Assembly: GCF_001421505.1 (NCBI RefSeq)
Contig: NZ_LMKL01000001.1
Location: 248,001 to 312,000 of the forward strand
Direction of reading: 5' to 3'
DNA: 64,000 nt
Source: Sphingomonas sp. Leaf17
GTDB lineage: Bacteria > Pseudomonadota > Alphaproteobacteria > Sphingomonadales > Sphingomonadaceae
The translations under genes and the position numbers were made by a program. This document shows positions 1 to 64,000 of this stretch, piece after piece. The number at the start of each line of letters is the position of its first letter. Within the stretch, counting starts at the first letter, position 1. The notes beneath the pieces were generated by a model. That model ran no database searches. It was not told the origin of the DNA and saw only the letters and a program-made list of their open reading frames with translations.

Positions 1-132
1 CGGGGGGACGGCCGAAGCGGCGGCCTCCACGGGCTTCGTCGCGGCGGGAGCGGTGGACTTCGGCGATGCGACGGGCACGGCCGGGGTCGCCGGTTTCCCG
101 GTAACGCGAGACGGCGGGTCGGTGCGCTTCAT
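1..132 (-). CDS. Probable phasin, N-terminal part (runs off the left edge)
   Basis: Only the first 44 codons are visible. The start is an ATG read leftwards from 132, with GGAG about ten bases upstream. The fragment begins MKRTDPPSRVTGKPATPAVP and continues as an Ala/Pro/Lys-rich stretch, which is the usual low-complexity N-terminus of alphaproteobacterial phasins (PHA granule surface proteins). It lies directly downstream of phaC on the same strand and has its own promoter flanked by a PhaR-like inverted repeat. The phasin call is inference from composition and context, because the conserved phasin domain is outside the window. Another Ala/Pro-rich protein is possible. Confidence 0.5.
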   Translation of the reverse strand, partial: MKRTDPPSRVTGKPATPAVPVASPKSTAPAATKPVEAAASAVPP

Positions 133-153
133 GATCCTGCTCCAGCTAATTGC

Positions 154-207
154 TGCACTGCACAATAATGATGGAATCAAAAGATTTCAAGCATTTTGTG
201 CAGTGCA
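154..207 (-). promoter_or_regulatory. Phasin promoter flanked by PhaR-like operator arms
   Basis: Reading leftwards, a sigma70-like promoter has -35 TTGAAA (190-185) and -10 TATTGT (167-162) with a 17-base spacer. Two perfect 12-base inverted arms flank it: TGCACTGCACAA at 154-165, overlapping the -10, and TTGTGCAGTGCA at 196-207, just upstream of the -35. Arm centres are 42 bp apart, about four helical turns. PhaR repressors of Paracoccus and Rhodobacter are known to bind TGC/GCA-rich sites before phasin genes. That PhaR acts here is inferred. Confidence 0.65.
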
Positions 208-242
208 TCATGCACCGTGCGGATGACAGATTGATGGCGGCC

Positions 243-1973
243 CTACGGTGCGCGGACATACTCGCCGGGTGCCTCGCCCAGCACGGTCGCCTTGCCGCCA
301 CCGGGCACCCGCGCGCCGGTCGCGGCCACCGTCGCCGCCCCCCGCTCGCGCAGCCAGTCGATCCAGTCCGGCCACCAGCTGCCCTTCGTCTCGGTCGCGC
401 CGGCGACGAACGCATCGAGCGTCGCGACCGTGTCCGGGTTGGTCCAATACTGGTATTTCACGGCCGAGGGCGGGTTCACCACACCCGCGATATGCCCGGA
501 CCCGGCCAGCACGAACCGCATCGGCCCGGTAAATACCTGGGTCATCGTCCACACGCTGTCGGCCGGCGCGATGTGATCCTCGCGCCCCGCCTGAATGTAC
601 GACGGCGTCTTCACGCGCGTCAGGTCGATCGGCACGCCCGCGACCGACAGCGCGCCCGGCCGGATCAGCAGGTTGTCGCGGTACAGGTCGGTCAGATAGC
701 TCTTGTGCCATTTCGCCGGCAGGTTGGTCGTGTCACCATTCCAGTGCAGCAGGTCGAACGGGGCATAATCCTTGCCCAGCAGATAGTTGTTGGTGACATA
801 GTTCCAGATCAGGTCGCGCCCGCGCAACAGGTTGAACGTCGCCGCCATGTAACGCCCGTCGAGGAACCCGTCCTTCGACACCTGCTCGATCAGCCTCAAC
901 TGTTCGTCGCCGACAAACAGGTTCAGTTCGCCCGCGTTGGAAAAGTCGATCTGCGCGGTGAAGAAGGTCGCGCTCGCCACCTTTTCCGCCTCGCCCTTGG
1001 CCTCCAGCAGCGCCAGCGTCGCGGCCAGCGTCGTGCCCGCCACGCAATAGCCGATGGTATGCACGGCGGGCACGTCCAGCAGGTCGCGGATCGTGTCGAC
1101 GGCATCGACCTGCGCCGCGACATAATCGTCCCAGACCACGTCCTTCATGCTGGCGTCGGCCGATTTCCACGACACCATGAACACGCTGATCCCCTGCTCC
1201 ACCGCCCAGCGGATGAAGCTTTTCTCGGGCGTCAGGTCCAGGATGTAGAACCGGTTGATCCACGGCGGAAAGATCACCAGCGGCGTCGCCAGCACCTTTT
1301 TCGTCGTCGGCGCATAGTGGATCAGTTCGTACAGGGCCGTGCGATGTACGACCTTGCCCGGCGTCATCGCCAGGTTGCGCCCCACCTCGAACGCGGTCGA
1401 ATCGGTGTGGGTCAGCTGGCCGCGGCCGATATCGGCCATCATATTCTGCATACCCTTCAGCAGATTCGCGCCGCGCGTCTCGACGGTTTTCGCGATTACC
1501 TCCGGGTTGGTCAGCGCGAAGTTGGTCGGGCTCATCGCGTCGACGAATCCGCGCGCGGCGAAGCGCAGCCGGTCCTTTTCCTTCGGGTCGATCCCCTCCA
1601 GCGCCTCGACCCCGCGCAACATGTGGTCGGCGATCATCAGATAACTCTGGCGGATCATGTCGAACACCGGGTTCTCGTGCCACTCCGCCGCCTTGAACCG
1701 CTTGTCGGCGGGCGCGGCGGCCACCGGCGCGGACGCGGCCTGTGCGGGATCGAGAAACCGTTGCCAGATCGTCAGGCTGTCGGCCCAGAAATCCTGGACG
1801 CGCTGGACGGTGGCGGGGTCGTTGAAGCCGGGGATGACCGGCATCGCCTCGGCCGGTCCCTTCATCGCCTGCAGCCCCTGCTCCATCATCATCTGCTGCG
1901 CCCGTCCCATGACCCAGGTCCAGTGCTGGAGATCCTCCAGGCTCGGCGGTGCGGTGTCGGATTGCGTGGTCAT
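243..1973 (-). CDS. phaC: Class I polyhydroxyalkanoate synthase PhaC
   Basis: Polymerises (R)-3-hydroxyacyl-CoA into polyhydroxyalkanoate on granules. The 576-residue length fits class I enzymes. The N-terminal PhaC domain is followed by an alpha/beta hydrolase fold with the lipase-like box GYCVAGT, in which Cys310 is the nucleophile. The catalytic Asp is at about 467 (GREDHIAP) and the His at about 495 (GSGHIAGV). A Pro/Ala linker near residues 75-90 precedes the catalytic domain. The stop is 111 bases from the start of the phasin gene on the same strand. The phasin promoter lies in that gap, so the two can be controlled separately. Confidence 0.95.
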   Translation of the reverse strand: MTTQSDTAPPSLEDLQHWTWVMGRAQQMMMEQGLQAMKGPAEAMPVIPGFNDPATVQRVQDFWADSLTIWQRFLDPAQAASAPVAAAPADKRFKAAEWHENPVFDMIRQSYLMIADHMLRGVEALEGIDPKEKDRLRFAARGFVDAMSPTNFALTNPEVIAKTVETRGANLLKGMQNMMADIGRGQLTHTDSTAFEVGRNLAMTPGKVVHRTALYELIHYAPTTKKVLATPLVIFPPWINRFYILDLTPEKSFIRWAVEQGISVFMVSWKSADASMKDVVWDDYVAAQVDAVDTIRDLLDVPAVHTIGYCVAGTTLAATLALLEAKGEAEKVASATFFTAQIDFSNAGELNLFVGDEQLRLIEQVSKDGFLDGRYMAATFNLLRGRDLIWNYVTNNYLLGKDYAPFDLLHWNGDTTNLPAKWHKSYLTDLYRDNLLIRPGALSVAGVPIDLTRVKTPSYIQAGREDHIAPADSVWTMTQVFTGPMRFVLAGSGHIAGVVNPPSAVKYQYWTNPDTVATLDAFVAGATETKGSWWPDWIDWLRERGAATVAATGARVPGGGKATVLGEAPGEYVRAP

Positions 1974-2128
1974 GCGGCATCCTCTGGTTTGACCGCCAGC
2001 CTAGCGGGTCGGGACCGCAATGGCGACCCTGGATCCTCCCTGCTTCCGTGGAGGAATTGAACCCCGCGCTTTCACCGCAACGCCTCGTGCGATAGGAGGC
2101 GTCGCTCCATCACGAAGGCTCATGTCCG

Positions 2129-3346
2129 ATGACCGACGATTTCTACCGTATCAAACGCCTGCCGCCCTATATCATCGCCGAAGTGAACGCGATGCGGGCA
2201 GCGGCGCGCGCGGGCGGTGAGGACATCATCGACCTTGGCATGGGCAATCCCGACCTGCCGCCGCCGCCCCACGTCATCGACAAGCTGATCGAGGTGACGC
2301 GCAAGCCCGACGCGCATGGCTATTCCCAGTCGAAGGGAATCCCCGGCCTGCGTCGCGCGCAGGCCAATTATTACGGCCGTCGGTTCGGCGTCGATCTTGA
2401 TCCCGAAACCGAGGTCGTCGTGACGATGGGGTCGAAGGAGGGGCTGGCCAGCCTTGCCACCGCGATCACCGCGCCGGGCGACGTCGTGCTCGCGCCCAAC
2501 CCGTCCTACCCGATCCACACCTTCGGCTTCATCATCGCCGGCGCAACGATCCGCGCGGTGCCGACCACGCCCGACGAGCAGTATTTCGAAAGCCTGGAAC
2601 GCGCGATGGCGTTCACCGTCCCGCGCCCCAGCGTGCTGGTCGTCAACTATCCGTCGAACCCGACCGCCGAGACGGTCGATCTTGCCTTCTACGAGCGGCT
2701 GGTCGCGTGGGCGAAGGAGAACAAGGTCTGGATCATCTCCGACCTCGCCTATTCGGAACTGTATTTCGACGGCAAGCCGACCGTCTCGATCCTGCAGGTC
2801 AAGGGCGGCAAGGACGTCGCGGTCGAGTTCACCTCGCTCAGCAAGACCTACAGCATGGCCGGCTGGCGGATCGGCTTCGCGGTCGGCAATCCAAAGCTGA
2901 TCGCGGCGATGACGCGGGTGAAGTCCTATCTCGATTACGGCGCGTTCACCCCGATCCAAGCCGCCGCCTGCGCCGCGCTGAACGGCCCGCAGGACATCGT
3001 CGAAAAGAACCGCCAGCTGTATCACAAGCGCCGCGACGTGCTGGTCGAGAGCTTCGGCCGTGCCGGCTGGGACATTCCCTCGCCGCCCGCGTCGATGTTC
3101 GCCTGGGCGCCATTGCCGCCGGCGCTCGCGCATCTGGGCAGCCTTGAATTCTCCAAGCAATTGCTCTCTCACGCCAAGGTCGCGGTGGCCCCCGGGGTGG
3201 GCTATGGCGAAAACGGCGAAGGCTTCGTGCGGATCGCGATGGTCGAGAACGAACAGCGACTGCGCCAGGCGGCGCGCAACGTGCGGAAATATCTCCAGTC
3301 GATGGGTGTCAACACGCCCGCCAGCACGCCCGCGCGCACGGGCTGA
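2129..3346 (+). CDS. alaC: AlaC-type PLP aminotransferase (often named LL-diaminopimelate aminotransferase)
   Basis: Fold-type I PLP aminotransferase of 405 residues. It matches remembered E. coli AlaC almost throughout: RLPPY near residue 10, EDIIDLGMGNPD at 31-42, PNPSYPIH at 123-130, SNPTA at 176-180 and the PLP lysine Lys239 in SLSKTYSMAGWR. AlaC makes alanine from pyruvate and glutamate. Relatives are frequently labelled LL-diaminopimelate aminotransferase, and this sequence alone cannot exclude that substrate. The N-terminal RLPPY is a hallmark of the AlaC group. The permease downstream starts 12 bases after the stop, so co-transcription is likely. Confidence 0.88.
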   Translation: MTDDFYRIKRLPPYIIAEVNAMRAAARAGGEDIIDLGMGNPDLPPPPHVIDKLIEVTRKPDAHGYSQSKGIPGLRRAQANYYGRRFGVDLDPETEVVVTMGSKEGLASLATAITAPGDVVLAPNPSYPIHTFGFIIAGATIRAVPTTPDEQYFESLERAMAFTVPRPSVLVVNYPSNPTAETVDLAFYERLVAWAKENKVWIISDLAYSELYFDGKPTVSILQVKGGKDVAVEFTSLSKTYSMAGWRIGFAVGNPKLIAAMTRVKSYLDYGAFTPIQAAACAALNGPQDIVEKNRQLYHKRRDVLVESFGRAGWDIPSPPASMFAWAPLPPALAHLGSLEFSKQLLSHAKVAVAPGVGYGENGEGFVRIAMVENEQRLRQAARNVRKYLQSMGVNTPASTPARTG

Positions 3347-3358
3347 TCGCGACCCCGC

Positions 3359-4138
3359 ATGACAATCAATCCGCTATATTCGGTGGCCGGCGTGCTCGTC
3401 GGCCTCGTCGTCGGGCTGACCGGTGTCGGGGGCGGTTCGCTGATGACGCCGCTGCTCGTCCTCGTCTTCGGTTTCCACCCCGCCACCGCGGTCGGCACCG
3501 ATCTGCTCTATGCGTCGGCGACCAAGAGCGTCGGCACCGTCGTCCATGGCTGGCGCGGGACGGTCGAATGGCGGGTCGTCCGCCGGCTTGCACTGGGCAG
3601 CATCCCGGCGGCGGTGCTGACCCTGCTGATGCTGGGTCGCGCCGGTGAACGATCGGCCAGTACCGGCCACGCCATTTCGGTGGTGCTGGGCGTCACGCTG
3701 ATCCTGTCGGCGATCGGCACCATCTTTCGCGCGCGGATCATCGCGTGGCTGTCGTCGCGGATCGGCACGGCGGCGGGGCCACGCCCGGCGATCTACACCG
3801 TTATCCTCGGCGCGATCCTTGGCGTTCTCGTCTCGCTGACCTCGGTCGGGGCAGGCGCGCTGGGGATGACCGCGCTGCTGATCCTCTACCCCAGCCTGCC
3901 GATCAAGCGACTGGTCGGGTCCGACATCGCCCATGCGGTGCCGCTGACCCTGCTCGCGGGCATCGGCCACTGGATGCTGGGATCGGTCGACATCGCCCTG
4001 CTCTGCTCGCTGCTGGTCGGGTCCATTCCCGGCATCATCGTCGGCAGCCTGATCGCATCCCGCGTGTCCGACCGCGTGCTCAGCCCGATCCTGGCGATCG
4101 TGCTGATCCTGGTCGGCGTGAAACTGGTGCTGTCATGA
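3359..4138 (+). CDS. TauE/SafE (TSUP) family membrane permease
   Basis: A 259-residue integral membrane protein with about eight hydrophobic segments. It has the two repeated half-domain signatures of the TSUP family: GLTGVGGGSLMTP near residue 20 and SLTSVGAGALGMTAL near 160. TSUP proteins export or import small sulfur compounds such as sulfite, sulfoacetate or thiosulfate, but the substrate cannot be read from the sequence. It lies 12 bases after alaC, and its stop overlaps the following thioesterase start in an ATGA junction. No sulfur-metabolism gene is adjacent. Confidence 0.85.
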   Translation: MTINPLYSVAGVLVGLVVGLTGVGGGSLMTPLLVLVFGFHPATAVGTDLLYASATKSVGTVVHGWRGTVEWRVVRRLALGSIPAAVLTLLMLGRAGERSASTGHAISVVLGVTLILSAIGTIFRARIIAWLSSRIGTAAGPRPAIYTVILGAILGVLVSLTSVGAGALGMTALLILYPSLPIKRLVGSDIAHAVPLTLLAGIGHWMLGSVDIALLCSLLVGSIPGIIVGSLIASRVSDRVLSPILAIVLILVGVKLVLS

Positions 4139-4569
4139 CCCCTGCTTGCACGCCCCGGCCGGGCTTCGCCTTCGCGACCCGCTTCCGCGTCCGCTATGCC
4201 GAGATCGACGGGCAGAAGGTCGTCTTCAATTCACGCTACCTCGAATATGCCGACGTCGCCGCGACCGAGTTCTGGGAATGGACCGGCATCGCCGAGGCGC
4301 TTGGCCCCGTGTGGACCGAAACCGAGTTCCACGTCCGCCGGTCGGAGGTCGATTACCTCAAGCCCTTCGTCTGGGGCGACAGCGTCGTCGCCTCTGTCCG
4401 GATCGACCGCATCGGCGGGTCCAGCCTGACCCAGCGCTACGAGCTGGCCCACGCGGACACCGGCGATCTCCACGCGGTCATCACGATGGTGATCGTCAAC
4501 GTCCACCTGCCCACCGGCCGCCCGGTGCCGATCGCGGATCCGGTCAGGGCATTTCTGGAGGTGCTCTAA
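4135..4569 (+). CDS. YbgC-like hotdog acyl-CoA thioesterase
   Basis: A 144-residue single-domain 4HBT hotdog protein. The active-site region reads RFRVRYAEIDGQKVVFNSRYLEY, with the Asp of YAEID at the usual catalytic position and Tyr/Asn near the expected HxNY segment. YbgC-type enzymes hydrolyse short acyl-CoA or acyl-ACP thioesters. The ATG at 4135 overlaps the permease stop by four bases and gives the normal family length. The longer reading frame extending back to 3745 is only an open extension through the permease gene. A palindromic repeat follows the stop directly. Confidence 0.82.
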   Translation: MTPACTPRPGFAFATRFRVRYAEIDGQKVVFNSRYLEYADVAATEFWEWTGIAEALGPVWTETEFHVRRSEVDYLKPFVWGDSVVASVRIDRIGGSSLTQRYELAHADTGDLHAVITMVIVNVHLPTGRPVPIADPVRAFLEVL

Positions 4570-4702
4570 CTCCTCCCCGGCACGGGGAAGGGGACCATGC
4601 GCAGCATGGTGGAGGGGAATCGCCGCAGGGGGCCTCCTTTGTGGCAATCCCCTCCACCACGCTCTCCGAGCGCGGCCCCCCTCCCCGTCCCGGGGAGGAT
4701 TT
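4570..4702. repeat. Palindromic intergenic element (CTCCTCCCCGGCACGGGGA type)
   Basis: A GC-rich inverted-repeat element fills the gap between two convergent genes. The left end CTCCTCCCCGGCACGGGGA is mirrored by the right end CCCCGTCCCGGGGAGGA. Inside, GGTGGAGGGGA near 4609 mirrors TCCCCTCCACC near 4650. It could act as a bidirectional transcription end. It looks like an interspersed element known from sphingomonad intergenic regions. Confidence 0.6.
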
Positions 4703-5174
4703 ATTTCGCCACGTCCCCCGACCCCGCCACATCCCCCGGTAGCGCCCAGATCATATCGCCCTTGCCCAGCACCCGCCCGTCATGCGCCAGCACCGCGACC
4801 GGCGGGATCGGCCGGTGGTCGCGCGTGTCGACCAGGATCGGGAACGCCGGCACCTCCGTCTCCCACCGCTCGCCCCATTGCCGCAGCGCGACCATCGTCG
4901 GCAGCAGCGCGAAGCCCTTGTCGGTCAACCCGTATTTGATCTTGCGCCGGTCGGCCGCGATCGGCGTCCGCTTCAGGATGCCGTGATCGACCAGCCGCGT
5001 CAGCCGGTTCGCCAGGATATTGCGCGCGATGCCGAGTTCGCTCTGGAACTCCTCGAAATGGTGCAGGCCGTTGAACGCCGCGCGCAGGATCAGGAACGAC
5101 CACCGCTCACCCATGGCCTCCAGCGCCGCCGGCAAGCTGCACGCGCGCAGCGGTTCACGCAGATGTTCTGTCAT
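4701..5174 (-). CDS. HxlR-family winged-helix transcriptional regulator
   Basis: A 157-residue DNA-binding protein. The HxlR signature is CSLPAALEAMGERWSFLIL beginning at Cys12, followed by helix-turn-helix and wing segments (FQSELGIARNILANRLTRL, then YGLTDKGFALLP). Cys12 is conserved in redox- or aldehyde-sensing HxlR/MarR-like regulators. The ATG at 5174 was chosen because it gives the standard HxlR N-terminus. The frame stays open far upstream, but that is antisense to the alarmone synthetase gene. The C-terminal tail of about 50 residues is longer than in the smallest family members. The target is unknown. Confidence 0.85.
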   Translation of the reverse strand: MTEHLREPLRACSLPAALEAMGERWSFLILRAAFNGLHHFEEFQSELGIARNILANRLTRLVDHGILKRTPIAADRRKIKYGLTDKGFALLPTMVALRQWGERWETEVPAFPILVDTRDHRPIPPVAVLAHDGRVLGKGDMIWALPGDVAGSGDVAK

Positions 5175-5330
5175 AGCTATGCAATACACCAACTCTACCC
5201 GAGCGTAACCCGGGATATTCACGCCGCCGATCACCATCATAGCGAAAATTGTCGCAAAATCGCGGCATTCATAGCCGGATGCGCGTGAAACCGATTGCCA
5301 AGCCGTCACGCCTCCCCCCATCTTGGGCGC

Positions 5331-7436
<2,106 letters not shown>

Positions 7437-7438
7437 CG

Positions 7439-7467
7439 TGACGCAAAAATTCAAAAATTTTGTGTCA
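7439..7467. terminator. AT-rich dyad after the RSH gene, possible transcription end
   Basis: TGACGCAAAAATT (7439-7451) and AAATTTTGTGTCA (7455-7467) form an imperfect inverted repeat (11 of 13 positions) with a CAA loop, beginning three bases after the RSH stop. The stem is weak and there is no long T-run after it, so it is an atypical intrinsic terminator. An operator is the alternative. It sits between two convergent genes. Confidence 0.35.
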
Positions 7468-7578
7468 AACAGGGTGGGGCGTGCGATTACCCGAACTCGC
7501 TAAGCCGTGTTCGCTGCGTTCTTGATCACAAGAGCAAGCCCACGCTTTCGGGGTTTGGAAGTAACGGCCGCAGGAAGC

Positions 7579-8724
7579 TTACGCCAGTCCCTCTACGGCG
7601 CGGCCGGTTTGAGCCATGGGGAACAGCACGCGCCGAGTGCGAACCGGGTCAAGCTGAAAATGCGCGGCGACCGCTCCGGCAATGAAGCTGTCGAGGTCGG
7701 CCGTGGGCCGCAGATCGCGCGCCTCGTGAAGCGACGCGATAGCCAGACCCGGCCAGTCGGCGATCACGCGCCCGCCTTTCACTGAGCCGCCCATCAACAT
7801 CGCGCTCGCGGCGGTGCCATGGTCGGTACCGCCGGTGCCGTTGACGGCTACGGTGCGCCCGAATTCGGTCGCCACCAGCACCATCGTATTGACCCATTCG
7901 GCACCCAGGCCTGTTCGGATCGCATCGACCATCACATCGAGCCCGCGCAATTGCCCGGCAAGTCTTGGGTTTTGGCCGGCATGCGTGTCCCAGCCGCCGG
8001 TCTCGATCATCGCAACGCGCGCGCCATTGACGGGCGCAACCAGCCGCGCGCACAATTCCCCCGTCGCGGCGGCGTTGCGGCCATTCTCCGCCGACAGGTC
8101 GCCGGTCAGCAGCCGCGTCGCCAGCGCCTGGTCCCACAGCCCGTGCAACTGCACATCGCGCTGGTACAGCATCGACACGCGCTCGATCATATCGTCCGAG
8201 GCCTGAGGCAGGTTCGAGGGCGCATAGCTCGCCACGTCGCGCGATCCGCGCAGTGCCAGCGGGATGGTGGCGGCGATCGCCATCGCGCGGGCATCGGCCT
8301 TGGGCAGCAGCGATAACAACCGGTTCAGCCAGCCGTCCTTGACGGCATAAGGCCCGCTGCCACCGCTTTCGAGGACGTTCTGCCCGTCAAAATGCGAACG
8401 TTCACGATAGGGCGAGGCGATCGCGTGGGCGAACAATGCCTGGCGCGAGCCGTACAGCGCGCCAATCTGCGCCAGCGCGGGATGCAGCGTAAAGGTCGAA
8501 TCGAGCTTCAGCCCCCCCTGCGCCACCTTGCCGAGAATCCCACGTTGCCCGGCAAAGGCGGGATCGCCAACGGGTACGACGATGCCAAGGCCATCGGCGG
8601 CACCGCGCTGGATGATGAAGATGAAGCGCTTGTCGGTAGGGGCGGCTGCAAACGCGATACGCGGCGCGAACAGCGTCGCTGCGCCCAACAGCCCGCCGTG
8701 CAGCAGGTTTCGTCGATCGATCAT
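7579..8724 (-). CDS. DUF1501 Tat-exported protein
   Basis: A 381-residue protein with a twin-arginine-type N-terminus (MIDRRNLLHGGLLG, then a hydrophobic run ending near AFAAAP), so export by Tat is likely. The body matches the DUF1501 family: IIQRGAADGLGIVVP near residue 37, GGWDTHAGQN near 225 and TEFGRTVAVNGTGGTDHGTA near 270. The family is distantly related to sulfatase/phosphatase folds, but no function is established. It lies three bases downstream of the DUF1800 gene, and the two form the common DUF1800-DUF1501 operon. Confidence 0.85.
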   Translation of the reverse strand: MIDRRNLLHGGLLGAATLFAPRIAFAAAPTDKRFIFIIQRGAADGLGIVVPVGDPAFAGQRGILGKVAQGGLKLDSTFTLHPALAQIGALYGSRQALFAHAIASPYRERSHFDGQNVLESGGSGPYAVKDGWLNRLLSLLPKADARAMAIAATIPLALRGSRDVASYAPSNLPQASDDMIERVSMLYQRDVQLHGLWDQALATRLLTGDLSAENGRNAAATGELCARLVAPVNGARVAMIETGGWDTHAGQNPRLAGQLRGLDVMVDAIRTGLGAEWVNTMVLVATEFGRTVAVNGTGGTDHGTAASAMLMGGSVKGGRVIADWPGLAIASLHEARDLRPTADLDSFIAGAVAAHFQLDPVRTRRVLFPMAQTGRAVEGLA

Positions 8725-8727
8725 CGT

Positions 8728-10173
8728 CTATCTCCGCATAAAATCGGGGGAAACCAGCAGCAGCGCCAGCCCCTGCGCCGGGCTTTCGGCCCGCGCGATC
8801 GCCGTCGCCGTCTGAGGCGAGAGCGAATCGCCGAACAGCGTGCCCCCAATTGCGCGCGCGTCGCTGGCACCCTGCGCCCGGGCCGCCACCCGCTCGGCTG
8901 CTTCCACTCGCCGCATCAGCGCGTCGGGGCTCGCCCAACTCGCCGCGACATCGTCGAAACCTGCCGGCGATCCGGGGCGCCATACCGGCTGCTCCAATTG
9001 CGTCATGTAGCCCAGCACATTGGGGGCGGGGAAGCTTTCGGCACCGATCGCGCGCATCGCCGAGACCGACCATTCCCACGGCGTCTTGAACTTCGAAGCT
9101 TCGGGCGACCACGCTTCGGGTGCCTCGATCAGCGCGCGATAGACCGTTGGTAGATCACCCCCCGATTGCAGGAAGGCGCGTTCGAGCCGTGCCACCAGCG
9201 CCAGCGGCGGCGTATCGGCGACGAAATGGCGGGCCAGCTTCGTCGCCACATGCTTCGCGGTCGCAGGATGCGTCGCCAGCATATCGAGCACGGCCTGCGC
9301 CTGCGCCTCGCCCGCTTCCGCGAAGTTGCGCCCCAGCACGGTGCGTGCGCCCGGTTCGTGCAGCACCGCGGCGAACGCGAAATCGCCCGGCGATGTGGTT
9401 GCCAGTCCGCTGCCCGGACCGCCCGCGATTCCCCCCACGGTCCAACCCGTCAGCGCGCGCGCCAATTCGGTGACGTCGGCCTGGCCATAGCCGGTGCGGG
9501 CACCCAGGGTGTGGAGTTCGAGAATTTCGCGCGCCAGATTTTCGTTCAGCCCGCGCTTGCGCCCGTTGGCGGCGGCGCGTCGTCCAGCCATGCTGCCCGG
9601 GCCGACCGATTGCGCCTGGTCCAGATACGTCAGCATCGCCGGATGCCGCTCGACCGCGCGCAGCATTGCGGCAAAGCTGCCCAGCACATGCGGTCGGATC
9701 GCGTCGAATTCGAAGCTGCCCGCCATCGCGATGACCGGTGGCTTCTCTGCCGATATCGCGAAATGGTTCGCCCAGAAATGCACCAGTCGTTCGACGAAGG
9801 GGGTTGGAGTGGTCAGCGAGGCGTTCGCCCGGGCAGCAACGGAGTCGACATATAACGTGCGAAGCTTTGACCGCTCGATCTGCCGTGCCTGCATGGCGGC
9901 GCTCCGCATCGGCGGCTCATTCGCGCCCTCGGTTACTGCCGCTCCGGACATCGCTCCTCCGGCCCGCTGCATCCGCCCTGCGCGGGCCGCTTGATAGAAA
10001 TCGACCAACGCCGCCGCGGCCTCGGCTCGCGACGGCGCAGCAGCGATCGCCTGCGGACGCACGACATAGTGTTGGAGCTGAGCAAGCAGCCAACCGCGCG
10101 GGTCTTTCGGAGGCTCGGTCCCCAATCGGGCCCCAAGACCGAAACGGTTGTTGGCAATGGCAGACGCACGCAT
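8728..10173 (-). CDS. DUF1800 family protein
   Basis: A 481-residue protein with the DUF1800 N-terminal signature NRFGLGAR (residues 9-16). Other characteristic segments are HFWANHFAIS near residue 130, NENLAREILELHTLG near 215 and AKHVATKLARHFV near 300. No function is known. These proteins nearly always precede a Tat-exported DUF1501 protein, as here with only three bases between. AGGAG lies seven bases before the ATG. No obvious signal peptide is present, so it may be an assembly or maturation partner of the exported DUF1501 protein, which is inference. Confidence 0.85.
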   Translation of the reverse strand: MRASAIANNRFGLGARLGTEPPKDPRGWLLAQLQHYVVRPQAIAAAPSRAEAAAALVDFYQAARAGRMQRAGGAMSGAAVTEGANEPPMRSAAMQARQIERSKLRTLYVDSVAARANASLTTPTPFVERLVHFWANHFAISAEKPPVIAMAGSFEFDAIRPHVLGSFAAMLRAVERHPAMLTYLDQAQSVGPGSMAGRRAAANGRKRGLNENLAREILELHTLGARTGYGQADVTELARALTGWTVGGIAGGPGSGLATTSPGDFAFAAVLHEPGARTVLGRNFAEAGEAQAQAVLDMLATHPATAKHVATKLARHFVADTPPLALVARLERAFLQSGGDLPTVYRALIEAPEAWSPEASKFKTPWEWSVSAMRAIGAESFPAPNVLGYMTQLEQPVWRPGSPAGFDDVAASWASPDALMRRVEAAERVAARAQGASDARAIGGTLFGDSLSPQTATAIARAESPAQGLALLLVSPDFMRR

Positions 10174-10343
10174 GGGCTGGCTCCTGTTGGAAACCCAGCC
10201 TGAAGCGAAACTGTATCAGAACTTTGTCAGTGCTTGAGTTCGCCTTGTGTCCGGGGCAACTCGTCTCAATGATGGGAATATATGCGGGACCAGTTATTCC
10301 ACATCGGAAGTGTACGTTTGATCGAAAACTCACAAGTTTTGCA

Positions 10344-10408
10344 CCCCGACTTGCATCGCATTGATACATCACGGTTTTGGTGATGCGCATAGGCGATGCA
10401 AATCGGGG
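10344..10408. repeat. Nested inverted repeat in an AT-rich gap
   Basis: CCCCGACTTGCATCGC (10344-10359) pairs with GCGATGCAAATCGGGG (10393-10408) at 15 of 16 positions. Inside the loop, CATCAC (10367-10372) pairs with GTGATG (10380-10385), giving a branched hairpin in DNA or RNA. It lies 3' of the small glycine-rich gene and 5' of the DUF1800 gene on the minus strand. It may end the former transcript or regulate the latter. No U-run follows on either strand. Confidence 0.55.
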
Positions 10409-10449
10409 TCGAACAAAATTCCAGTCATCCTATATCATCGCTTTCCAAC

Positions 10450-10674
10450 TCACTGCGGCTTTGACTTCGCCGCCGCCTTCTTCGTCGCGACCTTTGCGCG
10501 GTGGTGGCCGATCGCGCAGCCGGCGACCGCGCCCAGCACCGCGTGGCCCTTGCCCACGAAATGACCGCCGACGCCGCCGACCGCCGCGCCCTTCAGGCAG
10601 CCTTTGGCTTCGACGGGGGCGGCACCGGCAAGGGTAACCGCGAACAGCGAGGCGATCAGGGCGGACTTCATCAT
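10450..10674 (-). CDS. Small exported glycine-zipper-like protein
   Basis: A 74-residue protein that I do not assign to a named family. It has an N-terminal signal peptide (MMKSALIASLFAVTLAGAA, cleavage likely after VEA). The mature part is Gly/Ala-rich with spaced glycines (GAAVGGVGGHFVGKGHAVLG, then AVAGCAIGHHRAK) like glycine-zipper membrane segments. Its tail is basic (KVATKKAAAKSKP). Two Cys residues are in the mature part. It stands alone on the minus strand with a nested inverted repeat 42 bases beyond its stop. Confidence 0.65.
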   Translation of the reverse strand: MMKSALIASLFAVTLAGAAPVEAKGCLKGAAVGGVGGHFVGKGHAVLGAVAGCAIGHHRAKVATKKAAAKSKPQ

Positions 10675-10997
10675 GGCACGGCTCCTTGCAGGAAGGATCC
10701 ATTCCTGGCGCAGGGCGGATGACCCCGCGTTGACGCCTGCCTGACATCGGCGTCATCACGATCCCCGTGGAGCCGGTCGAAAAACCGCTGTCCTATTGAT
10801 CCGCGATTTGCTTCACCCGGATGCATGCCCGCCGCGCCCGCCCTCCCGACGTCCACCCTACCCCCGCCGATCAGCCCGCCCCCCCATTGCCGGCGTAACC
10901 TTTGTAACCTTCCAGCCTCGCGTCTCGGGCAAACCGGTCGTTACCCGCCGTCAACAAATCCGTGACGCTGGCGCGCGCCATCGCTACGGCTGACGCC
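10675..10997. other. Divergent intergenic region, no gene seen
   Basis: This 323-base gap separates the divergent small exported protein and the glycosyltransferase. It contains a perfect 7-base inverted repeat, TGACGCC (10731-10737) and GGCGTCA (10749-10755), and a short direct repeat GTAACCTTT/GTAACCTTC near 10897-10914. No convincing coding frame or structured RNA is visible. It presumably holds both promoters. Confidence 0.5.
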
Positions 10998-12014
10998 ATG
11001 CAACGCCCTGCCCCGACCGTTCCCGCCCTCTCCATCGTCGTCCCCTGCTACAACGAGGCGGCGTGTCTCGACGTGCTGCATGCGCGCATCACCGGCGCGG
11101 CACGGGGTGCCGTCGGCGACGATTACGAGATCGTGTTCATCAACGACGGGTCGCGCGACGACAGCTGGGCCGTGATGCAGCGCCTGTCCGCCGCCGATCC
11201 CCGGCTGGTCGCGATCAACCTGTCGCGCAATCATGGGCATCAACTGGCGCTGACCGCCGGGCTGGACCTGTGTTCGGGCGCGCAGATCCTGATTATCGAC
11301 GCGGATTTGCAGGATCCGCCCGAACTGCTCGCCGACATGCGCACGACGATGGCGGAGCAACAGGCCGATGTCGTCTATGCGGTCCGCCGCAAGCGTGATG
11401 GGGAAACGGTGTTCAAGAAGGCGACGGCGGCGCTGTTCTACCGCATGCTCCACCGCGTCACCGACACGCCGATCCCGCTCGACACCGGCGACTTCCGGCT
11501 GATGAGCCGGCGGGCGCTCGACGCGTTCCTTTCCTTACCCGAACAGGCGCGGTTCATTCGCGGGATGGTCGCCTGGGTCGGCTTTCGTCAGGTGCCCTTC
11601 CCCTATGACCGCGCGCAGCGCCACGCCGGCGAAACGCATTATCCGCTGGGCAAGATGATCCGCCTCGCCTTCGACGCGGTCACCGGCTTTTCGACGGCCC
11701 CTTTACGCTTCGCCAGCCATGTCGGTCTGGCGCTGACGGGTATGTCGCTGCTGCTGCTGGTCTATATCGCGTTCGGATTCTTTTCCGGCACCGCGGTACA
11801 GGGCTGGACCTCGACGATGCTGGTCGTCGTCGTGCTGGGCGCGGTGCAGATGTTCGTGCTGGGCATGATCGGCGAATATATCGGTCGACTGTACGTCGAA
11901 TCGAAGCGGCGACCGCTCTACATCGTCGCCGACGTGGCCGGGCCGATCCAGGGTCGCGCGACGCTGGGCTTCCGCGCCGAACCTTTGGTTACGCGAACAC
12001 CCACAGACGGTTGA
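10998..12014 (+). CDS. Polyprenol-phosphate glycosyltransferase, family 2 (DPM1/GtrB-like)
   Basis: Transfers a sugar from a nucleotide donor to undecaprenyl phosphate at the inner face of the membrane. It has 338 residues from the ATG at 10998 (a GTG at 10962 would add 12). The GT-A domain begins PALSIVVPCYNEAACLDVLH and carries the metal/donor motif IIDADLQDPPE near residue 100 and the acceptor loop DTGDFRLMSRRAL. Two C-terminal transmembrane helices (about 240-310) and the IGEYIGRLYVESKRRP cap are typical of GtrB/ArnC-like enzymes. It ends inside the convergent GtrA gene (26-base overlap), which encodes the matching flippase type. Confidence 0.88.
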   Translation: MQRPAPTVPALSIVVPCYNEAACLDVLHARITGAARGAVGDDYEIVFINDGSRDDSWAVMQRLSAADPRLVAINLSRNHGHQLALTAGLDLCSGAQILIIDADLQDPPELLADMRTTMAEQQADVVYAVRRKRDGETVFKKATAALFYRMLHRVTDTPIPLDTGDFRLMSRRALDAFLSLPEQARFIRGMVAWVGFRQVPFPYDRAQRHAGETHYPLGKMIRLAFDAVTGFSTAPLRFASHVGLALTGMSLLLLVYIAFGFFSGTAVQGWTSTMLVVVVLGAVQMFVLGMIGEYIGRLYVESKRRPLYIVADVAGPIQGRATLGFRAEPLVTRTPTDG

Positions 12015-12462
12015 GCGCGAACGCGACCAGCGGCGTCACAAACAGTTGCGGGATCACCGCCCACCAGGTCGGCCCGTTCATATGCTCGGTCAGCAGCCAG
12101 ATGAAGCCGCTGTTCAGCGCCTGCCCGACCAGCGACGCCATGAAGAACCGGCTGGTCGTCCGCGCGGTGTTGTCTCGGGCACCGTGCCCCTGAAAGCTGA
12201 ACCGGCTGTGCAGGACATAGCCGATGACGACGCACACCGCATAGGCGGTCAGCCCCGCGACCTGCGGCGACACCACCCGGCGGGCAAGACCCAGATAGAT
12301 CAGCGAATACAGCGCGGTCACCACCCCGCCGGTCAGCACGAAACGGATGAGCTGGCCCAGCGCGCCGCTGTCCCGCCATTGTTCGACCTGTCGCAAAATC
12401 ACGATGACGCAGCCCTTGCCCTTGCGTCGCCCGCCCAAGGGCGGCACGGCGCGGAAAACCAC
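11989..12462 (-). CDS. GtrA-family membrane protein (putative polyprenol-sugar flippase)
   Basis: A 157-residue protein with four hydrophobic segments and GtrA signatures: LIRFVLTGGVVTALYSLIYL near residue 38, VCVVIGYVLHSRFSF near 76 and the C-terminal ALNRLWVF. GtrA proteins are thought to move polyprenol-linked sugars across the membrane or to support their glycosyltransferase. Several start codons lie within the first 20 residues (GTG codons at the VIVILRQ segment), so the true N-terminus is uncertain. Its 3' end overlaps the convergent glycosyltransferase gene by 26 bases. Confidence 0.82.
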   Translation of the reverse strand: MVFRAVPPLGGRRKGKGCVIVILRQVEQWRDSGALGQLIRFVLTGGVVTALYSLIYLGLARRVVSPQVAGLTAYAVCVVIGYVLHSRFSFQGHGARDNTARTTSRFFMASLVGQALNSGFIWLLTEHMNGPTWWAVIPQLFVTPLVAFALNRLWVFA

Positions 12463-12500
12463 GGCCCTCTAGTCCGGCCGCTGCCCCGAGGAAAGCCACG

Positions 12501-14291
12501 TTGAGCCGAACGACCGTCGAGACCCTGCGCGAAGAGATCGACCGCCGCTGGATCGCGCTGACCCTGATCGCGTGGGTGGTCGTCTCGGCATATTTCCTGT
12601 GGGACCGCTGGGGTCAGGTCACCTGGCTGTCGCTCGGCGACACCGACGACAACATGCGGCTGATGCAGGTGCGCGCGTGGCTGGCGGGGCAAGGCTGGTA
12701 TGACCTGCGCCAATACCGGCTGAACCCGCCGGTCGGCTTCGACATTCACTGGAGCCGGATCGTCGACCTGCCGATCGCCGGACTGATCCTGTTCTTCCGC
12801 CTGTTCACGTCCAATGCCTGGGCGGAGAAGCTGGCCTGCGGCATCGCGCCGCTGATCCCACTGTCGGTGACGATGCTGGGCCTTGGCGCGACGGTGCGCC
12901 GGCTGGTCGCGCCGACCGCGTGGCCGCTGGCGATTATCTTCCTCGTCGGCTCGGCAACGACGTTGCTGATGTATATGCCGGAACGGATCGACCATCACGG
13001 CTGGCAGCTTGCGTGCCTCAGCCTGACCGTCGCCGGCCTGTGCGATCCGCGCGGGGGCCGGGGTGGCGCGATCGTCGGGCTGGCGAGTGCGGTGTCGCTG
13101 TCGATCGGGCTGGAAATGCTGCCCTATGCCGCGATGGCGGGCGCGATCATCGCGCTTCGCTGGGTCTGGGATGCGGGCGAGGCGCGGCGGCTGTCGGTCT
13201 ATGCGCTGACGCTCGCGGGTGGATCGGCGCTGGGCTTCGTGCTGTTCGCATCGAACGCCAACCAGGCCCTGCGCTGCGACGCGCTGACGCCGGTATGGCT
13301 CAGCGTGATGGTCGCGGCGGGCGCGTTCCTGTTCGTGCTCGCGCGGATCAACCCGGCGTCGCGCGGCGTCCGGCTGGCGCTGGCTGTCGCGGCCGGTGCG
13401 GCGATCGTCATCGGCTTCGCAGCTGTCTTTCCGCAATGCCTTGGCCGCCCGGAAATGGTGTCGCCCGAGCTGGAGAAGAACTGGCTGAACAACGTGCGCG
13501 AGGCCAAGCCGATCTACCGCCACCCATTCCGCACCGCCTTCCCCATCGCGGCGCTGCCGTTCGTCGGGTTGTTCGGCGCGATCTTCGCGACGTGGCGCGC
13601 GCGCGGTGCCGATCCGGCGCGGGTCGTCGGCTGGGTCGCGGTCACGCTGTTTACCGCCTTTGCCGTCGCGATGCTGTTCTGGCAGGTTCGCGCGGGGCCT
13701 GCGGCGCAGTTGCTGGCGGTGCCGGGCGCGACCGCGCTGGCGTGGGTTCTGCTGCCGTGGCTGCTGAATCACACGTCGATGCCGGTGCGGGTGCTGGGCA
13801 CGGTCGCCGGCTTCCTGCTGGTGTCGGGCATGTTCGCCGGGCTGGCCATCCGCTATCTGCCGATCGACCGGCCCAACGCCTATGCGACCCGCGTCAATCG
13901 GGCGTCGGGCGGCTGCGTGCGGACCACCGTGCTGCAGGCGCTGAACCGCTATCCGGCGACGACGATCTTCACGTTCACCGATCTGGGGCCGCGCCTCATC
14001 ACCATCACCCATCACAGCGCGGTATCGGGACCATACCACCGCAACGGCGACGCGATCCTCGATGTACAGCATGCGTTCGGCGGCAGCGCCGACAATGCCC
14101 ATGCGATCATGAAGCGGCACGGCGCGACGATGCTGCTGGTCTGCCCGGACATGGCGGAATCGACGATCTACCGCGCGCGCAACCCCGGCGGCTTCTACGA
14201 CCAGATGGCGCATGGCAGGACGCCGGCATGGCTTGCGCCGCTGCCGTTGCCGCGCAAATCGCCGCTCAGGCTGTTTCGGATCGTGGAGTAA
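12501..14291 (+). CDS. GT-C-type polytopic membrane glycosyltransferase-like protein
   Basis: A 596-residue protein with roughly 11-12 transmembrane segments. The first extracytoplasmic loop holds GDTDDNMRLMQVRAWL at about residues 46-61. An acidic pair in this position is typical of GT-C enzymes (STT3, PMT and ArnT-like) that use polyprenol-linked sugars. A second marker, PERIDHHGWQL near 155, resembles the family's conserved acidic/His segment. Homologues in sphingomonads are often labelled only as membrane or AcrB-like proteins, which I do not support. The TTG start is chosen for the strong GAGGAAAG ribosome site 5-12 bases upstream. It is divergent from gtrA, 38 bases apart, and may use the lipid-sugar made by the neighbouring GT2 enzyme. 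Confidence 0.7.
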   Translation: MSRTTVETLREEIDRRWIALTLIAWVVVSAYFLWDRWGQVTWLSLGDTDDNMRLMQVRAWLAGQGWYDLRQYRLNPPVGFDIHWSRIVDLPIAGLILFFRLFTSNAWAEKLACGIAPLIPLSVTMLGLGATVRRLVAPTAWPLAIIFLVGSATTLLMYMPERIDHHGWQLACLSLTVAGLCDPRGGRGGAIVGLASAVSLSIGLEMLPYAAMAGAIIALRWVWDAGEARRLSVYALTLAGGSALGFVLFASNANQALRCDALTPVWLSVMVAAGAFLFVLARINPASRGVRLALAVAAGAAIVIGFAAVFPQCLGRPEMVSPELEKNWLNNVREAKPIYRHPFRTAFPIAALPFVGLFGAIFATWRARGADPARVVGWVAVTLFTAFAVAMLFWQVRAGPAAQLLAVPGATALAWVLLPWLLNHTSMPVRVLGTVAGFLLVSGMFAGLAIRYLPIDRPNAYATRVNRASGGCVRTTVLQALNRYPATTIFTFTDLGPRLITITHHSAVSGPYHRNGDAILDVQHAFGGSADNAHAIMKRHGATMLLVCPDMAESTIYRARNPGGFYDQMAHGRTPAWLAPLPLPRKSPLRLFRIVE

Positions 14292-14307
14292 GCCGCCCTA
14301 AATACAA

Positions 14308-14406
14308 CCCCGGCGAAGGCCGAGGCCCAGTAGGAAGACCGCTTGTGAAGTCGGTTCGTCCGCCGCTACGATGACCCTGGCAACTGGGCCCCGGCCTTCG
14401 CCGGGG
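14308..14406. repeat. Palindromic repeat, CCCCGGCGAAGGCC family, copy 1
   Basis: The left arm CCCCGGCGAAGGCCGAGG begins at 14308, and the right arm ends at 14406 with CCCCGGCCTTCGCCGGGG. Both have a CCCAGT/ACTGGG inner extension, giving about 24-base arms with one mismatch. A second copy of the family is at 49171-49270. It lies between two convergent genes. Confidence 0.8.
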
Positions 14407-14439
14407 AAGTGCCGCAGCGCGCTGGTTGGCGTTGTTCGC

Positions 14440-15060
14440 TTACCGCAACCCCACCTGCAACCCGTCGATCACGAACTGCACCGCCAGCGCCGCCAGCAGC
14501 ACGCCGAGCAGCCGGGTAATCACCGCCTCGATCTTCGCGCCCAGGAACCGCATGATCGGCCCGGCCGCCAGCAATGCGGCCAGCGTCAGCAGCAGGATCG
14601 TCGCCAGCGCGCCAAGGATGACCAGCGACCGCTCCCACCCCTCGTTGCGGCCCATCAGCAGCATGACGCTGGCGATCGACCCCGGCCCGGCGATCATCGG
14701 CATCGCCATTGGGAAGATCGAGACGTCCTCCGCCTCCGGATCGTCGGCGACCTTGGCCGCGCGGTCCTCGCGGCGCTGGGTCCGCTTCTCGAACACCATT
14801 TCCAGCGCGATCAGGAACAGCATGATGCCACCGGCGATGCGGAAGCTGGCCAAGCTGATGCCCAGCGCGCGCAACAGCGCCTCGCCGAACAGCGCGAAGA
14901 CCAGCAGGATGCAGGCGGCGACGAGGACCGCGCGGATCGCCATCGCCCGCCGGTTCGCCGATGATGCGCCCGCCGACAGGCCGGCATAGATCGGCGCGCA
15001 GCCGGGCGGATCAATGACGACGAAGAACGTCATCAACGCCGAGACATACAGTTCGATCAT
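14440..15060 (-). CDS. MarC-family inner-membrane protein
   Basis: A 206-residue polytopic protein with six predicted membrane segments. The family pattern is FFVVIDPPGCAPIYAGL at residues 12-28 and FPMAMPMIAGPGSIASVMLL near 118-137. The start ATG at 15060 overlaps the stop of the upstream gene (ATGA). MarC proteins were once linked to multiple antibiotic resistance, but their transport substrate and role are not settled. It is the last gene of the minus-strand run that begins at argB. Confidence 0.85.
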   Translation of the reverse strand: MIELYVSALMTFFVVIDPPGCAPIYAGLSAGASSANRRAMAIRAVLVAACILLVFALFGEALLRALGISLASFRIAGGIMLFLIALEMVFEKRTQRREDRAAKVADDPEAEDVSIFPMAMPMIAGPGSIASVMLLMGRNEGWERSLVILGALATILLLTLAALLAAGPIMRFLGAKIEAVITRLLGVLLAALAVQFVIDGLQVGLR

Positions 15061-15674
15061 CGCGCGCGCGCCTCCACCCGGTCCTCGACGACCTGTACCA
15101 TGTCCTCGCCGTTCCACAGGAAAGCGTCGAACGCGCGGTCGCCACCCTCGCCGATGGTCCACCGCCAGGCCAGCGTCCCGTCCGGCGACTGGCCATGACC
15201 TTCCTTCACCGCGCCCGGTTCGGGGGTGTCGTACAGGCTATAGGGTTTGCCCTTGCACGATGCCCGCTCCGTCGTCGGCCGCGCAACCGGCGCGGCCGGT
15301 GTCGGCAACGCGTCGCCATGGTCGACCACCCAGCGCCACGTCGCGCCCCGGCCCACCCCCTGCCGGGTCCAGACGGTCGTCGTATAGCCGTGACCACCCT
15401 TCGCACCGACCGATGACCCGGTGTTGACCGCCATCGTCCCGTCGCACGCGACATAGCTGGCGGTGGGCCGCCGGCGCAGCGGCACCGGCGGGTTCTTGCG
15501 ATCGCGCAGCGCCGCATCGCTGGCGCGCACGGGATCCGGCGTGAACACGACGGCATCGGGCGCGGCAAACGCCCGCAGCGCGGTCCATTGACCGTCGCGC
15601 GCCATCGTCCGGGCCAGCGCGCGTTCGCTGTCCAGCGCGGTCTGCCCCGCGAGCAGCAGCGACAGAAGGATCAT
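15057..15674 (-). CDS. Exported SnoaL/NTF2-like hypothetical protein
   Basis: A 205-residue protein with a short signal peptide ([13 protein letters not shown]). The segment after it, SERALARTMARDGQWTALRA followed by FAAPDAVVFTPDPV, resembles the N-terminal helix pair of NTF2/SnoaL-like domains. The rest contains many Trp/Gly/Thr (TTVWTRQGVGRGATWRWVVDHG), as in a beta-sheet cone. No catalytic residues can be assigned. The start overlaps the folD stop by one base and the stop overlaps the marC start, so it is translationally coupled in the operon. Confidence 0.7.
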   Translation of the reverse strand: MILLSLLLAGQTALDSERALARTMARDGQWTALRAFAAPDAVVFTPDPVRASDAALRDRKNPPVPLRRRPTASYVACDGTMAVNTGSSVGAKGGHGYTTTVWTRQGVGRGATWRWVVDHGDALPTPAAPVARPTTERASCKGKPYSLYDTPEPGAVKEGHGQSPDGTLAWRWTIGEGGDRAFDAFLWNGEDMVQVVEDRVEARAR

Positions 15675-16540
15675 CACAGGTCGACCGCGAACCCGTCGCG
15701 CCGCGCCGCCGACACGACGGTGTTGCGCAGCAGGACCGCGATCGTCATCGGCCCCACGCCGCCCGGTACCGGCGTGATCGCGCCCGCCACGCCCGCCACG
15801 TCGGCAAAGTCGACATCGCCGACCAGCCCCGCCTCGGTCCGGTTGATCCCGACGTCGATCACGGTCGCGCCCGGTTTGATCCAGTCGGCCCTGACCATCT
15901 GCGCCCGGCCGACCGCCGCAACGACGATATCGGCGCGCGCCACCACCGCCTTCAGATCGCGGGTGCGCGAATGGGCGACGGTGACGGTGCAGCTTTCGGC
16001 AATCAGCAACTGCGCCATCGGCTTGCCGACGATGTTCGACCGGCCGATCACCACCGCGTCTTTGCCCGACAGGTCGCCCAGCACCGACTTCAGCAGCATG
16101 ACGCAACCCAGCGGCGTACAGGGCACGAAGCCCGGCAGCCCGGTCGCCAGTCGCCCGGCATTGACCGGGTGGAAGCCGTCGACATCCTTGTCCGGGTCAA
16201 TCGCGGTGATGATCGCGCTCTCGTCGAGTCCCCTGGGCAACGGCAACTGGACGAGGATCCCGTCGACCGTCGGATCGGCGTTCAACCGCGCGACCAGCGC
16301 CAGCAGCGTGTCTTGGCTGACATCGGCGGGCAGGCGATGCTCGAAGCTGAGCATGCCTGCGGCGATCGTCGCCTTGCCTTTCGACCGGACATAGACCGAG
16401 GATGCGGGATCCTCGCCGACCAGTACCACGGCAAGTCCCGGCGCGCGGCCGGTGGCGGCACGCAGCCGCGCGACCTCCCCGGCGATGCGGGTCCGCAAAT
16501 CGGCCGCAAAGGCCTTTCCGTCGATGATCTGTGCGCTCAT
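15674..16540 (-). CDS. folD: Bifunctional methylenetetrahydrofolate dehydrogenase/cyclohydrolase FolD
   Basis: Interconverts 5,10-methylene-, methenyl- and 10-formyl-tetrahydrofolate using NADP. Its 288 residues fit the family. Tyr50 and Lys54 in YVRSKGKAT form the usual active-site pair. PLPRGLDE near residue 100, the Rossmann turn [13 protein letters not shown] near 165 and [12 protein letters not shown] near 263 are also present. The ATG at 16540 overlaps the yggU stop by four bases, and the stop overlaps the next gene by one base. Confidence 0.95.
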
Positions 16541-16839
16541 GGCGCGATCGCATAGAGGCTGGCGGCGATTTTCGCCAGCACCGTCGCATCGCCGGCGATC
16601 CGCAGCCGCTTCAACCGCGCGGTGTCGCCAGCGATCAGCGTCACCGCGCGTTTCGGGACGGCGAAGATTTTTGCCACCAGCGCGATCAGCCCGGCATTGG
16701 CCGCGCCGTCAACCGGCGCTGCCGCCAGCCTCGCCGCAAAATAGTCGGCGGTGCCGGCGGCGAACGCATTGCGCCCGCCGCGCGGCGTGACCCGGACCGT
16801 GATGGCAATGCCATGCCCGGCCGGAGTCCATGCCGGCAC
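16537..16839 (-). CDS. yggU: DUF167/YggU family protein
   Basis: A 100-residue protein with the YggU pattern: [14 protein letters not shown] at residues 12-25, then [18 protein letters not shown] and [15 protein letters not shown]. Small proteins of this family are widespread, with no firmly established function. It sits 11 bases after yggT and overlaps folD by four bases, a yggT-yggU pairing that is conserved in many proteobacteria. Confidence 0.88.
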
Positions 16840-16850
16840 GGCTCAGACGA

Positions 16851-17153
16851 TCAGAGCGGCGTACCGGTAAGGATGCTGCGCGCCGCGTTGTTCAGGACGA
16901 TCTGGATCAGCGAGATCAGCAGCAGGACGACCGCCGGCGAAAAGTCGATCTGGCCGAAGTCCGGCAGGATGCGCCGAATCGGCCGGTACAGCGGCTGGCA
17001 GAGCTTCTCCACACCCTCCCAGATCGTACGGACCAAGCTGTTCTGCGTGTTGATAACGTTGAAGCTGATGAGGATCGACAGCACGACGTCGATGATGACG
17101 ACCCACCAGACCAGGTTCAGCAACACTTGCAGGATTTGGATGATCGTAATCAA
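16851..17153 (-). CDS. yggT: YggT family membrane protein
   Basis: A 100-residue protein with two long hydrophobic helices (about 2-30 and 70-92) separated by a basic loop. The conserved loop segment CQPLYRPIRRILPDFGQIDF is the YggT hallmark. YggT proteins are linked to osmotic tolerance and cell division or cell shape in various bacteria, but the mechanism is unclear. It lies 79 bases after argB and 11 bases before yggU. Confidence 0.9.
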   Translation of the reverse strand: MITIIQILQVLLNLVWWVVIIDVVLSILISFNVINTQNSLVRTIWEGVEKLCQPLYRPIRRILPDFGQIDFSPAVVLLLISLIQIVLNNAARSILTGTPL

Positions 17154-17232
17154 CCTGAGGGACTCCAGTCTGAAAGGAAGCGGTGTGGTATGCGGTCAAC
17201 ATGGGGCCGCGATACCGAACCGGCAATGCGGC

Positions 17233-18132
17233 TCAACGCCGGACGAGCGTTCCTGCACCCTGACGGGTAAAGATTTCCAGCAGCATCGCGTGCGGCACGC
17301 GTCCATCGAGGATGACCGCCGCGTCGACGCCCGCCTCCACCGCCGCGACGCACGTCTCCAGCTTGGGGATCATGCCGCCGGTGATCGTGCCATCGGCGCG
17401 CAATTCGGCAATGGCAGCGGGATCGAGATCGGTCAGCAATTCGCCCTGCTTGTCGAGCACGCCCGCGACATCGGTCAGCAGGAAAAAGCGCGACGCCCGC
17501 ATCTCGGCGGCGATCGCGCCGGCCATGGTGTCGGCGTTGATGTTGTAGGTATGGCCGTCCGCGCCGATCGCGATCGGCGCGATGACCGGGATGATCCCGG
17601 CCGCCGACAGCGTGTCGATGATCGACCGGTCAACCGCGACGGGTTCGCCGACGAAACCCAGGTCGACATGGCGCTCGATCCCCTGCAACTGGTCCGGCGT
17701 CTTGCGGCCGACCTTCTCGGCCTGCACCAGCCCGGCGTCCTTGCCCGAAATGCCGACCGCACGGCCACCGGCCTGGCCGATCCAGCCGACGATTTCCTTG
17801 TTGATCGATCCGGCAAGCACCATTTCGGCGATCCGCGCGGTTTCCGCATCGGTCACGCGCAACCCGTCGACAAAGCGCGATTCGACGCCAAGCCGCTTCA
17901 GCATCGACCCGATCTGCGGCCCGCCGCCATGCACCACGACCGGGTTGATCCCGACCGCCTTCAGCAGCACCACATCCTCGGCGAAGTCGCGCTGCAACTC
18001 CGGGTCGCCCATCGCGTGGCCGCCATATTTCACGACGAAGGTCTTGCCGGCATAACGCTGCATATAGGGCAGCGCCTCGGTCAGCGTCTCGGCCTTGGCC
18101 AGCATGGCGGCGTCGGGTGTGTGGTCGGTCAT
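17233..18132 (-). CDS. argB: Acetylglutamate kinase ArgB
   Basis: Phosphorylates N-acetylglutamate, the second step of arginine synthesis. It has 299 residues. The N-terminal ATP/substrate-binding segments are [14 protein letters not shown] near residue 30 and [11 protein letters not shown] near 66. Later features are [12 protein letters not shown] near 150, [12 protein letters not shown] near 197 and [20 protein letters not shown] near 255. The length and N-terminal helix are those of the arginine-inhibitable hexameric type, which is inference. It heads the yggT-yggU-folD run. Confidence 0.95.
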
Positions 18133-18178
18133 GCGACGGGCCTTTAGGGTGTCGGCGTGACGGGCGAAAGACCCGTCT

Positions 18179-18817
18179 TCACGCCCGGTCCAGCCGGCGG
18201 CTGATCGCGACGAACAGATAGATGAACGGCGGCACCAGCAAGGCCGACAGCGTGACCTTCGCGATCATCTGCCCGACGATCAGCGGACCGATCGGAAACT
18301 CGCCGTAGAAGGCGATCGTCACGAACAGCAGCGTATCGACGATCTGGCTCAGCATGCTCGCCACCGCCGCGCGCAGCCAGAGCAGCCGCCCTTCCGCCCC
18401 GCCTTTTAACGCCGCGAAGATCGTGACGTTCAGCGTCTGCGAGATGCCATAGGCGACGATCCCGCCAAGCCAGATCCGCCACGTCGACCCCAGCACCAGC
18501 TGGATCGCATCGCGGTTGGCCGGGATCATGTCGGGCGACGGCGGCAGCACCCAGACGACCCAGGACAGGAACAGCGACACCAGCAGCGGCACGAAACCGA
18601 CCTGCACCAGCCGGTTGGCGGTGGTCCGCCCATGCACCTCGGCCACCGCGCTCGACGTGACGACCAGCAGCAGGAACGCGAAGATCCCGGCCTCCACCGC
18701 CACCGGTCCCAGCGACACCTGCTTGTTGCCAAGCACGCCGGCGATGCAGACCATGCCGCCGTAGAAGATCGAAAAGGCGAAGAGCGAACGCGGGATCGCA
18801 AGCGGCGGTTTGTCCAT
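18179..18817 (-). CDS. yhhQ: VUT-family queuosine precursor transporter YhhQ
   Basis: A 212-residue protein with six hydrophobic segments. It has VUT/YhhQ signatures: [22 protein letters not shown] near residue 60, [16 protein letters not shown] near 130, and [21 protein letters not shown] near 160. E. coli YhhQ imports 7-cyano-7-deazaguanine for tRNA queuosine. The ATG at 18817 ([12 protein letters not shown]) is preferred over one 12 codons upstream because the extension is not membrane-like and the family starts here. It precedes argB by 46 bases on the same strand, and may be co-transcribed. Confidence 0.85.
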
Positions 18818-18965
18818 CGGCGCAGGTGCTACCGGATTTCGTCCCCACGTCAAACCCGCGTCAAACCGCTGGCGGCGACGGCGGCGGCGTGTAAGGTGCC
18901 GCGCTTGGGCGACTGCCGGGGGGCAGCGCCGGGTTCAGTTTAAAAGCCGAAAGACACGTTTCCGC

Positions 18966-20228
18966 ATGACCAGGTTCCTTATCGGCATCGCCGGCATCGC
19001 CGTCATCCTGGGGCTGGCCGTCCTGTTGTCGACCAACCGGCGCGCGATCCGGCTGCGGATCGTCGGCGCGGCCTTCGGCTTGCAGGTCGCGATCGCGGTG
19101 CTGGTGCTGTATTCCGACGCCGGCAAGCGCGTGCTTGGCATGTTGTCGGGCGGGGTATCGAACCTGCTCGGCTATTCGCAGAAAGGGACCGAGTTCCTGT
19201 TCGGCCCGCTCGCCTCGCCCGCGATCGGCGGCAACAGCTTCGCCATCGCCGCGCTGCCGGTCATCATCTTCTTCGCATCGCTGGTGTCGATCCTTTATTA
19301 TCTTGGGATCATGCAACTGGTCGTGCGCTGGGTCGGCGGCGGCATCGAGAAGGTGATCGGCGTATCAAAGGTCGAATCGCTGTGCGCGGCCGCCAACATC
19401 TTTGTCGGGCAGAGCGAATCGCCGCTCGTCATCCGCCCCTATCTGGCTGGCCTCACCCCGCCGCAGCTGTTCACGGTGATGACCAGCGGCATGGCCGGCG
19501 TCGCCGGCACCATCCTGGCCGCCTATGCGTCGATGGGGGTCAGCATCGACTATCTGCTCGCCGCCAGCTTCATGGCCGCGCCCGCCGGCATCCTGATGGC
19601 CAAGATCATCATGCCCGACGCGATCGTGCCGCCGCCGGGTGAATTGCCCTTGGGCGATGTGCGCGAGGACGAGGCGATTGCGCTAGCCGATGCGACCCAT
19701 GACGAGGAAAAGCCCGCCAACCTCATCATGGCGGCGGCTCAGGGCGCGCAGACCGGCGTGAAGCTGGCGGTCGCGGTCGGGGCGATGGTGCTGGCCTTTG
19801 TCGCGCTGGTCGCGCTCGCCAACGGGCTGCTCGGCGGTATCGGCAACTGGTTCGGGGTGGCCGATCTCAGCTTCCAGCGGATCCTGGGCTATGTATTCCA
19901 GCCGGTCATGGTCCTGCTGAACGTGCCGTGGAACGAGGCGGGAATCGCCGGCGGCCTGTTCGGCGAAAAGATCGTGCTGAACGAATTCGTCGCCTATATC
20001 GACCTGGCGAAACAGGCGCAGCAATTGTCGCCGCGCACCATCGCGGTCGTCACCTTTGCTCTGTGCGGTTTCGCCAACTTCTCCTCGATCGCGATCCAGA
20101 TGGCGGTCACCGGCAGCCTTGCCCCCAACCAGCGGCCGATGATCGCCAAGCTGGGCATCCGCGCGTTGCTGGCCGGCAGTCTGGCCAACCTGATGTCGGC
20201 CGCGCTTGCCGGACTGCTGATCGGATAA
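18966..20228 (+). CDS. Concentrative nucleoside transporter (NupC/CNT family)
   Basis: A 420-residue, multi-helix cation-coupled nucleoside importer. The CNT signatures are present: GGNSFAIAALPVIIFFASL near residue 80, NIFVGQSESPLVIRPYL near 145-162 (the substrate/ion-binding GQSEAPL-type motif), TSGMAGVAGTILAAYA near 177 and ALCGFANFSSIAIQ near 365. The cytoplasmic insert at about 220-245 is acidic. The ATG at 18966 begins directly with the first membrane helix. A palindromic repeat follows about 33 bases after the stop. Confidence 0.9.
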   Translation: MTRFLIGIAGIAVILGLAVLLSTNRRAIRLRIVGAAFGLQVAIAVLVLYSDAGKRVLGMLSGGVSNLLGYSQKGTEFLFGPLASPAIGGNSFAIAALPVIIFFASLVSILYYLGIMQLVVRWVGGGIEKVIGVSKVESLCAAANIFVGQSESPLVIRPYLAGLTPPQLFTVMTSGMAGVAGTILAAYASMGVSIDYLLAASFMAAPAGILMAKIIMPDAIVPPPGELPLGDVREDEAIALADATHDEEKPANLIMAAAQGAQTGVKLAVAVGAMVLAFVALVALANGLLGGIGNWFGVADLSFQRILGYVFQPVMVLLNVPWNEAGIAGGLFGEKIVLNEFVAYIDLAKQAQQLSPRTIAVVTFALCGFANFSSIAIQMAVTGSLAPNQRPMIAKLGIRALLAGSLANLMSAALAGLLIG

Positions 20229-20261
20229 AGGTCGTCGGGCGAAATCACCGCCCGCTTTCGT

Positions 20262-20340
20262 CCGTCATTGCGAGCGTAGCGAAACAATCCAGGGTGTCAC
20301 GGCTTGGCTCTGGATTGCTTCGCTACGCTCGCAATGACGG
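20262..20340. repeat. Palindromic repeat, CGTCATTGCGAGC family, copy 1
   Basis: The left arm 20262-20292 begins CCGTCATTGCGAGCGTAGCG. Its mirror fills 20310-20340, and they are nearly perfect 31-base arms around a 17-base loop. Further copies are at 22795-22873 and 26300-26379, with a truncated one at 27464-27494. This copy lies between convergent genes. Confidence 0.88.
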
Positions 20341-20347
20341 ATCAGAG

Positions 20348-20911
20348 TTAGCCCAGACACCCCTTCAACGCCGTGCTGAGCCGGCGCGCCTCCAGCGGCC
20401 CGAGTTCCACCCGCGCCGAAAGGCCAACCCGCCCGGCGGTCGCGCTCTCCTGCTGCCACATCAGCGTCGTCCCCGCCTTCGTCGCGCGCAGGACACCGGC
20501 CAGCTTCGCCATCGCCGCCGCATCGGTCCGCGCCGCCGACACGGCCAGCGTGAAGACACGCGCGTTCGCATAGGAACCGCTGGCCGCGAACCGCTGGCGC
20601 GCACCGCCGACGGTCAGGGTGGTGAGCACCCGGCGACTGCCCGTCGGCCCTTCGAACGCATCGAAATCGAACCCGCCGGGCTGGTCGCCGCCGACCGGCA
20701 CCGACAGCGCGATGCCCAGTGCGCCGGTCGCGTTGGGGCCAGAGGCGGTGCACTGGACCGCGAACCGTGCCGGCATGGTGGTCAAGCCGATCCGTGCCTG
20801 CCCGGTCAGCGTGACCGGTGCCGCCGCACTGGCCGGGCCGGCGACCACCATCGACACCGCCATCGCCGTTCCCATCAATACTTTCAGGGTCAAACCCGAA
20901 CGCGTCATCAT
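20348..20911 (-). CDS. Exported hypothetical protein
   Basis: A 187-residue protein with a clear signal peptide (MMTRSGLTLKVLMGTAMAVS, cleavage after the following GPASA). The mature part is rich in small residues and beta-prone (VTLTGQARIGLTTMPARF, VGLSARVELGPLEARRLS). It holds two Cys residues, near positions 68 and 185, which could form a disulfide in the periplasm. I recognise no family. It stands alone between a palindromic repeat and the divergent helicase gene. Two adjacent ATG codons (20911 and 20908) are both possible starts. Confidence 0.6.
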   Translation of the reverse strand: MMTRSGLTLKVLMGTAMAVSMVVAGPASAAAPVTLTGQARIGLTTMPARFAVQCTASGPNATGALGIALSVPVGGDQPGGFDFDAFEGPTGSRRVLTTLTVGGARQRFAASGSYANARVFTLAVSAARTDAAAMAKLAGVLRATKAGTTLMWQQESATAGRVGLSARVELGPLEARRLSTALKGCLG

Positions 20912-20971
20912 CCTGTCTCCGCAAAGCCTGTCCGGATACCGTATCGCGAACACCGCGTTCCTGTCGCCATC

Positions 20972-21000
20972 TTGACATACCGCAATGCAAAATGCATATG
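20972..21000 (+). promoter_or_regulatory. Possible sigma70-type promoter for the helicase gene
   Basis: TTGACA (20972-20977) is followed 17 bases later by a weak -10 CATATG (20995-21000). If used, it would give an untranslated leader of about 155 bases before the DEAD-box helicase, the length often seen for cold-induced helicase mRNAs. The poor -10 keeps this tentative. Confidence 0.35.
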
Positions 21001-21162
21001 GCGGCCATCGAGGCGTCTTGCAGCGTGATCGGCCCTTTGGGGTCCGGCTCCGCCTCGGTCAGATCCAACGGACTTCCCTATCACGCGGGGTGTCATTCTT
21101 CCCCGCCCCTCGCCGGCCTCGTTAGGCTCGCGGGCAGGGCATTTTTCGTGAGTCCCTTCCCT

Positions 21163-22593
21163 ATGTCCTTTTCCCATCTCGGCCTTGCCGAGCCGCTCGT
21201 CCGTGCGCTCGAAGCCAAGGGCTATACCAGCCCCACCCCGATCCAGGCGCAGGCCATTCCGATCTGTCTTGAGGGCGGCGACCTGCTCGGCATCGCGCAG
21301 ACCGGCACCGGCAAGACCGCGGCGTTCGTGCTGCCGTCGATCCAGCGCCTGACGGCGCAGGAAAAGCGCGTCCTGCCGACGCATTGCCGCATGCTCGTCC
21401 TCGCCCCGACGCGTGAACTCGTCAGCCAGATCGCCGACAGCGCTCGTGAATATGGCAAGTTTTCCAAGATGTCGGTCGCCACCGTGTTCGGCGGCACCAG
21501 CATCAACAAGAATCGCCAGGACATGAGCCGCGGCGTCGACATTCTCGTCGCGACCCCCGGCCGCCTGATCGATTGCGTCGAGCAGGGCTATATCAACCTG
21601 TCGATGATCGAGATTCTGGTGCTGGACGAGGCCGACCAGATGATGGACCTCGGCTTCATCCACGCGCTGCGCAAGATCGTGAAGATGATCCCGCGCAAGC
21701 GTCAGACGCTGTTCTTCTCGGCCACCATGCCGACGTCGATCCGCGATCTCGCGTCGCAGTTCCTGACCGATCCGCAGACCGTGTCGGTCAAGCCCGCCGC
21801 GACCACCGCCGAGCGCGTCGACCAGTATGTCACCTTCGTCAACCAGTCGGAAAAGCAGGCGCTGCTGACGATCACGCTGGGCGATCCCACGATCGACCGC
21901 GCGCTGGTCTTCACCCGCACCAAGCATGGCGCGGACCGCGTCGTGAAGCTGCTGGCCGGCAACGGCATCGCGTCCAACGCGATCCACGGCAACAAGAGTC
22001 AGGGCCAGCGCGAGCGGGCGCTGGGCGAGTTCAAGGCCGGCAAGGTCAAGATCCTCGTCGCCACCGACATCGCCGCGCGCGGCATCGACGTGTCGGGCGT
22101 CAGCCACGTCATCAACTTCGAATTGCCCAACGTCGCCGAGCAATATGTCCACCGCATCGGCCGCACCGCGCGTGCAGGCGCTAGCGGCACCGCCGTCGCG
22201 TTCTGCGCCGATGACGAGAAGGCGTATCTGCGCGATATCGAGAAGATCACGCGCCAGAAGGTGACCGTCCGCCCGCTGCCGGAGGATTTCAACCAGCATT
22301 CGAACGCGATCAAGGCGACCCGCGTCAAGGCGATCGGCGCTGATCCCGAGGCACGGATCGACCGTCCGCGCGCCGAGCGTGGTCCGCCGCGTCCGCGTGC
22401 GACCCATGCCCCGACGGCAACCAACGGCCGTAACTATGCCGGCGCCAGCCGTGGCGGCGCAAGCGGCGGCGGCCAGGGCGGTCGCAGCGGTGGCGGCCAG
22501 GGAGGCGGCGGTCGCGGTGGCCAGGGCGGTGGTCGCAGCGGCGGCGGTCGTGGCGGCCAGGGTCGTGGCACGGGTTCCGCAACCGTCCGGTAA
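21163..22593 (+). CDS. rhlE: DEAD-box RNA helicase, RhlE type with Gly/Arg-rich tail
   Basis: A 476-residue ATP-dependent RNA helicase. The motifs, in order, are: Q motif near YTSPTPIQAQ (21-30), AQTGTGKT (45-52), APTRELVSQ, TPGRLID, VLDEADQM near 155, SATMP, VFTRTKHGADRVV, DIAARGIDV and HRIGRTARAG. After about residue 400 the tail is basic, then a Gly/Gln/Arg/Ser repeat (such as GGGQGGRSGGGQGGGGRGGQ), a likely RNA-binding region. RhlE-like helicases remodel ribosomes and join RNA degradation complexes. The ATG at 21163 gives the standard SFSHLGL start. The gene name is by similarity only. Confidence 0.9.
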   Translation: MSFSHLGLAEPLVRALEAKGYTSPTPIQAQAIPICLEGGDLLGIAQTGTGKTAAFVLPSIQRLTAQEKRVLPTHCRMLVLAPTRELVSQIADSAREYGKFSKMSVATVFGGTSINKNRQDMSRGVDILVATPGRLIDCVEQGYINLSMIEILVLDEADQMMDLGFIHALRKIVKMIPRKRQTLFFSATMPTSIRDLASQFLTDPQTVSVKPAATTAERVDQYVTFVNQSEKQALLTITLGDPTIDRALVFTRTKHGADRVVKLLAGNGIASNAIHGNKSQGQRERALGEFKAGKVKILVATDIAARGIDVSGVSHVINFELPNVAEQYVHRIGRTARAGASGTAVAFCADDEKAYLRDIEKITRQKVTVRPLPEDFNQHSNAIKATRVKAIGADPEARIDRPRAERGPPRPRATHAPTATNGRNYAGASRGGASGGGQGGRSGGGQGGGGRGGQGGGRSGGGRGGQGRGTGSATVR

Positions 22594-22644
22594 TCACGCA
22601 ACGCCTCCATTCCGGTGGAGCGTCATGCGATGAGCGACAATTTC

Positions 22645-22689
22645 CCCGCCATCGGCTTGCGACCTTCGCAGGCTGGTGGCGGGATTTTT
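22645..22689 (+). terminator. Intrinsic terminator-like hairpin after the helicase
   Basis: CCCGCCA (22645-22651) pairs with TGGCGGG (22677-22683). An inner stem GCTTGCGA (22655-22662)/TCGCAGGC (22666-22673) has loop CCT. ATTTTT follows the outer stem. It lies 52 bases past the helicase stop and probably ends its transcript. Confidence 0.65.
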
Positions 22690-22794
22690 GCGTCTTGGTC
22701 CCGATCGCAATCACGCGATTTGGTGGAATCCCGATGGCCACGCCAGGTTCGACGGCCTTCCAACCATGCACAAGCGCACAGCACCATAAGACTA

Positions 22795-22873
22795 CCGTCA
22801 TTGCGAGCGTAGCGAAGCAATCCAGGGCCGTATCACGACGCCCTGGATTGCTTCGCTACGCTCGCAATGACGG
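22795..22873. repeat. Palindromic repeat, CGTCATTGCGAGC family, copy 2
   Basis: Perfect 34-base inverted arms, 22795-22828 and 22840-22873, surround an 11-base loop. This is the best-preserved copy in the window. It is upstream of the thiolase gene. Confidence 0.9.
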
Positions 22874-22976
22874 CCGCGCCGTGTTTTCGATAATCGGGTA
22901 TCCTTGGCGTTGGTTGCCGCCCAAGCGGTTATCGGCGACAGTGGGCGTCGAGAATAAAAGCAACGGAGAGAACGGC

Positions 22977-24146
22977 ATGGCACAGGCCTATATCGTCGAA
23001 GCGGTGCGGACCGCCGGCGGTCGGCGCGGCGGACGGCTGGCGGGGTGGCATCCGGCCGACATGGCCGGCGCGATGCTCGATGCGGTCGTCGACCGATCGG
23101 GGATCGACCCGGCCGCGATCGACGACGTCATCATGGGGTGCGTCAGCCAGGGGGGCGAACAGGGTTTCCAGATCGGACGCGGCGCGGTGCTCGCCTCCCA
23201 CCTGCCGCAATCCGTTCCCGCCGTCAGCATCGACCGCCAGTGCGGCAGTTCGCAACAGGCGATCCACTTCGCCGCTCAGGCGGTGATGTCGGGCACGCAG
23301 GACGTGGTGATCGCCGCCGGGGTGGAATCCATGACCCGCGTGCCGATGGGATCGACCGCCGCGCTGTTCGCGCAGGCCGGTCTTGGCCATGCCAAATCGC
23401 CGCGTCAGGAGGCGCGCTATCCCGGCGTGCAGTTCAGCCAGTTTCTGGGTGCGGAGATGATCGCCGACAAATACGGTTTCACGCGCGACCGGCTCGACGC
23501 CTACGCGCTCGAAAGCCACCGTCGCGCCGCCGCGGCCACGACCTGCGGCGACTTCGCCGGTGAGATCGTCGCGCTGCCGGTCGAGACGCCGGGCGGCATC
23601 GTCCTGCACGACCGCGACGAGGGGATCCGCTTCGACGCCACCCGAGAGTCGATCGGATCGGTGCGGCTGTTGCAGGCGGGCGGCCGGATCAGCGCCGCCA
23701 ATGCCAGCCAGATCTGCGACGGGGCCAGCGCGGTGCTGGTCGTCAGCGAAGCGGCGTTGAAGGTCCATGGCCTCACCCCGATGGCGCGGATCCATACGCT
23801 GACCGTCACCGCCGGCGATCCGGTCATCATGCTGGAGGAGCCATTGTTCGCGACCGACCGCGCCCTGCAACGCGCCGGCCTGTCGATCGGCGATATCGAC
23901 CTGTACGAGGTGAACGAGGCGTTCGCGCCAATTCCGCTTGCCTGGGCGCAGCATGTCGGCGCGGATCCGGCGCGGATGAACGTCAATGGCGGGGCCATCG
24001 CGCTCGGCCATCCACTGGGCGCGAGCGGTACGAAGCTGATGGCGACCCTGGTCCATGCACTGCACAAACGCGGCGGGCGTTACGGCCTGCAGACGATGTG
24101 CGAGGGCGGTGGGATCGCCAATGTCACCATCATCGAGCGGCTTTGA
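22977..24146 (+). CDS. Acetyl-CoA acetyltransferase / 3-ketoacyl-CoA thiolase
   Basis: A 389-residue thiolase that forms or cleaves 3-ketoacyl-CoA. Nucleophile Cys89 lies in SIDRQCGSSQQAIHFA, His near 344 in GGAIALGHPLGASG, and the second Cys near 376 in MCEGGGIANV. Chain-length specificity is not clear. The motif order fits both the acetyltransferase (FadA/ThlA-like) and steroid or acyl degradative FadA forms. GGAGAG precedes the ATG at 22977. The next gene, an acyl-CoA thioesterase, starts four bases after the stop, so the two are likely co-transcribed. Confidence 0.92.
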   Translation: MAQAYIVEAVRTAGGRRGGRLAGWHPADMAGAMLDAVVDRSGIDPAAIDDVIMGCVSQGGEQGFQIGRGAVLASHLPQSVPAVSIDRQCGSSQQAIHFAAQAVMSGTQDVVIAAGVESMTRVPMGSTAALFAQAGLGHAKSPRQEARYPGVQFSQFLGAEMIADKYGFTRDRLDAYALESHRRAAAATTCGDFAGEIVALPVETPGGIVLHDRDEGIRFDATRESIGSVRLLQAGGRISAANASQICDGASAVLVVSEAALKVHGLTPMARIHTLTVTAGDPVIMLEEPLFATDRALQRAGLSIGDIDLYEVNEAFAPIPLAWAQHVGADPARMNVNGGAIALGHPLGASGTKLMATLVHALHKRGGRYGLQTMCEGGGIANVTIIERL

Positions 24147-24149
24147 TTG

Positions 24150-24584
24150 ATGGCGCGCCCCGAAGCATGGCGGCTGGACCCCGCCGCCTACCCTTACACG
24201 ACCACGATCCAGACCCGGTTCCAGGATCTCGATCCGCTGGGCCACATCAACAACGTGGCGATGGCCGCACTGTTTGAAAGCGGACGGGTGCGGTTCAACC
24301 GGGCGATGGGCCTGATGGCGTTTCGCGATCACCGCTGGCTGGTCGCGCAGGTGATCGTCAATTACCTTGCGGAGGGGCAGTTCCCCGCCGACGTGGAGAT
24401 CGCCACCGGCATCGGTCGGATCGGCACGCGGAGCTGGCACCTGCTGTCCGCCGCCTTCCAGGACGGCGTCGCCATCGCCACCTGCGACGTGGTGCTGGTA
24501 ATGAGCGCGGAAACCGGCGCGACACGCTTTCCCGACGGTTTCCGGGAGGCGCTGGAGGGCTTCAGGGCGCGCGCCGACGGGTAG
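24150..24584 (+). CDS. 4HBT hotdog acyl-CoA thioesterase
   Basis: A 144-residue hotdog-fold thioesterase with the textbook active-site block TRFQDLDPLGHINNVAMAAL (residues 19-38), followed by a helix FESGRVRFNRAMG. Asp and Asn in this block are the catalytic positions of the 4HBT family. It starts four bases after the thiolase stop and probably releases free acids from CoA esters in the same route. The ATG at 24150 is preferred to an overlapping TTG at 24147. Confidence 0.85.
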   Translation: MARPEAWRLDPAAYPYTTTIQTRFQDLDPLGHINNVAMAALFESGRVRFNRAMGLMAFRDHRWLVAQVIVNYLAEGQFPADVEIATGIGRIGTRSWHLLSAAFQDGVAIATCDVVLVMSAETGATRFPDGFREALEGFRARADG

Positions 24585-24595
24585 GCGCGCCGATT

Positions 24596-25390
24596 TCAAT
24601 CCACAAAGGACGCCGCACGCTTTTCCATGTTCGCGCGGACCTGTTCGATCTGGTTGGCGGTGCGGATGACCTTCAGCTGTTCGTCGGACTCGGCGCGCAG
24701 GATCGTCGCGGCATCGGCGTCGGCGGCCAGGTTGAACAACCGCTTCGATCCCCGGATCGCGTCTGGGTTCTTCGCCGCGATGTCGTGCGCCAGCGTCATG
24801 GCCGCGGCATGCGGGTCGTCGGCCAGCCGCGTGACGAAGCCAAGCTGCGCTGCCTCCGCCGCATCGAATTCACGCGCGGTATAGGTCAGTTCGCGCAACA
24901 CGTCGTCACGCGCCAGCCCGCGCCACAGCGCGATGCCGGCCATGTCGGGGACCAGCCCCCAGTGCGTCTCGCGGATTGCAAACCGGGTCGCCGGGTGCGC
25001 GATGCGGATATCCGCACCCGACATGATCTGGAAACCGCCACCAAACGCGACACCGTGCACCGCGCAGATGACCGGCACCGGCAGCGTGCGCCAGCCCCAG
25101 GCAACCTGTTGCGGCCCGTTGGCCGGACCATGCGTGCGCGTGTCCAGCGACAGGCCCGACCCGCCGCCCGCCATCGACGCCATGTCCAACCCGGCACAGA
25201 ACGCCCGCCCCTCCCCCGACAGCACCACGACGCGAACCCCGGCCATGCTCGCCAACCGGTCGATCATGCCCGCGATCTGGTCGAACATCGCCGGATCGAG
25301 CGCGTTCATCTTGTCCGCGCGGTTCAGCCGGACGTCGGCAATGCCGCCATCGACGGCCAGGGTCAGGCGATCCGTCAGGCGATCCGTCAT
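24596..25390 (-). CDS. Enoyl-CoA hydratase/isomerase (crotonase) family protein
   Basis: A 264-residue crotonase-fold enzyme. CoA binding and the oxyanion hole are formed by GRAFCAGLDMASMAG near residues 61-75 and HGVAFGGGFQIMSGADIRIA near 112-131. The Glu that catalyses hydration in ECH is not obvious in the second block, where the sequence reads RETHWGLVPDMAGIAL, so a specialised isomerase or hydrolase is possible. The first codons are a 12-base tandem repeat (TDRLTDRL), so translation could begin after it without loss. Convergent with the thioesterase, with 11 bases between stops. Confidence 0.85.
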   Translation of the reverse strand: MTDRLTDRLTLAVDGGIADVRLNRADKMNALDPAMFDQIAGMIDRLASMAGVRVVVLSGEGRAFCAGLDMASMAGGGSGLSLDTRTHGPANGPQQVAWGWRTLPVPVICAVHGVAFGGGFQIMSGADIRIAHPATRFAIRETHWGLVPDMAGIALWRGLARDDVLRELTYTAREFDAAEAAQLGFVTRLADDPHAAAMTLAHDIAAKNPDAIRGSKRLFNLAADADAATILRAESDEQLKVIRTANQIEQVRANMEKRAASFVD

Positions 25391-25480
25391 GCACTCTCTC
25401 CCGTTTCGATCCGAAACCTAGCGCGGGGCCAAGCCGGGGGCAATTGCACACGCGCGGCGAGCGTGTAGAGCCTTGTCCGC

Positions 25481-25906
25481 ATGTTCACGTTCGATATCCA
25501 ACGGTTCCTCAATTCCAAGCTGGCAGGACATGGTGGCCGGCTGGGGCTGACCTATCACGCGCATGGCGACGACTGGGTCGAACTGGCCCTGCCCTACAGC
25601 ACAGAGCAGATCGGCGATCCCGAAACAGGTGTCATCGCGTCCGGTCCGATCGTGACGATGATGGACATGGCGACCAGTCTGGCGGTCTGGCACAAGCGCG
25701 GGATGTTCGTGCCGCAGGCGACGCTGGACCTGCGCGTCGATTATCTGCGCCCCGCCACGCCGGGCAGGACGGTGATCGGCCACGGCGAATGTTACCGGAT
25801 CACCCGCGCCATCGCGTTCGTTCGGGGTCAGGCGCATGACGGCGATCCGTCCGATCCGCTGGCGCATGTCGCCGGCACCTTCATGTCGATCGAGGCGCAA
25901 CCATGA
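25481..25906 (+). CDS. PaaI-type hotdog thioesterase, first of a pair
   Basis: A 141-residue hotdog protein with PaaI-family features: GVIASGPIVTMMDMATSLAV near residues 48-67 (helix with the catalytic Asp) and ATLDLRVDYLRPATPGRTVI near 79-98. It hydrolyses acyl- or arylacyl-CoA. Together with the next gene, whose ATG overlaps its stop by four bases, it may form a hetero-oligomer, because such tandem PaaI genes are common in alphaproteobacteria. It is divergent from the crotonase gene (about 90 bases between starts). Confidence 0.8.
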   Translation: MFTFDIQRFLNSKLAGHGGRLGLTYHAHGDDWVELALPYSTEQIGDPETGVIASGPIVTMMDMATSLAVWHKRGMFVPQATLDLRVDYLRPATPGRTVIGHGECYRITRAIAFVRGQAHDGDPSDPLAHVAGTFMSIEAQP

Positions 25907-26286
25907 CCACGCTGCCGCCTTATGCCGCGCTGCTGGGTCTGGCGGTCGAACCGGGCGATGAGGCTCCGGTGCTGGTGATGCCGTTCGACGATGCGGTCAT
26001 CGGTCGCCCCGGCTTTCTGCACGGCGGTGCGATCGCCGGACTGCTGGAAGTCGCCGCCATCGCCGCGTTGCAACAGGCGCTGGCGGTCGAGGGCGGTGGA
26101 CGGATCAAGCCGGTCAACGTCACCATCGACTTCATGCGCGGCGGTCGCGACAAGCCCACGCGGGCGGCGGGCATCGTCACCCGCCTCGGCACACGCGTCG
26201 CCAATGTCGAGGCGGTGGCGTGGCAGGACGACCGGTCCAGGCCGATCGCGGCGGCGCGGATGAACTATCTGCTGGTGCGGGGGTAG
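25903..26286 (+). CDS. PaaI-type hotdog thioesterase, second of a pair
   Basis: A 127-residue hotdog protein. GRPGFLHGGAIAGLLEVAAI at residues 29-48 is the PaaI signature (HGG before the central helix). VNVTIDFMRGGRDKPTRA near 70-87 forms the substrate-tunnel strand. Its substrate is unknown. The start overlaps the upstream thioesterase stop as ATGA, so translation is coupled. A palindromic repeat begins 14 bases past the stop. Confidence 0.8.
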   Translation: MTTLPPYAALLGLAVEPGDEAPVLVMPFDDAVIGRPGFLHGGAIAGLLEVAAIAALQQALAVEGGGRIKPVNVTIDFMRGGRDKPTRAAGIVTRLGTRVANVEAVAWQDDRSRPIAAARMNYLLVRG

Positions 26287-26299
26287 CGGACAATAAGAC

Positions 26300-26379
26300 C
26301 CGTCATTGCGAGCGCAGCGAAGCAATCCAGAGCCACGGGCTAGACGCTCTGGATTGCTTCGCGACGCTCGCAATGACGG
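26300..26379. repeat. Palindromic repeat, CGTCATTGCGAGC family, copy 3
   Basis: The left arm begins at 26300 (CCGTCATTGCGAGCGCAGCG) and the right arm ends at 26379. They are about 31-base arms with paired changes (GCGCAGCG against CGCGACGC, mostly compensated). It lies between convergent thioesterase and nagZ. Confidence 0.88.
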
Positions 26380-26395
26380 TCTTGGTTGGCAGACC

Positions 26396-27397
26396 TCACG
26401 CCAGCGCGAGTAGTGAATCCCGCTTGGCGATCAGGGCCGCGAAGTCGCCCTGCGGCGGCACCAGCGTCGCCATCGCCCGATCGAGCCGCGCCAGCGATAT
26501 CGCCGCGATGTCGTCCAGCCGCCCGGCGATCTCGACCATCTCGTCCATCCGCGCCCAGCAATCGAGCACCACGTCACAACCGGCGGCGATAGCGCCTGCC
26601 GCCTTTTCGCCCGCCGTCCCCGACAGCGCCTTCATGTCGATATCGTCGGTCATCAGCAGGCCGTCGAAGCCGATGCGGCCACGGATGATCTCGGCGATGA
26701 CGGTCGGCGACAGCGTGGCCGGACGCTCGGCGTCCCACGCCTGATAGACGATGTGCGACGTCATCGCCATCGGCGCGCCCCGCAGCGACTGGAACGGTTC
26801 GAGGTCGATCGCGAGGTCCGCATCGGATGCGGTGACGGTCGGCAGCAGATGGTGCGAATCAACGATCGCGCGACCATGGCCGGGCATGTGCTTGACGACA
26901 CCGACGACCCCGCCGGCCGCCAGCCCCTCCAGCGTGGCCCGGCCGAGCGCCGCCACGCGCATCGGGTCGCGACCATAGGCGCGGCAACTGATCGCCTCGG
27001 TCGTGTCGGGTTGCACCACGTCGAGCAGCGGCAGGCAGTCGACGGTGATGCCGACTTCGTGCAGTATCAGCCCGAGTCCTTCCGCATTGGCGCGCGCGGC
27101 CTGGATCGCCGACATCGGCGCGATCTCGTACAGCGCATCGAACGCGGGCCCGGCGGGAAACGCCGGCCATTCGGGCGGGGCCATCCGCGCGACCCGCCCG
27201 CCCTCCTGATCGATCAGGATCGGCAAATCATCCCGCCCGGTCAGGTCGCGAAGCGAATCGGTCAGCGCACGCACCTGCGCGCGCGTTTCGATATTGCGGC
27301 GGAACAGGATGAAGCCCGCCGGCGCGCTGTCGGTGAAGAAGGCGGCCTCGTCGGCGGTCAGGGTCGGGCCGGACAGGCCGAAGATAACGGGTTTCAT
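26396..27397 (-). CDS. nagZ: Beta-N-acetylhexosaminidase NagZ
   Basis: Cytoplasmic GH3 enzyme that removes N-acetylglucosamine from anhydro-muropeptides in cell-wall recycling. Its 333 residues are typical. Visible motifs are ILIDQEGGRVARM near residue 61 and KHMPGHGRAIVDSHH near 165-179, which carries the flexible catalytic His/Asp loop of NagZ. The nucleophile region LLMTDDIDMKAL is near 245. No signal peptide. It is the third gene of argS-SPOR-nagZ. The 107-base gap from the SPOR gene holds a shortened palindromic repeat. Confidence 0.93.
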   Translation of the reverse strand: MKPVIFGLSGPTLTADEAAFFTDSAPAGFILFRRNIETRAQVRALTDSLRDLTGRDDLPILIDQEGGRVARMAPPEWPAFPAGPAFDALYEIAPMSAIQAARANAEGLGLILHEVGITVDCLPLLDVVQPDTTEAISCRAYGRDPMRVAALGRATLEGLAAGGVVGVVKHMPGHGRAIVDSHHLLPTVTASDADLAIDLEPFQSLRGAPMAMTSHIVYQAWDAERPATLSPTVIAEIIRGRIGFDGLLMTDDIDMKALSGTAGEKAAGAIAAGCDVVLDCWARMDEMVEIAGRLDDIAAISLARLDRAMATLVPPQGDFAALIAKRDSLLALA

Positions 27398-27463
27398 GGA
27401 CGCAGGGTTAGCGAAGCGCGCGGTCGGGGGGAACCATCGTTATCGGGATCCCCCGCCGACCCT

Positions 27464-27494
27464 CGTCATTGCTTCGCCTGCGCTCGCAATGACG
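27464..27494. repeat. Truncated CGTCATTGCGAGC-family repeat
   Basis: CGTCATTGC (27464-27472) and GCAATGACG (27486-27494) are the outer nine bases of the family, around a shortened core that keeps GCTTCGC and GCGCTCG. This looks like an internal deletion of a full copy. It sits in the nagZ leader. Confidence 0.7.
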
Positions 27495-27504
27495 GTGGGC
27501 AGGT

Positions 27505-28239
27505 TCAGCTCGTGACGAAGCAGCTCTCGCCCGCCACGCGCAGGCGACCGCACAGGTCAGCCGCCTGTCCGGCGCTGCCCGCGTTCACGCGCAGCCGGTA
27601 CAGCGTCTTGCCGTTGCGCTCGACCGGCTCGACCGTCTTGCCCAGCGCGGACAGATAGCCGAACCGCTTGGAGAAATTGCCCCAGGATGCGTTGGCGACC
27701 GCTTCGCTCGGATACGCACCAAGCTGGATCAGCGCGCCACCCGCATTCGCGCCGGGGACTGCACTGCGCGGTGCGCCCATCGGTGGGGCGGCGACCAGCC
27801 GCCCGCCGGATGCCGGAACCTGCGACACCGCGTTGCGACCGCCCGGACCGGTCTGCGCGGCCGGCGTTGCGGCACGGCGACCGGCTACCGGTGCCTCGGG
27901 CACGGCCTTCAGGTCGACATTGCCGTTGCCGGCCCCCGCGCCGGCGCTGGTCGCGACGGCGGCATCGCCCTCGCCATTGACCTTCAGCCCGCCGGGATCG
28001 TTCGGGCGAACCTTGTAGTCGCCCTCCTGCGCGGCGATCAGCGTGCCGTCGCCACCGGTCGGGCTACGATGCAGCATCGTGAACACGCCGAACAGCACCG
28101 CCGCCAGCACGCCCAGACCCAGCACCACCAGCGCGATGGTGCGGCCGGTGTTGCTCGGCTCGGGCTCGTCCGGTTCGACCGTTTCCAGCCAGGGCAGACG
28201 GTCCTCGTCGCGCAGGTCCATCTCGTCGGCCGCCATCAT
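27505..28239 (-). CDS. SPOR-domain membrane protein
   Basis: A 244-residue bitopic protein. The N-terminus is acidic and cytoplasmic (about 1-30), with one transmembrane helix (TIALVVLGLGVLAAVLFGVF, about 34-53), a Gly/Ala/Pro-rich periplasmic linker, and a C-terminal SPOR domain (about 165-244) that includes ALIQLGAYPSEAVANASWG. SPOR domains bind denuded septal peptidoglycan, so a role in division or wall remodelling is likely. Its ATG overlaps the argS stop by four bases. Neighbour nagZ recycles wall fragments, which suits this role. Confidence 0.88.
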   Translation of the reverse strand: MMAADEMDLRDEDRLPWLETVEPDEPEPSNTGRTIALVVLGLGVLAAVLFGVFTMLHRSPTGGDGTLIAAQEGDYKVRPNDPGGLKVNGEGDAAVATSAGAGAGNGNVDLKAVPEAPVAGRRAATPAAQTGPGGRNAVSQVPASGGRLVAAPPMGAPRSAVPGANAGGALIQLGAYPSEAVANASWGNFSKRFGYLSALGKTVEPVERNGKTLYRLRVNAGSAGQAADLCGRLRVAGESCFVTS

Positions 28240-29960
28240 TTCATCTCCGAAACCGCTTCGACCCCCATAATGGACAAGCCGTTACGAATTACTTGCCCGA
28301 TTGCGGCGGCGAGGAAAAGCCGTGCGCGCGTCGCCTCCGCATCGTCCACGACCAGGAAACGCCGGTCCGGGCGATCGTTGCCGACATTCCACGCCGCGTG
28401 GAACTCGGCCGCCAAGTCATAGAGATAGAAGGCGATCCGGTGCGGTTCGCGGGCGGTCGCCGCCGTCTCGACGATGCGCGGGAACTGCGCGGCCAGCTTC
28501 ACCAGTGCCAGCTCGTCCGTCTCAAGCCGGGACAGGTCGGCCGAACCGCCCGCGATTCCCGCCTCGGCCGCGCGGCGGTGGAGCGACTGGATCCGGGCAT
28601 GGGCATACTGGACGTAGAAGACGGGATTGTCCTTCGACGCCTCGACCACCTTGGCGAAGTCGAAATCCATCTGCGCATCGGACCGGCGGGTCAGCATCGT
28701 GAAGCGCACGACGTCCTTGCCGACCTCGTTCACGACATCGGCCAGCGTCACGAAATTGCCCGCGCGCTTGGACATCTTCACCGGCTCGCCACCGCGCAGC
28801 AGGCGGACCATCTGCACCAGCTTCACGTCCAGCTTGACCGCACCGCTGGTCAGCGCCGCGACCGAGGCGACGATGCGCTTGACGGTGCCGGCATGGTCCG
28901 CACCCCAGATATCGATCAGTGCATCGGCGGTCTGTGCCTTCTGGTAGTGATACGCCATGTCCGCGCCGAAATAGGTCCAGCTGCCGTTCGACTTCTTGAT
29001 CGGCCGGTCCTGATCGTCGCCGAACTGCGTCGAGCGGAACAGCGGCAACTCGACCGGTTCCCAGTCGTCGGGCGTCTCGCCCTTCGGCGCTTCCAGCACG
29101 CCGTCATAGATCAGGTCGCGCGCGCGCAGCGTCGCCTCGGCCTCCTCGGGCTTGCCGGCGGCCTGCAGCTCGGCCTCCGACGAGAAGACGTCGTGGCGGA
29201 TGCCCAGCAGCGCGAGATCGGCGCGGATCATGTCCATCATCGCCGCGACCGCGCGGGTGCGGAACAGGACCAGCCATTCGCCCTCGGGTGCGGCGACGTA
29301 GCGATCGCCATATTCCGTGCCGAGATCCTGGCCGATCTGCACCAGATAATCGCCGGGATACAGGCCCTCGGGAATCGTCACGGTCTCGCCGAGCGCCTCG
29401 CGGTAACGCAGGTGGACCGAGCGGGCGAGGACATCGACCTGGCCGCCCGCGTCGTTGACGTAATATTCGCGGATGACGTTGTGCCCGGCCCATTCGAGCA
29501 GCGCGGCCAGCGCATCGCCGACGACCGCGCCGCGGCAATGGCCCATGTGCATCGGCCCGGTGGGATTGGCCGAGACATATTCGATGTTGACCGTGTTGCC
29601 GGCCCCGCGCGTCGAGCGGCCATAATCCGCGCCGCCCTCATGGATCGCGCGCAACTCGCCCTTCCAGCTGTCGGACGTCAGCGTCATGTTGATGAAGCCC
29701 GGTCCCGCGACGGCGACGCCGGCGACCTCGTCGATCTTCTCCAGTTCGGCGGCCAGCGCGGCGGCCAGCGCGCGCGGATTGGTGCCGGCGGGCTTGGCCA
29801 GCACCATTGCCGCATTGGTCGCCAGATCGCCGTGCGTGGCATCGCGCGGCGGCTCCACGGTCACGTTCGCGCGGTTCAGATCGGCGGGCAAGGTGCCGGC
29901 GGCGACCAGTGCATCGAGCGCCGCGTCGATGTGCGCGGTGAAACGGGAGTAGAGCGTCAT
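28236..29960 (-). CDS. argS: Arginyl-tRNA synthetase
   Basis: Class I aminoacyl-tRNA synthetase of 574 residues. The HIGH-type signature is in NPTGPMHMGHCRGAVVGD near residues 132-149, and KMSK in KMSKRAGNF near 400. An N-terminal additional domain that recognises the tRNA D-loop (about 1-110) and a C-terminal DALR anticodon-binding domain (about 465-574, ending VRNGLSIMGVEAVSEMK) complete the order. It heads the argS-SPOR-nagZ operon. Confidence 0.96.
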   Translation of the reverse strand: MTLYSRFTAHIDAALDALVAAGTLPADLNRANVTVEPPRDATHGDLATNAAMVLAKPAGTNPRALAAALAAELEKIDEVAGVAVAGPGFINMTLTSDSWKGELRAIHEGGADYGRSTRGAGNTVNIEYVSANPTGPMHMGHCRGAVVGDALAALLEWAGHNVIREYYVNDAGGQVDVLARSVHLRYREALGETVTIPEGLYPGDYLVQIGQDLGTEYGDRYVAAPEGEWLVLFRTRAVAAMMDMIRADLALLGIRHDVFSSEAELQAAGKPEEAEATLRARDLIYDGVLEAPKGETPDDWEPVELPLFRSTQFGDDQDRPIKKSNGSWTYFGADMAYHYQKAQTADALIDIWGADHAGTVKRIVASVAALTSGAVKLDVKLVQMVRLLRGGEPVKMSKRAGNFVTLADVVNEVGKDVVRFTMLTRRSDAQMDFDFAKVVEASKDNPVFYVQYAHARIQSLHRRAAEAGIAGGSADLSRLETDELALVKLAAQFPRIVETAATAREPHRIAFYLYDLAAEFHAAWNVGNDRPDRRFLVVDDAEATRARLFLAAAIGQVIRNGLSIMGVEAVSEMK

Positions 29961-30061
29961 GGGGAACGGGCCTTCGCGAATGATCGGCGGCCCCTAGCAG
30001 GTCGGAAAAGGGAGGCCAACCTTGGGCCGTTTCATCCGCCGTCATCCTCGCGCAGGCGATG

Positions 30062-30102
30062 GTCCCGCTTCTTCTGTATCGAATACGTCGAAGAAGCGGG
30101 AC
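30062..30102. repeat. Perfect 13-bp inverted repeat between PQQ dehydrogenase and argS
   Basis: GTCCCGCTTCTTC (30062-30074) pairs perfectly with GAAGAAGCGGGAC (30090-30102). An inner GTAT/ATAC pair (30076-30079 and 30083-30086) extends the hairpin. It lies 26 bases beyond the stop of the sugar dehydrogenase gene on the same strand. It may serve as its transcription end or be a single copy of an interspersed repeat. No U-run follows. Confidence 0.6.
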
Positions 30103-30127
30103 GCGCGCGCGGGCGACGGGTAGGGCA

Positions 30128-31255
30128 TTATTTCTTCGCCGCCGTCAGCTTCAGCAGCCGCCCCTGCGACTCGCCGCCATCCTCCAGCAACCAGATCGCG
30201 CCGTCCGGCCCCTGCTCGACCTCGCGGATACGCGCGCCCATGTCCCACTGGTCGCCTTTGGCCGCGCTGGTGCCGTTCAGGTCGACGCGGACCAGGGATT
30301 TCGACGACAAGCCGCCAATGAAGGCATCGCCGCGCCACTGCGGGAACATCGCCCCCGAATAGATCATCAGCCCGGCCGGGGAGATGACCGGGTTCCACGA
30401 CACCTTCGGCGCTTCATACCCGTCTCCGGCCTTGTGATCGGGGATGTCGCGACCGTCATAGTGTGAGCCGTTCGAGGCGTTGGGCCAGCCATAGTTGCGG
30501 CCGGGCAGGATCAGATTGACCTCGTCGCCGCCCTTTGGTCCCATTTCCTGTTCCCACAGATTGCCCTTCGCATCGAAGGCGATCCCGAGCAGGTTGCGAT
30601 GACCATAGGACCAGATTTCGGGCAGGAACCCCCTGGCGGCGAGCGGATTGCCCGGTGCCGGCTTGCCGTCGAGGGTCAGGCGCAGCACCTTGCCGAGCGG
30701 CAGTTTGGGATCCTGCGCGGGCGTGAACTTCTGGCGTTCGCCGGCGGTGAAGAACAGGTATCGGCCGTCCGGCGAAAAGGCGATGCGGCCGGAATAATGG
30801 CCGTTGCCCGGCACCTTGGGCGCGCGCCACAGGGTCTGGACATTCTCCAGCCTGGCGGTCGTGCCGTCCTCGACCAGCTTCGCGCGGGCAAGGACCACGC
30901 CCTTGCCGCCGGCCCCGGCCTCCGAATAGCTGAAATACAGCATGCCCGACAGGTTGGCGGCATCCGGCGGGACGACCACGTCCATCAGTCCGCCCTGCCC
31001 CTCGCTGTCGACCGCCGGCACGCCGGTGACGTCGATGATTCGTCCGTCCTCGAACGGCACCAGCTTCATTGCGCCCTTCTTCTCGGTGACGAGCATGTAC
31101 ATCTCCCACGGGGTCATCGCCCAGGGTGAGTCGAAGTCGGCAATCTCGGTCACGGTGAAGGGCTTGGCGGCGGTCTTCGGGCCCGCGCCCTGCGGTTGTG
31201 CCGAACAGGCGGCGGAGGCGAGCAGGGTGACGGCGAACAGGGTGCGGCGAATCAT
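30128..31255 (-). CDS. PQQ-dependent sugar dehydrogenase-like beta-propeller
   Basis: A 375-residue exported soluble-aldose/sorbosone dehydrogenase-type protein. The signal peptide MIRRTLFAVTLLASAACSAQ has Cys17, possibly a lipoprotein cysteine but with Ser at -3. The propeller carries EGQGGLMDVVVPP near residue 88, then YGHRNLLGIAFDAKGNLWEQ near 233 and GPKGGDEVNLI, the segments that bind PQQ and calcium in this family. Substrate unknown. The first blade is odd: PWAMTPWEMYMLVTEKKG has no Asp/Gly-rich turn. The ATG at 31255 starts the signal peptide. Confidence 0.82.
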   Translation of the reverse strand: MIRRTLFAVTLLASAACSAQPQGAGPKTAAKPFTVTEIADFDSPWAMTPWEMYMLVTEKKGAMKLVPFEDGRIIDVTGVPAVDSEGQGGLMDVVVPPDAANLSGMLYFSYSEAGAGGKGVVLARAKLVEDGTTARLENVQTLWRAPKVPGNGHYSGRIAFSPDGRYLFFTAGERQKFTPAQDPKLPLGKVLRLTLDGKPAPGNPLAARGFLPEIWSYGHRNLLGIAFDAKGNLWEQEMGPKGGDEVNLILPGRNYGWPNASNGSHYDGRDIPDHKAGDGYEAPKVSWNPVISPAGLMIYSGAMFPQWRGDAFIGGLSSKSLVRVDLNGTSAAKGDQWDMGARIREVEQGPDGAIWLLEDGGESQGRLLKLTAAKK

Positions 31256-31320
31256 GTGAAGTCTCTCCCGGAAATCGACCATGAAAACGCTGCGAACGGC
31301 CGCAAGGTTGCCGCGCTTGC

Positions 31321-31409
31321 GAAAGCCCGTCACCCGGCGTATAGCGGCCGGGCTTTCTCTACATCGTCAGATGAAGAGGCTGCGGGGTTCGCCCCGCGGC
31401 GCAGACCTC
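31321..31409 (+). promoter_or_regulatory. rimP leader with competing hairpins
   Basis: GAAAGCCCG (31321-31329) can pair perfectly with CGGGCTTTC (31349-31357), followed by TCT, like an attenuator. The overlapping stem CCCGGC (31333-31338)/GCCGGG (31347-31352) excludes it. A third hairpin GCGGGG-TTCG-CCCCGC (31382-31397), enclosed by GAGG/CCTC (31376-31379 and 31406-31409), ends 17 bases before the rimP ATG. The structures are seen, and their regulatory role is inferred. Confidence 0.45.
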
Positions 31410-31426
31410 CCGTGCATGGAGCCGTG

Positions 31427-32023
31427 ATGGCGGATATCGCCCTGTTGACCGCGTTGATCGAACCCGAAGCCACGGCTTTGGGCCTCTCCCTCGTGCGTGT
31501 GCGGATGCAGGGCGGCAAGTCCGACCCGACGCTGCAGGTCATGGCCGAGCGCCCCGACACGCGCCAGCTGGTGATCGAGGATTGCGCCGAGCTGTCGCGC
31601 CGAATCTCCGACAAGTTCGACGCGCTGGAGGCCGAGGGCAAGGACCCGATCGCCGAGGCATATCGCCTTGAAGTGTCCAGCCCCGGCATCGACCGCCCGC
31701 TGACCCGGTTGCAGGACTTTGCCGACTGGGCCGGACAGGAGGCGCGTATCCGGCTGGTCGCGCCGTTTGAGGATCGCAAGCAGATTTCGGGCGATATCGT
31801 CGGTGTCGAAGGCACGAAGATCACCATCGACGTGAACAGGCACAAGATGATGACGATCGACTATGACCAGGTGGCTGATGCCAAGCTGGTGATGACCGAT
31901 CGCCTCATCGCCGCGACCGCGCCGCTTTCCACCGAAGGCGCGGACGAGCTATTCTATCAGGACGACGACGCGCCGGACGCGGAAACGCACGGCGCGGACA
32001 CCAGCGAAGAAGGACAGGATTGA
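31427..32023 (+). CDS. rimP: Ribosome maturation factor RimP
   Basis: Needed for maturation of the 30S subunit. A 198-residue protein with the N-terminal alpha/beta domain (LIEPEATALGLSLVRVRMQG, VIEDCAELSRRISDKFD, YRLEVSSPGIDRPL at about 84-97) and a C-terminal SH3-like domain (IRLVAPFEDRKQISGDIVG). An acidic tail of about 30 residues (DDDAPDAETHGADTSEEG) extends beyond the usual end. The stop overlaps the nusA ATG as TGATG. The rimP-nusA-infB order is conserved across bacteria. Confidence 0.95.
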   Translation: MADIALLTALIEPEATALGLSLVRVRMQGGKSDPTLQVMAERPDTRQLVIEDCAELSRRISDKFDALEAEGKDPIAEAYRLEVSSPGIDRPLTRLQDFADWAGQEARIRLVAPFEDRKQISGDIVGVEGTKITIDVNRHKMMTIDYDQVADAKLVMTDRLIAATAPLSTEGADELFYQDDDAPDAETHGADTSEEGQD

Positions 32024-33723
32024 TGGCCACGGCAGTCACCGCGAACCGTGCGGAACTGATCGCGATCGCAAATGCGGTCGCCTCGGAAAAGATGATCGAC
32101 AAGGCCATCGTCATCGAGGCGATGGAGGACGCGATCCAGCGCGCCGCGCGCCAGCGTTACGGTGCCGAAAACGACATCCGCGCCAAGCTGGACCCGCAGA
32201 CTGGCGACCTTCGCCTGTGGCGCGTGGTCGAGGTGGTCGAGGCCGTCGATGACTATTTCAAGCAGGTCGACGTCGCGCAGGCGCAGAAGCTGCAGAAGGG
32301 CGCGACGCTGGGCGATTATATCGTCGATCCGCTGCCCCCGATCGAATTCGGCCGCATCGCCGCACAGGCCGCCAAGCAGGTCATCTTCCAGAAGGTCCGC
32401 GACGCCGAGCGCGAGCGCCAGTACGAAGAGTTCAAGGACCGGATGGGCGAGATCATCACCGGTGTCGTCAAGCGCGTCGAGTTCGGCCACGTCGTGGTCG
32501 ACCTTGGCCGCGCCGAGGGCGTCATCCGCCGCGACGCGCAGATTCCGCGCGAAGTGGTGCGCGTCAACGACCGCATCCGCTCGCTGATCCTGAACGTCCG
32601 CCGCGAGAATCGCGGGCCGCAGATTTTCCTGAGCCGCGCGCATCCCGACTTCATGAAGAAGCTGTTCGCGCAGGAAGTGCCCGAAATCTATGACGGCATC
32701 ATCGAGATCAAGGCCGCCGCGCGCGATCCGGGCAGCCGCGCCAAGATCGGCGTCATCAGCCATGATTCGAGCATCGACCCGGTCGGTGCCTGCGTCGGCA
32801 TGAAGGGCAGCCGCGTCCAGGCCGTCGTGCAGGAAATGCAGGGCGAGAAGATCGACATCATCCCCTGGTCGCCCGACACCGCGACCTTCGTGGTCAATGC
32901 GTTGCAGCCGGCCAGCGTCAGCCGCGTCGTGATCGACGAGGAAGAAGACCGGATCGAGGTCGTCGTGCCCGACGATCAGCTCAGCCTTGCCATCGGTCGC
33001 CGTGGGCAGAACGTCCGTCTCGCCAGCCAGCTGACCGGCAGCGCGATTGACATCCTGACCGAAGCCGATGCCTCCGAAAAGCGCCAGAAGGAGTTCGTCA
33101 CCAACTCCGAGCTGTTCCAGAACGAACTCGACGTCGACGAGACGCTCGCGCAACTGCTGGTCGCCGAAGGCTTCGGCAGCCTGGAGGAAGTCGCCTATGT
33201 CGAGGTCGATGAGATCGCGTCGATCGAGGGCTTCGACGAGGATCTGGCCGCCGAGTTGCAGAACCGTGCGACCGAGGCGCTGGACCGCCGCGAAGCGACC
33301 AACCGCGACGAGCGCGTTGCGCTTGGCGTCGAGGATGCGCTGGCCGAGCTGCCCTATCTGACCGAGGCAATGCTGGTCACGCTGGGCAAGGCGGGCATCA
33401 AGACGCTCGACGATCTGGCCGATCTGGCCACCGACGAGCTGGTCGAGAAGAAGCGCGCCGAGCCGCGTCGCCGCAATGAGGACGCACCGAAGCGGGCCGA
33501 ACCGAAGGGCGGGATTCTCGCGGAGTATGGCCTGAGCGACGAGCAGGGCAACGAGATCATCATGGCCGCCCGCGCGCACTGGTTCGAGGACGAGGCTCCG
33601 GCAGCAGAGACCGGGGACGAGGCTGAGGCTGAGGCTGAGGCTGAGGCTGAGGCTGAGGCTGACGAAGCCGTGCAGGACGATGCGGCAAAGGCATCGACCG
33701 AGCAGAACGACAAGACCGCCTGA
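32023..33723 (+). CDS. nusA: Transcription termination/antitermination factor NusA
   Basis: Binds RNA polymerase and nascent RNA to modulate pausing and termination. It has 566 residues. The N-terminal RNAP-binding domain (about 1-130) contains MEDAIQRAARQRYG. S1 (about 135-200) includes VKRVEFGHVVVDLGRAEGVI, KH1/KH2 (about 205-350) includes VGACVGMKGSRVQAVVQEMQ, and the helix-hairpin-helix C-terminal repeats lie at about 370-540. Just before the end, seven perfect GAGGCT units (33619-33660) encode a Glu-Ala run. The stop overlaps the next ATG. Confidence 0.96.
   Translation: MATAVTANRAELIAIANAVASEKMIDKAIVIEAMEDAIQRAARQRYGAENDIRAKLDPQTGDLRLWRVVEVVEAVDDYFKQVDVAQAQKLQKGATLGDYIVDPLPPIEFGRIAAQAAKQVIFQKVRDAERERQYEEFKDRMGEIITGVVKRVEFGHVVVDLGRAEGVIRRDAQIPREVVRVNDRIRSLILNVRRENRGPQIFLSRAHPDFMKKLFAQEVPEIYDGIIEIKAAARDPGSRAKIGVISHDSSIDPVGACVGMKGSRVQAVVQEMQGEKIDIIPWSPDTATFVVNALQPASVSRVVIDEEEDRIEVVVPDDQLSLAIGRRGQNVRLASQLTGSAIDILTEADASEKRQKEFVTNSELFQNELDVDETLAQLLVAEGFGSLEEVAYVEVDEIASIEGFDEDLAAELQNRATEALDRREATNRDERVALGVEDALAELPYLTEAMLVTLGKAGIKTLDDLADLATDELVEKKRAEPRRRNEDAPKRAEPKGGILAEYGLSDEQGNEIIMAARAHWFEDEAPAAETGDEAEAEAEAEAEAEADEAVQDDAAKASTEQNDKTA
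33619..33660 (+). repeat. (GAGGCT)7 microsatellite in the nusA 3' end
   Basis: Seven perfect tandem hexamers encode alternating Glu-Ala. Unit changes add or remove two residues without a frameshift, so the protein tail length can vary between strains by replication slippage. Confidence 0.9.
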
Positions 33724-33959
33724 TGCCGTTCGTCAGCATCCGCATGGCCGGCTCCGCCACGAAGGAGCAGAAGGCCGGCCTCGTCGCGGATGTGACGCGG
33801 TCGCTGGTCGAGCGGCTGGGCAAGAACCCGGCCGCCGTCCAGATCGTGATCGAGGAAGTCTCGACCGAGAATTACGGAGCCGGCGGTCAGTTGATCGCGG
33901 ATCGTGATGCCGCCGACGCCAATCCACGGGAGGACGCGCATGCGGAACTCCCACGATGA
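33723..33959 (+). CDS. 4-oxalocrotonate tautomerase family protein
   Basis: A 78-residue protein. The catalytic Pro directly follows the initiator Met (MPFVSIRMAGSATKEQKAGL), as required for tautomerase chemistry. The middle fits the family (VADVTRSLVERLGKNPAAVQ, IVIEEVSTENYGAGGQL). Substrate unknown. It is wedged between nusA (1-base TGATG overlap) and the ylxR gene (20-base overlap), an unusual position for a metabolic tautomerase. The last 16 residues are a non-conserved extension created over the ylxR ribosome site. Confidence 0.85.
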   Translation: MPFVSIRMAGSATKEQKAGLVADVTRSLVERLGKNPAAVQIVIEEVSTENYGAGGQLIADRDAADANPREDAHAELPR

Positions 33960-34779
33960 TTCGCGCGGACTGACCCTCCCTTCGCAGCGTGCGAAGGGCC
34001 GGCGTGGCGCCTTCCCCGCTGCCGCCGCCGGCGCGGATACCGACACGGACGCCGTTGCCGATGCTGTCGGTGATGACGGTCCCGTGCGCCGCTGTATCCT
34101 GTCCGGCGTGCGGGACGACCGCGACACGATGGTCCGGCTGGCGCTGGCCCCCGACGGGCAGATCCTGCCCGACGTGCGGGCCAAGGCCCCGGGGCGCGGC
34201 GCGTGGATCGGCGTGACCCGGGCAGAACTTGAGGTTGCGCAGAAGAAGGGCAAGCTGAAGGGCGGCCTTGCGCGCGCGTTCAGGACGGCCGAGTTCGTCA
34301 TCCCGGCGGATCTTCCCGCGAGGATTGAGGCGGCGCTGACCCGCAACGCGCTCGACCGACTCGGCCTCGAATCGCGCAGCGGCAAGCTGCTGACCGGGTC
34401 CGATAAGATCGAGGGCGAGGCGCGCGCAGGCCGGCTGATCGCGCTGTATCACGCCGCCGATGCCAAGGACGATGGCCGGCGAAAGCTGGCCCAGGCGTGG
34501 CGTGTCGGCACCGATCGCGAAGGCTCCGATCTCAAGGGGTTGGCGTTGCCGGTCGGACGCCCCATATTGTCATTGGCGCTGGGCCGTGAAAATGTGGTAC
34601 ACATTGGCCTTACCGACCGCGCTGCAGCAAAGCGGGTGAGCGAAGCGCTCGACCGCTGGTTGCATTTTATCGGACCCGAATCTTCTCCCGTGCCTTGCGA
34701 AACGGCCTCGCAGGGCGCATCGGCGTCCGGACTTTCCGGCACCCTACCGGCCGTGAACCGCTACGAGGAATTTGAGTGA
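33940..34779 (+). CDS. ylxR: YlxR (DUF448) nucleic-acid-binding protein fused to an L7Ae-like domain
   Basis: A 279-residue protein. An N-terminal basic/Ala-rich stretch precedes a YlxR domain at about 45-125 (VRRCILSGVRDDRDTMVRLA, then APGRGAWIGVTR). The second half (about 130-245) looks like the L7Ae/YlxQ fold: RLGLESRSGKLLTGSDKIEG, then AGRLIALYHAADAKDDGRRK. In Gram-positive operons, YlxR and YlxQ are separate neighbours between nusA and infB. GGAGG lies six bases before the ATG at 33940. Its stop overlaps the infB GTG start by three bases. Confidence 0.87.
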   Translation: MRNSHDDSRGLTLPSQRAKGRRGAFPAAAAGADTDTDAVADAVGDDGPVRRCILSGVRDDRDTMVRLALAPDGQILPDVRAKAPGRGAWIGVTRAELEVAQKKGKLKGGLARAFRTAEFVIPADLPARIEAALTRNALDRLGLESRSGKLLTGSDKIEGEARAGRLIALYHAADAKDDGRRKLAQAWRVGTDREGSDLKGLALPVGRPILSLALGRENVVHIGLTDRAAAKRVSEALDRWLHFIGPESSPVPCETASQGASASGLSGTLPAVNRYEEFE

Positions 34780-37682
34780 GCGAGACCGACAACGACAAGC
34801 CGAAACTTGGCATGCGCGCGCCCCTGGGGCTGAAGCGCACGGTCGAGACCGGCAAGGTGAAGCAGAGCTTCAGCCACGGCCGATCCAATACGGTGGTGGT
34901 CGAAGTAAAGCGTCGCCGCGTGCTCGGCGGACGTCCTGGCGAGGCCGAAGCGCCCGTGCAGGAAACGGCTGCGTCCGAGCCGGTCGCGCCCGCGCCGCAG
35001 GCCGCCGCGCCCGCCCCGCAACGCACGACCAATGACAGTCCGCTGTCGCGTCAGGAAATGCAGGCCAAGCTGCTGCGCGAAGCGGAAGAATCGCGGATGA
35101 CGTCGCTGGAAGGCGCGCGTCGTCGCGAGGACACCGAACGCACCAAGGCGGCCGAGGACGAACGTCGTCGCGCCGAGGAGCGTGCCAGGGTCGACGCCGA
35201 GGCGAAGGCCGCGCCGGCTCCCGAGCCGGCGCCGGCACCGGCGCCAACGCCGGTCGAGGCTGCACCCGCAGCCCCCGCCCCGGTCGCGGCCGAGCCGGCC
35301 CCGGTGGCCGCGCCGATCGAAGTGAAGCTGGGTGGCGTCGCGCCACGCCGCTTCTCGCCGGTCGCACCGCCACCGCCGCCGCCCGTTGTCGAAGCCCCCG
35401 TCGCGGACACGCCGGCTGCTGCCGAACCAAAGGTCGAGGCTCCGGCTCCGGCTGCCAAGGCCGCACCGGCTCCGACCCCCGCGCCCGCACCGGTTGCACC
35501 GCGCCCTACGCCCGCTCCGGCTGCGCCACCGCGTCCGGTCATGGTTGCGCTCGATCCGTCGATGCCCGCGCCCCGCCGGTTCTCGCCGGTGGCACGGCCC
35601 GAGCGTCCTCCGCCGCCGCCAAAGGTTGCACCGGCTCCGGCCGCTGCCCCGGCAACAACGGCCGCCACGCCTGCCGCTGGCTCGGCGGCCGCCGCGCGTG
35701 GTCCGGCCGGCGCGGCGACGATCGCACCGCGTCGCGATGGTCCGCCCGCACGTCCGCAGCAGCGTGACCGCAAGGGTGACGATCGTCGCCAGTCGGGCAA
35801 GCTGACCGTCAACCGTGCGCTTGGCGATGGTGACGGCGCACGCGCCCGCAGCCTTGCCGCACTGAAGCGTGCGCGCGAGAAGGAGCGCCGTGGCATGGGC
35901 GGCCCGCGCGAGCCGCAGGCCAAGCAGGTCCGCGACGTCGTGGTTCCCGATGCGATCACCGTGCAAGAACTCGCCAACCGCATGGCGGAAAAGGGCGCGG
36001 ACCTGGTCAAGACGCTGTTCAAGATGGGCATGCCCGTCACGATGACGCAGACGATCGACCAGGACACGGCCGAACTGCTGGTGACCGAATTCGGCCACAA
36101 CATCGTGCGCGTCAGCGATTCGGACATCGATATCGCCAACGACATGATCGAGGATGCCGACGACACGCTGGTTCAGCGTCCGCCGGTGGTCACGATCATG
36201 GGCCATGTCGACCACGGCAAGACGAGCCTGCTCGATGCCCTGCGCGGCACCGACGTGGCGCGTGGCGAGGCCGGCGGCATCACCCAGCACATCGGTGCGT
36301 ATCAGGTGACGCTGAAGGACAAGTCGAAGATCACCTTCCTCGACACGCCGGGCCATGAAGCCTTTACCGAGATGCGCGCGCGCGGTGCCAACGTCACCGA
36401 CATCGTCATCCTGGTGGTGGCGGCCGACGACGGCCTGATGCCGCAGACGATCGAGGCGATCGCGCATACCAAGGCGTCGGGCGTGCCGATGATCGTGGCG
36501 ATCAACAAGATCGACAAGGAAGGCGCGAACCCGCAAAAGGTCCGCGAACGCCTGCTCGAACACGAAGTCATCGTCGAATATATGGGCGGTGACGTGCAGG
36601 ACGTCGAAGTCTCGGCCCTGAAGAAGACCGGGCTGGACGACCTGATCGAGAAGATCCAGCTGCAGGCCGAACTGCTCGACCTGAAGGCGAATCCGGACCG
36701 GACCGCCGAGGGCACCGTGATCGAGGCCAAGCTCGACAAGGGCCGTGGCCCGGTCGCGACGGTCCTGATCGACCGGGGCACGCTGAAGATCGGCGACATC
36801 TTCGTCGTCGGTGCCGAAAGCGGCAAGGTGCGCGCGCTGGTCGACGACAAGGGTCGCCAGATCAAGGAAGCCGGTCCGGCGATGCCGGTCGAAGTCCTTG
36901 GCCTGTCGGGCGTACCGTCGGCGGGTGATCCGTTGCAGGTCGTCGAGAACGAGGCGCGCGCCCGTGAAGTCGCGGAATATCGCCGCGGCGTGAAGACCGA
37001 CAAGCGGACCACCTCGGTTCCGGCCAGCCTAGAGAGCATGTTCTCCGCGCTCAAGGACAAGCAGGCGATCGAATATCCGCTGGTCGTCAAGGCGGATACG
37101 CAGGGCACGGTCGAGGCCATCGTCGGGGCGATCAACAAGATCAGCACCGACCTGATCCGCGCCCGCGTACTGCATTCGGGTGTCGGCGGCATCACCGAAT
37201 CCGACGTGACGCTTGCCGGAGCCTCCGGCGCGCCGATCATCGGCTTCAACGTCCGCCCGAACGCCAAGGCGCGCGAAATCGCCGAGCGTCAGAAGGTCGC
37301 GTTCAAATATTATGACGTGATCTACGACCTGATCGACGAGATCCGCGCCGGGATGGCGGGTGAGCTTGGGCCGGAAGCGTTCGAGACGGTCGTTGGCCGT
37401 GCGGAAATCCGCGAGGTCTTCTCGGCAGGCAAGCATGGCAAGGCGGCGGGTCTGCTCGTCACCGACGGCAACATCCGCAAGGCGCTGAAAGCCCGTATCA
37501 CGCGCAACGACGTCATCATCTATCAGGGCGAAATCGCATCACTGCGTCGCTTCAAGGATGATGTCGCCGAAGTCCGCGCCGGTCTGGAGTGCGGCGTGAC
37601 GTTCACGTCGAACTTCGTGGACATCAAGGCGGGCGACTATCTCGAAACGTTCGAAGTCGAGATGCGCGAGCGCACGCTGTAA
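34776..37682 (+). CDS. infB: Translation initiation factor IF-2
   Basis: GTPase that places initiator tRNA on the 30S subunit. It has 968 residues from a GTG start within GTGA. A short IF2-associated N-terminal motif ([20 protein letters not shown]) leads to a coiled Arg/Glu region (about 85-140) and a long Ala/Pro-rich linker (about 145-340). IF2_N is at about 385-435. The G domain begins with [20 protein letters not shown] near 467, with DTPGHE and NKID following. Domains II-IV carry the C-terminal fMet-tRNA site. Next in line is rbfA after a 124-base gap. Confidence 0.96.
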
Positions 37683-37690
37683 TCACGACC

Positions 37691-37709
37691 CCTCCCCCGG
37701 CGGGGGAGG
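37691..37709 (+). terminator. GC-rich hairpin after infB
   Basis: CCTCCCCC (37691-37698) and GGGGGAGG (37702-37709) form a perfect 8-base stem with loop GGC, eight bases past the infB stop. No T-run follows. It may slow RNA polymerase or mark an mRNA processing point between infB and rbfA, or belong to the CTCCTCCCC intergenic repeat group seen at 4570. Confidence 0.4.
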
Positions 37710-37806
37710 ATGGGTGCCGCCGGTGGCGGTGCAAGGGGTAGGGTTCCGTGGCGTTCGGTCGCGGCCCCTCCCCCTCTCTCCCGGCAAGAGGCGGCGGAAA
37801 GACGAC

Positions 37807-38193
37807 ATGAAACACGCCGAAACTCCTGAAAACAAGATCGTCCGGGCGCTCCGCGTGGGCGAACAGGTTCGTCACGCGCTATCGGCGATCCTCGCGCGCG
37901 GCGATGTGCACGATCCTGTCTTGGCAACGCACATGGTCACCGTGACCGAAGTGCGGATGTCGCCCGACCTGCGTCATGCGACCGTCTTCGTGAAGCCGTT
38001 GCTCGGCACCGATGAAGAGAAGGTGCTGAAGGCGCTGCGCACCAACACCGCCTATCTTCAGCGCGAGGTCGCCCAGACGGTGCAGAACCGCTATGCCGCC
38101 AAGCTGAAGTTCCTTGCCGACGAAAGTTTCGACGAGGGCAGTCATATCGACCAGTTGCTCAGTTCGCCCAAGGTTGCGCGCGATCTTAGCTGA
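37807..38193 (+). CDS. rbfA: Ribosome-binding factor A
   Basis: Late 30S assembly factor needed for 16S 5'-end maturation and cold adaptation. It has 128 residues with a KH-like fold. [20 protein letters not shown] is at residues 13-32, then [20 protein letters not shown] at 46-65 and [19 protein letters not shown] at 80-98. GGAAAG lies six bases before the ATG at 37807. The following GNAT gene overlaps its end by about 20 bases. Confidence 0.94.
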
Positions 38194-38683
38194 TCCGGCC
38201 TATGATTTCCGTCCGGCGCTGACGTCGGACCTGCCGATGCTGCGGCGCTGGCTGGAAACGCCGGAGGTCGCGCGCTGGTGGGGCGATCCGGCGCATCAGG
38301 AAGATCTGTTGCGCGAGGATATGGCCGGCACCGCGATGACGATGCTGATCGTCAGCCATGACGACCGCCCCTTCGCCTTTGCCCAGCATTGCGACGTGCA
38401 TGACTGGCCCGAGCCGCTGTATCACCACCTGCCGCCCGAAACGCGCGCGATCGACGCGATGATTGGTGAACCCGACATGCTGGGTCAGGGGCATGGCGCG
38501 AAGTTCCTGCGCGCGCTGGCCGACAACATGACGCGTGATGGCGCGAAGCTGATCGTCATCGACCCTGCGGTCGGCAATCACCGCGCGCGGCGGGCTTATG
38601 GCCGCGCGGGGTTCGAGGGCAATGCCCGGTTTCGTACGCGTGAAGGCACTGCCGTCATCATGCGGTTTTCCGGGCGACGTTGA
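38174..38683 (+). CDS. GNAT acetyltransferase, AAC(6')-like
   Basis: An acetyl-CoA-dependent N-acetyltransferase of about 169 residues. The pattern resembles the AAC(6')-Ib branch: [15 protein letters not shown] near residue 25 (compare ML-EWL-HIVEWW), [20 protein letters not shown] near 95-114 with the acetyl-CoA loop GQGHGAK, then [20 protein letters not shown] near 130-149. Aminoglycoside modification is only a possibility, because housekeeping relatives acetylate other amines (for example siderophore steps). No ATG lies before the domain, and a TTG at 38174 is the best start. It overlaps rbfA by 20 bases. Confidence 0.75.
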
Positions 38684-38713
38684 TTTGGGCCTCCGCGCGT
38701 GGAATCACCGCGC

Positions 38714-39289
38714 ATGGCCAAACTGTATTTCTACTACGCGACGATGAACGCGGGCAAATCGACCAACCTGTTGCAGGCCGACTTCAACTATCGCGAGCGC
38801 GGTATGCGGACGATGCTGTTCACCGCCGCGATCGACGACCGGTTCGCGGCGGGGACGATCACGTCGCGCATCGGCCTGAGCGCGCCGGCAACGGCGTTCG
38901 ATGTCGACACGGACATCCTCGGTTGCGTCGCGCAGGCGCACGCGGTCAATCCGCTGGCCTGTATTTTGGTCGACGAGGCACAATTCCTGAACGAAGCACA
39001 GGTCACGCAACTGGCGGCGATATGCGACCGGCTAGACGTTCCGGTACTCGCCTATGGCCTGCGCACCGATTTTCAGGGGCGGCTGTTCGGCGGCGCGGCG
39101 CGGCTCCTCGCGCTGGCGGATGAGATGATCGAGATGAAATCGGTCTGTCACTGTGGGCGCAAGGCGACGATGAACCTGCGCGTCGATGCCGGCGGCGCAC
39201 CGGTGGCGGAAGGCGCGCAGACGGAGATTGGCGGCAACGATCGCTATGTCGCGCTGTGTCGCCGGCATTTTGCGGATGCGCTGGGGTAG
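38714..39289 (+). CDS. tdk: Thymidine kinase
   Basis: Phosphorylates thymidine in pyrimidine salvage. A 191-residue type-II TK with P-loop ATMNAGKSTNLLQ near residues 9-21, then ILVDEAQFLNEAQV near 85 with the DExQ switch and YGLRTDFQGRLFGGAARLL near 110. The lid has Zn ligands CHCGRKA near 145 and a final Cys in ALCRRHF. The ATG at 38714 begins MAKLYFYYATMNAG, the standard N-terminus. A GTG at 38699 would add five residues. It lies 30 bases after the GNAT gene, likely in the same operon. Confidence 0.94.
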   Translation: MAKLYFYYATMNAGKSTNLLQADFNYRERGMRTMLFTAAIDDRFAAGTITSRIGLSAPATAFDVDTDILGCVAQAHAVNPLACILVDEAQFLNEAQVTQLAAICDRLDVPVLAYGLRTDFQGRLFGGAARLLALADEMIEMKSVCHCGRKATMNLRVDAGGAPVAEGAQTEIGGNDRYVALCRRHFADALG

Positions 39290-39343
39290 AACAAGGCCCT
39301 CGCCCCCTTCGCAAACGCCGCCCTGACCGCTAGGCCGGTCGAC

Positions 39344-40243
39344 ATGCATGGATGGATCATTCTCGACAAGCCGCTGGGGCTGGGATCGACGCAAGGGGTG
39401 TCGGCGGTCAAGCGCGCGCTGCGATCGGGCGAATACGGCAAGTGGAAGGTCGGCCACGGCGGTACGCTGGACCCGCTGGCAACCGGCGTGCTGCCGATCG
39501 CGGTGGGCGAAGCGACCAAGCTGGCGGGCCGCATGCTCGACAGCGACAAGGTGTACGACTTCACGATCCGGTTCGGCGAGCAGACCGACACGCTGGACGC
39601 CGAGGGACCAGTGATCGCGACCAGCGCCGTGCGCCCGACGCTGGCGGCGGTGGAGGCGGTGCTGCCGCGTTTTACCGGACCGATATCGCAGGTGCCGCCG
39701 ATCTATTCGGCGCTGAAGGTCGATGGCGCGCGGGCCTATGATCTGGCGCGTGCCGGTGCGGACGTGGTGCTGGCGAGCCGGAATGTGACGATTTACGCAC
39801 TTCACTCCAAACTCCGTGCCGGGGAGGAATTGGAGGAGGTCACCCTGACCGCCCACGTTTCCAAGGGCACCTATATCCGTAGTCTCGCGCGCGACATCGC
39901 GCTCGCATTGGGTACGGTCGGTCACGTCACCATGTTACGGCGGACGAAGGCGGGGCCGTTCACGCTGGAACCGGCGATATCGCTGGACAAACTGGTCGAA
40001 CTCGGGCAGGCGCGCGCCCTTGAACACATATTCCTGCCCTTGAGGGCGGGGCTGGACGACATCCCGGCTCTACCCCTCACCCCCGATCAGGCAGGGGCGC
40101 TCCGCCAGGGGCGCGTGCTGGCCGGGATTGCCATGAACGATGGCCTTCGCTTCGCGATGCTGGACGATGTCCCGGTGGCGCTGGTCGAGGTTCGGGACCG
40201 TTCGGTCTCCGTCGTGCGTGGCTTCAACATGACGATGTCGTAG
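39344..40243 (+). CDS. truB: tRNA pseudouridine-55 synthase TruB
   Basis: Converts U55 of tRNA T-loops to pseudouridine. It has 299 residues. The catalytic Asp is in [20 protein letters not shown] (about 39-58). [20 protein letters not shown] at the N-terminus, [20 protein letters not shown] near 117-136 and [17 protein letters not shown] near 172-188 are further family motifs. It ends eight bases before rpsO, the usual truB-rpsO-pnp order. Confidence 0.96.
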
Positions 40244-40251
40244 GAACGAAT

Positions 40252-40521
40252 ATGACGATTACCGCAGAGCGCAAGACCGAACTCGTCAAGGAACACGCAC
40301 GCATCGAGGGCGACACCGGTTCGCCCGAGGTGCAGGTTGCGATCCTGACCGAGCGGATCCGCAACCTGACCGAGCATTTCAAGGGCCACAAGAAGGACAA
40401 CCACTCGCGTCGTGGTCTGCTCATGATGGTCAACAAGCGCCGGTCGCTGCTGGACTATCTCCGTCACAAGGACGGCCAGCGCTATCTCGATCTCATCGCG
40501 AAGCTTGGTCTTCGCAAGTAA
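40252..40521 (+). CDS. rpsO: 30S ribosomal protein S15
   Basis: An 89-residue protein that binds the central domain of 16S rRNA. The signature runs [20 protein letters not shown] at about 22-41, then [20 protein letters not shown] and RRSLLDYL. A strong intrinsic terminator begins four bases after the stop, so transcription of pnp may depend on readthrough or on its own promoter. Confidence 0.97.
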
Positions 40522-40525
40522 CGAC

Positions 40526-40552
40526 AAACGGCTCCCTTCGGGGGGCCGTTTT
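40526..40552 (+). terminator. Intrinsic terminator after rpsO
   Basis: AAACGGCTCCC (40526-40536), a TTCG tetraloop, and GGGGGCCGTTT (40541-40551) form an 11-base stem with one G-U pair, ending in TTTT. It is a classic rpsO-pnp intercistronic terminator. Confidence 0.9.
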
Positions 40553-40598
40553 GCTGTATACCCCTTTGAATCACCGCCCCCGCGCGGCGATGCAGACG

Positions 40599-40703
40599 GT
40601 CGGACCACAATTCGGTGATCCGACACGGGAGCGACAACTCGCTCCACACTGACGCGCGCCGGCTTAGCGCGCACATAGGCCCCGGTCCGCATCTGGCGAC
40701 CGG
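40599..40703 (+). promoter_or_regulatory. Structured pnp leader, four hairpins
   Basis: Four consecutive stems precede pnp: GTCGGA/TCCGAC (40599-40604, 40619-40624); GGAGCGA-CAAC-TCGCTCC (40628-40645); GCGCGC/GCGCGC (40654-40659, 40667-40672); CCGGTC/GACCGG (40682-40687, 40698-40703). In enterobacteria the pnp leader is cut by RNase III and then degraded by PNPase itself. A comparable autoregulation here is inferred from structure and position. Confidence 0.5.
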
Positions 40704-40718
40704 AGTGAAGGAAATGAT

Positions 40719-43097
40719 ATGTTCGATACCCAGACCGTAAGCGCCCAGTGGGGCGGCAAGACGCTGACCCTCGAGACGGGCCGCGTCGCCCGCCAGGCCA
40801 ATGGCGCGGTCCTTGCGACCCTTGGCGAAACCGTCGTGCTGTGCGCCGTCACGGCTGCCCGCACGGTCAAGGAAGGGCAGGATTTCTTCCCGCTCACCGT
40901 CCACTACCAGGAAAAGTTCTCGGCCTCGGGCCGCATCCCCGGTGGCTTCTTCAAGCGTGAGCGCGGCGCGACCGAAAAGGAGACGCTGACCAGCCGCCTG
41001 ATCGACCGCCCGATCCGCCCGCTGTTCCCGGAAGGCTTCTATAACGAAGTCAACGTGATCTGCCAGGTGCTGAGCTATGACGGCGAGAACGAGCCGGACG
41101 TGCTGGCGATGGTCGCTGCCTCGGCCGCCCTCACCATCTCGGGCGTGCCGTTCATGGGTCCGATCGGCGCGGCGCGCGTCGGCTATGTCGATGGCGAGTA
41201 CATCCTGAACCCGACGCTCGACGAAACCAAGTCGGGCGACCTCGACCTGGTCGTCGCCGCCACCGGCAACGCCGTGATGATGGTCGAGTCCGAAGCCAAG
41301 GAGCTGTCGGAAGAGATCATGCTGGGCGCGGTGCAGTTCGCACACAAGGCGTGCCGCGAGGCCGCCAACCTCATCATCGACCTGGCCGAGAAGGCCGCCA
41401 AGGAGCCTTGGGAAATGGCCGAGCAGGCCGACCTGTCGGCCGCCAAGGACAAGCTGAAGAAGCTGATCGGCAAGGACATCGCCGCCGCCTACAAGGTGAC
41501 GGACAAGTCCAAGCGGTCGGACCTGCTGAACGCGGCCCGCACCAAGGGCAAGACCGCGTTCGCCGATGCGTCCCCGCAGGACCAGATGGCTGCGTCCAAG
41601 CTGATGAAGAAGCTGGAAGCCGAAATCGTCCGCGGCGCCATCCTGAAGGACGGCACCCGCATCGACGGCCGCACCACCACCCAGATCCGTCCGATCGAGG
41701 CGATGGTCCACTTCCTGCCGCGCACGCACGGCTCGGCGCTGTTCACGCGCGGTGAGACGCAGTCGATCTGCACGACCACGCTGGGCACGCGCGACGCGGA
41801 GCAGATGATCGACGGGCTGAACGGCCTGTCCTACGAAAACTTCATGCTGCACTATAACTTCCCGCCCTATTCGGTCGGTGAAGTCGGTCGCTTCGGCGCG
41901 CCGGGTCGTCGTGAAGTCGGCCACGGCAAGCTGGCATGGCGCGCGCTGCATCCGGTGCTGCCGTCGAAGGACGAGTTCCCGTACACGATCCGCGTTCTGT
42001 CGGACATCACCGAGAGCAACGGCTCGTCGTCGATGGCGACGGTCTGCGGCGGTTCGCTGTCGATGATGGATGCCGGCGTTCCGCTGAAGCGCCCCGTCTC
42101 GGGCATCGCGATGGGCCTGATCCTGGAGGGCAAGAACTTCGCGGTCCTGTCCGACATCCTGGGCGACGAGGATCACCTGGGCGACATGGACTTCAAGGTC
42201 GCCGGCACGTCCGAGGGCATCACCACGATGCAGATGGACATCAAGATCGCCGGCATCACCGAGGAGATCATGGGCAAGGCGCTGGCACAGGCCAAGGAAG
42301 GCCGCGCGCACATCCTGGGCGAAATGGCCAAGGCGCTGGGCGAGACCCGCAACGAGCTGTCGGCCCACGCACCGCGTATCGAGACGATGCAGATCGACAA
42401 GTCGAAGATCCGTGAAGTCATCGGCACTGGCGGCAAGGTGATCCGCGAGATCGTCGCGCAGACCGGCGCGAAGGTCGACATCGACGACGAGGGCCTCATC
42501 AAGATCAGCTCGTCGGACGGCGCGCAGATCGAAGCCGCGATGAAGTGGATCAAGGGCCTCGTCGAGGAAGCGGAAGTCGGCAAGGTCTATGACGGCAAGG
42601 TCGTCAATCTGGTCGATTTCGGCGCGTTCGTGAACTTCATGGGCGGCAAGGACGGTCTGGTCCACGTGTCAGAAATCCGCAACGAGCGGACCGAGAAGGT
42701 GTCGGACGTCCTGAGCGAGGGCCAGGAGGTCAAGGTCAAGGTTCTGGAAATCGACCCGCGCGGCAAGGTTCGCCTGTCGATGCGCGTCGTGAACCAGGAA
42801 ACCGGCGAAGAGCTGGAAGACACCCGCCCTGCCCGCGAGGCCCGGACGGAGCGTCCGCGTCGCGACGGTGACGGCGGTCGTCCGCCGCGCAGCGAAGGCG
42901 GCCGTGACGGCGGTGGTCGTGATGGGGGCCGTGGCGGCGATCGCGACGGCGGTGGCCGTGGCCCGCGCCGTGACGGTGACGGCGGTCGTGGCCCGCGTCG
43001 CGACGGCGGCACTCGCCCGCCCCGCGCCGAAGGTGGCAAGGACGAAGGCGGTGCGCCCGAGTTCGCGCCGGCCTTCCTGACCGGCGATCGCGACTGA
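40719..43097 (+). CDS. pnp: Polyribonucleotide nucleotidyltransferase (PNPase)
   Basis: Phosphorolytic 3'-5' exoribonuclease of 792 residues. Two RNase PH-like domains (about 1-230 and 310-545) are present, with [20 protein letters not shown] near 77-96 and [20 protein letters not shown] near 383-402. The active-site acidic residues lie around [10 protein letters not shown] near 489. KH (about 553-612, [16 protein letters not shown]) and S1 (about 620-690, [20 protein letters not shown]) follow. Beyond 700 the tail is an Arg/Gly/Asp repeat ([20 protein letters not shown]), longer than usual. GAAGGAAA precedes the ATG. Confidence 0.97.
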
Positions 43098-43125
43098 TCG
43101 TTTCGGCCTTTGGCTAAACGACGAG

Positions 43126-43152
43126 GGGGGCCGGGAAACCGGCCCCCTTTTT
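43126..43152 (+). terminator. Intrinsic terminator after pnp
   Basis: GGGGGCCGG (43126-43134), a GAAA tetraloop and CCGGCCCCC (43139-43147) form a perfect 9-base stem, followed by TTTTT (43148-43152). It is the end of the rimP-to-pnp transcription unit. Confidence 0.95.
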
Positions 43153-43229
43153 CGTGGCCGCCGGCCGGCGATCGACGATACGCCGCGCCTTAACATTTGG
43201 TTCGCAGATCGCCTGCTACGGTGACGTCC

Positions 43230-43946
43230 ATGCCGCAGGCCACCCCCGATCCGCACCGTGCGGCCCCGATGAAAACGGCCGGCAAGCTCGGTGTCGCGGT
43301 GCTGGTCTTCCTGACCATCATGTCGGGTGCGGTCCTGTTCCAGCGGTGGCAGGCCAGGGCCGTGATGGTCCTGCCGGGGGTGGAAACGTCCACCCGTTGC
43401 TCGATCTGGTTCATCGGCAGTTCGACGATCCATAAATGGCGCACGTTGCGGGCCGACATGCGGCCATGGGACGCGCACAACCGCGGCATTGACGGTGCAA
43501 GGATCCCCGACCTGACCAACGCGCTGGGCCACGAACCGCCCGCCCACAGGCCCGCCGCGATCGTTCTGTACGCCGGTGAAAACGACATCGCGCGCGGCAG
43601 CAGCAGCGAGAAGACGATCGCCGCTCTGAAAGATTTCCTGGCGGTGCGGACACCGGCGCTGCGGAGCGTGCCGATCCTGCTCATCGGCATGAAGCCAAGC
43701 CCGGGTCGCTGGGCCAATCGCCCCGAACAACTGGCCTTCAACCGCATGGCCCGCGATATCGTGGCCAGCACCCCCGGCATGGCATTCGTTGATCCCGCCC
43801 CGATGCTGCTCGTTTCGCAGCGGCCCGGACCGTTCTACGTCGCGGACGGGATCCATCTGAACGCCGCCGGCTATGCCCGGCTGGCGGCCGTCATCAGGCC
43901 GGCCTTGCAGCCCTTGCATGTTCCCCCGTGCCCGACGATGGACTGA
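43230..43946 (+). CDS. SGNH/GDSL hydrolase, membrane-anchored
   Basis: A 238-residue protein with one N-terminal transmembrane anchor (LGVAVLVFLTIMSGAVLF, about 19-36) and an SGNH esterase domain outside. Block I is IWFIGSSTIHKWRTL with the nucleophilic Ser near residue 65. Gly/Asn blocks follow (NRGIDGARI, YAGENDIARG near 113), and block V is DGIHLNAAGY near 212 with the catalytic Asp and His. It acts as an acetyl/acyl esterase, probably on a surface glycan. The next gene, an acyltransferase-3, overlaps its end by 19 bases. Confidence 0.82.
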   Translation: MPQATPDPHRAAPMKTAGKLGVAVLVFLTIMSGAVLFQRWQARAVMVLPGVETSTRCSIWFIGSSTIHKWRTLRADMRPWDAHNRGIDGARIPDLTNALGHEPPAHRPAAIVLYAGENDIARGSSSEKTIAALKDFLAVRTPALRSVPILLIGMKPSPGRWANRPEQLAFNRMARDIVASTPGMAFVDPAPMLLVSQRPGPFYVADGIHLNAAGYARLAAVIRPALQPLHVPPCPTMD

Positions 43947-45181
43947 CGGTGACAGCCGGCACCTTCGTGGAGCGCAGCCCCGCCCGGATCGAGGGGTTGT
44001 CGACATGGCGGGCGATGCTCATGCTGATGGGCATCGTGTTCCACGCGACCTGCTGGCACGAAGGCCATCCCCTGTTCCAGGGCATCGTGCTTGCATCCTC
44101 CACCTTTCGGATGGGCTGCTTCTTCCTGATTTCGGGATTGCTCGGCGGCTATGCGCTTCGGCGGCGCGCGCCGCATGCGTGGTTGCGGCAGCGGATCGTT
44201 CGGATCGGCATACCGGCCCTGTTCGCCTATGCGACGATCACACCGATCATCGGCCTGTTGCTCGATGCCGCCCCGCCGACCGCCTTCATTCCCCGACCAA
44301 TCCCGTTCGACTGGTATCATCTCTGGTTCCTGTTCGCGCTGGTCGCCTATGCGCCGCTGACGCTTCTTCTTCACCGGCTGGACCGGACGACCGGCATGGT
44401 CGCGGGAGTAGAACGGCTGTGTCGCATCCTGCCGGGTGCGCAAACATGGGTGTTGCTGGCGGTCGCCCTCGCCTCGCTCGTGCCGATGGTTCTGGTATCG
44501 TGGATGCTGGACCAGTGGACGTCGACGACCTATCGCGCGCCGCTGCTGCAACTGCGGCTGATCGCCGGCTACGCACCGGTCTATGGTTTCGGCTTCCTGC
44601 TCGCGCGATCCGCCCTGCTGCGCGACACGATGATCGGCCGGGTCACTGCACCGGTTGCGATCCTGATGCTGATCGCCGCCGCCTATATCTGGCAATTCGC
44701 CATCCTGCCGATGCCCGTGCGTGCGTGGACCAATGCCACGCTGGTGATCGGGGCCGCTTTTGGTCCGCCGGCCGCGGCATCGCTCATCCTGCGGTCGGCG
44801 CTGGCCATCCGGTCGGTTCCGCCGTTTGTGCAGAAGCTGGCCGATGCATCGTTCACGATGTACCTGCTGCACTACCCGATCATCGTGGCGATCAAGATCG
44901 CGCTGGTTTCGGCGACCCGCGATCCGGGGATCGCCTTCATGTGCGCGATTCCGGTCGCGGCGATCCTGTCCTATGCCGCGCATCGTCGCATTGTCCTGCG
45001 GTCGCCGCGTCTCGGCTTCCTGCTGAACGGCCGCGTGCTGGAACGGCGGCCCGCGCGCGACGACCTGTCCGGTGAACATGATGGCAGTGGGGGGCTTCTG
45101 TTGCCCGGTGCCCCCCGTACCGCTGGAACCGCTTCTGTTGCCCGGTTCGGCCCGACCGCGCTTTCGTCCGAAATAAACTAG
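43928..45181 (+). CDS. Acyltransferase-3 (OafA/YrhL-like) membrane protein
   Basis: A 417-residue polytopic protein with about ten membrane helices, of the type that transfers acyl groups to surface sugars. Family hallmarks are IEGLSTWRAMLMLMGIVFHA near residues 21-40, where the His of the R-x10-H motif lies, then FFLISGLLGGYALRRR near 65, and HLWFLFALVAYAPL near 130. YPIIVAIKIALV is near 318. The GTG start at 43928 overlaps the SGNH gene. OafA proteins often carry an SGNH domain fused at the C-terminus, whereas here the two activities are adjacent genes. Its 3' end abuts the tmRNA gene tail to tail. Confidence 0.82.
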   Translation: MPDDGLTVTAGTFVERSPARIEGLSTWRAMLMLMGIVFHATCWHEGHPLFQGIVLASSTFRMGCFFLISGLLGGYALRRRAPHAWLRQRIVRIGIPALFAYATITPIIGLLLDAAPPTAFIPRPIPFDWYHLWFLFALVAYAPLTLLLHRLDRTTGMVAGVERLCRILPGAQTWVLLAVALASLVPMVLVSWMLDQWTSTTYRAPLLQLRLIAGYAPVYGFGFLLARSALLRDTMIGRVTAPVAILMLIAAAYIWQFAILPMPVRAWTNATLVIGAAFGPPAAASLILRSALAIRSVPPFVQKLADASFTMYLLHYPIIVAIKIALVSATRDPGIAFMCAIPVAAILSYAAHRRIVLRSPRLGFLLNGRVLERRPARDDLSGEHDGSGGLLLPGAPRTAGTASVARFGPTALSSEIN

Positions 45182-45427
45182 ACCGTTAGGTCCGGCTTAT
45201 GCGGCGATTGCGAGTGCTTCGTTATCGTTAGCACTTGTGGTTTTGAGCCTTTAACGGGTTACTCAGCCCGGGCGAAAACAGCGCGTTTGAATACACGTCG
45301 ATCCTGGTTCGACCCCGTCAGAACCCGCCTGAAAGACGCGTTTTGGTGGAGTCGCCGGGTACTGCCCCCGGGTCCGCTGCATCTATTGAACGCCGCACTT
45401 TATCGCCATAGCCGGGCGAACCCGGCG
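45180..45427 (-). ncRNA. ssrA: Two-piece (circularly permuted) tmRNA, SsrA
   Basis: Rescues stalled ribosomes and tags their products for proteolysis. Read leftwards, the acceptor piece comes first (about 45427 to 45344). It ends with CCCGGCGACTCCACCA, whose CCA is encoded at 45346-45344. A 27-base intervening segment (45343-45317) follows. The coding piece starts with GGGGTCGAACCAGGATCGAC at 45316, and GGGGTCG pairs with CGACTCC to form the acceptor stem (one G-U). The tag frame at 45232-45197 reads ANDNEALAIAA then TAA. The permuted order is the known alphaproteobacterial form. The 5' end of the acceptor piece is estimated from the promoter, and a small GACC/GGTC stem (45192-45181) marks the 3' end. 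Confidence 0.96.
45197..45232 (-). other. tmRNA tag reading frame
   Basis: Resume codon GCT at 45232-45230, then eleven codons encoding ANDNEALAIAA and stop TAA at 45199-45197. The C-terminal AA is the ClpXP degradation signal. The tag sequence is characteristic of sphingomonads. Confidence 0.95.
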
Positions 45428-45432
45428 TAGCC

Positions 45433-45461
45433 GATATAGGGCGGGCACCGGGGAATGAAAA
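45433..45461 (-). promoter_or_regulatory. Probable ssrA promoter
   Basis: Read leftwards, TTTTCA (45461-45456) and TATATC (45438-45433) are separated by 17 bases. A start near 45426 would sit at the expected beginning of the acceptor piece. The -35 is only a moderate match. Confidence 0.5.
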
Positions 45462-45504
45462 GCCCGCCTTTCACTCGCCACAAAGGTGGCCCATAGGTTA
45501 ATGC

Positions 45505-45936
45505 ATGTTGACCCAGCGTTCCCGTTACGGCCTTCGCGCCATGCTGTTCCTCGCCGAGGCACCCGCCGGCAGTCCGCCGATCCCGATGAACCGGATCGCG
45601 GCGGCCGCCAACGTGCCGCGCAAGTTTCTGGAACTGATCCTCGCCGACCTGCGCGAAGCCGGCCTGTTGCACAGCCATCGCGGCAAGATGGGAGGATATT
45701 GCCTCGCCCGGCCCACCCACCTCATTTCGCTGGGTGACATCATCCGGGTGATCGAAGGGCCGCTGGCGCTGGTCCCGTGCGTCAGTCGTACCGCCTATCG
45801 GGCGTGCGCCGACTGCAAGAGCGAGGCCGATTGCGCGATCCGCCACGCGATGATGCGGGTGCGCGACGAAACCGCGCGCATCCTTGACGGTACCAGCCTT
45901 GCGGACGCGACCGCGCGGGATCTGGCGGCGGCCTGA
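45505..45936 (+). CDS. Rrf2-family transcriptional regulator
   Basis: A 143-residue winged-helix regulator. MLTQRSRYGLRAMLFLAEAP at the N-terminus, AAAANVPRKFLELILADLRE (recognition region) and HRGKMGGYCLARPTHLISLG are family hallmarks. A Cys cluster, C92 in LVPCVSRTAYRACADCKSEA plus the next Cys, could ligate an Fe-S cluster as in IscR/NsrR-type sensors. It may therefore sense iron-sulfur status, nitric oxide or redox state. Targets unknown. A short dyad GCCAC-AAAG-GTGGC at about 45477-45490 lies before the start and could be an operator. It is divergent from ssrA. Confidence 0.85.
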   Translation: MLTQRSRYGLRAMLFLAEAPAGSPPIPMNRIAAAANVPRKFLELILADLREAGLLHSHRGKMGGYCLARPTHLISLGDIIRVIEGPLALVPCVSRTAYRACADCKSEADCAIRHAMMRVRDETARILDGTSLADATARDLAAA

Positions 45937-45966
45937 CGCTCGCCGCCGTTGCCGCCCGCGTCCGCG

Positions 45967-46449
45967 TCAGACGCGGGGCCGCGCCTTCAACTCGTCGCGG
46001 ATCTCGCGCAGGATCGCGATCTCGGCCGATTCCGGGGCGGGCGGTGCCAGTGGCGTCGCAGCTTCCTCCTCACGCTTCAGCCGCTGCGCCTCGCGCTCGA
46101 TCAGCGCGCCGGCCTTGGTCACGCCGCGCACCAGCATGAAGATGATGAAGGCGACGATCAGGAAATTGACCGCCTGCGTCAGGAACGCGCCGTAACCGAT
46201 CAGCGGCACCCCCGCCTTCTTCAGCGCCGCATAATCGGTCAGCGAACCCGCATAATTTGCTGGCACCGCGCCCATCCGCCAGAAATAACTGGAGAAATCC
46301 AGTCCACCAAAGATCTTGCCGATGATCGGCATCAGGATATCGTCGGTCAGCGACGTAACGATCTTGCCGAACGCCGCGCCGATGATGACGGCCACGGCCA
46401 GATCGAGCACGTTGCCGCGCATCACGAACGCGCGAAAATCCTTCATCAT
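45967..46449 (-). CDS. mscL: Large-conductance mechanosensitive channel MscL
   Basis: Emergency valve that opens under hypo-osmotic membrane tension. It has 160 residues. The N-terminal helix MMKDFRAFVMRGNVLDLAVA runs into TM1 with the pore pattern VIIGAAFGKIVTSLTDDILM (about 21-40). TM2 is VNFLIVAFIIFMLVRGVTKA near 101-120, and a C-terminal coiled bundle with Glu/Arg-rich residues ends the protein. The periplasmic loop (about 45-95) is longer than in E. coli (136 residues). Two adjacent ATG codons precede the Lys-Asp-Phe start. Confidence 0.95.
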   Translation of the reverse strand: MMKDFRAFVMRGNVLDLAVAVIIGAAFGKIVTSLTDDILMPIIGKIFGGLDFSSYFWRMGAVPANYAGSLTDYAALKKAGVPLIGYGAFLTQAVNFLIVAFIIFMLVRGVTKAGALIEREAQRLKREEEAATPLAPPAPESAEIAILREIRDELKARPRV

Positions 46450-46567
46450 GGCGGCAAATCCCCTGTTGCACCCCGGTCGTGTCGACGATGCTAGCGATGG
46501 ATTTCCGCTTCGCCAAGACCGGCGACTGTCCTATATGGGTAGGACAGACTTTCGAGAGGGCTTGTCC

Positions 46568-47167
46568 ATGCTTCGTGCCGCCACCGTACTCCGCCCGATC
46601 GCCGCGATCGCCTTTGCCGCGACGCTGGCCGGCTGCGGCATCAACAGCGTCCCGACCGCCGAGGAAACCGTTAAGGCGCGCTGGGCCGATGTGCAGAATG
46701 AATATCAGCGGCGTTCGGACCTGATCCCAAACCTCGTTTCGACCGTCAAGGCGGCGGGCGCGCAGGAAAAGAATATCCTGGTCGAGGTCACGCAGGCGCG
46801 CGCGTCGGCCAATGCGGTCCGCGTTTCGCCCGACGAACTGAGCGATCCGGCCAAGGTCCAGCAGTACGAACGCGCGCAGAACACCGTCACCATGTCGCTG
46901 CAACGGTTGCAGGAGGCGTATCCCGAGCTGAAATCGCAGGGCAACTACACCACGCTGATGTCGCAGCTGGAAGGGACCGAGAACCGGATCACCATAGCCC
47001 GGCGCGACTATAACGGCGCGGTGCAGGACTATAACACGACCATCCGTACCTTCCCGGCGGCGGTCGGTGCGAAGATCTTCTACGGGGCCAAGCCGATGAC
47101 GCCGTTCCAGGCGACGACGCCGGGTGCCGAAACCGCGCCGACGGTCAATTTCGGCAACGCCAGCTGA
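46568..47167 (+). CDS. lemA: LemA family lipoprotein
   Basis: A 199-residue protein of LemA type, with a lipoprotein signal peptide (IAAIAFAATLAGCGINS, Cys near 23). The conserved middle is WADVQNEYQRRSDLIPNLVS near 39-58, then EKNILVEVTQARA and AYPELKSQGNYTTLMSQLEG near 117-136. The helical bundle faces the periplasm. Function not established, and LemA is often found with TPM proteins as here. GAGAGG precedes the ATG at 46568. The next gene starts 14 bases past the stop. Confidence 0.9.
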   Translation: MLRAATVLRPIAAIAFAATLAGCGINSVPTAEETVKARWADVQNEYQRRSDLIPNLVSTVKAAGAQEKNILVEVTQARASANAVRVSPDELSDPAKVQQYERAQNTVTMSLQRLQEAYPELKSQGNYTTLMSQLEGTENRITIARRDYNGAVQDYNTTIRTFPAAVGAKIFYGAKPMTPFQATTPGAETAPTVNFGNAS

Positions 47168-47181
47168 CCCGGGCGCACCTT

Positions 47182-47970
47182 ATGCGAAGGATGATCCGGA
47201 CGCTCGTCGCGCTCATGCTGCTGGTGATCGCGCCGGCCGTCATGGCGCAGACCTTCCCGCCGCTGACCGGGCGGGTCGTCGATGCGGCCAAATTGCTCAG
47301 TCCCGAACAGGTGCAACAGCTCGACCAGCTTTCGGCCAGCGTCGAGCAGGCGTCGTCGCGACAACTGGTGGTGGCGACGGTGCCCGATCTTCAGGGCTAC
47401 ACGATCGAGGATTACGGCTACAGGCTGGGTCGCGCGTGGAAGATCGGGCAGAAGGATGCAAACAACGGCGTCATCCTGCTGGTCGCGCCGACCGAGCGCA
47501 AGGTGCGGATCGAGGTCGGATACGGGCTGGAACCGATCATGACCGACGCGCTGTCGAGCGTCATCGTCAACCAGACGATCCTGCCGCGCTTCCGCGACAA
47601 GGACATGGCCGGCGGCATCGTCGCCGGCGCGCAGGCGATCGCCGAGCAACTGAAGCTGCCGCTTGAGGCCGCCGAGATCCGGGCGAAGCAGCAGACCCAG
47701 GTCGCGGCGAAGAAGCGCGAAAGGGGCGGCGACATCATGACGGCGGTGTTCTGGATCGTGGTCATCGCGTTCCTGATCCTGCCGATGATCTTCGCTCGCA
47801 AGGGCGGCCGGCGCTATCGTGGCGGCGGCGCGCCGGTCGTGCTGTGGGGACCGGGAATCGGCAGCGGCTGGGGCGGCGGTGGCGGCGGCGGATCGTCCTG
47901 GGGCGGCGGTGGCGGCTTCTCGGGCGGCGGCGGGTCGTTCGGCGGCGGCGGCGCATCGGGGGGATGGTAA
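47182..47970 (+). CDS. TPM-domain (YgcG-like) exported membrane protein
   Basis: A 262-residue protein with a signal peptide (MIRTLVALMLLVIAPAVMAQ from residue 4). The TPM domain at about 25-170 includes LTGRVVDAAKLLSPEQVQQL and NNGVILLVAPTERKVRIEVG with GYGLEP. One C-terminal transmembrane helix (AVFWIVVIAFLILPMIF, about 188-204) is followed by a Gly/Ser/Trp-rich cytoplasmic tail (GGGGSSWGGGGGFSGGGGSF). The TPM fold has been linked to phosphatase activity and photosystem II repair in plants. The bacterial role is unclear. It is the second gene of lemA-TPM-TPM-Nudix. Confidence 0.87.
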   Translation: MRRMIRTLVALMLLVIAPAVMAQTFPPLTGRVVDAAKLLSPEQVQQLDQLSASVEQASSRQLVVATVPDLQGYTIEDYGYRLGRAWKIGQKDANNGVILLVAPTERKVRIEVGYGLEPIMTDALSSVIVNQTILPRFRDKDMAGGIVAGAQAIAEQLKLPLEAAEIRAKQQTQVAAKKRERGGDIMTAVFWIVVIAFLILPMIFARKGGRRYRGGGAPVVLWGPGIGSGWGGGGGGGSSWGGGGGFSGGGGSFGGGGASGGW

Positions 47971-48647
47971 TGACGAACGCACTCGCCCCCGCCGATCACG
48001 CGGCCATCGCTGCGGCGGTCGCGCAGGCCGAAACCGGCACCAACGGCGAAATCGTGACGATCGCGACCGAGCGGTCGGACGCCTATCACGATGTCGCGCT
48101 ACACTATGCGATTGCCGCGGTGCTGGCGACGACCACGCTGGCCGCGCTGTTCCCGGCGTGGATCGACCATCTGGTCGGGCTGGCGCGCGGCGGATGGGCG
48201 ACCGAGCATGAACCGACGATCGGGTTCCTCGCGCTGCTGATCGTGCAGGCGGCGGTGTTCCTGCTGGTCCGCCTGCTGCTGTCGTGGATGCCGCTCAGGC
48301 TGGCGCTGACGCCGCGTGCGACCAAGGCACGGCGGGTGCGGCGGCGGGCGGTGCAGTATTTCAAAGTCGGCGCAGAGCGTCGGACCCAGGCGCGCGTCGG
48401 CATCCTCCTCTACGTCTCGCGCGACGAGCATGTCGCGGAGATCGTCGTCGATCAGGCGATCCACGCCGCCGTGCCGAACGCGGCATGGGGAGAGGCGATG
48501 GCGGCGCTGGTCGACCATTTACGCGACGGCCGCACCGCCGACGGCATGGTCGCCGCGATCGGCCGGATCGGCGGCGTACTGGCCGGGCAATTCCCCAAGA
48601 CCGGCGACGACCTCAACGAACTGCCCGACAGGCTGATCGAACTATGA
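47970..48647 (+). CDS. Second TPM-domain membrane protein
   Basis: A 225-residue protein without a signal peptide. The TPM-like domain is interrupted: HAAIAAAVAQAETGTNGEIV at 11-30 begins it, two transmembrane helices follow (about 45-65 and 80-105), and the rest continues with VGILLYVSRDEHVAEIVVDQ near 144-163 and PKTGDDLNELPDRLIEL at the end. This split form pairs regularly with a canonical TPM protein downstream of lemA. The start overlaps the previous stop as TAATG, and the stop overlaps the Nudix ATG. Confidence 0.82.
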   Translation: MTNALAPADHAAIAAAVAQAETGTNGEIVTIATERSDAYHDVALHYAIAAVLATTTLAALFPAWIDHLVGLARGGWATEHEPTIGFLALLIVQAAVFLLVRLLLSWMPLRLALTPRATKARRVRRRAVQYFKVGAERRTQARVGILLYVSRDEHVAEIVVDQAIHAAVPNAAWGEAMAALVDHLRDGRTADGMVAAIGRIGGVLAGQFPKTGDDLNELPDRLIEL

Positions 48648-49147
48648 CCGAGACGATGTGGGAGGGCCGCTTCCTCGCGATCCGCAAATCCGGCACCTGG
48701 GAATACGCAGAACGACCACACGGTATCGACGCGGCAGTCATTCTGGCGATCGACGACGGCCATGTCCTGCTGGTCGAGCAGTATCGCGTGCCGCTGGGCC
48801 GCGCCTGCCTCGAACTGCCCGCCGGGCTGATCGGCGACGAGATTGCCGGCGAGGCAATGGCGGTCGCGGCGGCACGCGAATTGGAAGAGGAAACCGGCTA
48901 CCGCGCAGGCCGCATCGATTCGCTCGGGGTGTTCCATTCGTCGCCGGGCATGACGTCGGAATGTTTCACGCTGGTCCGCGCGTCGGGGCTGGAGCGGGTG
49001 AGCGATGGTGGCGGCGACGGGACCGAGAACATCACCGTCCACCGCGTGGCACTGGCCGATGTGCCGGCGTTCGTCGCGGCCAAGCGCGCGGAGGGCGTGG
49101 CGATCGACACCAAGATCCTGCTGCTGCTGGCGGGGACGATTCTGTAA
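48644..49147 (+). CDS. Nudix hydrolase, ADP-ribose pyrophosphatase type
   Basis: A 167-residue enzyme that hydrolyses nucleoside-diphosphate compounds such as ADP-ribose. A complete Nudix box occupies residues 66-88: G, five residues, E, seven residues, REL, one residue, EE, one residue, GY. Pro-Ala-Gly (LELPAGLIGDE) just before it is typical of the ADP-ribose group. It overlaps the TPM gene by four bases (ATGA) and ends the lemA operon. A palindromic repeat follows. Confidence 0.9.
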   Translation: MTETMWEGRFLAIRKSGTWEYAERPHGIDAAVILAIDDGHVLLVEQYRVPLGRACLELPAGLIGDEIAGEAMAVAAARELEEETGYRAGRIDSLGVFHSSPGMTSECFTLVRASGLERVSDGGGDGTENITVHRVALADVPAFVAAKRAEGVAIDTKILLLLAGTIL

Positions 49148-49170
49148 CGGACCATTGATGCTGCCACTGT

Positions 49171-49270
49171 CCCCCGGCGAAGGCCGGGGTCCAGTTGGGC
49201 GGGCGTCCAGTGGCACATGCCGTCCGTAGCAACCGCGACCGTGGCGACTGGACCCCGGCCTTCGCCGGGG
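49171..49270. repeat. Palindromic repeat, CCCCGGCGAAGGCC family, copy 2
   Basis: CCCCGGCGAAGGCCGGGGTC at the left is mirrored by GACCCCGGCCTTCGCCGGGG ending at 49270, with CAGT/ACTG inside, giving about 24-base arms. The centre (about 49197-49245) is unrelated to copy 1 at 14308. It lies between convergent genes. Confidence 0.85.
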
Positions 49271-49276
49271 AACGGT

Positions 49277-53165
<3,889 letters not shown>

Positions 53166-53193
53166 CGCCCCGTCGCTCGGCCCCGGTTACGCC

Positions 53194-53964
53194 TCAGTTG
53201 CGAAACCCGTCCGCCCGCTGGCCAAGCAGCGTCACCTCGACCCGGCGATTCAGGCGCATGCCCGCCGCCGTGGCGTTGGTCGCGACCGGATCGGCCTCGC
53301 CGTGGCCGACGACCGAGAAGCGGGCGCGGACCACGCCCATGTCGTCGAACGCCTGGCGCACGCTGGCCGCGCGCCGCTCGGACAGATCCTGGTTATGGGC
53401 GGCGGTGCCGCGCGAGTCGGTATAGCCGTCGATCGCCACGCGCACGCCGCCATTGGCGCGCAGATAGCCGGCCAGCGGGCGCAGCTTCTCGATCGCGCCG
53501 GGACGCAGCACCGCGCTGTCGGTGCGGAACAGCACGTCCTCCTGCAACGTCATCGTCGCACCGCGCGGGGTCTGGCGGAAGCCGTAGCCGCGCATCGCGC
53601 CGCGATCCCAGCCACCGCGCACCTCCTCGACCACCACGACACGATCGCGGCTGCCCCAGTCGAAGCGGTCGCGACGCGGGCCGGCGGCCTGGGCGAACGC
53701 CGCGTTGGCGGCATCCGCCTCGCGCCGGTTGATCCGGCCATCGCGGTTGAAGTCGAAATTGCGCAGCACGAACGCGCGACCACGGATCGTGCCGCGCAGT
53801 TCGGGGAACAGGGCCGGCACGCCCACGCCGATCAGCCGATAGGCCGCCCGATCCCCCGGCCGGCCGCCGGTCCAGTCGAGCGCGCGCTGCGCGGACGCGG
53901 GCGCGATCCCGACCAGCAGCGACGCGGCGGTTGCGGCAATGGTCACGACACGAAACTTACGCAT
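53194..53964 (-). CDS. OmpA-family protein with an EF-hand-like segment
   Basis: A 256-residue exported protein with signal peptide MRKFRVVTIAATAASLLVGI (cleavage after ASA). Residues about 72-88 (FDFNRDGRINRREADAA) form an EF-hand-like calcium loop (D-x-N-x-D-x-R-I). The C-terminal OmpA domain (about 140-250) contains DSAVLRPGAIEKLRPLAGYL, DGYTDSRGTAAHNQDLSERR and GHGEADPVA, the residues that hold peptidoglycan diaminopimelate. It probably anchors the outer membrane to peptidoglycan, with the calcium segment as a sensor or stabiliser. AGGAG precedes the ATG at 53964. Confidence 0.87.
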   Translation of the reverse strand: MRKFRVVTIAATAASLLVGIAPASAQRALDWTGGRPGDRAAYRLIGVGVPALFPELRGTIRGRAFVLRNFDFNRDGRINRREADAANAAFAQAAGPRRDRFDWGSRDRVVVVEEVRGGWDRGAMRGYGFRQTPRGATMTLQEDVLFRTDSAVLRPGAIEKLRPLAGYLRANGGVRVAIDGYTDSRGTAAHNQDLSERRAASVRQAFDDMGVVRARFSVVGHGEADPVATNATAAGMRLNRRVEVTLLGQRADGFRN

Positions 53965-54052
53965 GGAATTACTCCTGACATGGCCCCCGCCAATATGTTG
54001 GCTATGCAGCGATCCGATTGAACGGTGCGTGACCCGCGTCGACAGCGCAGGT

Positions 54053-55114
54053 TCAGCCGCCGACGACGATCCGCGTGGCATCGCGGCCGATCTGGTCGAA
54101 CAGCGTGGCCTCGGTCCCGGTCATCCACACCTGGCCATGCCCCGCCAGCCGGTCGAACAGCGCGGCACGGCGGCCGGGATCGAGATGCGCCGCCACCTCG
54201 TCCAGCAGCAGGATCGGCGCCCGCCCCGTCCGCGCGGCGACCAGTTCGGCATGGGCCAGCACGATGCCGAGCAGCAGTGCCTTCTGTTCGCCGGTCGAGG
54301 CCAGTGCCGCCGGCTGCCCCTTGGCCCGGTGGACGACGGACAGATCGGCGCGGTGCGGCCCGGCAAGCGTGCGTCCCGCCGCCGCGTCGCGCGACCGCCC
54401 CTGCCGCAAGATATCGACCAATGTCGCCGCGTCGCCGCTCCCCCCCTCCAGCGTCAGGTCGGCACGCGGAAACACCCCGTCATCCTCGCCCGCCAGCCGG
54501 TCGACCAGCAACGCCACCGCGTCGCGTCGCGCCGCGTCGAGCGCCGCGCCATGCTCGGCCATCCGCGCCTCCAGCGCGGTCAGCCACGCATCGTCGGGCG
54601 GACCGTCATCGGCCAGCAGGCGGTTGCGCGCGCGCATCGCCGCCTCGTATCGCGTCGCGTGCAGGCCGTGGCCGGGCGACAGCGCCAGCGTGAGGCGGTC
54701 GAGGAACCGCCGCCGCCCGCCTGCCGGCTCGACGAACAGCCGGTCCATCGCCGGGGTCAGCCAGACGATGCTCAGCCATTCGGCCAGCACGTTGCCGGTC
54801 GCCGCCGCGCCGTTCACCCGCACCACCCGGCGCTCTGGCGCGGTCGCGACTGCGCCGGTGGCGATGTCGACCGCCGCATCGCCACCGTCCTCCAGCGTGG
54901 CCGCGACGCCGAACCCGCCCGCTCCGCCCTGCCGCGCCATGTCCGACAGGGCGACCCGGCGAAACCCGCGGCCCGGGGCGAGCAGCGACACGGCCTCCAA
55001 TATGTTGGTCTTGCCCGCGCCGTTCGCGCCGGTCAGCACCACGAAGCCCGCCCCCGGCGACAGGGTCAGGTCGGCGTGATTGCGAAAATCGGTCAGGACC
55101 AGGCGGGTGAGCAT
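54053..55114 (-). CDS. recF: DNA replication/repair protein RecF
   Basis: ABC/SMC-like ATPase that loads RecA at gaps. It has 353 residues. The N-terminus is [20 protein letters not shown], with Walker [10 protein letters not shown] near 33-41. The signature [20 protein letters not shown] near 275-294 and Walker [13 protein letters not shown] near 305 follow. The ATG at 55114 is the family start. gyrB and dnaN, frequent neighbours of recF elsewhere, are not adjacent here (gyrB is 1.5 kb further left). Confidence 0.94.
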
Positions 55115-55172
55115 CGCCAGCGCCTTAGCGAAGCCCGGCCCCGCATGGCGAGCGACGATTGTCGATCCGTGC

Positions 55173-55943
55173 TCAGGCCAGCGCCGCCGCCCGCAATTTC
55201 TGCGCGCTGGCATAGGACGCCAGCTCGGCCCCCAGCACCGCCTGCGCGTGGCGATACGCCACCGGCTCCCGGATCCCCAGACGCTGGCGGGCGAGGTCGA
55301 GTGGCTCGTGCAACAGCGCCTCGTAATCCTCGCCCATCAGCCAGGCGGCGCGGCGGCCGTTGCGATAGCCCTCGACGACAGCCTTGGCGAACAGGGTGCT
55401 GCGGACCTCGCGGATGCTTTTCAGCGCCGCACCCGCCCCGATGAACGCCCAGCCAAGCCCGCCGGTCTGCGCGAAACTGAACGCGACCAGCGCCGCCTCG
55501 CCCATCGTCTCGTCCGCCTTGTACCCGGTCAGGACGTGCCAGATATCATGCACGTCGCGCGTCCGGCGACCGAACCACGCGTAAGGATGGCGGATGACCG
55601 CGCCGTGGCCGTCAATGTCGGAAATATCCGCCAGCCCCGCCGCGGTATAGCCGGTATCGGCCAGAAACTGGCGATACGCGGCCCCCAGCGTTCCCGGCGC
55701 AAAGGAGGCGAGGAAGGCGGGGTCGGAGAACCGCTCGGCCAGTTCGACCCGGTCATAGGCAAGACGCGGCCCGTGCGGCGTCTTCATCAGCCGGGCGAAA
55801 TGGCCTGGCCCCTGATTGCCGTTCAACGACCGCATGATGACGAAAACCTGTGTCGTATCGTCGCCATTGGCGAGGAGTTTGCGAAGCGCACGAAATGCCG
55901 CGATCCAGTCGCGTTTCATGCTCGGCATCTGTGGTTCGGCCAT
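55173..55943 (-). CDS. coq4: Coq4 family protein
   Basis: A 256-residue protein similar to eukaryotic COQ4, which is needed for ubiquinone synthesis and was recently linked to removal of the ring C1 carboxyl group. The metal-binding signature is [19 protein letters not shown] near residues 126-144 (D-x2-HD-x2-H). [20 protein letters not shown] is a second family motif near 74-93. A short palindrome is 17 bases upstream of the start. It is 58 bases upstream of recF on the same strand. No other ubiquinone gene is close, so the role in quinone metabolism is inferred. Confidence 0.82.
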
Positions 55944-55959
55944 GCGCGTGATTCCTTAC

Positions 55960-55973
55960 TGACAATAATGTCA
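55960..55973. promoter_or_regulatory. Palindrome TGACA-ATAA-TGTCA before coq4
   Basis: A 14-base palindrome, TGACA (55960-55964) and TGTCA (55969-55973), lies 17 bases upstream of the coq4 ATG, where a repressor would block transcription or initiation. TetR-type regulators use similar half-sites. None is encoded beside it. Confidence 0.45.
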
Positions 55974-56151
55974 ATAAAGGATGGCGGCTGTCGGATCAAC
56001 GTCAAATGTCGGATGTGCGACGGTGATCCACCGCGCACCCGCGCCCATTCGCCGTAGCATCGTCATCCTAACGCGTCCTTTTTGCGCGAAAGGCCGTAGC
56101 TCGGGCGTTGGCGATCCACGCCAGCCGGATCAGAAAACCACACCACACCTC

Positions 56152-56364
56152 ATGCCAGATCCTATCGACTATGAGATGCTTGCCGAGGCCGAACTGGCCA
56201 ACGCAGCCACTGCCTCGACCCCGGTGCTTCGGCGCGCGCATCTCGATCAGGCCTCGATCTTCGCGACGATGGCCGAACGACACCGCCACGCCACGCCGGC
56301 AACGGACGCACCGGCACCGGAGAAGCGGCCGTGGAACCCCGCGCTGTCCGACCGGCGATCCTGA
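56152..56364 (+). CDS. Small hypothetical protein
   Basis: A 70-residue protein beginning MPDPIDYEMLAEAELANAAT. It has an acidic, helical N-terminal half (YEMLAEAELANAATAS, then RRAHLDQASIFATMAERHRH) and a Pro/Arg-rich tail. I recognise no named family, though short sphingomonad proteins with this helical pattern exist to my recollection. The ATG at 56152 is preferred over a longer frame from 55981, which would run through an unlikely basic region. It may share the strong terminator at 56498. Confidence 0.5.
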   Translation: MPDPIDYEMLAEAELANAATASTPVLRRAHLDQASIFATMAERHRHATPATDAPAPEKRPWNPALSDRRS

Positions 56365-56424
56365 CCGACGGTGTGGACGACGCCTCCGACGCATGCAAAA
56401 AGTGCATGCCAGATGTATATTTTT

Positions 56425-56525
56425 TGCAATTGCGAACGATCATTCCGCAGTGCACAGCGCTCAGGCCTTTCAGGCATCCTCTCCTAAAAACTTCCACGGC
56501 CGGTCTTTTGACCGGCCTTTTTTTT
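56425..56525 (+). ncRNA. Candidate small RNA with Rho-independent terminator
   Basis: A -10-like TATATT (56417-56422) is followed by about 100 non-coding bases. A small hairpin GCCT-TTC-AGGC lies at about 56465-56475, then an exposed C-rich segment ATCCTCTCC that is complementary to ribosome-binding sites. The region ends in a perfect terminator (56498-56525). Short alphaproteobacterial regulatory RNAs often combine these elements. Alternatively this is only the 3' region of the 70-residue protein mRNA. No -35 of quality is visible. Confidence 0.4.
56498..56525 (+). terminator. Strong intrinsic terminator
   Basis: GGCCGGTC (56498-56505), loop TTTT, GACCGGCC (56510-56517), then eight T. It is the best intrinsic terminator in the window. 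It ends a rightward transcript. Confidence 0.95.
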
Positions 56526-56612
56526 GGCTGTCGTGCAAGCCGGGTCCAGCCCGGATCCGGCGTGTCGCGGGAGGGGATCGACGCGGCGCACGCCCGCGCC
56601 GATCCCGCCCGA

Positions 56613-56909
56613 TTACCCCTGGGGCATGCGTTCGGTCAGGACGATCTCGCCCTCGACCTCGATATCCTCGTCATCGTCCAGCGCCGATGTATCGGGCATG
56701 TCGAACTCGGCCGCCCAGTCATAGATCTTTTCCTGACCACCCTCGACCCACACGCGCACTGCGCCGCTGGTGATTTCACCGCCCATTGCGCCGACAAAGT
56801 CGGTGACGAGCGCATCGGCGGCGCTTTCATGATCGGTAACGCCGGGAATGTTCGCCGGCTCGATCGCCTCGTCCATCTCGATCAACTGCGCCCAGAAACG
56901 CTTCGCCAT
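56613..56909 (-). CDS. Acidic hypothetical protein
   Basis: A 98-residue protein that I do not recognise. It begins MAKRFWAQLIEMDEAIEPAN and is strongly acidic in the last third (DTSALDDDEDIEVEGEIVLT). A central part rich in Gly/Val/Trp (GGEITSGAVRVWVEGGQEKI, then YDWAAEF) suggests a small beta-rich fold. There is no signal peptide or membrane segment. AGGACGAC lies just before the ATG. The gene stands alone, 49 bases from the oxidoreductase stop on the same strand. Confidence 0.6.
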   Translation of the reverse strand: MAKRFWAQLIEMDEAIEPANIPGVTDHESAADALVTDFVGAMGGEITSGAVRVWVEGGQEKIYDWAAEFDMPDTSALDDDEDIEVEGEIVLTERMPQG

Positions 56910-56958
56910 GCTGTCGTCCTCATCAGATCCTGCGGCCGGTCGACCGCGTCGCCAACCA

Positions 56959-57984
56959 CTATAGCGTCACCGTCCGATGCTGCGAAGCGCTGCGAAGGCC
57001 GGCGTCGAGCACCTCCATCACCGTCAGCGCCTCGGCCGGCGGCACGGGGTTTGGCCCATCACCCCGAATTGCAGCCGCCAGCGCGTGCCAGAACAGGCGG
57101 TAATCGCCGCGACTGTTCGGTACCGTGACCGGCACTGCGCCGGGATCGCCGGGCGTCAGCAGGCCCGGCTGCGGATCCCGCCCCCAGTCCGCCCCGACGG
57201 GTGGCAAACCGGCGACGGTCCCGGCCTCCTGCATATCGGTGCCGTGCTTGATCCAGCTGGCGCGCGTGCCGTGGACCGCAAAGCGCAAGGTGTGATCGGC
57301 GACCAGCTTGCTGGATTGCAGGATCACCCGCCGGTTCGGGTAGCGCAACGTCGCGTGAAAATAATCCGGCGCCGGCGCGCCGTCGCGCAGGGTCGCGATA
57401 TCGGCGGTGATCGCGTCGGGCCGGCCGAACAGGACCAGCGCCTGATCGACCAGGTGCGGCCCCAGATCGAGCCACGATCCACCCGCCCGCGCATCCTTCC
57501 ACGTCGTGGCCAGGGCCGGTCGCCAGCGGTCGAACCGGCTTTCGAGATGGACGATTTCGCCCAGCCGACCTTCCGCGATCAGCCGGCGCAGTGTCAGGAA
57601 ATCGGCATCCCAGCGCCGGTTGTGAAAGACCGTCAGCATCCGCCCCGACGCCTCGGCCGCCGCCGCCAGCTCTCGCGCATCGGCCAGCGACGTCGCGAAC
57701 GGCTTGTCGACCAGGACATGCCGGCCCGCCGCCAGCGCGGCGATCGCATGCTCGGCATGCAGCGCGTCCGGGCTGGATACGATGACCAGATCAATGCCGG
57801 GTTCTGCCAGCAACGCGGTGACATCCGGCACGACGCGCATGCCCGGCCGGTCCGCCCGTACCTTGACCGCGTCGCGCGACACGACCGCGCGCAGGGCCAT
57901 GCCCGGCGTCGCCTCGACATATGGCGCATGAAACGCGCGCCCGCCAAGCCCATAGCCGATCAGGCCAACACCGATCGTCCGCAT
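56959..57984 (-). CDS. Gfo/Idh/MocA family NAD(P)-dependent oxidoreductase
   Basis: A 341-residue sugar or polyol dehydrogenase-like enzyme. The Rossmann motif is VGLIGYGLGGRAFHAPYV near residues 6-23. VIVSSPDALHAEHAIAALAA near 83-102 and the Lys-Pro pair in HVLVDKPFATS near 105 (EKP-type) are family features. The C-terminal sheet includes GGSWLDLGPHLVDQALVLFG near 176-195. Substrate unknown. The ATG at 57984 gives the standard start. It is divergent from nasT with 247 bases between. Confidence 0.88.
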   Translation of the reverse strand: MRTIGVGLIGYGLGGRAFHAPYVEATPGMALRAVVSRDAVKVRADRPGMRVVPDVTALLAEPGIDLVIVSSPDALHAEHAIAALAAGRHVLVDKPFATSLADARELAAAAEASGRMLTVFHNRRWDADFLTLRRLIAEGRLGEIVHLESRFDRWRPALATTWKDARAGGSWLDLGPHLVDQALVLFGRPDAITADIATLRDGAPAPDYFHATLRYPNRRVILQSSKLVADHTLRFAVHGTRASWIKHGTDMQEAGTVAGLPPVGADWGRDPQPGLLTPGDPGAVPVTVPNSRGDYRLFWHALAAAIRGDGPNPVPPAEALTVMEVLDAGLRSASQHRTVTL

Positions 57985-58231
57985 CCCCGCCACACTCCTT
58001 CGGCAACCCCGATGCGATAGGCCAACGCGCCAGCGCCGGCAAACCACGATCGGCCCCGTCCTGCCCCACCGGGGCGACACACCGCGCCGCGCTCCCATGC
58101 CGACGGCCGCGACCCGGGCCTTGGACATTCGTTCACATCGCCGGTTCCGGCATGGGTCATCGACCCTGACGTCGCAAAGAATCCGGCGGCACTACCTCGC
58201 CAACGGATACGGCGCGTCATATGGCCTGACC

Positions 58232-58810
58232 ATGCGCATCGCCATCATCGACACGAGCACCACGCGTGCCGCGATCATTTCGGACGGTCTGCGCGAGGCC
58301 GGACTCGACGATATCGTCGTGATCGACGGCATGGTCGGGATGGTCGCCGCGCTGGAAAAGGCCGCGCCCGAAGTGGTGTTGATCAACCTCGAAAATCCCA
58401 GCCGTGACGTGCTGGAGGAATTCTTCGCGGTGTCCCGCGCGCTCGCGCGCCCGATCGCGATGTTCGTCGACCAGAGCGATGCCGAATCCACCGCCGCCGC
58501 CGTCGATGCGGGCGTCTCCGCCTATATCGTCGACGGCCTGGCCAAACAGCGGATCAAGCCCGTCATCGACCTTGCCGTCCGCCGGTTCCAGGCGTTCGCC
58601 CGGTTGCAGGCCGAGTTGCAAGAAGCCCGAAGCGCGCTGGCCGATCGCACGACGATCGACCGCGCCAAGGCGATCCTGATGAAACGGCGCGGCATCGACG
58701 AACCGACCGCCTATGGCCTGCTCCGCGCGCAGGCGATGCGATCCAACCGCCGGATTGCCGAGATCGCCGACGCGATCATCACCAGTGACGCACTGATGGG
58801 AGACTTGTGA
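58232..58810 (+). CDS. nasT: NasT, ANTAR-domain nitrate antiterminator
   Basis: A 192-residue RNA-binding regulator. An N-terminal receiver-like domain (about 1-115) begins MRIAIIDTSTTRAAIISDGL, and the position of the phospho-acceptor Asp after strand 3 is Asn52 (EVVLINLENPSRDVLEEF). A coiled segment (about 118-135) joins it to the ANTAR domain (about 135-190: TTIDRAKAILMKRRGIDEPT, then AYGLLRAQAMRSNRRIAEIA). ANTAR proteins bind paired hexaloops and prevent terminator formation. Such a leader lies downstream at 60116-60231. The stop overlaps the nasS ATG. Confidence 0.9.
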   Translation: MRIAIIDTSTTRAAIISDGLREAGLDDIVVIDGMVGMVAALEKAAPEVVLINLENPSRDVLEEFFAVSRALARPIAMFVDQSDAESTAAAVDAGVSAYIVDGLAKQRIKPVIDLAVRRFQAFARLQAELQEARSALADRTTIDRAKAILMKRRGIDEPTAYGLLRAQAMRSNRRIAEIADAIITSDALMGDL

Positions 58811-60024
58811 TGGCGCTCGACCGGGTCCGCATCGGCTTCCTGCCGCTGGTCGATGCCGCGCTGCCGATCCTCGCGCGCGAGCAGGGGTTTGCCGAGGCCG
58901 AGGGGCTGGAAATCGAACTGGTCCGTGACATGACCTGGGCGACGGTGCGCGACCGGTTGCTCTATGGCCATACCGACGCCGCGCACATGGTCGCGCCGCT
59001 GGCGATCGCGACCGCGCTGGGGCGCGGGCGGCCCGCGGTTCCCATGGCGGTGCCGTTCGTGCTGGGGCTGAACGGCAACGCGATCACCCTGTCGCTGCCG
59101 CTCGCCGCCCAGGTACTGGACGGCGACGCACTGGGTGATCCGGTGATGCTGGGTACACGGCTGAAGGCAGTTGCGACCGAGCGTGCGGCGGCCGGGCGAC
59201 GGCTGCGGTTCGGCGTGGTGCACCGCTATTCCAGCCACAACTACATGCTGCGCTACTGGCTGGCGGCGGTGGGGATCCGCCCCGATACCGATGTCGAGAT
59301 CGTCACGACCAGCCCGCCCTTCGCCGCCGATGCACTGGCGGCGGGCGAGGTCGACGGCATCTGCGTCGGCGAGCCGTGGAACGGCGTCGCGGTCGATCGC
59401 GGCGTCGGTCGGATCGCGCTGGTGACCGCGCAGGTCTGGCGGCGCGGCGTCGAGAAGGTGCTGGCGATGCGCCAGGCGACGCTGGACGAGCGCGGCGACG
59501 TCGTCCAGCGGTTGATCCGCGCGCTGCACGCGGCAGCGGCACACTTCGTCGACCCCACCACGCGCGAGGCCAGCGCCGCCATTCTCGCGCGGGCCGGCTA
59601 TCTCGACGCGCCGTGCGATACGGTCATGCGCGCGATCAGCGATCAGGTCCGGCTGGTGAAGGACGCGACGCCGATCCACGTTCCCGACTTCATGTTCCAG
59701 TACCGCGAGGCGGCGAACTTCCCGTGGCGCAGCCAGGCGGCATGGCTGTATTCGCAGATGGTGCGATGGGACGGCGCCGACTTCTCGACCCAGCAGGCAG
59801 ACATCGCGCAAGGCGTGTTCCGCCCGGACGTGTATCGCGCCGCGCTGGCGGGGTCGGACGCGCCGTTGCCAAGCGCGAGTTCCAAGCTGGAAGGCGCGAT
59901 CGGCGCGGTCAGCATCGGTGCGGGGTCGACGCAGGGGCGCCTGATCCTTGGCCGGGATGCGTTCTTCGATCGGCGCGCGTTCGATCCGGACGATATCGAG
60001 GGGTATCTGGCGCAGCTGCCGTAA
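58810..60024 (+). CDS. nasS: NasS, cytoplasmic nitrate-sensing protein (NrtA/CmpA-like)
   Basis: A 404-residue periplasmic-binding-protein-like fold related to NrtA, but with no signal peptide (MALDRVRIGFLPLVDAALPI begins directly with the domain), so it acts in the cytoplasm. VRDMTWATVRDRLLYGHTDA near residues 38-57 and GEVDGICVGEPWNGVAVDRG near 178-197 are NrtA/NasS features. In known systems, NasS binds nitrate or nitrite and then releases NasT. The one-base overlap with nasT (TGATG) supports this. No permease or ATPase genes follow, which also argues against a transport role. Confidence 0.9.
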   Translation: MALDRVRIGFLPLVDAALPILAREQGFAEAEGLEIELVRDMTWATVRDRLLYGHTDAAHMVAPLAIATALGRGRPAVPMAVPFVLGLNGNAITLSLPLAAQVLDGDALGDPVMLGTRLKAVATERAAAGRRLRFGVVHRYSSHNYMLRYWLAAVGIRPDTDVEIVTTSPPFAADALAAGEVDGICVGEPWNGVAVDRGVGRIALVTAQVWRRGVEKVLAMRQATLDERGDVVQRLIRALHAAAAHFVDPTTREASAAILARAGYLDAPCDTVMRAISDQVRLVKDATPIHVPDFMFQYREAANFPWRSQAAWLYSQMVRWDGADFSTQQADIAQGVFRPDVYRAALAGSDAPLPSASSKLEGAIGAVSIGAGSTQGRLILGRDAFFDRRAFDPDDIEGYLAQLP

Positions 60025-60115
60025 ATCTGCTGCACATGCGAAATGCCGCTTGCGCGCCCGACGCGCTTCGGTCATCTTCGCATCGTCCGGCAAGGGAGTC
60101 GGACACGAAATCATA

Positions 60116-60231
60116 GCGCGATCGGTTCCAACGAAGGGGCCTGACCGCGCAGGGCGATCCACCGATCGCCCCCAGGCAACGAAGCCGCTCCGATGCGTCC
60201 GCAAGGTCGCCGTCGGGGCGGCTTTTTCTTT
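60116..60231 (+). promoter_or_regulatory. ANTAR-type antitermination leader of the nitrate operon
   Basis: Two hexaloops of identical sequence AACGAA (A at 1, G at 4) are present. P1 is GGTTCC-AACGAA-GGGGCC (60124-60141), inside an outer GCGCG/CGCGC stem (60116-60120, 60146-60150). P2 is GGC-AACGAA-GCC (60175-60186). The 3' arm of P2 is the first three bases of the terminator 5' arm, so the two exclude each other. An extra 8-base hairpin GGGCGATC/GATCGCCC (60152-60171) lies between. NasT binding should stabilise P1/P2 and let transcription continue. Confidence 0.88.
60184..60231 (+). terminator. NasT-controlled attenuator terminator
   Basis: GCCGCTCCGA (60184-60193) pairs with TCGGGGCGGC (60213-60222), ten pairs with one G-U. 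TTTTTCTTT (60223-60231) follows. It overlaps hexaloop hairpin P2 of the leader and ends 25 bases before the transporter ATG. Confidence 0.88.
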
Positions 60232-60256
60232 GTCCGCCGCAGATGGAGGGCCGACC

Positions 60257-61639
60257 ATGTTGTTCGCATCACCGGGTATCGACACCGCCGCACCCAAGGC
60301 CACCCGGATCGACCTGTTCAGCGCCGCCACGCCGCCGATGCGCGCCTTCCACGTTACCTGGGCGGCGTTCTTCGTGTGCTTCTTCGCGTGGTTCGCCGCC
60401 GCCCCGCTGATGCCGCTCATCAAGGCCGAGTTCGGCCTGAGCAAGGACCAGATCGCCAACATCAACATCGCCGCGGTTGCGGTGACGATCCTCGTCCGGC
60501 TGGTCGTCGGGCCGCTCTGCGACCGGTTCGGTCCGCGCCGCACCTATACATGGCTGCTCCTGCTCGGTGCGATCCCGGTGTTCGGGCTGGCGTTCGCGCA
60601 GACGTACGAGACGTTCCTGTTCTTCCGCCTCGCGATTGGGGCGATCGGCGCGTCGTTCGTCATCACGCAATATCACACCAGCGTGATGTTCGCCCCCAAC
60701 GTCGTCGGCACCGCCAACGCGACCGTCGGCGGCTGGGGCAATGCGGGCGGCGGCGCGGCGCAAAGCCTGATGCCGCTGGTCGTCGCTGCACTGGTCGGGC
60801 TTGGCGTCGAGCATGCCTGGGGCTGGCGCGCGGCGATGTTCGTGCCGGGTGTCGCGATGCTTGCGATGGCGTTCGTCTATGCGCGCTACACGCAGGATAC
60901 GCCGCAGGGCGACATCGTCGACCTCCGCGCAGCCGGCATGGAACTGGACGGCGGCAAGGCGACCGGCATGGCGATCTTCCGCCGCGCCGCCGCCAATTAC
61001 CGGACCTGGATGCTCGCCGCGACCTACGGCGCGTGCTTCGGCGTCGAGATCTTCATCCACAATATCGCGGCGAGCTATTACGTCGACCGGTTCGGGCTGT
61101 CGCTGACCAATGCCGGGCTGGCCGCCGGGATCTTCGGTGGCCTCGCGCTGTTCGCCCGCGCGCTCGGCGGGATCGCGAGCGACCGGATCGCGCTCGTGAG
61201 AGGCCTCGACGGGCGCGCGCTGCTGCTGTTCGCGCTGATGCTCGGCGAGGGTATCGGACTGGTCCTGTTCGGCAACGCCGGCAGCGTGACGCTGGCCATT
61301 CTCGCGATGACGATGTTCGGGCTGTTCACCCACATGGCGTGCGGCGCGACCTATGCGCTGGTGCCGTTCATCGACCGCAAGGCGCTGGGCGGGGTCGCCG
61401 GGCTGATCGGCGCTGGCGGCAACATCGGCGCGGTCGCGGCGGGGTTCCTCAACAAGGCGTCGGCCACTCCGCAGCACTGCCTCGTGGTGCTTGGCTACAT
61501 CGTCACCGGCACCGCGGTCTGCGCGCTGGCGGTGCGCTTTTCCGCCACGCACAAATCGGACGAGCGCGCGCTGCTCGACGCGGCGCTCGACGCACGGCGG
61601 CGCAGCGAGCGACCATCGAACCGCGCCATCCCCGCCTGA
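60257..61639 (+). CDS. Nitrate/nitrite MFS transporter (NarK/NasA family)
   Basis: A 460-residue, 12-helix major facilitator of the nitrate/nitrite porter group. The first signature is FFAWFAAAPLMPLIKAEFGL near 38-57. MFS loop VGPLCDRFGPRRTYT is near 81-95. The Gly-rich nitrate signature in TM5 is NATVGGWGNAGGGAAQSLMP near 154-173, and the second is GLIGAGGNIGAVAAGFLNKA near 381-400. GGAGG precedes the ATG at 60257. The terminator/antiterminator leader just upstream indicates control by NasT/NasS. It imports nitrate for assimilation. nirB follows after 41 bases. Confidence 0.92.
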   Translation: MLFASPGIDTAAPKATRIDLFSAATPPMRAFHVTWAAFFVCFFAWFAAAPLMPLIKAEFGLSKDQIANINIAAVAVTILVRLVVGPLCDRFGPRRTYTWLLLLGAIPVFGLAFAQTYETFLFFRLAIGAIGASFVITQYHTSVMFAPNVVGTANATVGGWGNAGGGAAQSLMPLVVAALVGLGVEHAWGWRAAMFVPGVAMLAMAFVYARYTQDTPQGDIVDLRAAGMELDGGKATGMAIFRRAAANYRTWMLAATYGACFGVEIFIHNIAASYYVDRFGLSLTNAGLAAGIFGGLALFARALGGIASDRIALVRGLDGRALLLFALMLGEGIGLVLFGNAGSVTLAILAMTMFGLFTHMACGATYALVPFIDRKALGGVAGLIGAGGNIGAVAAGFLNKASATPQHCLVVLGYIVTGTAVCALAVRFSATHKSDERALLDAALDARRRSERPSNRAIPA

Positions 61640-61680
61640 TGCCCCCCCCTTCCCCGGCTCCAACCCGACTGGACGATCTG

Positions 61681-64000
61681 ATGGAATACCAAACCTCCTC
61701 TCCCGACACACCCTTTTCCAAAAGGCGCGAACACCTCGTCGTGATCGGCAACGGTATGGCCGGCTGTCGCGCGGTCGAGGAACTGATCGCGCGCGACCCG
61801 ACCCGTTACCGCGTCACGATCTTCGGTGCCGAACCGCATGTGAACTACAACCGCATCATGCTGTCGCCGGTGCTGGCGGGCGAGAAGACGTTCGAGCAGA
61901 TCGTCATCAACGATCATGCCTGGTACGCCAGCAACACGATCGCACTCGTGACCAGCGATCCGGTGCAGGCGATCGACCGCGTGGCGAAGACCGTCACCGC
62001 GCGGTCCGGGCTGAGCGTGTCGTATGACCGGCTGCTGATCGCGACCGGGTCCGATCCGTTCATCATCCCCGTCCCCGGCAAGGACCTCCCCGGCGTGATC
62101 TCGTTCCGCGACATGGCCGATGTCGACCACATGCTGGAGGCGGCCGGAAAGGGTGGCGCTGCGGTCGTCATCGGTGGCGGGCTGCTCGGACTTGAGGCCG
62201 CGCACGGGCTCACGTTGCGGGGCATGAAGGTCACGGTGATCCACCTGATGCCGACGCTAATGGAGCGGCAGCTCGACGAGGCGGCGGGCTGGTTGCTCAA
62301 GTCGGCGCTGGAGGCGCGCGGTCAGGTCATCCTGACCGAGGCGAACACGGCCGAGATCGTCGGCGATACCCGCGTCGAGGGCGTGCTGCTGAAAGACGGT
62401 ACGCTGATCCCAGCCAGCCTAGTCGTCATGGCGGTCGGCATCCGTCCCTCCGTCGCCCTCGCGCGCGAAGCCGGGCTGGAGATCGGGCGCGGGATCAAGG
62501 TCGACGACCATATGGTCACCAGCGACCCGTCGATCCTCGCGGTCGGCGAATGCGTCGAGCATGACGGCAACGTCTACGGCCTCGTCGCGCCCCTGTGGGA
62601 CATGTGCCGCGCGCTCGCCGACGGGCTCACCGACAGTCACAGCGGCTATCGCGGATCGGTGACCTCGACCAAGCTGAAGGTCGCCGGGCTCGACGTGTTT
62701 TCGGCGGGCGACTTCTCGGGCGGTGCCGGCGCGGAGGATATCGTCCTGCGCGATGCGTCGCGCGGCATCTACAAGCGCGTGGTGGTCAAGGATGACCGGA
62801 TCGTCGGCGCGGTGCTGTACGGCGACACCAGCGACGGCGGCTGGTATTTCGACCTGCTCAAGCGCGGCGAGGACATCGCCCCCATCCGCGACATGCTGAT
62901 CTTCGGCCAATCCTTCGCTTCGGGAGGGGCGCAAGCGGACCCTAAGGCGGCCGTTGCGGCGCTCTCCGACGATGCGGAGATTTGCGGCTGCAACGGCGTC
63001 ACGAAGGGCAAGGTCGTGGCGTGCATCGGCGCGGGCAACGCGACGCTCGACGCGGTCCGCGCGACCTGCAAGGCGTCCGCATCGTGCGGGTCGTGCACGG
63101 GTCTTGTCGAGACGTTGCTCGCGGTCACGCTCGGCGACGAGTATTCGGGCGAACGTGCGGTGAAGACGGTGTGCAAATGCACCAGCTTCGGCCACGACGA
63201 CGTCCGCCGCGAGATCGTCGCGCAGGGCATGCGATCGATTCCCGAAGTGATGCAGAAGATGAGCTGGTCGACGCCCGATGGGTGTTCGTCGTGCCGCCCT
63301 GCGCTCAACTACTATCTGCTCTGCGCGCTGCCCGGCGAGTACAAGGACGACCAGCAGAGCCGGTTCGTCAACGAACGGCTGCACGCCAACATCCAGAAGG
63401 ACGGCACCTATTCGGTCGTGCCGCGGATGTGGGGCGGCGTGACCAACCCTCGCGAACTGCGCGCGATCGCCGATGTCGTCGAGAAATACGACGCGCCGAT
63501 GGTCAAGGTGACGGGCGGCCAGCGGCTCGACATCTTCGGGATCAGGAAGGAGGATCTGCCCGCGGTTTGGGCCGATCTCAACGCCGCGGGGATGGTCAGC
63601 GGCCATGCGTATGGCAAGAGCTTGCGCACCGTGAAGACGTGCGTCGGGTCCGACTGGTGCCGGTTCGGGACGCAGGATTCGACCGGTCTCGGCGTCAAGG
63701 TCGAGCGGATGACCTGGGGCTCGTGGATGCCGCACAAGTTCAAGATCGCGGTCAGCGGCTGCCCGCGCAACTGCGCCGAGGCGACGATCAAGGATTTCGG
63801 CGTGGTCTGCGTCGACAGCGGCTACGAGCTGTCGGTCGGCGGCAATGGCGGGATCAAGGTCCGCGCGACCGACTTCCTGTGCAAGGTCGCGACCGAGGAC
63901 GAGGCGATGCAGTATTGCGCCGCGTTCATCCAGTTGTACCGCGAGGAAGCGCGCTATCTGGAGCGCACCGCGCCGTGGATCGAACGCGTCGGGGTGGAGT
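61681..64000 (+). CDS. nirB: Assimilatory nitrite reductase [NAD(P)H] large subunit, 3' end outside the window
   Basis: At least 773 residues are visible with no stop. The FAD/NAD(P)H domain (about 1-400) starts HLVVIGNGMAGCRAVEELIA, and a second nucleotide site is VVIGGGLLGLEAAHGLTLRG near 163-182. Two BFD-like [2Fe-2S] regions follow (EICGCNGVTKGKVV with CGSC near 433-480, and VCKCTSFGHDD with CSSC near 496-540). A ferredoxin-like sulfite/nitrite reductase half and the siroheme-4Fe4S ligands TCVGSDWCRFGT near 653 and GCPRNCAE near 699 complete it. An in-frame ATG at 61639 overlaps the transporter stop and would add 14 residues. It reduces nitrite to ammonium. The small subunit and nitrate reductase are expected just beyond the edge. 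Confidence 0.95.
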   Translation, partial: MEYQTSSPDTPFSKRREHLVVIGNGMAGCRAVEELIARDPTRYRVTIFGAEPHVNYNRIMLSPVLAGEKTFEQIVINDHAWYASNTIALVTSDPVQAIDRVAKTVTARSGLSVSYDRLLIATGSDPFIIPVPGKDLPGVISFRDMADVDHMLEAAGKGGAAVVIGGGLLGLEAAHGLTLRGMKVTVIHLMPTLMERQLDEAAGWLLKSALEARGQVILTEANTAEIVGDTRVEGVLLKDGTLIPASLVVMAVGIRPSVALAREAGLEIGRGIKVDDHMVTSDPSILAVGECVEHDGNVYGLVAPLWDMCRALADGLTDSHSGYRGSVTSTKLKVAGLDVFSAGDFSGGAGAEDIVLRDASRGIYKRVVVKDDRIVGAVLYGDTSDGGWYFDLLKRGEDIAPIRDMLIFGQSFASGGAQADPKAAVAALSDDAEICGCNGVTKGKVVACIGAGNATLDAVRATCKASASCGSCTGLVETLLAVTLGDEYSGERAVKTVCKCTSFGHDDVRREIVAQGMRSIPEVMQKMSWSTPDGCSSCRPALNYYLLCALPGEYKDDQQSRFVNERLHANIQKDGTYSVVPRMWGGVTNPRELRAIADVVEKYDAPMVKVTGGQRLDIFGIRKEDLPAVWADLNAAGMVSGHAYGKSLRTVKTCVGSDWCRFGTQDSTGLGVKVERMTWGSWMPHKFKIAVSGCPRNCAEATIKDFGVVCVDSGYELSVGGNGGIKVRATDFLCKVATEDEAMQYCAAFIQLYREEARYLERTAPWIERVGVE

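Follow-up and report, generated by a model that had tools for sequence, protein, structure and literature searches.

A leader with three ANTAR-type hexaloops between nasS and the nitrate-assimilation genes of Sphingomonas sp. Leaf17, a probable NasT-controlled transcription attenuator

In the leaders of eut operons, two hexaloops are reported to be required for antitermination and are separated by linkers of 5–12 nt, a 14-nt linker impairing antitermination and the addition of 20 nt abolishing it (PMC3369931, PMC8934654), and a survey of actinobacterial ANTAR targets allowed linkers of 2–25 nt (PMC8164766). The use of the two loops is disputed: an earlier model has an ANTAR dimer holding both simultaneously (PMC3369936), while the EutV dimer is described as seemingly unable to hold both together, which led to a model of recruitment followed by hand-over (PMC8934654). 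Tyr164 and Met172 are described as stacking on G4 and seating the loop in the EutV structure (PMC8934654). For nitrate assimilation, the NasS-NasT pair of Paracoccus is reported to form a heterotetramer that dissociates with nitrate or nitrite, the freed NasT being oligomeric (broadly consistent with a hexamer) and binding the nasA leader (PMC3795266), and both nasT and the leader hairpin HI are reportedly required for growth of Paracoccus denitrificans on nitrate (PMC5424462).

We analyzed 64,000 nt of Sphingomonas sp. Leaf17 (contig NZ_LMKL01000001.1, positions 248,001–312,000; hereafter the window), in which the leader between nasT-nasS and the nitrate assimilation genes (Table 1), where a NasS-NasT-controlled leader is expected, very probably works as an on/off switch that a protein under nitrate control reads. 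An earlier note on this DNA had described positions 60116–60231 as a textbook ANTAR RNA with two hairpins, P1 and P2, and its placing of nasT and nasS upstream and of nitrate genes downstream was borne out by domain matches (ANTAR, NMT1_2, NarK-like MFS, and NirB). The transporter scores 295 bits against the NarK model TIGR00886, under the cut-off of 311.7. Past the window, 3' of nirB, the genome has a NirD-like frame (recognized by eye) and genes for a molybdopterin oxidoreductase of 865 aa and for a tetrapyrrole methylase. Among eight plasmid records with nasS, seven carry an annotated ANTAR gene immediately 5' of it, the remaining record being without annotation. The window also holds an alphaproteobacterial (permuted) tmRNA at 45124–45465 (–, 231 bits) and a suhB/mmgR small RNA at 56458–56532 (+, 50.8 bits).

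Table 1. Positions of the leader parts, upstream elements and neighbouring genes in the window
Feature	Position	Strand	Description
nasT	58232–58810	+	receiver-like domain and C-terminal ANTAR domain (Pfam PF03861, E 4.3e-19)
nasS	58810–60024	+	NrtA/NMT1-like nitrate/nitrite sensor partner (PF13379, NMT1_2, E 1.5e-64); overlaps the nasT stop
Motif TGCnGCnn(n)TGCRAA	60028–60043	+	few bases 5' of the –35-like element; in 59/79 leaders
Promoter-like TTGCGC-17-CATCTT	60050–60078	+	best-scoring pair per leader; predicted +1 at 60085
H1, hexaloop hairpin	60085–60104	+	7 bp, GUCCGGC-AAGGGA-GUCGGAC, loop AAGGGA; predicted transcript 5' end
H1-H2 linker	60105–60115	+	11 nt, purines conserved
H2, hexaloop hairpin (P1 of the earlier note)	60116–60150	+	outer stem 5 bp, inner stem 6 bp, loop AACGAA at 60130–60135
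S, spacer hairpin between H2 and H3	60152–60171	+	8 bp; sequence and length vary among relatives
H3, predicted antiterminator hexaloop (P2 of the earlier note)	60175–60186	+	3 bp, loop AACGAA at 60178–60183
Intrinsic terminator	60181–60228	+	–33.5 kcal/mol; U tract from 60223; 5' arm takes in the H3 3' arm
MFS nitrate/nitrite transporter	60257–61639	+	first gene after the leader (PF07690, E 2e-32)
nirB	61681–64000, continues beyond the window	+	TIGR02374, 903 bits

Judged by the description of ANTAR targets given by Ramesh et al. 2012 (hairpins of at least 3 bp with hexaloops carrying A1 and G4), the leader contains three such hairpins, the last of which overlaps an intrinsic terminator. The two AACGAA hexaloops with A1 and G4 claimed in the earlier note are both present, and the arm that it took to be shared between P2 and the attenuator is indeed shared, positions 60184–60186 lying inside the 5' arm of a terminator in which 60181/60183–60193 pair with 60213–60223/60225. 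The epithet "textbook" has to be given up, as exactly two hexaloops are expected of a dual-hexaloop target and H1 is a third conserved one: the extent given to the leader missed this A1/G4 hairpin upstream of it, P1 is the middle loop of three, and the P1-P2 linker is longer than those of eut. Only the H1-H2 linker (11 nt) is inside the 5–12 nt range, while the 24 nt between H2 and H3, occupied by the 8-bp hairpin S, are outside it and inside the range of 2–25 nt. A search against Rfam 15 returned no family at the gathering threshold for the leader (lowest E 2.5, with a score of 12.6 bits where the threshold is 40; Rfam may lack an ANTAR-target family), and these matches were set aside as chance, leaving Rfam of no use here as a family test.

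Predicted folding separates two mutually exclusive states. The stretch 60100–60240 folds more strongly than its shuffled versions (z –5.42, 0/200 as good), and so does the pre-terminator stretch 60085–60190 (z –4.73, 0/200 as good). When the RNA ends at 60190, the structure of minimum free energy (–51.2 kcal/mol) consists of exactly H1, H2, S and H3 and makes up 76% of the ensemble, and when it extends to 60228 the minimum (–81.0 kcal/mol) consists of H1, H2, S and the terminator, with H3 displaced. Enforcing H3 in the full-length fold gives –73.2 kcal/mol, the leftover upper terminator stem being detached from the U tract.

For the comparison with related leaders, the DNA behind nasS was collected from the best 80 of 308 relatives, nearly all sphingomonads, and joined with the window (81 places); locus L039, with only 52 nt after nasS, was excluded, resulting in an alignment of 80 rows (the window and 79 loci). 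The places of H1, H2 and H3 all align in 79/80 rows, the sole failure being L033 (Sphingomonas pseudosanguinis), where nasS is present and the leader was not found downstream (rearranged or lost). Loop changes were counted by parsimony on a NasS protein tree, which is independent of the leader (n = 79). For loop positions 1 to 6, this gave 7, 4, 12, 1, 10 and 11 changes in H1, 0, 8, 10, 0, 12 and 16 in H2, and 0, 0, 3, 0, 0 and 0 in H3. H2 thus shows the ANTAR signature, H1 shows G4 with a purine at position 1, and H3 is nearly frozen. The expectation that loop positions 1 and 4 of the two known hairpins would be kept in orthologous leaders was confirmed, A1 and G4 of H2 and H3 being retained in 79/79 without a single change on the tree; in H3, positions 1, 2, 4, 5 and 6 are invariant (79/79), the last bases of its loop being also part of the terminator. 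Position 1 of H1 drifts between A and G (G in 10/79), and two H1 loops are irregular (C4 in L055 and a loop of 5 nt in L064). The earlier emphasis on two identical A1/G4 loops survives only as far as A1 and G4 are concerned: the H2 loop reads AACGAA in 5/80 rows and takes 19 different words among the 80, and the identity of the two loops was dropped as a meaningful feature.

The stems are conserved as structures. Both-side pair changes were observed in 249 cells against 89.9 after shuffling (0/500 shuffles as high), and shifting the pairing partners along the alignment lowers every measure. Paired cells amount to 94% in H1, 97.5% in the inner stem of H2 and 99% in the terminator, the base of which is invariant among related leaders. 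In the MAFFT alignment, pairing is poor in the outer stem of H2 (61%) and in S (48–53%); when the H2-H3 stretch was folded singly for each leader, at least 7 pairs formed in 77/79, with an energy more than 1 sd below that of its own shuffles in 61/79. The gap from loop to loop is 30–33 nt for H1-H2 and 39–58 nt for H2-H3, and the H3 stem has 3 bp in 68/79 leaders. All three hexaloops are open in the single best pre-terminator fold of only 44/79 leaders; the open H2 loop is missing in 5/79 and the open H3 loop in 2/79, and H1 forms an open hexaloop in 46, a tetraloop with positions 1 and 6 paired in 29, and not the expected hairpin in 4.

Upstream of H1, the best –35/–10-like pair has a spacer of 17 in 74/79 leaders and its –10-like end lies 6–7 nt 5' of the first H1 base in 76/79, a position that puts the predicted +1 at H1, so that H1 would form the 5' end of the RNA; we infer a transcript start at ~60085, at the base of H1. 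A consensus scan demanding a closer match found no promoter in the window leader. The motif in front of the promoter-like pair lies at –57/–58 from H1 in 53 of the 59 leaders that have it and is a possible candidate site for a nitrogen-control activator. Similar words were also seen by eye ahead of two-loop leaders.

At E 0.001, the genome of the window encodes one ANTAR match, NasT, and it contains one strong match of the leader model (143 bits, the next scoring 13.1 bits); its weak matches at E 3–10 were rejected as chance by eye. In a sample of the order (246 genomes, of which 51 have an ANTAR match), the leader model matches 29 genomes, 27 of which also have an ANTAR match. The leader-model matches in the two genomes without one (L143 and L157) were likewise rejected by eye as chance, the former lying inside a frame resembling elongation factor Ts plus its terminator. 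No leader-model match was found in 24 of the 51 ANTAR-holding genomes, four of which (G341, G456, G472, and G523) carry leaders of a second lineage, and the other families of a class sample gave three weak matches (L088–L090). Phage records contained nothing similar to the leader. Second-lineage nasTS was also seen on plasmids of Sphingomonas sp. NIC1 (L161) and Sphingomonas sp. FARSPH, with NasS 100% identical and the leader read in NIC1 only, which suggests transfer of the switch.

NasT aligns along its full length to EutV (PDB 6wsh/6ww6, E 8.7e-17). Among 131 NasT proteins, the RNA-contact residue Tyr164 of EutV is Tyr in 123 and Met172 is kept in all 131, both being present in the protein of the window. 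The phospho-acceptor Asp54 of EutV is replaced by Asn in 86/131, the window included, which fits a NasT that works without phosphorylation, under the control of NasS. At this site, Asn was seen in 83/88 rows of the three-loop set (which takes in L033 and L039, where the leaders are unconfirmed) and Asp in 12/13 two-loop rows; this and the other differences between the NasT proteins of three-loop and two-loop organisms may simply reflect the phylogeny, and no causal role is claimed for them.

The spread of three-loop leaders was surveyed by searching the 330 nt that follow nasS for C-G closed A-N-N-G hexaloops (stem of 3 bp or more) and scoring a locus when three of them fell within 120 nt, irrespective of order or terminator overlap (one locus, L132 = L217, belongs to two of the groups). 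Three A1 loops were found in 70/83 loci of the window's group, 0/14 of its sister clade, 9/30 of the second sphingomonad NasS lineage, 9/29 Rhodobacterales-like loci and 2/29 other alphaproteobacterial loci (shuffles 0–0.1%). With G1 also allowed, the counts in the same order were 78/83, 2/14, 22/30, 16/29 and 8/29 (shuffles 0.3–2.1%), and with G1 and 7-nt loops 78/83, 4/14, 26/30, 25/29 and 12/29 (shuffles 2.6–9.8%). Requiring A1 and stems of at least 4 bp left 7/83, 0/14, 7/30, 2/29 and 1/29, a drop mainly caused in the window's group by the 3-bp stem of H3. "Rhodobacterales-like" is our label: 20 of these 29 loci come from one family, so named because the records that its NasS matched in a set of 29 plasmid records all belong to Rhodobacterales genera, and 9/29 are named records. 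Three loops are thus clear in the window's group. In the second sphingomonad lineage they are well supported provided that G1 is allowed, in Rhodobacterales they are likely provided that G1 and 7-nt loops are both allowed, and elsewhere in the alphaproteobacterial sample they are not the rule. With the criteria at their strictest (A1, stems of 5 bp and an overlapping terminator), two upstream loops were reported in 61 of the 81 main-group places, one in 15 and none in 5. The terminator-overlap detector applied to other alphaproteobacteria misses leaders with a weak U tract (e.g., Paracoccus), so a negative from it is no evidence of absence. At L244 a convergent gene lies directly behind nasS and a leader is not expected.

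In a Rhodobacter leader (L238), the predicted fold has three hexaloops, all of them open. In P. denitrificans (L237), candidate [A/G]NNG hexaloops (AACGGC, AATGAT and GACGAT) lie 155, 130 and 107 nt before a start codon, the first and last being open in the pre-terminator fold and the middle one having positions 1 and 6 paired. Across the Rhodobacterales-like loci (L217–L241), the middle hairpin, ~20 nt before the terminator loop, was often seen with a 7-nt loop that still starts with [A/G]NNG. Two genomes (G463:C11 and G493:C10; L149, L152, L150, L154) each hold two two-loop leaders ~5.7 kb apart, where one NasT may serve two transcripts.

A NasS tree was labelled by hand for loop number on a subset of loci (27 of L002–L081, the window and 36 others). 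The sister clade (13 two-loop sphingomonad leaders and one unclassified row, support 100/100) stands beside the window's group on a joining branch with support 96/77, and more three-loop rows lie outside that branch. H1 was not seen in the sister clade, where the loop starts are ~48–52 nt apart, as far as those of H2 and H3 in the window. The outgroup of 12 rows has 7 two-loop and 5 unclassified leaders, of which L122 and L132 look three-loop. On this tree, the three-loop label needs 4 changes, at least 3 of them on well-supported branches; for the sphingomonads taken alone, leaving the Rhodobacterales aside, a single gain plus a single loss of H1 would be enough to account for the pattern.

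From the parts of the leader and the way they are conserved, the two predicted folds that exclude each other, the genes on either side and the one NasT encoded in the genome, we read the leader as a transcription attenuator through which NasT controls the nitrate-assimilation operon, with H1-H2 loading NasT and H3 acting as antiterminator, at a probability of about three in four (0.76). The attenuator under NasT and NasS proposed in the earlier note accordingly stays the best reading, while its dual-hexaloop target does not. By analogy with NasS-NasT of Paracoccus and with EutV, from which NasT binding, loading order, readthrough and nitrate dependence are carried over, RNA polymerase would start at ~60085 and the hairpins would form in turn, H1, then H2 after the linker, then S and H3. 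When nitrate is absent, NasS would hold NasT, the terminator would displace the weak 3-bp H3 and transcription would stop. In its presence, NasS would free NasT, which would load on the H1-H2 pair and hold H3; since the terminator stem has the 3' arm of H3 at its base, a held H3 would leave the terminator shortened and moved off the U tract, and the polymerase would read through. H1-H2 obeys the spacing rule but lies off the terminator, and H3 lies on the terminator but 24 nt and a hairpin away, so in the simplest reading NasT would be recruited on H1-H2 and then handed over to H3, which S would keep close by.

If NasT used H2 and H3 only, as in an ordinary dual-hexaloop attenuator, H1 would be a hairpin that stabilises the 5' end and resembles the target by chance. 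The sister clade, two-loop and with its loops about as far apart as H2 and H3, agrees with this, as do the drift at position 1 of H1 and the pairing that its positions 1 and 6 could form in 29/79 leaders, and two-loop relatives with similarly long spacing imply that leaders in general can do without a third loop or a short linker. We nevertheless consider it unlikely: a stabilising role would not demand G4, but in H1 this base changed once in 79 leaders while positions 3, 5 and 6 changed 10–12 times, the H1-H2 loop gap is held within 30–33 nt as against 39–58 nt for H2-H3, and the 24-nt H2-H3 linker exceeds the 5–12 nt of eut, where 14 or an added 20 nt are reported to have broken antitermination (PMC3369931, PMC8934654).

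The opposite division, with H1-H2 as the whole ANTAR target, NasT acting in some other way (e.g., on translation or RNA stability) and H3 a mere hexaloop-like terminator foot, would account for H1-H2 alone being canonically spaced and for the 3-bp H3 stem of 68/79 leaders. It is nonetheless highly improbable, given that five H3 loop positions (1, 2, 4, 5 and 6) are invariant in 79/79, although only the 3' arm and last loop bases of H3 belong to the terminator, and that two-loop leaders of other alphaproteobacteria retain the terminator-overlapping loop. To a nitrate-independent terminator with remnant loops we give next to no credence in view of the conserved loop positions, the linked nasT and nasS reading frames, both open, and the invariant base of the terminator.

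Beyond the attenuator with H1-H2 loading NasT and H3 as antiterminator, a wider generalization is possible, and we offer it tentatively, as somewhat less probable than its negation: three consecutive G4 loops, and not two, may form the basic target of NasT in both Sphingomonadales and Rhodobacterales, with the 5'-terminal H1-H2 pair recruiting NasT, perhaps as several dimers of a released oligomer (as in Paracoccus), and H3 serving as a separate antiterminator loop that takes NasT over. The rule of two hexaloops would in that case be no more than a particular instance, at which one sphingomonad clade would have arrived by losing H1. If true, the leader would split two tasks that are merged in eut, recruitment and antitermination. 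A canonical pair off the terminator together with a distant third loop on it makes a natural test of whether loops are bound together or in turn, and related bacteria with and without H1 provide a matched comparison. Searches for dual-loop targets may cut three-loop leaders wrongly, as happened in the earlier note.

A three-loop ANTAR leader was not found in the titles, abstract starts and passages of the open-access literature searched (including PMC7496416, PMC8164766 and PMC6759348; subscription literature, e.g., the Azotobacter NasT paper, was mostly outside this scope), and no open-access work combining Sphingomonas, nitrate assimilation and antitermination was found. Like the EutV target leaders of the Enterococcus faecalis eut operons, the leader of the window has A1/G4 hexaloops, the last of which overlaps an intrinsic terminator; unlike them, it has three loops instead of two and a terminator loop set 24 nt and a hairpin beyond the previous one, and, unlike EutV, the NasT of the window has Asn at the phosphorylation site. 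It shares with the NasR/nasF system of Klebsiella oxytoca the nitrate-responsive ANTAR antitermination of a nitrate-assimilation operon and the A1/G4 loops, although NasR is described as sensing nitrate itself and a two-hairpin motif as sufficient for full binding (PMC7496416, PMC3369936). With NasS-NasT/nasA of P. denitrificans it shares both the regulators and the gene order, but the nasA leader is described there with hairpins HI and HII and not with three hexaloops (PMC3795266, PMC5424462). The EutX small RNA is reported to carry an extra single hexaloop besides a dual motif, but as a sequestering RNA and not an antitermination leader (PMC8934654). Dual-loop ANTAR attenuation is thus known, with EutX as the only extra-loop precedent found in the open-access literature, and the third hexaloop is what this leader adds.
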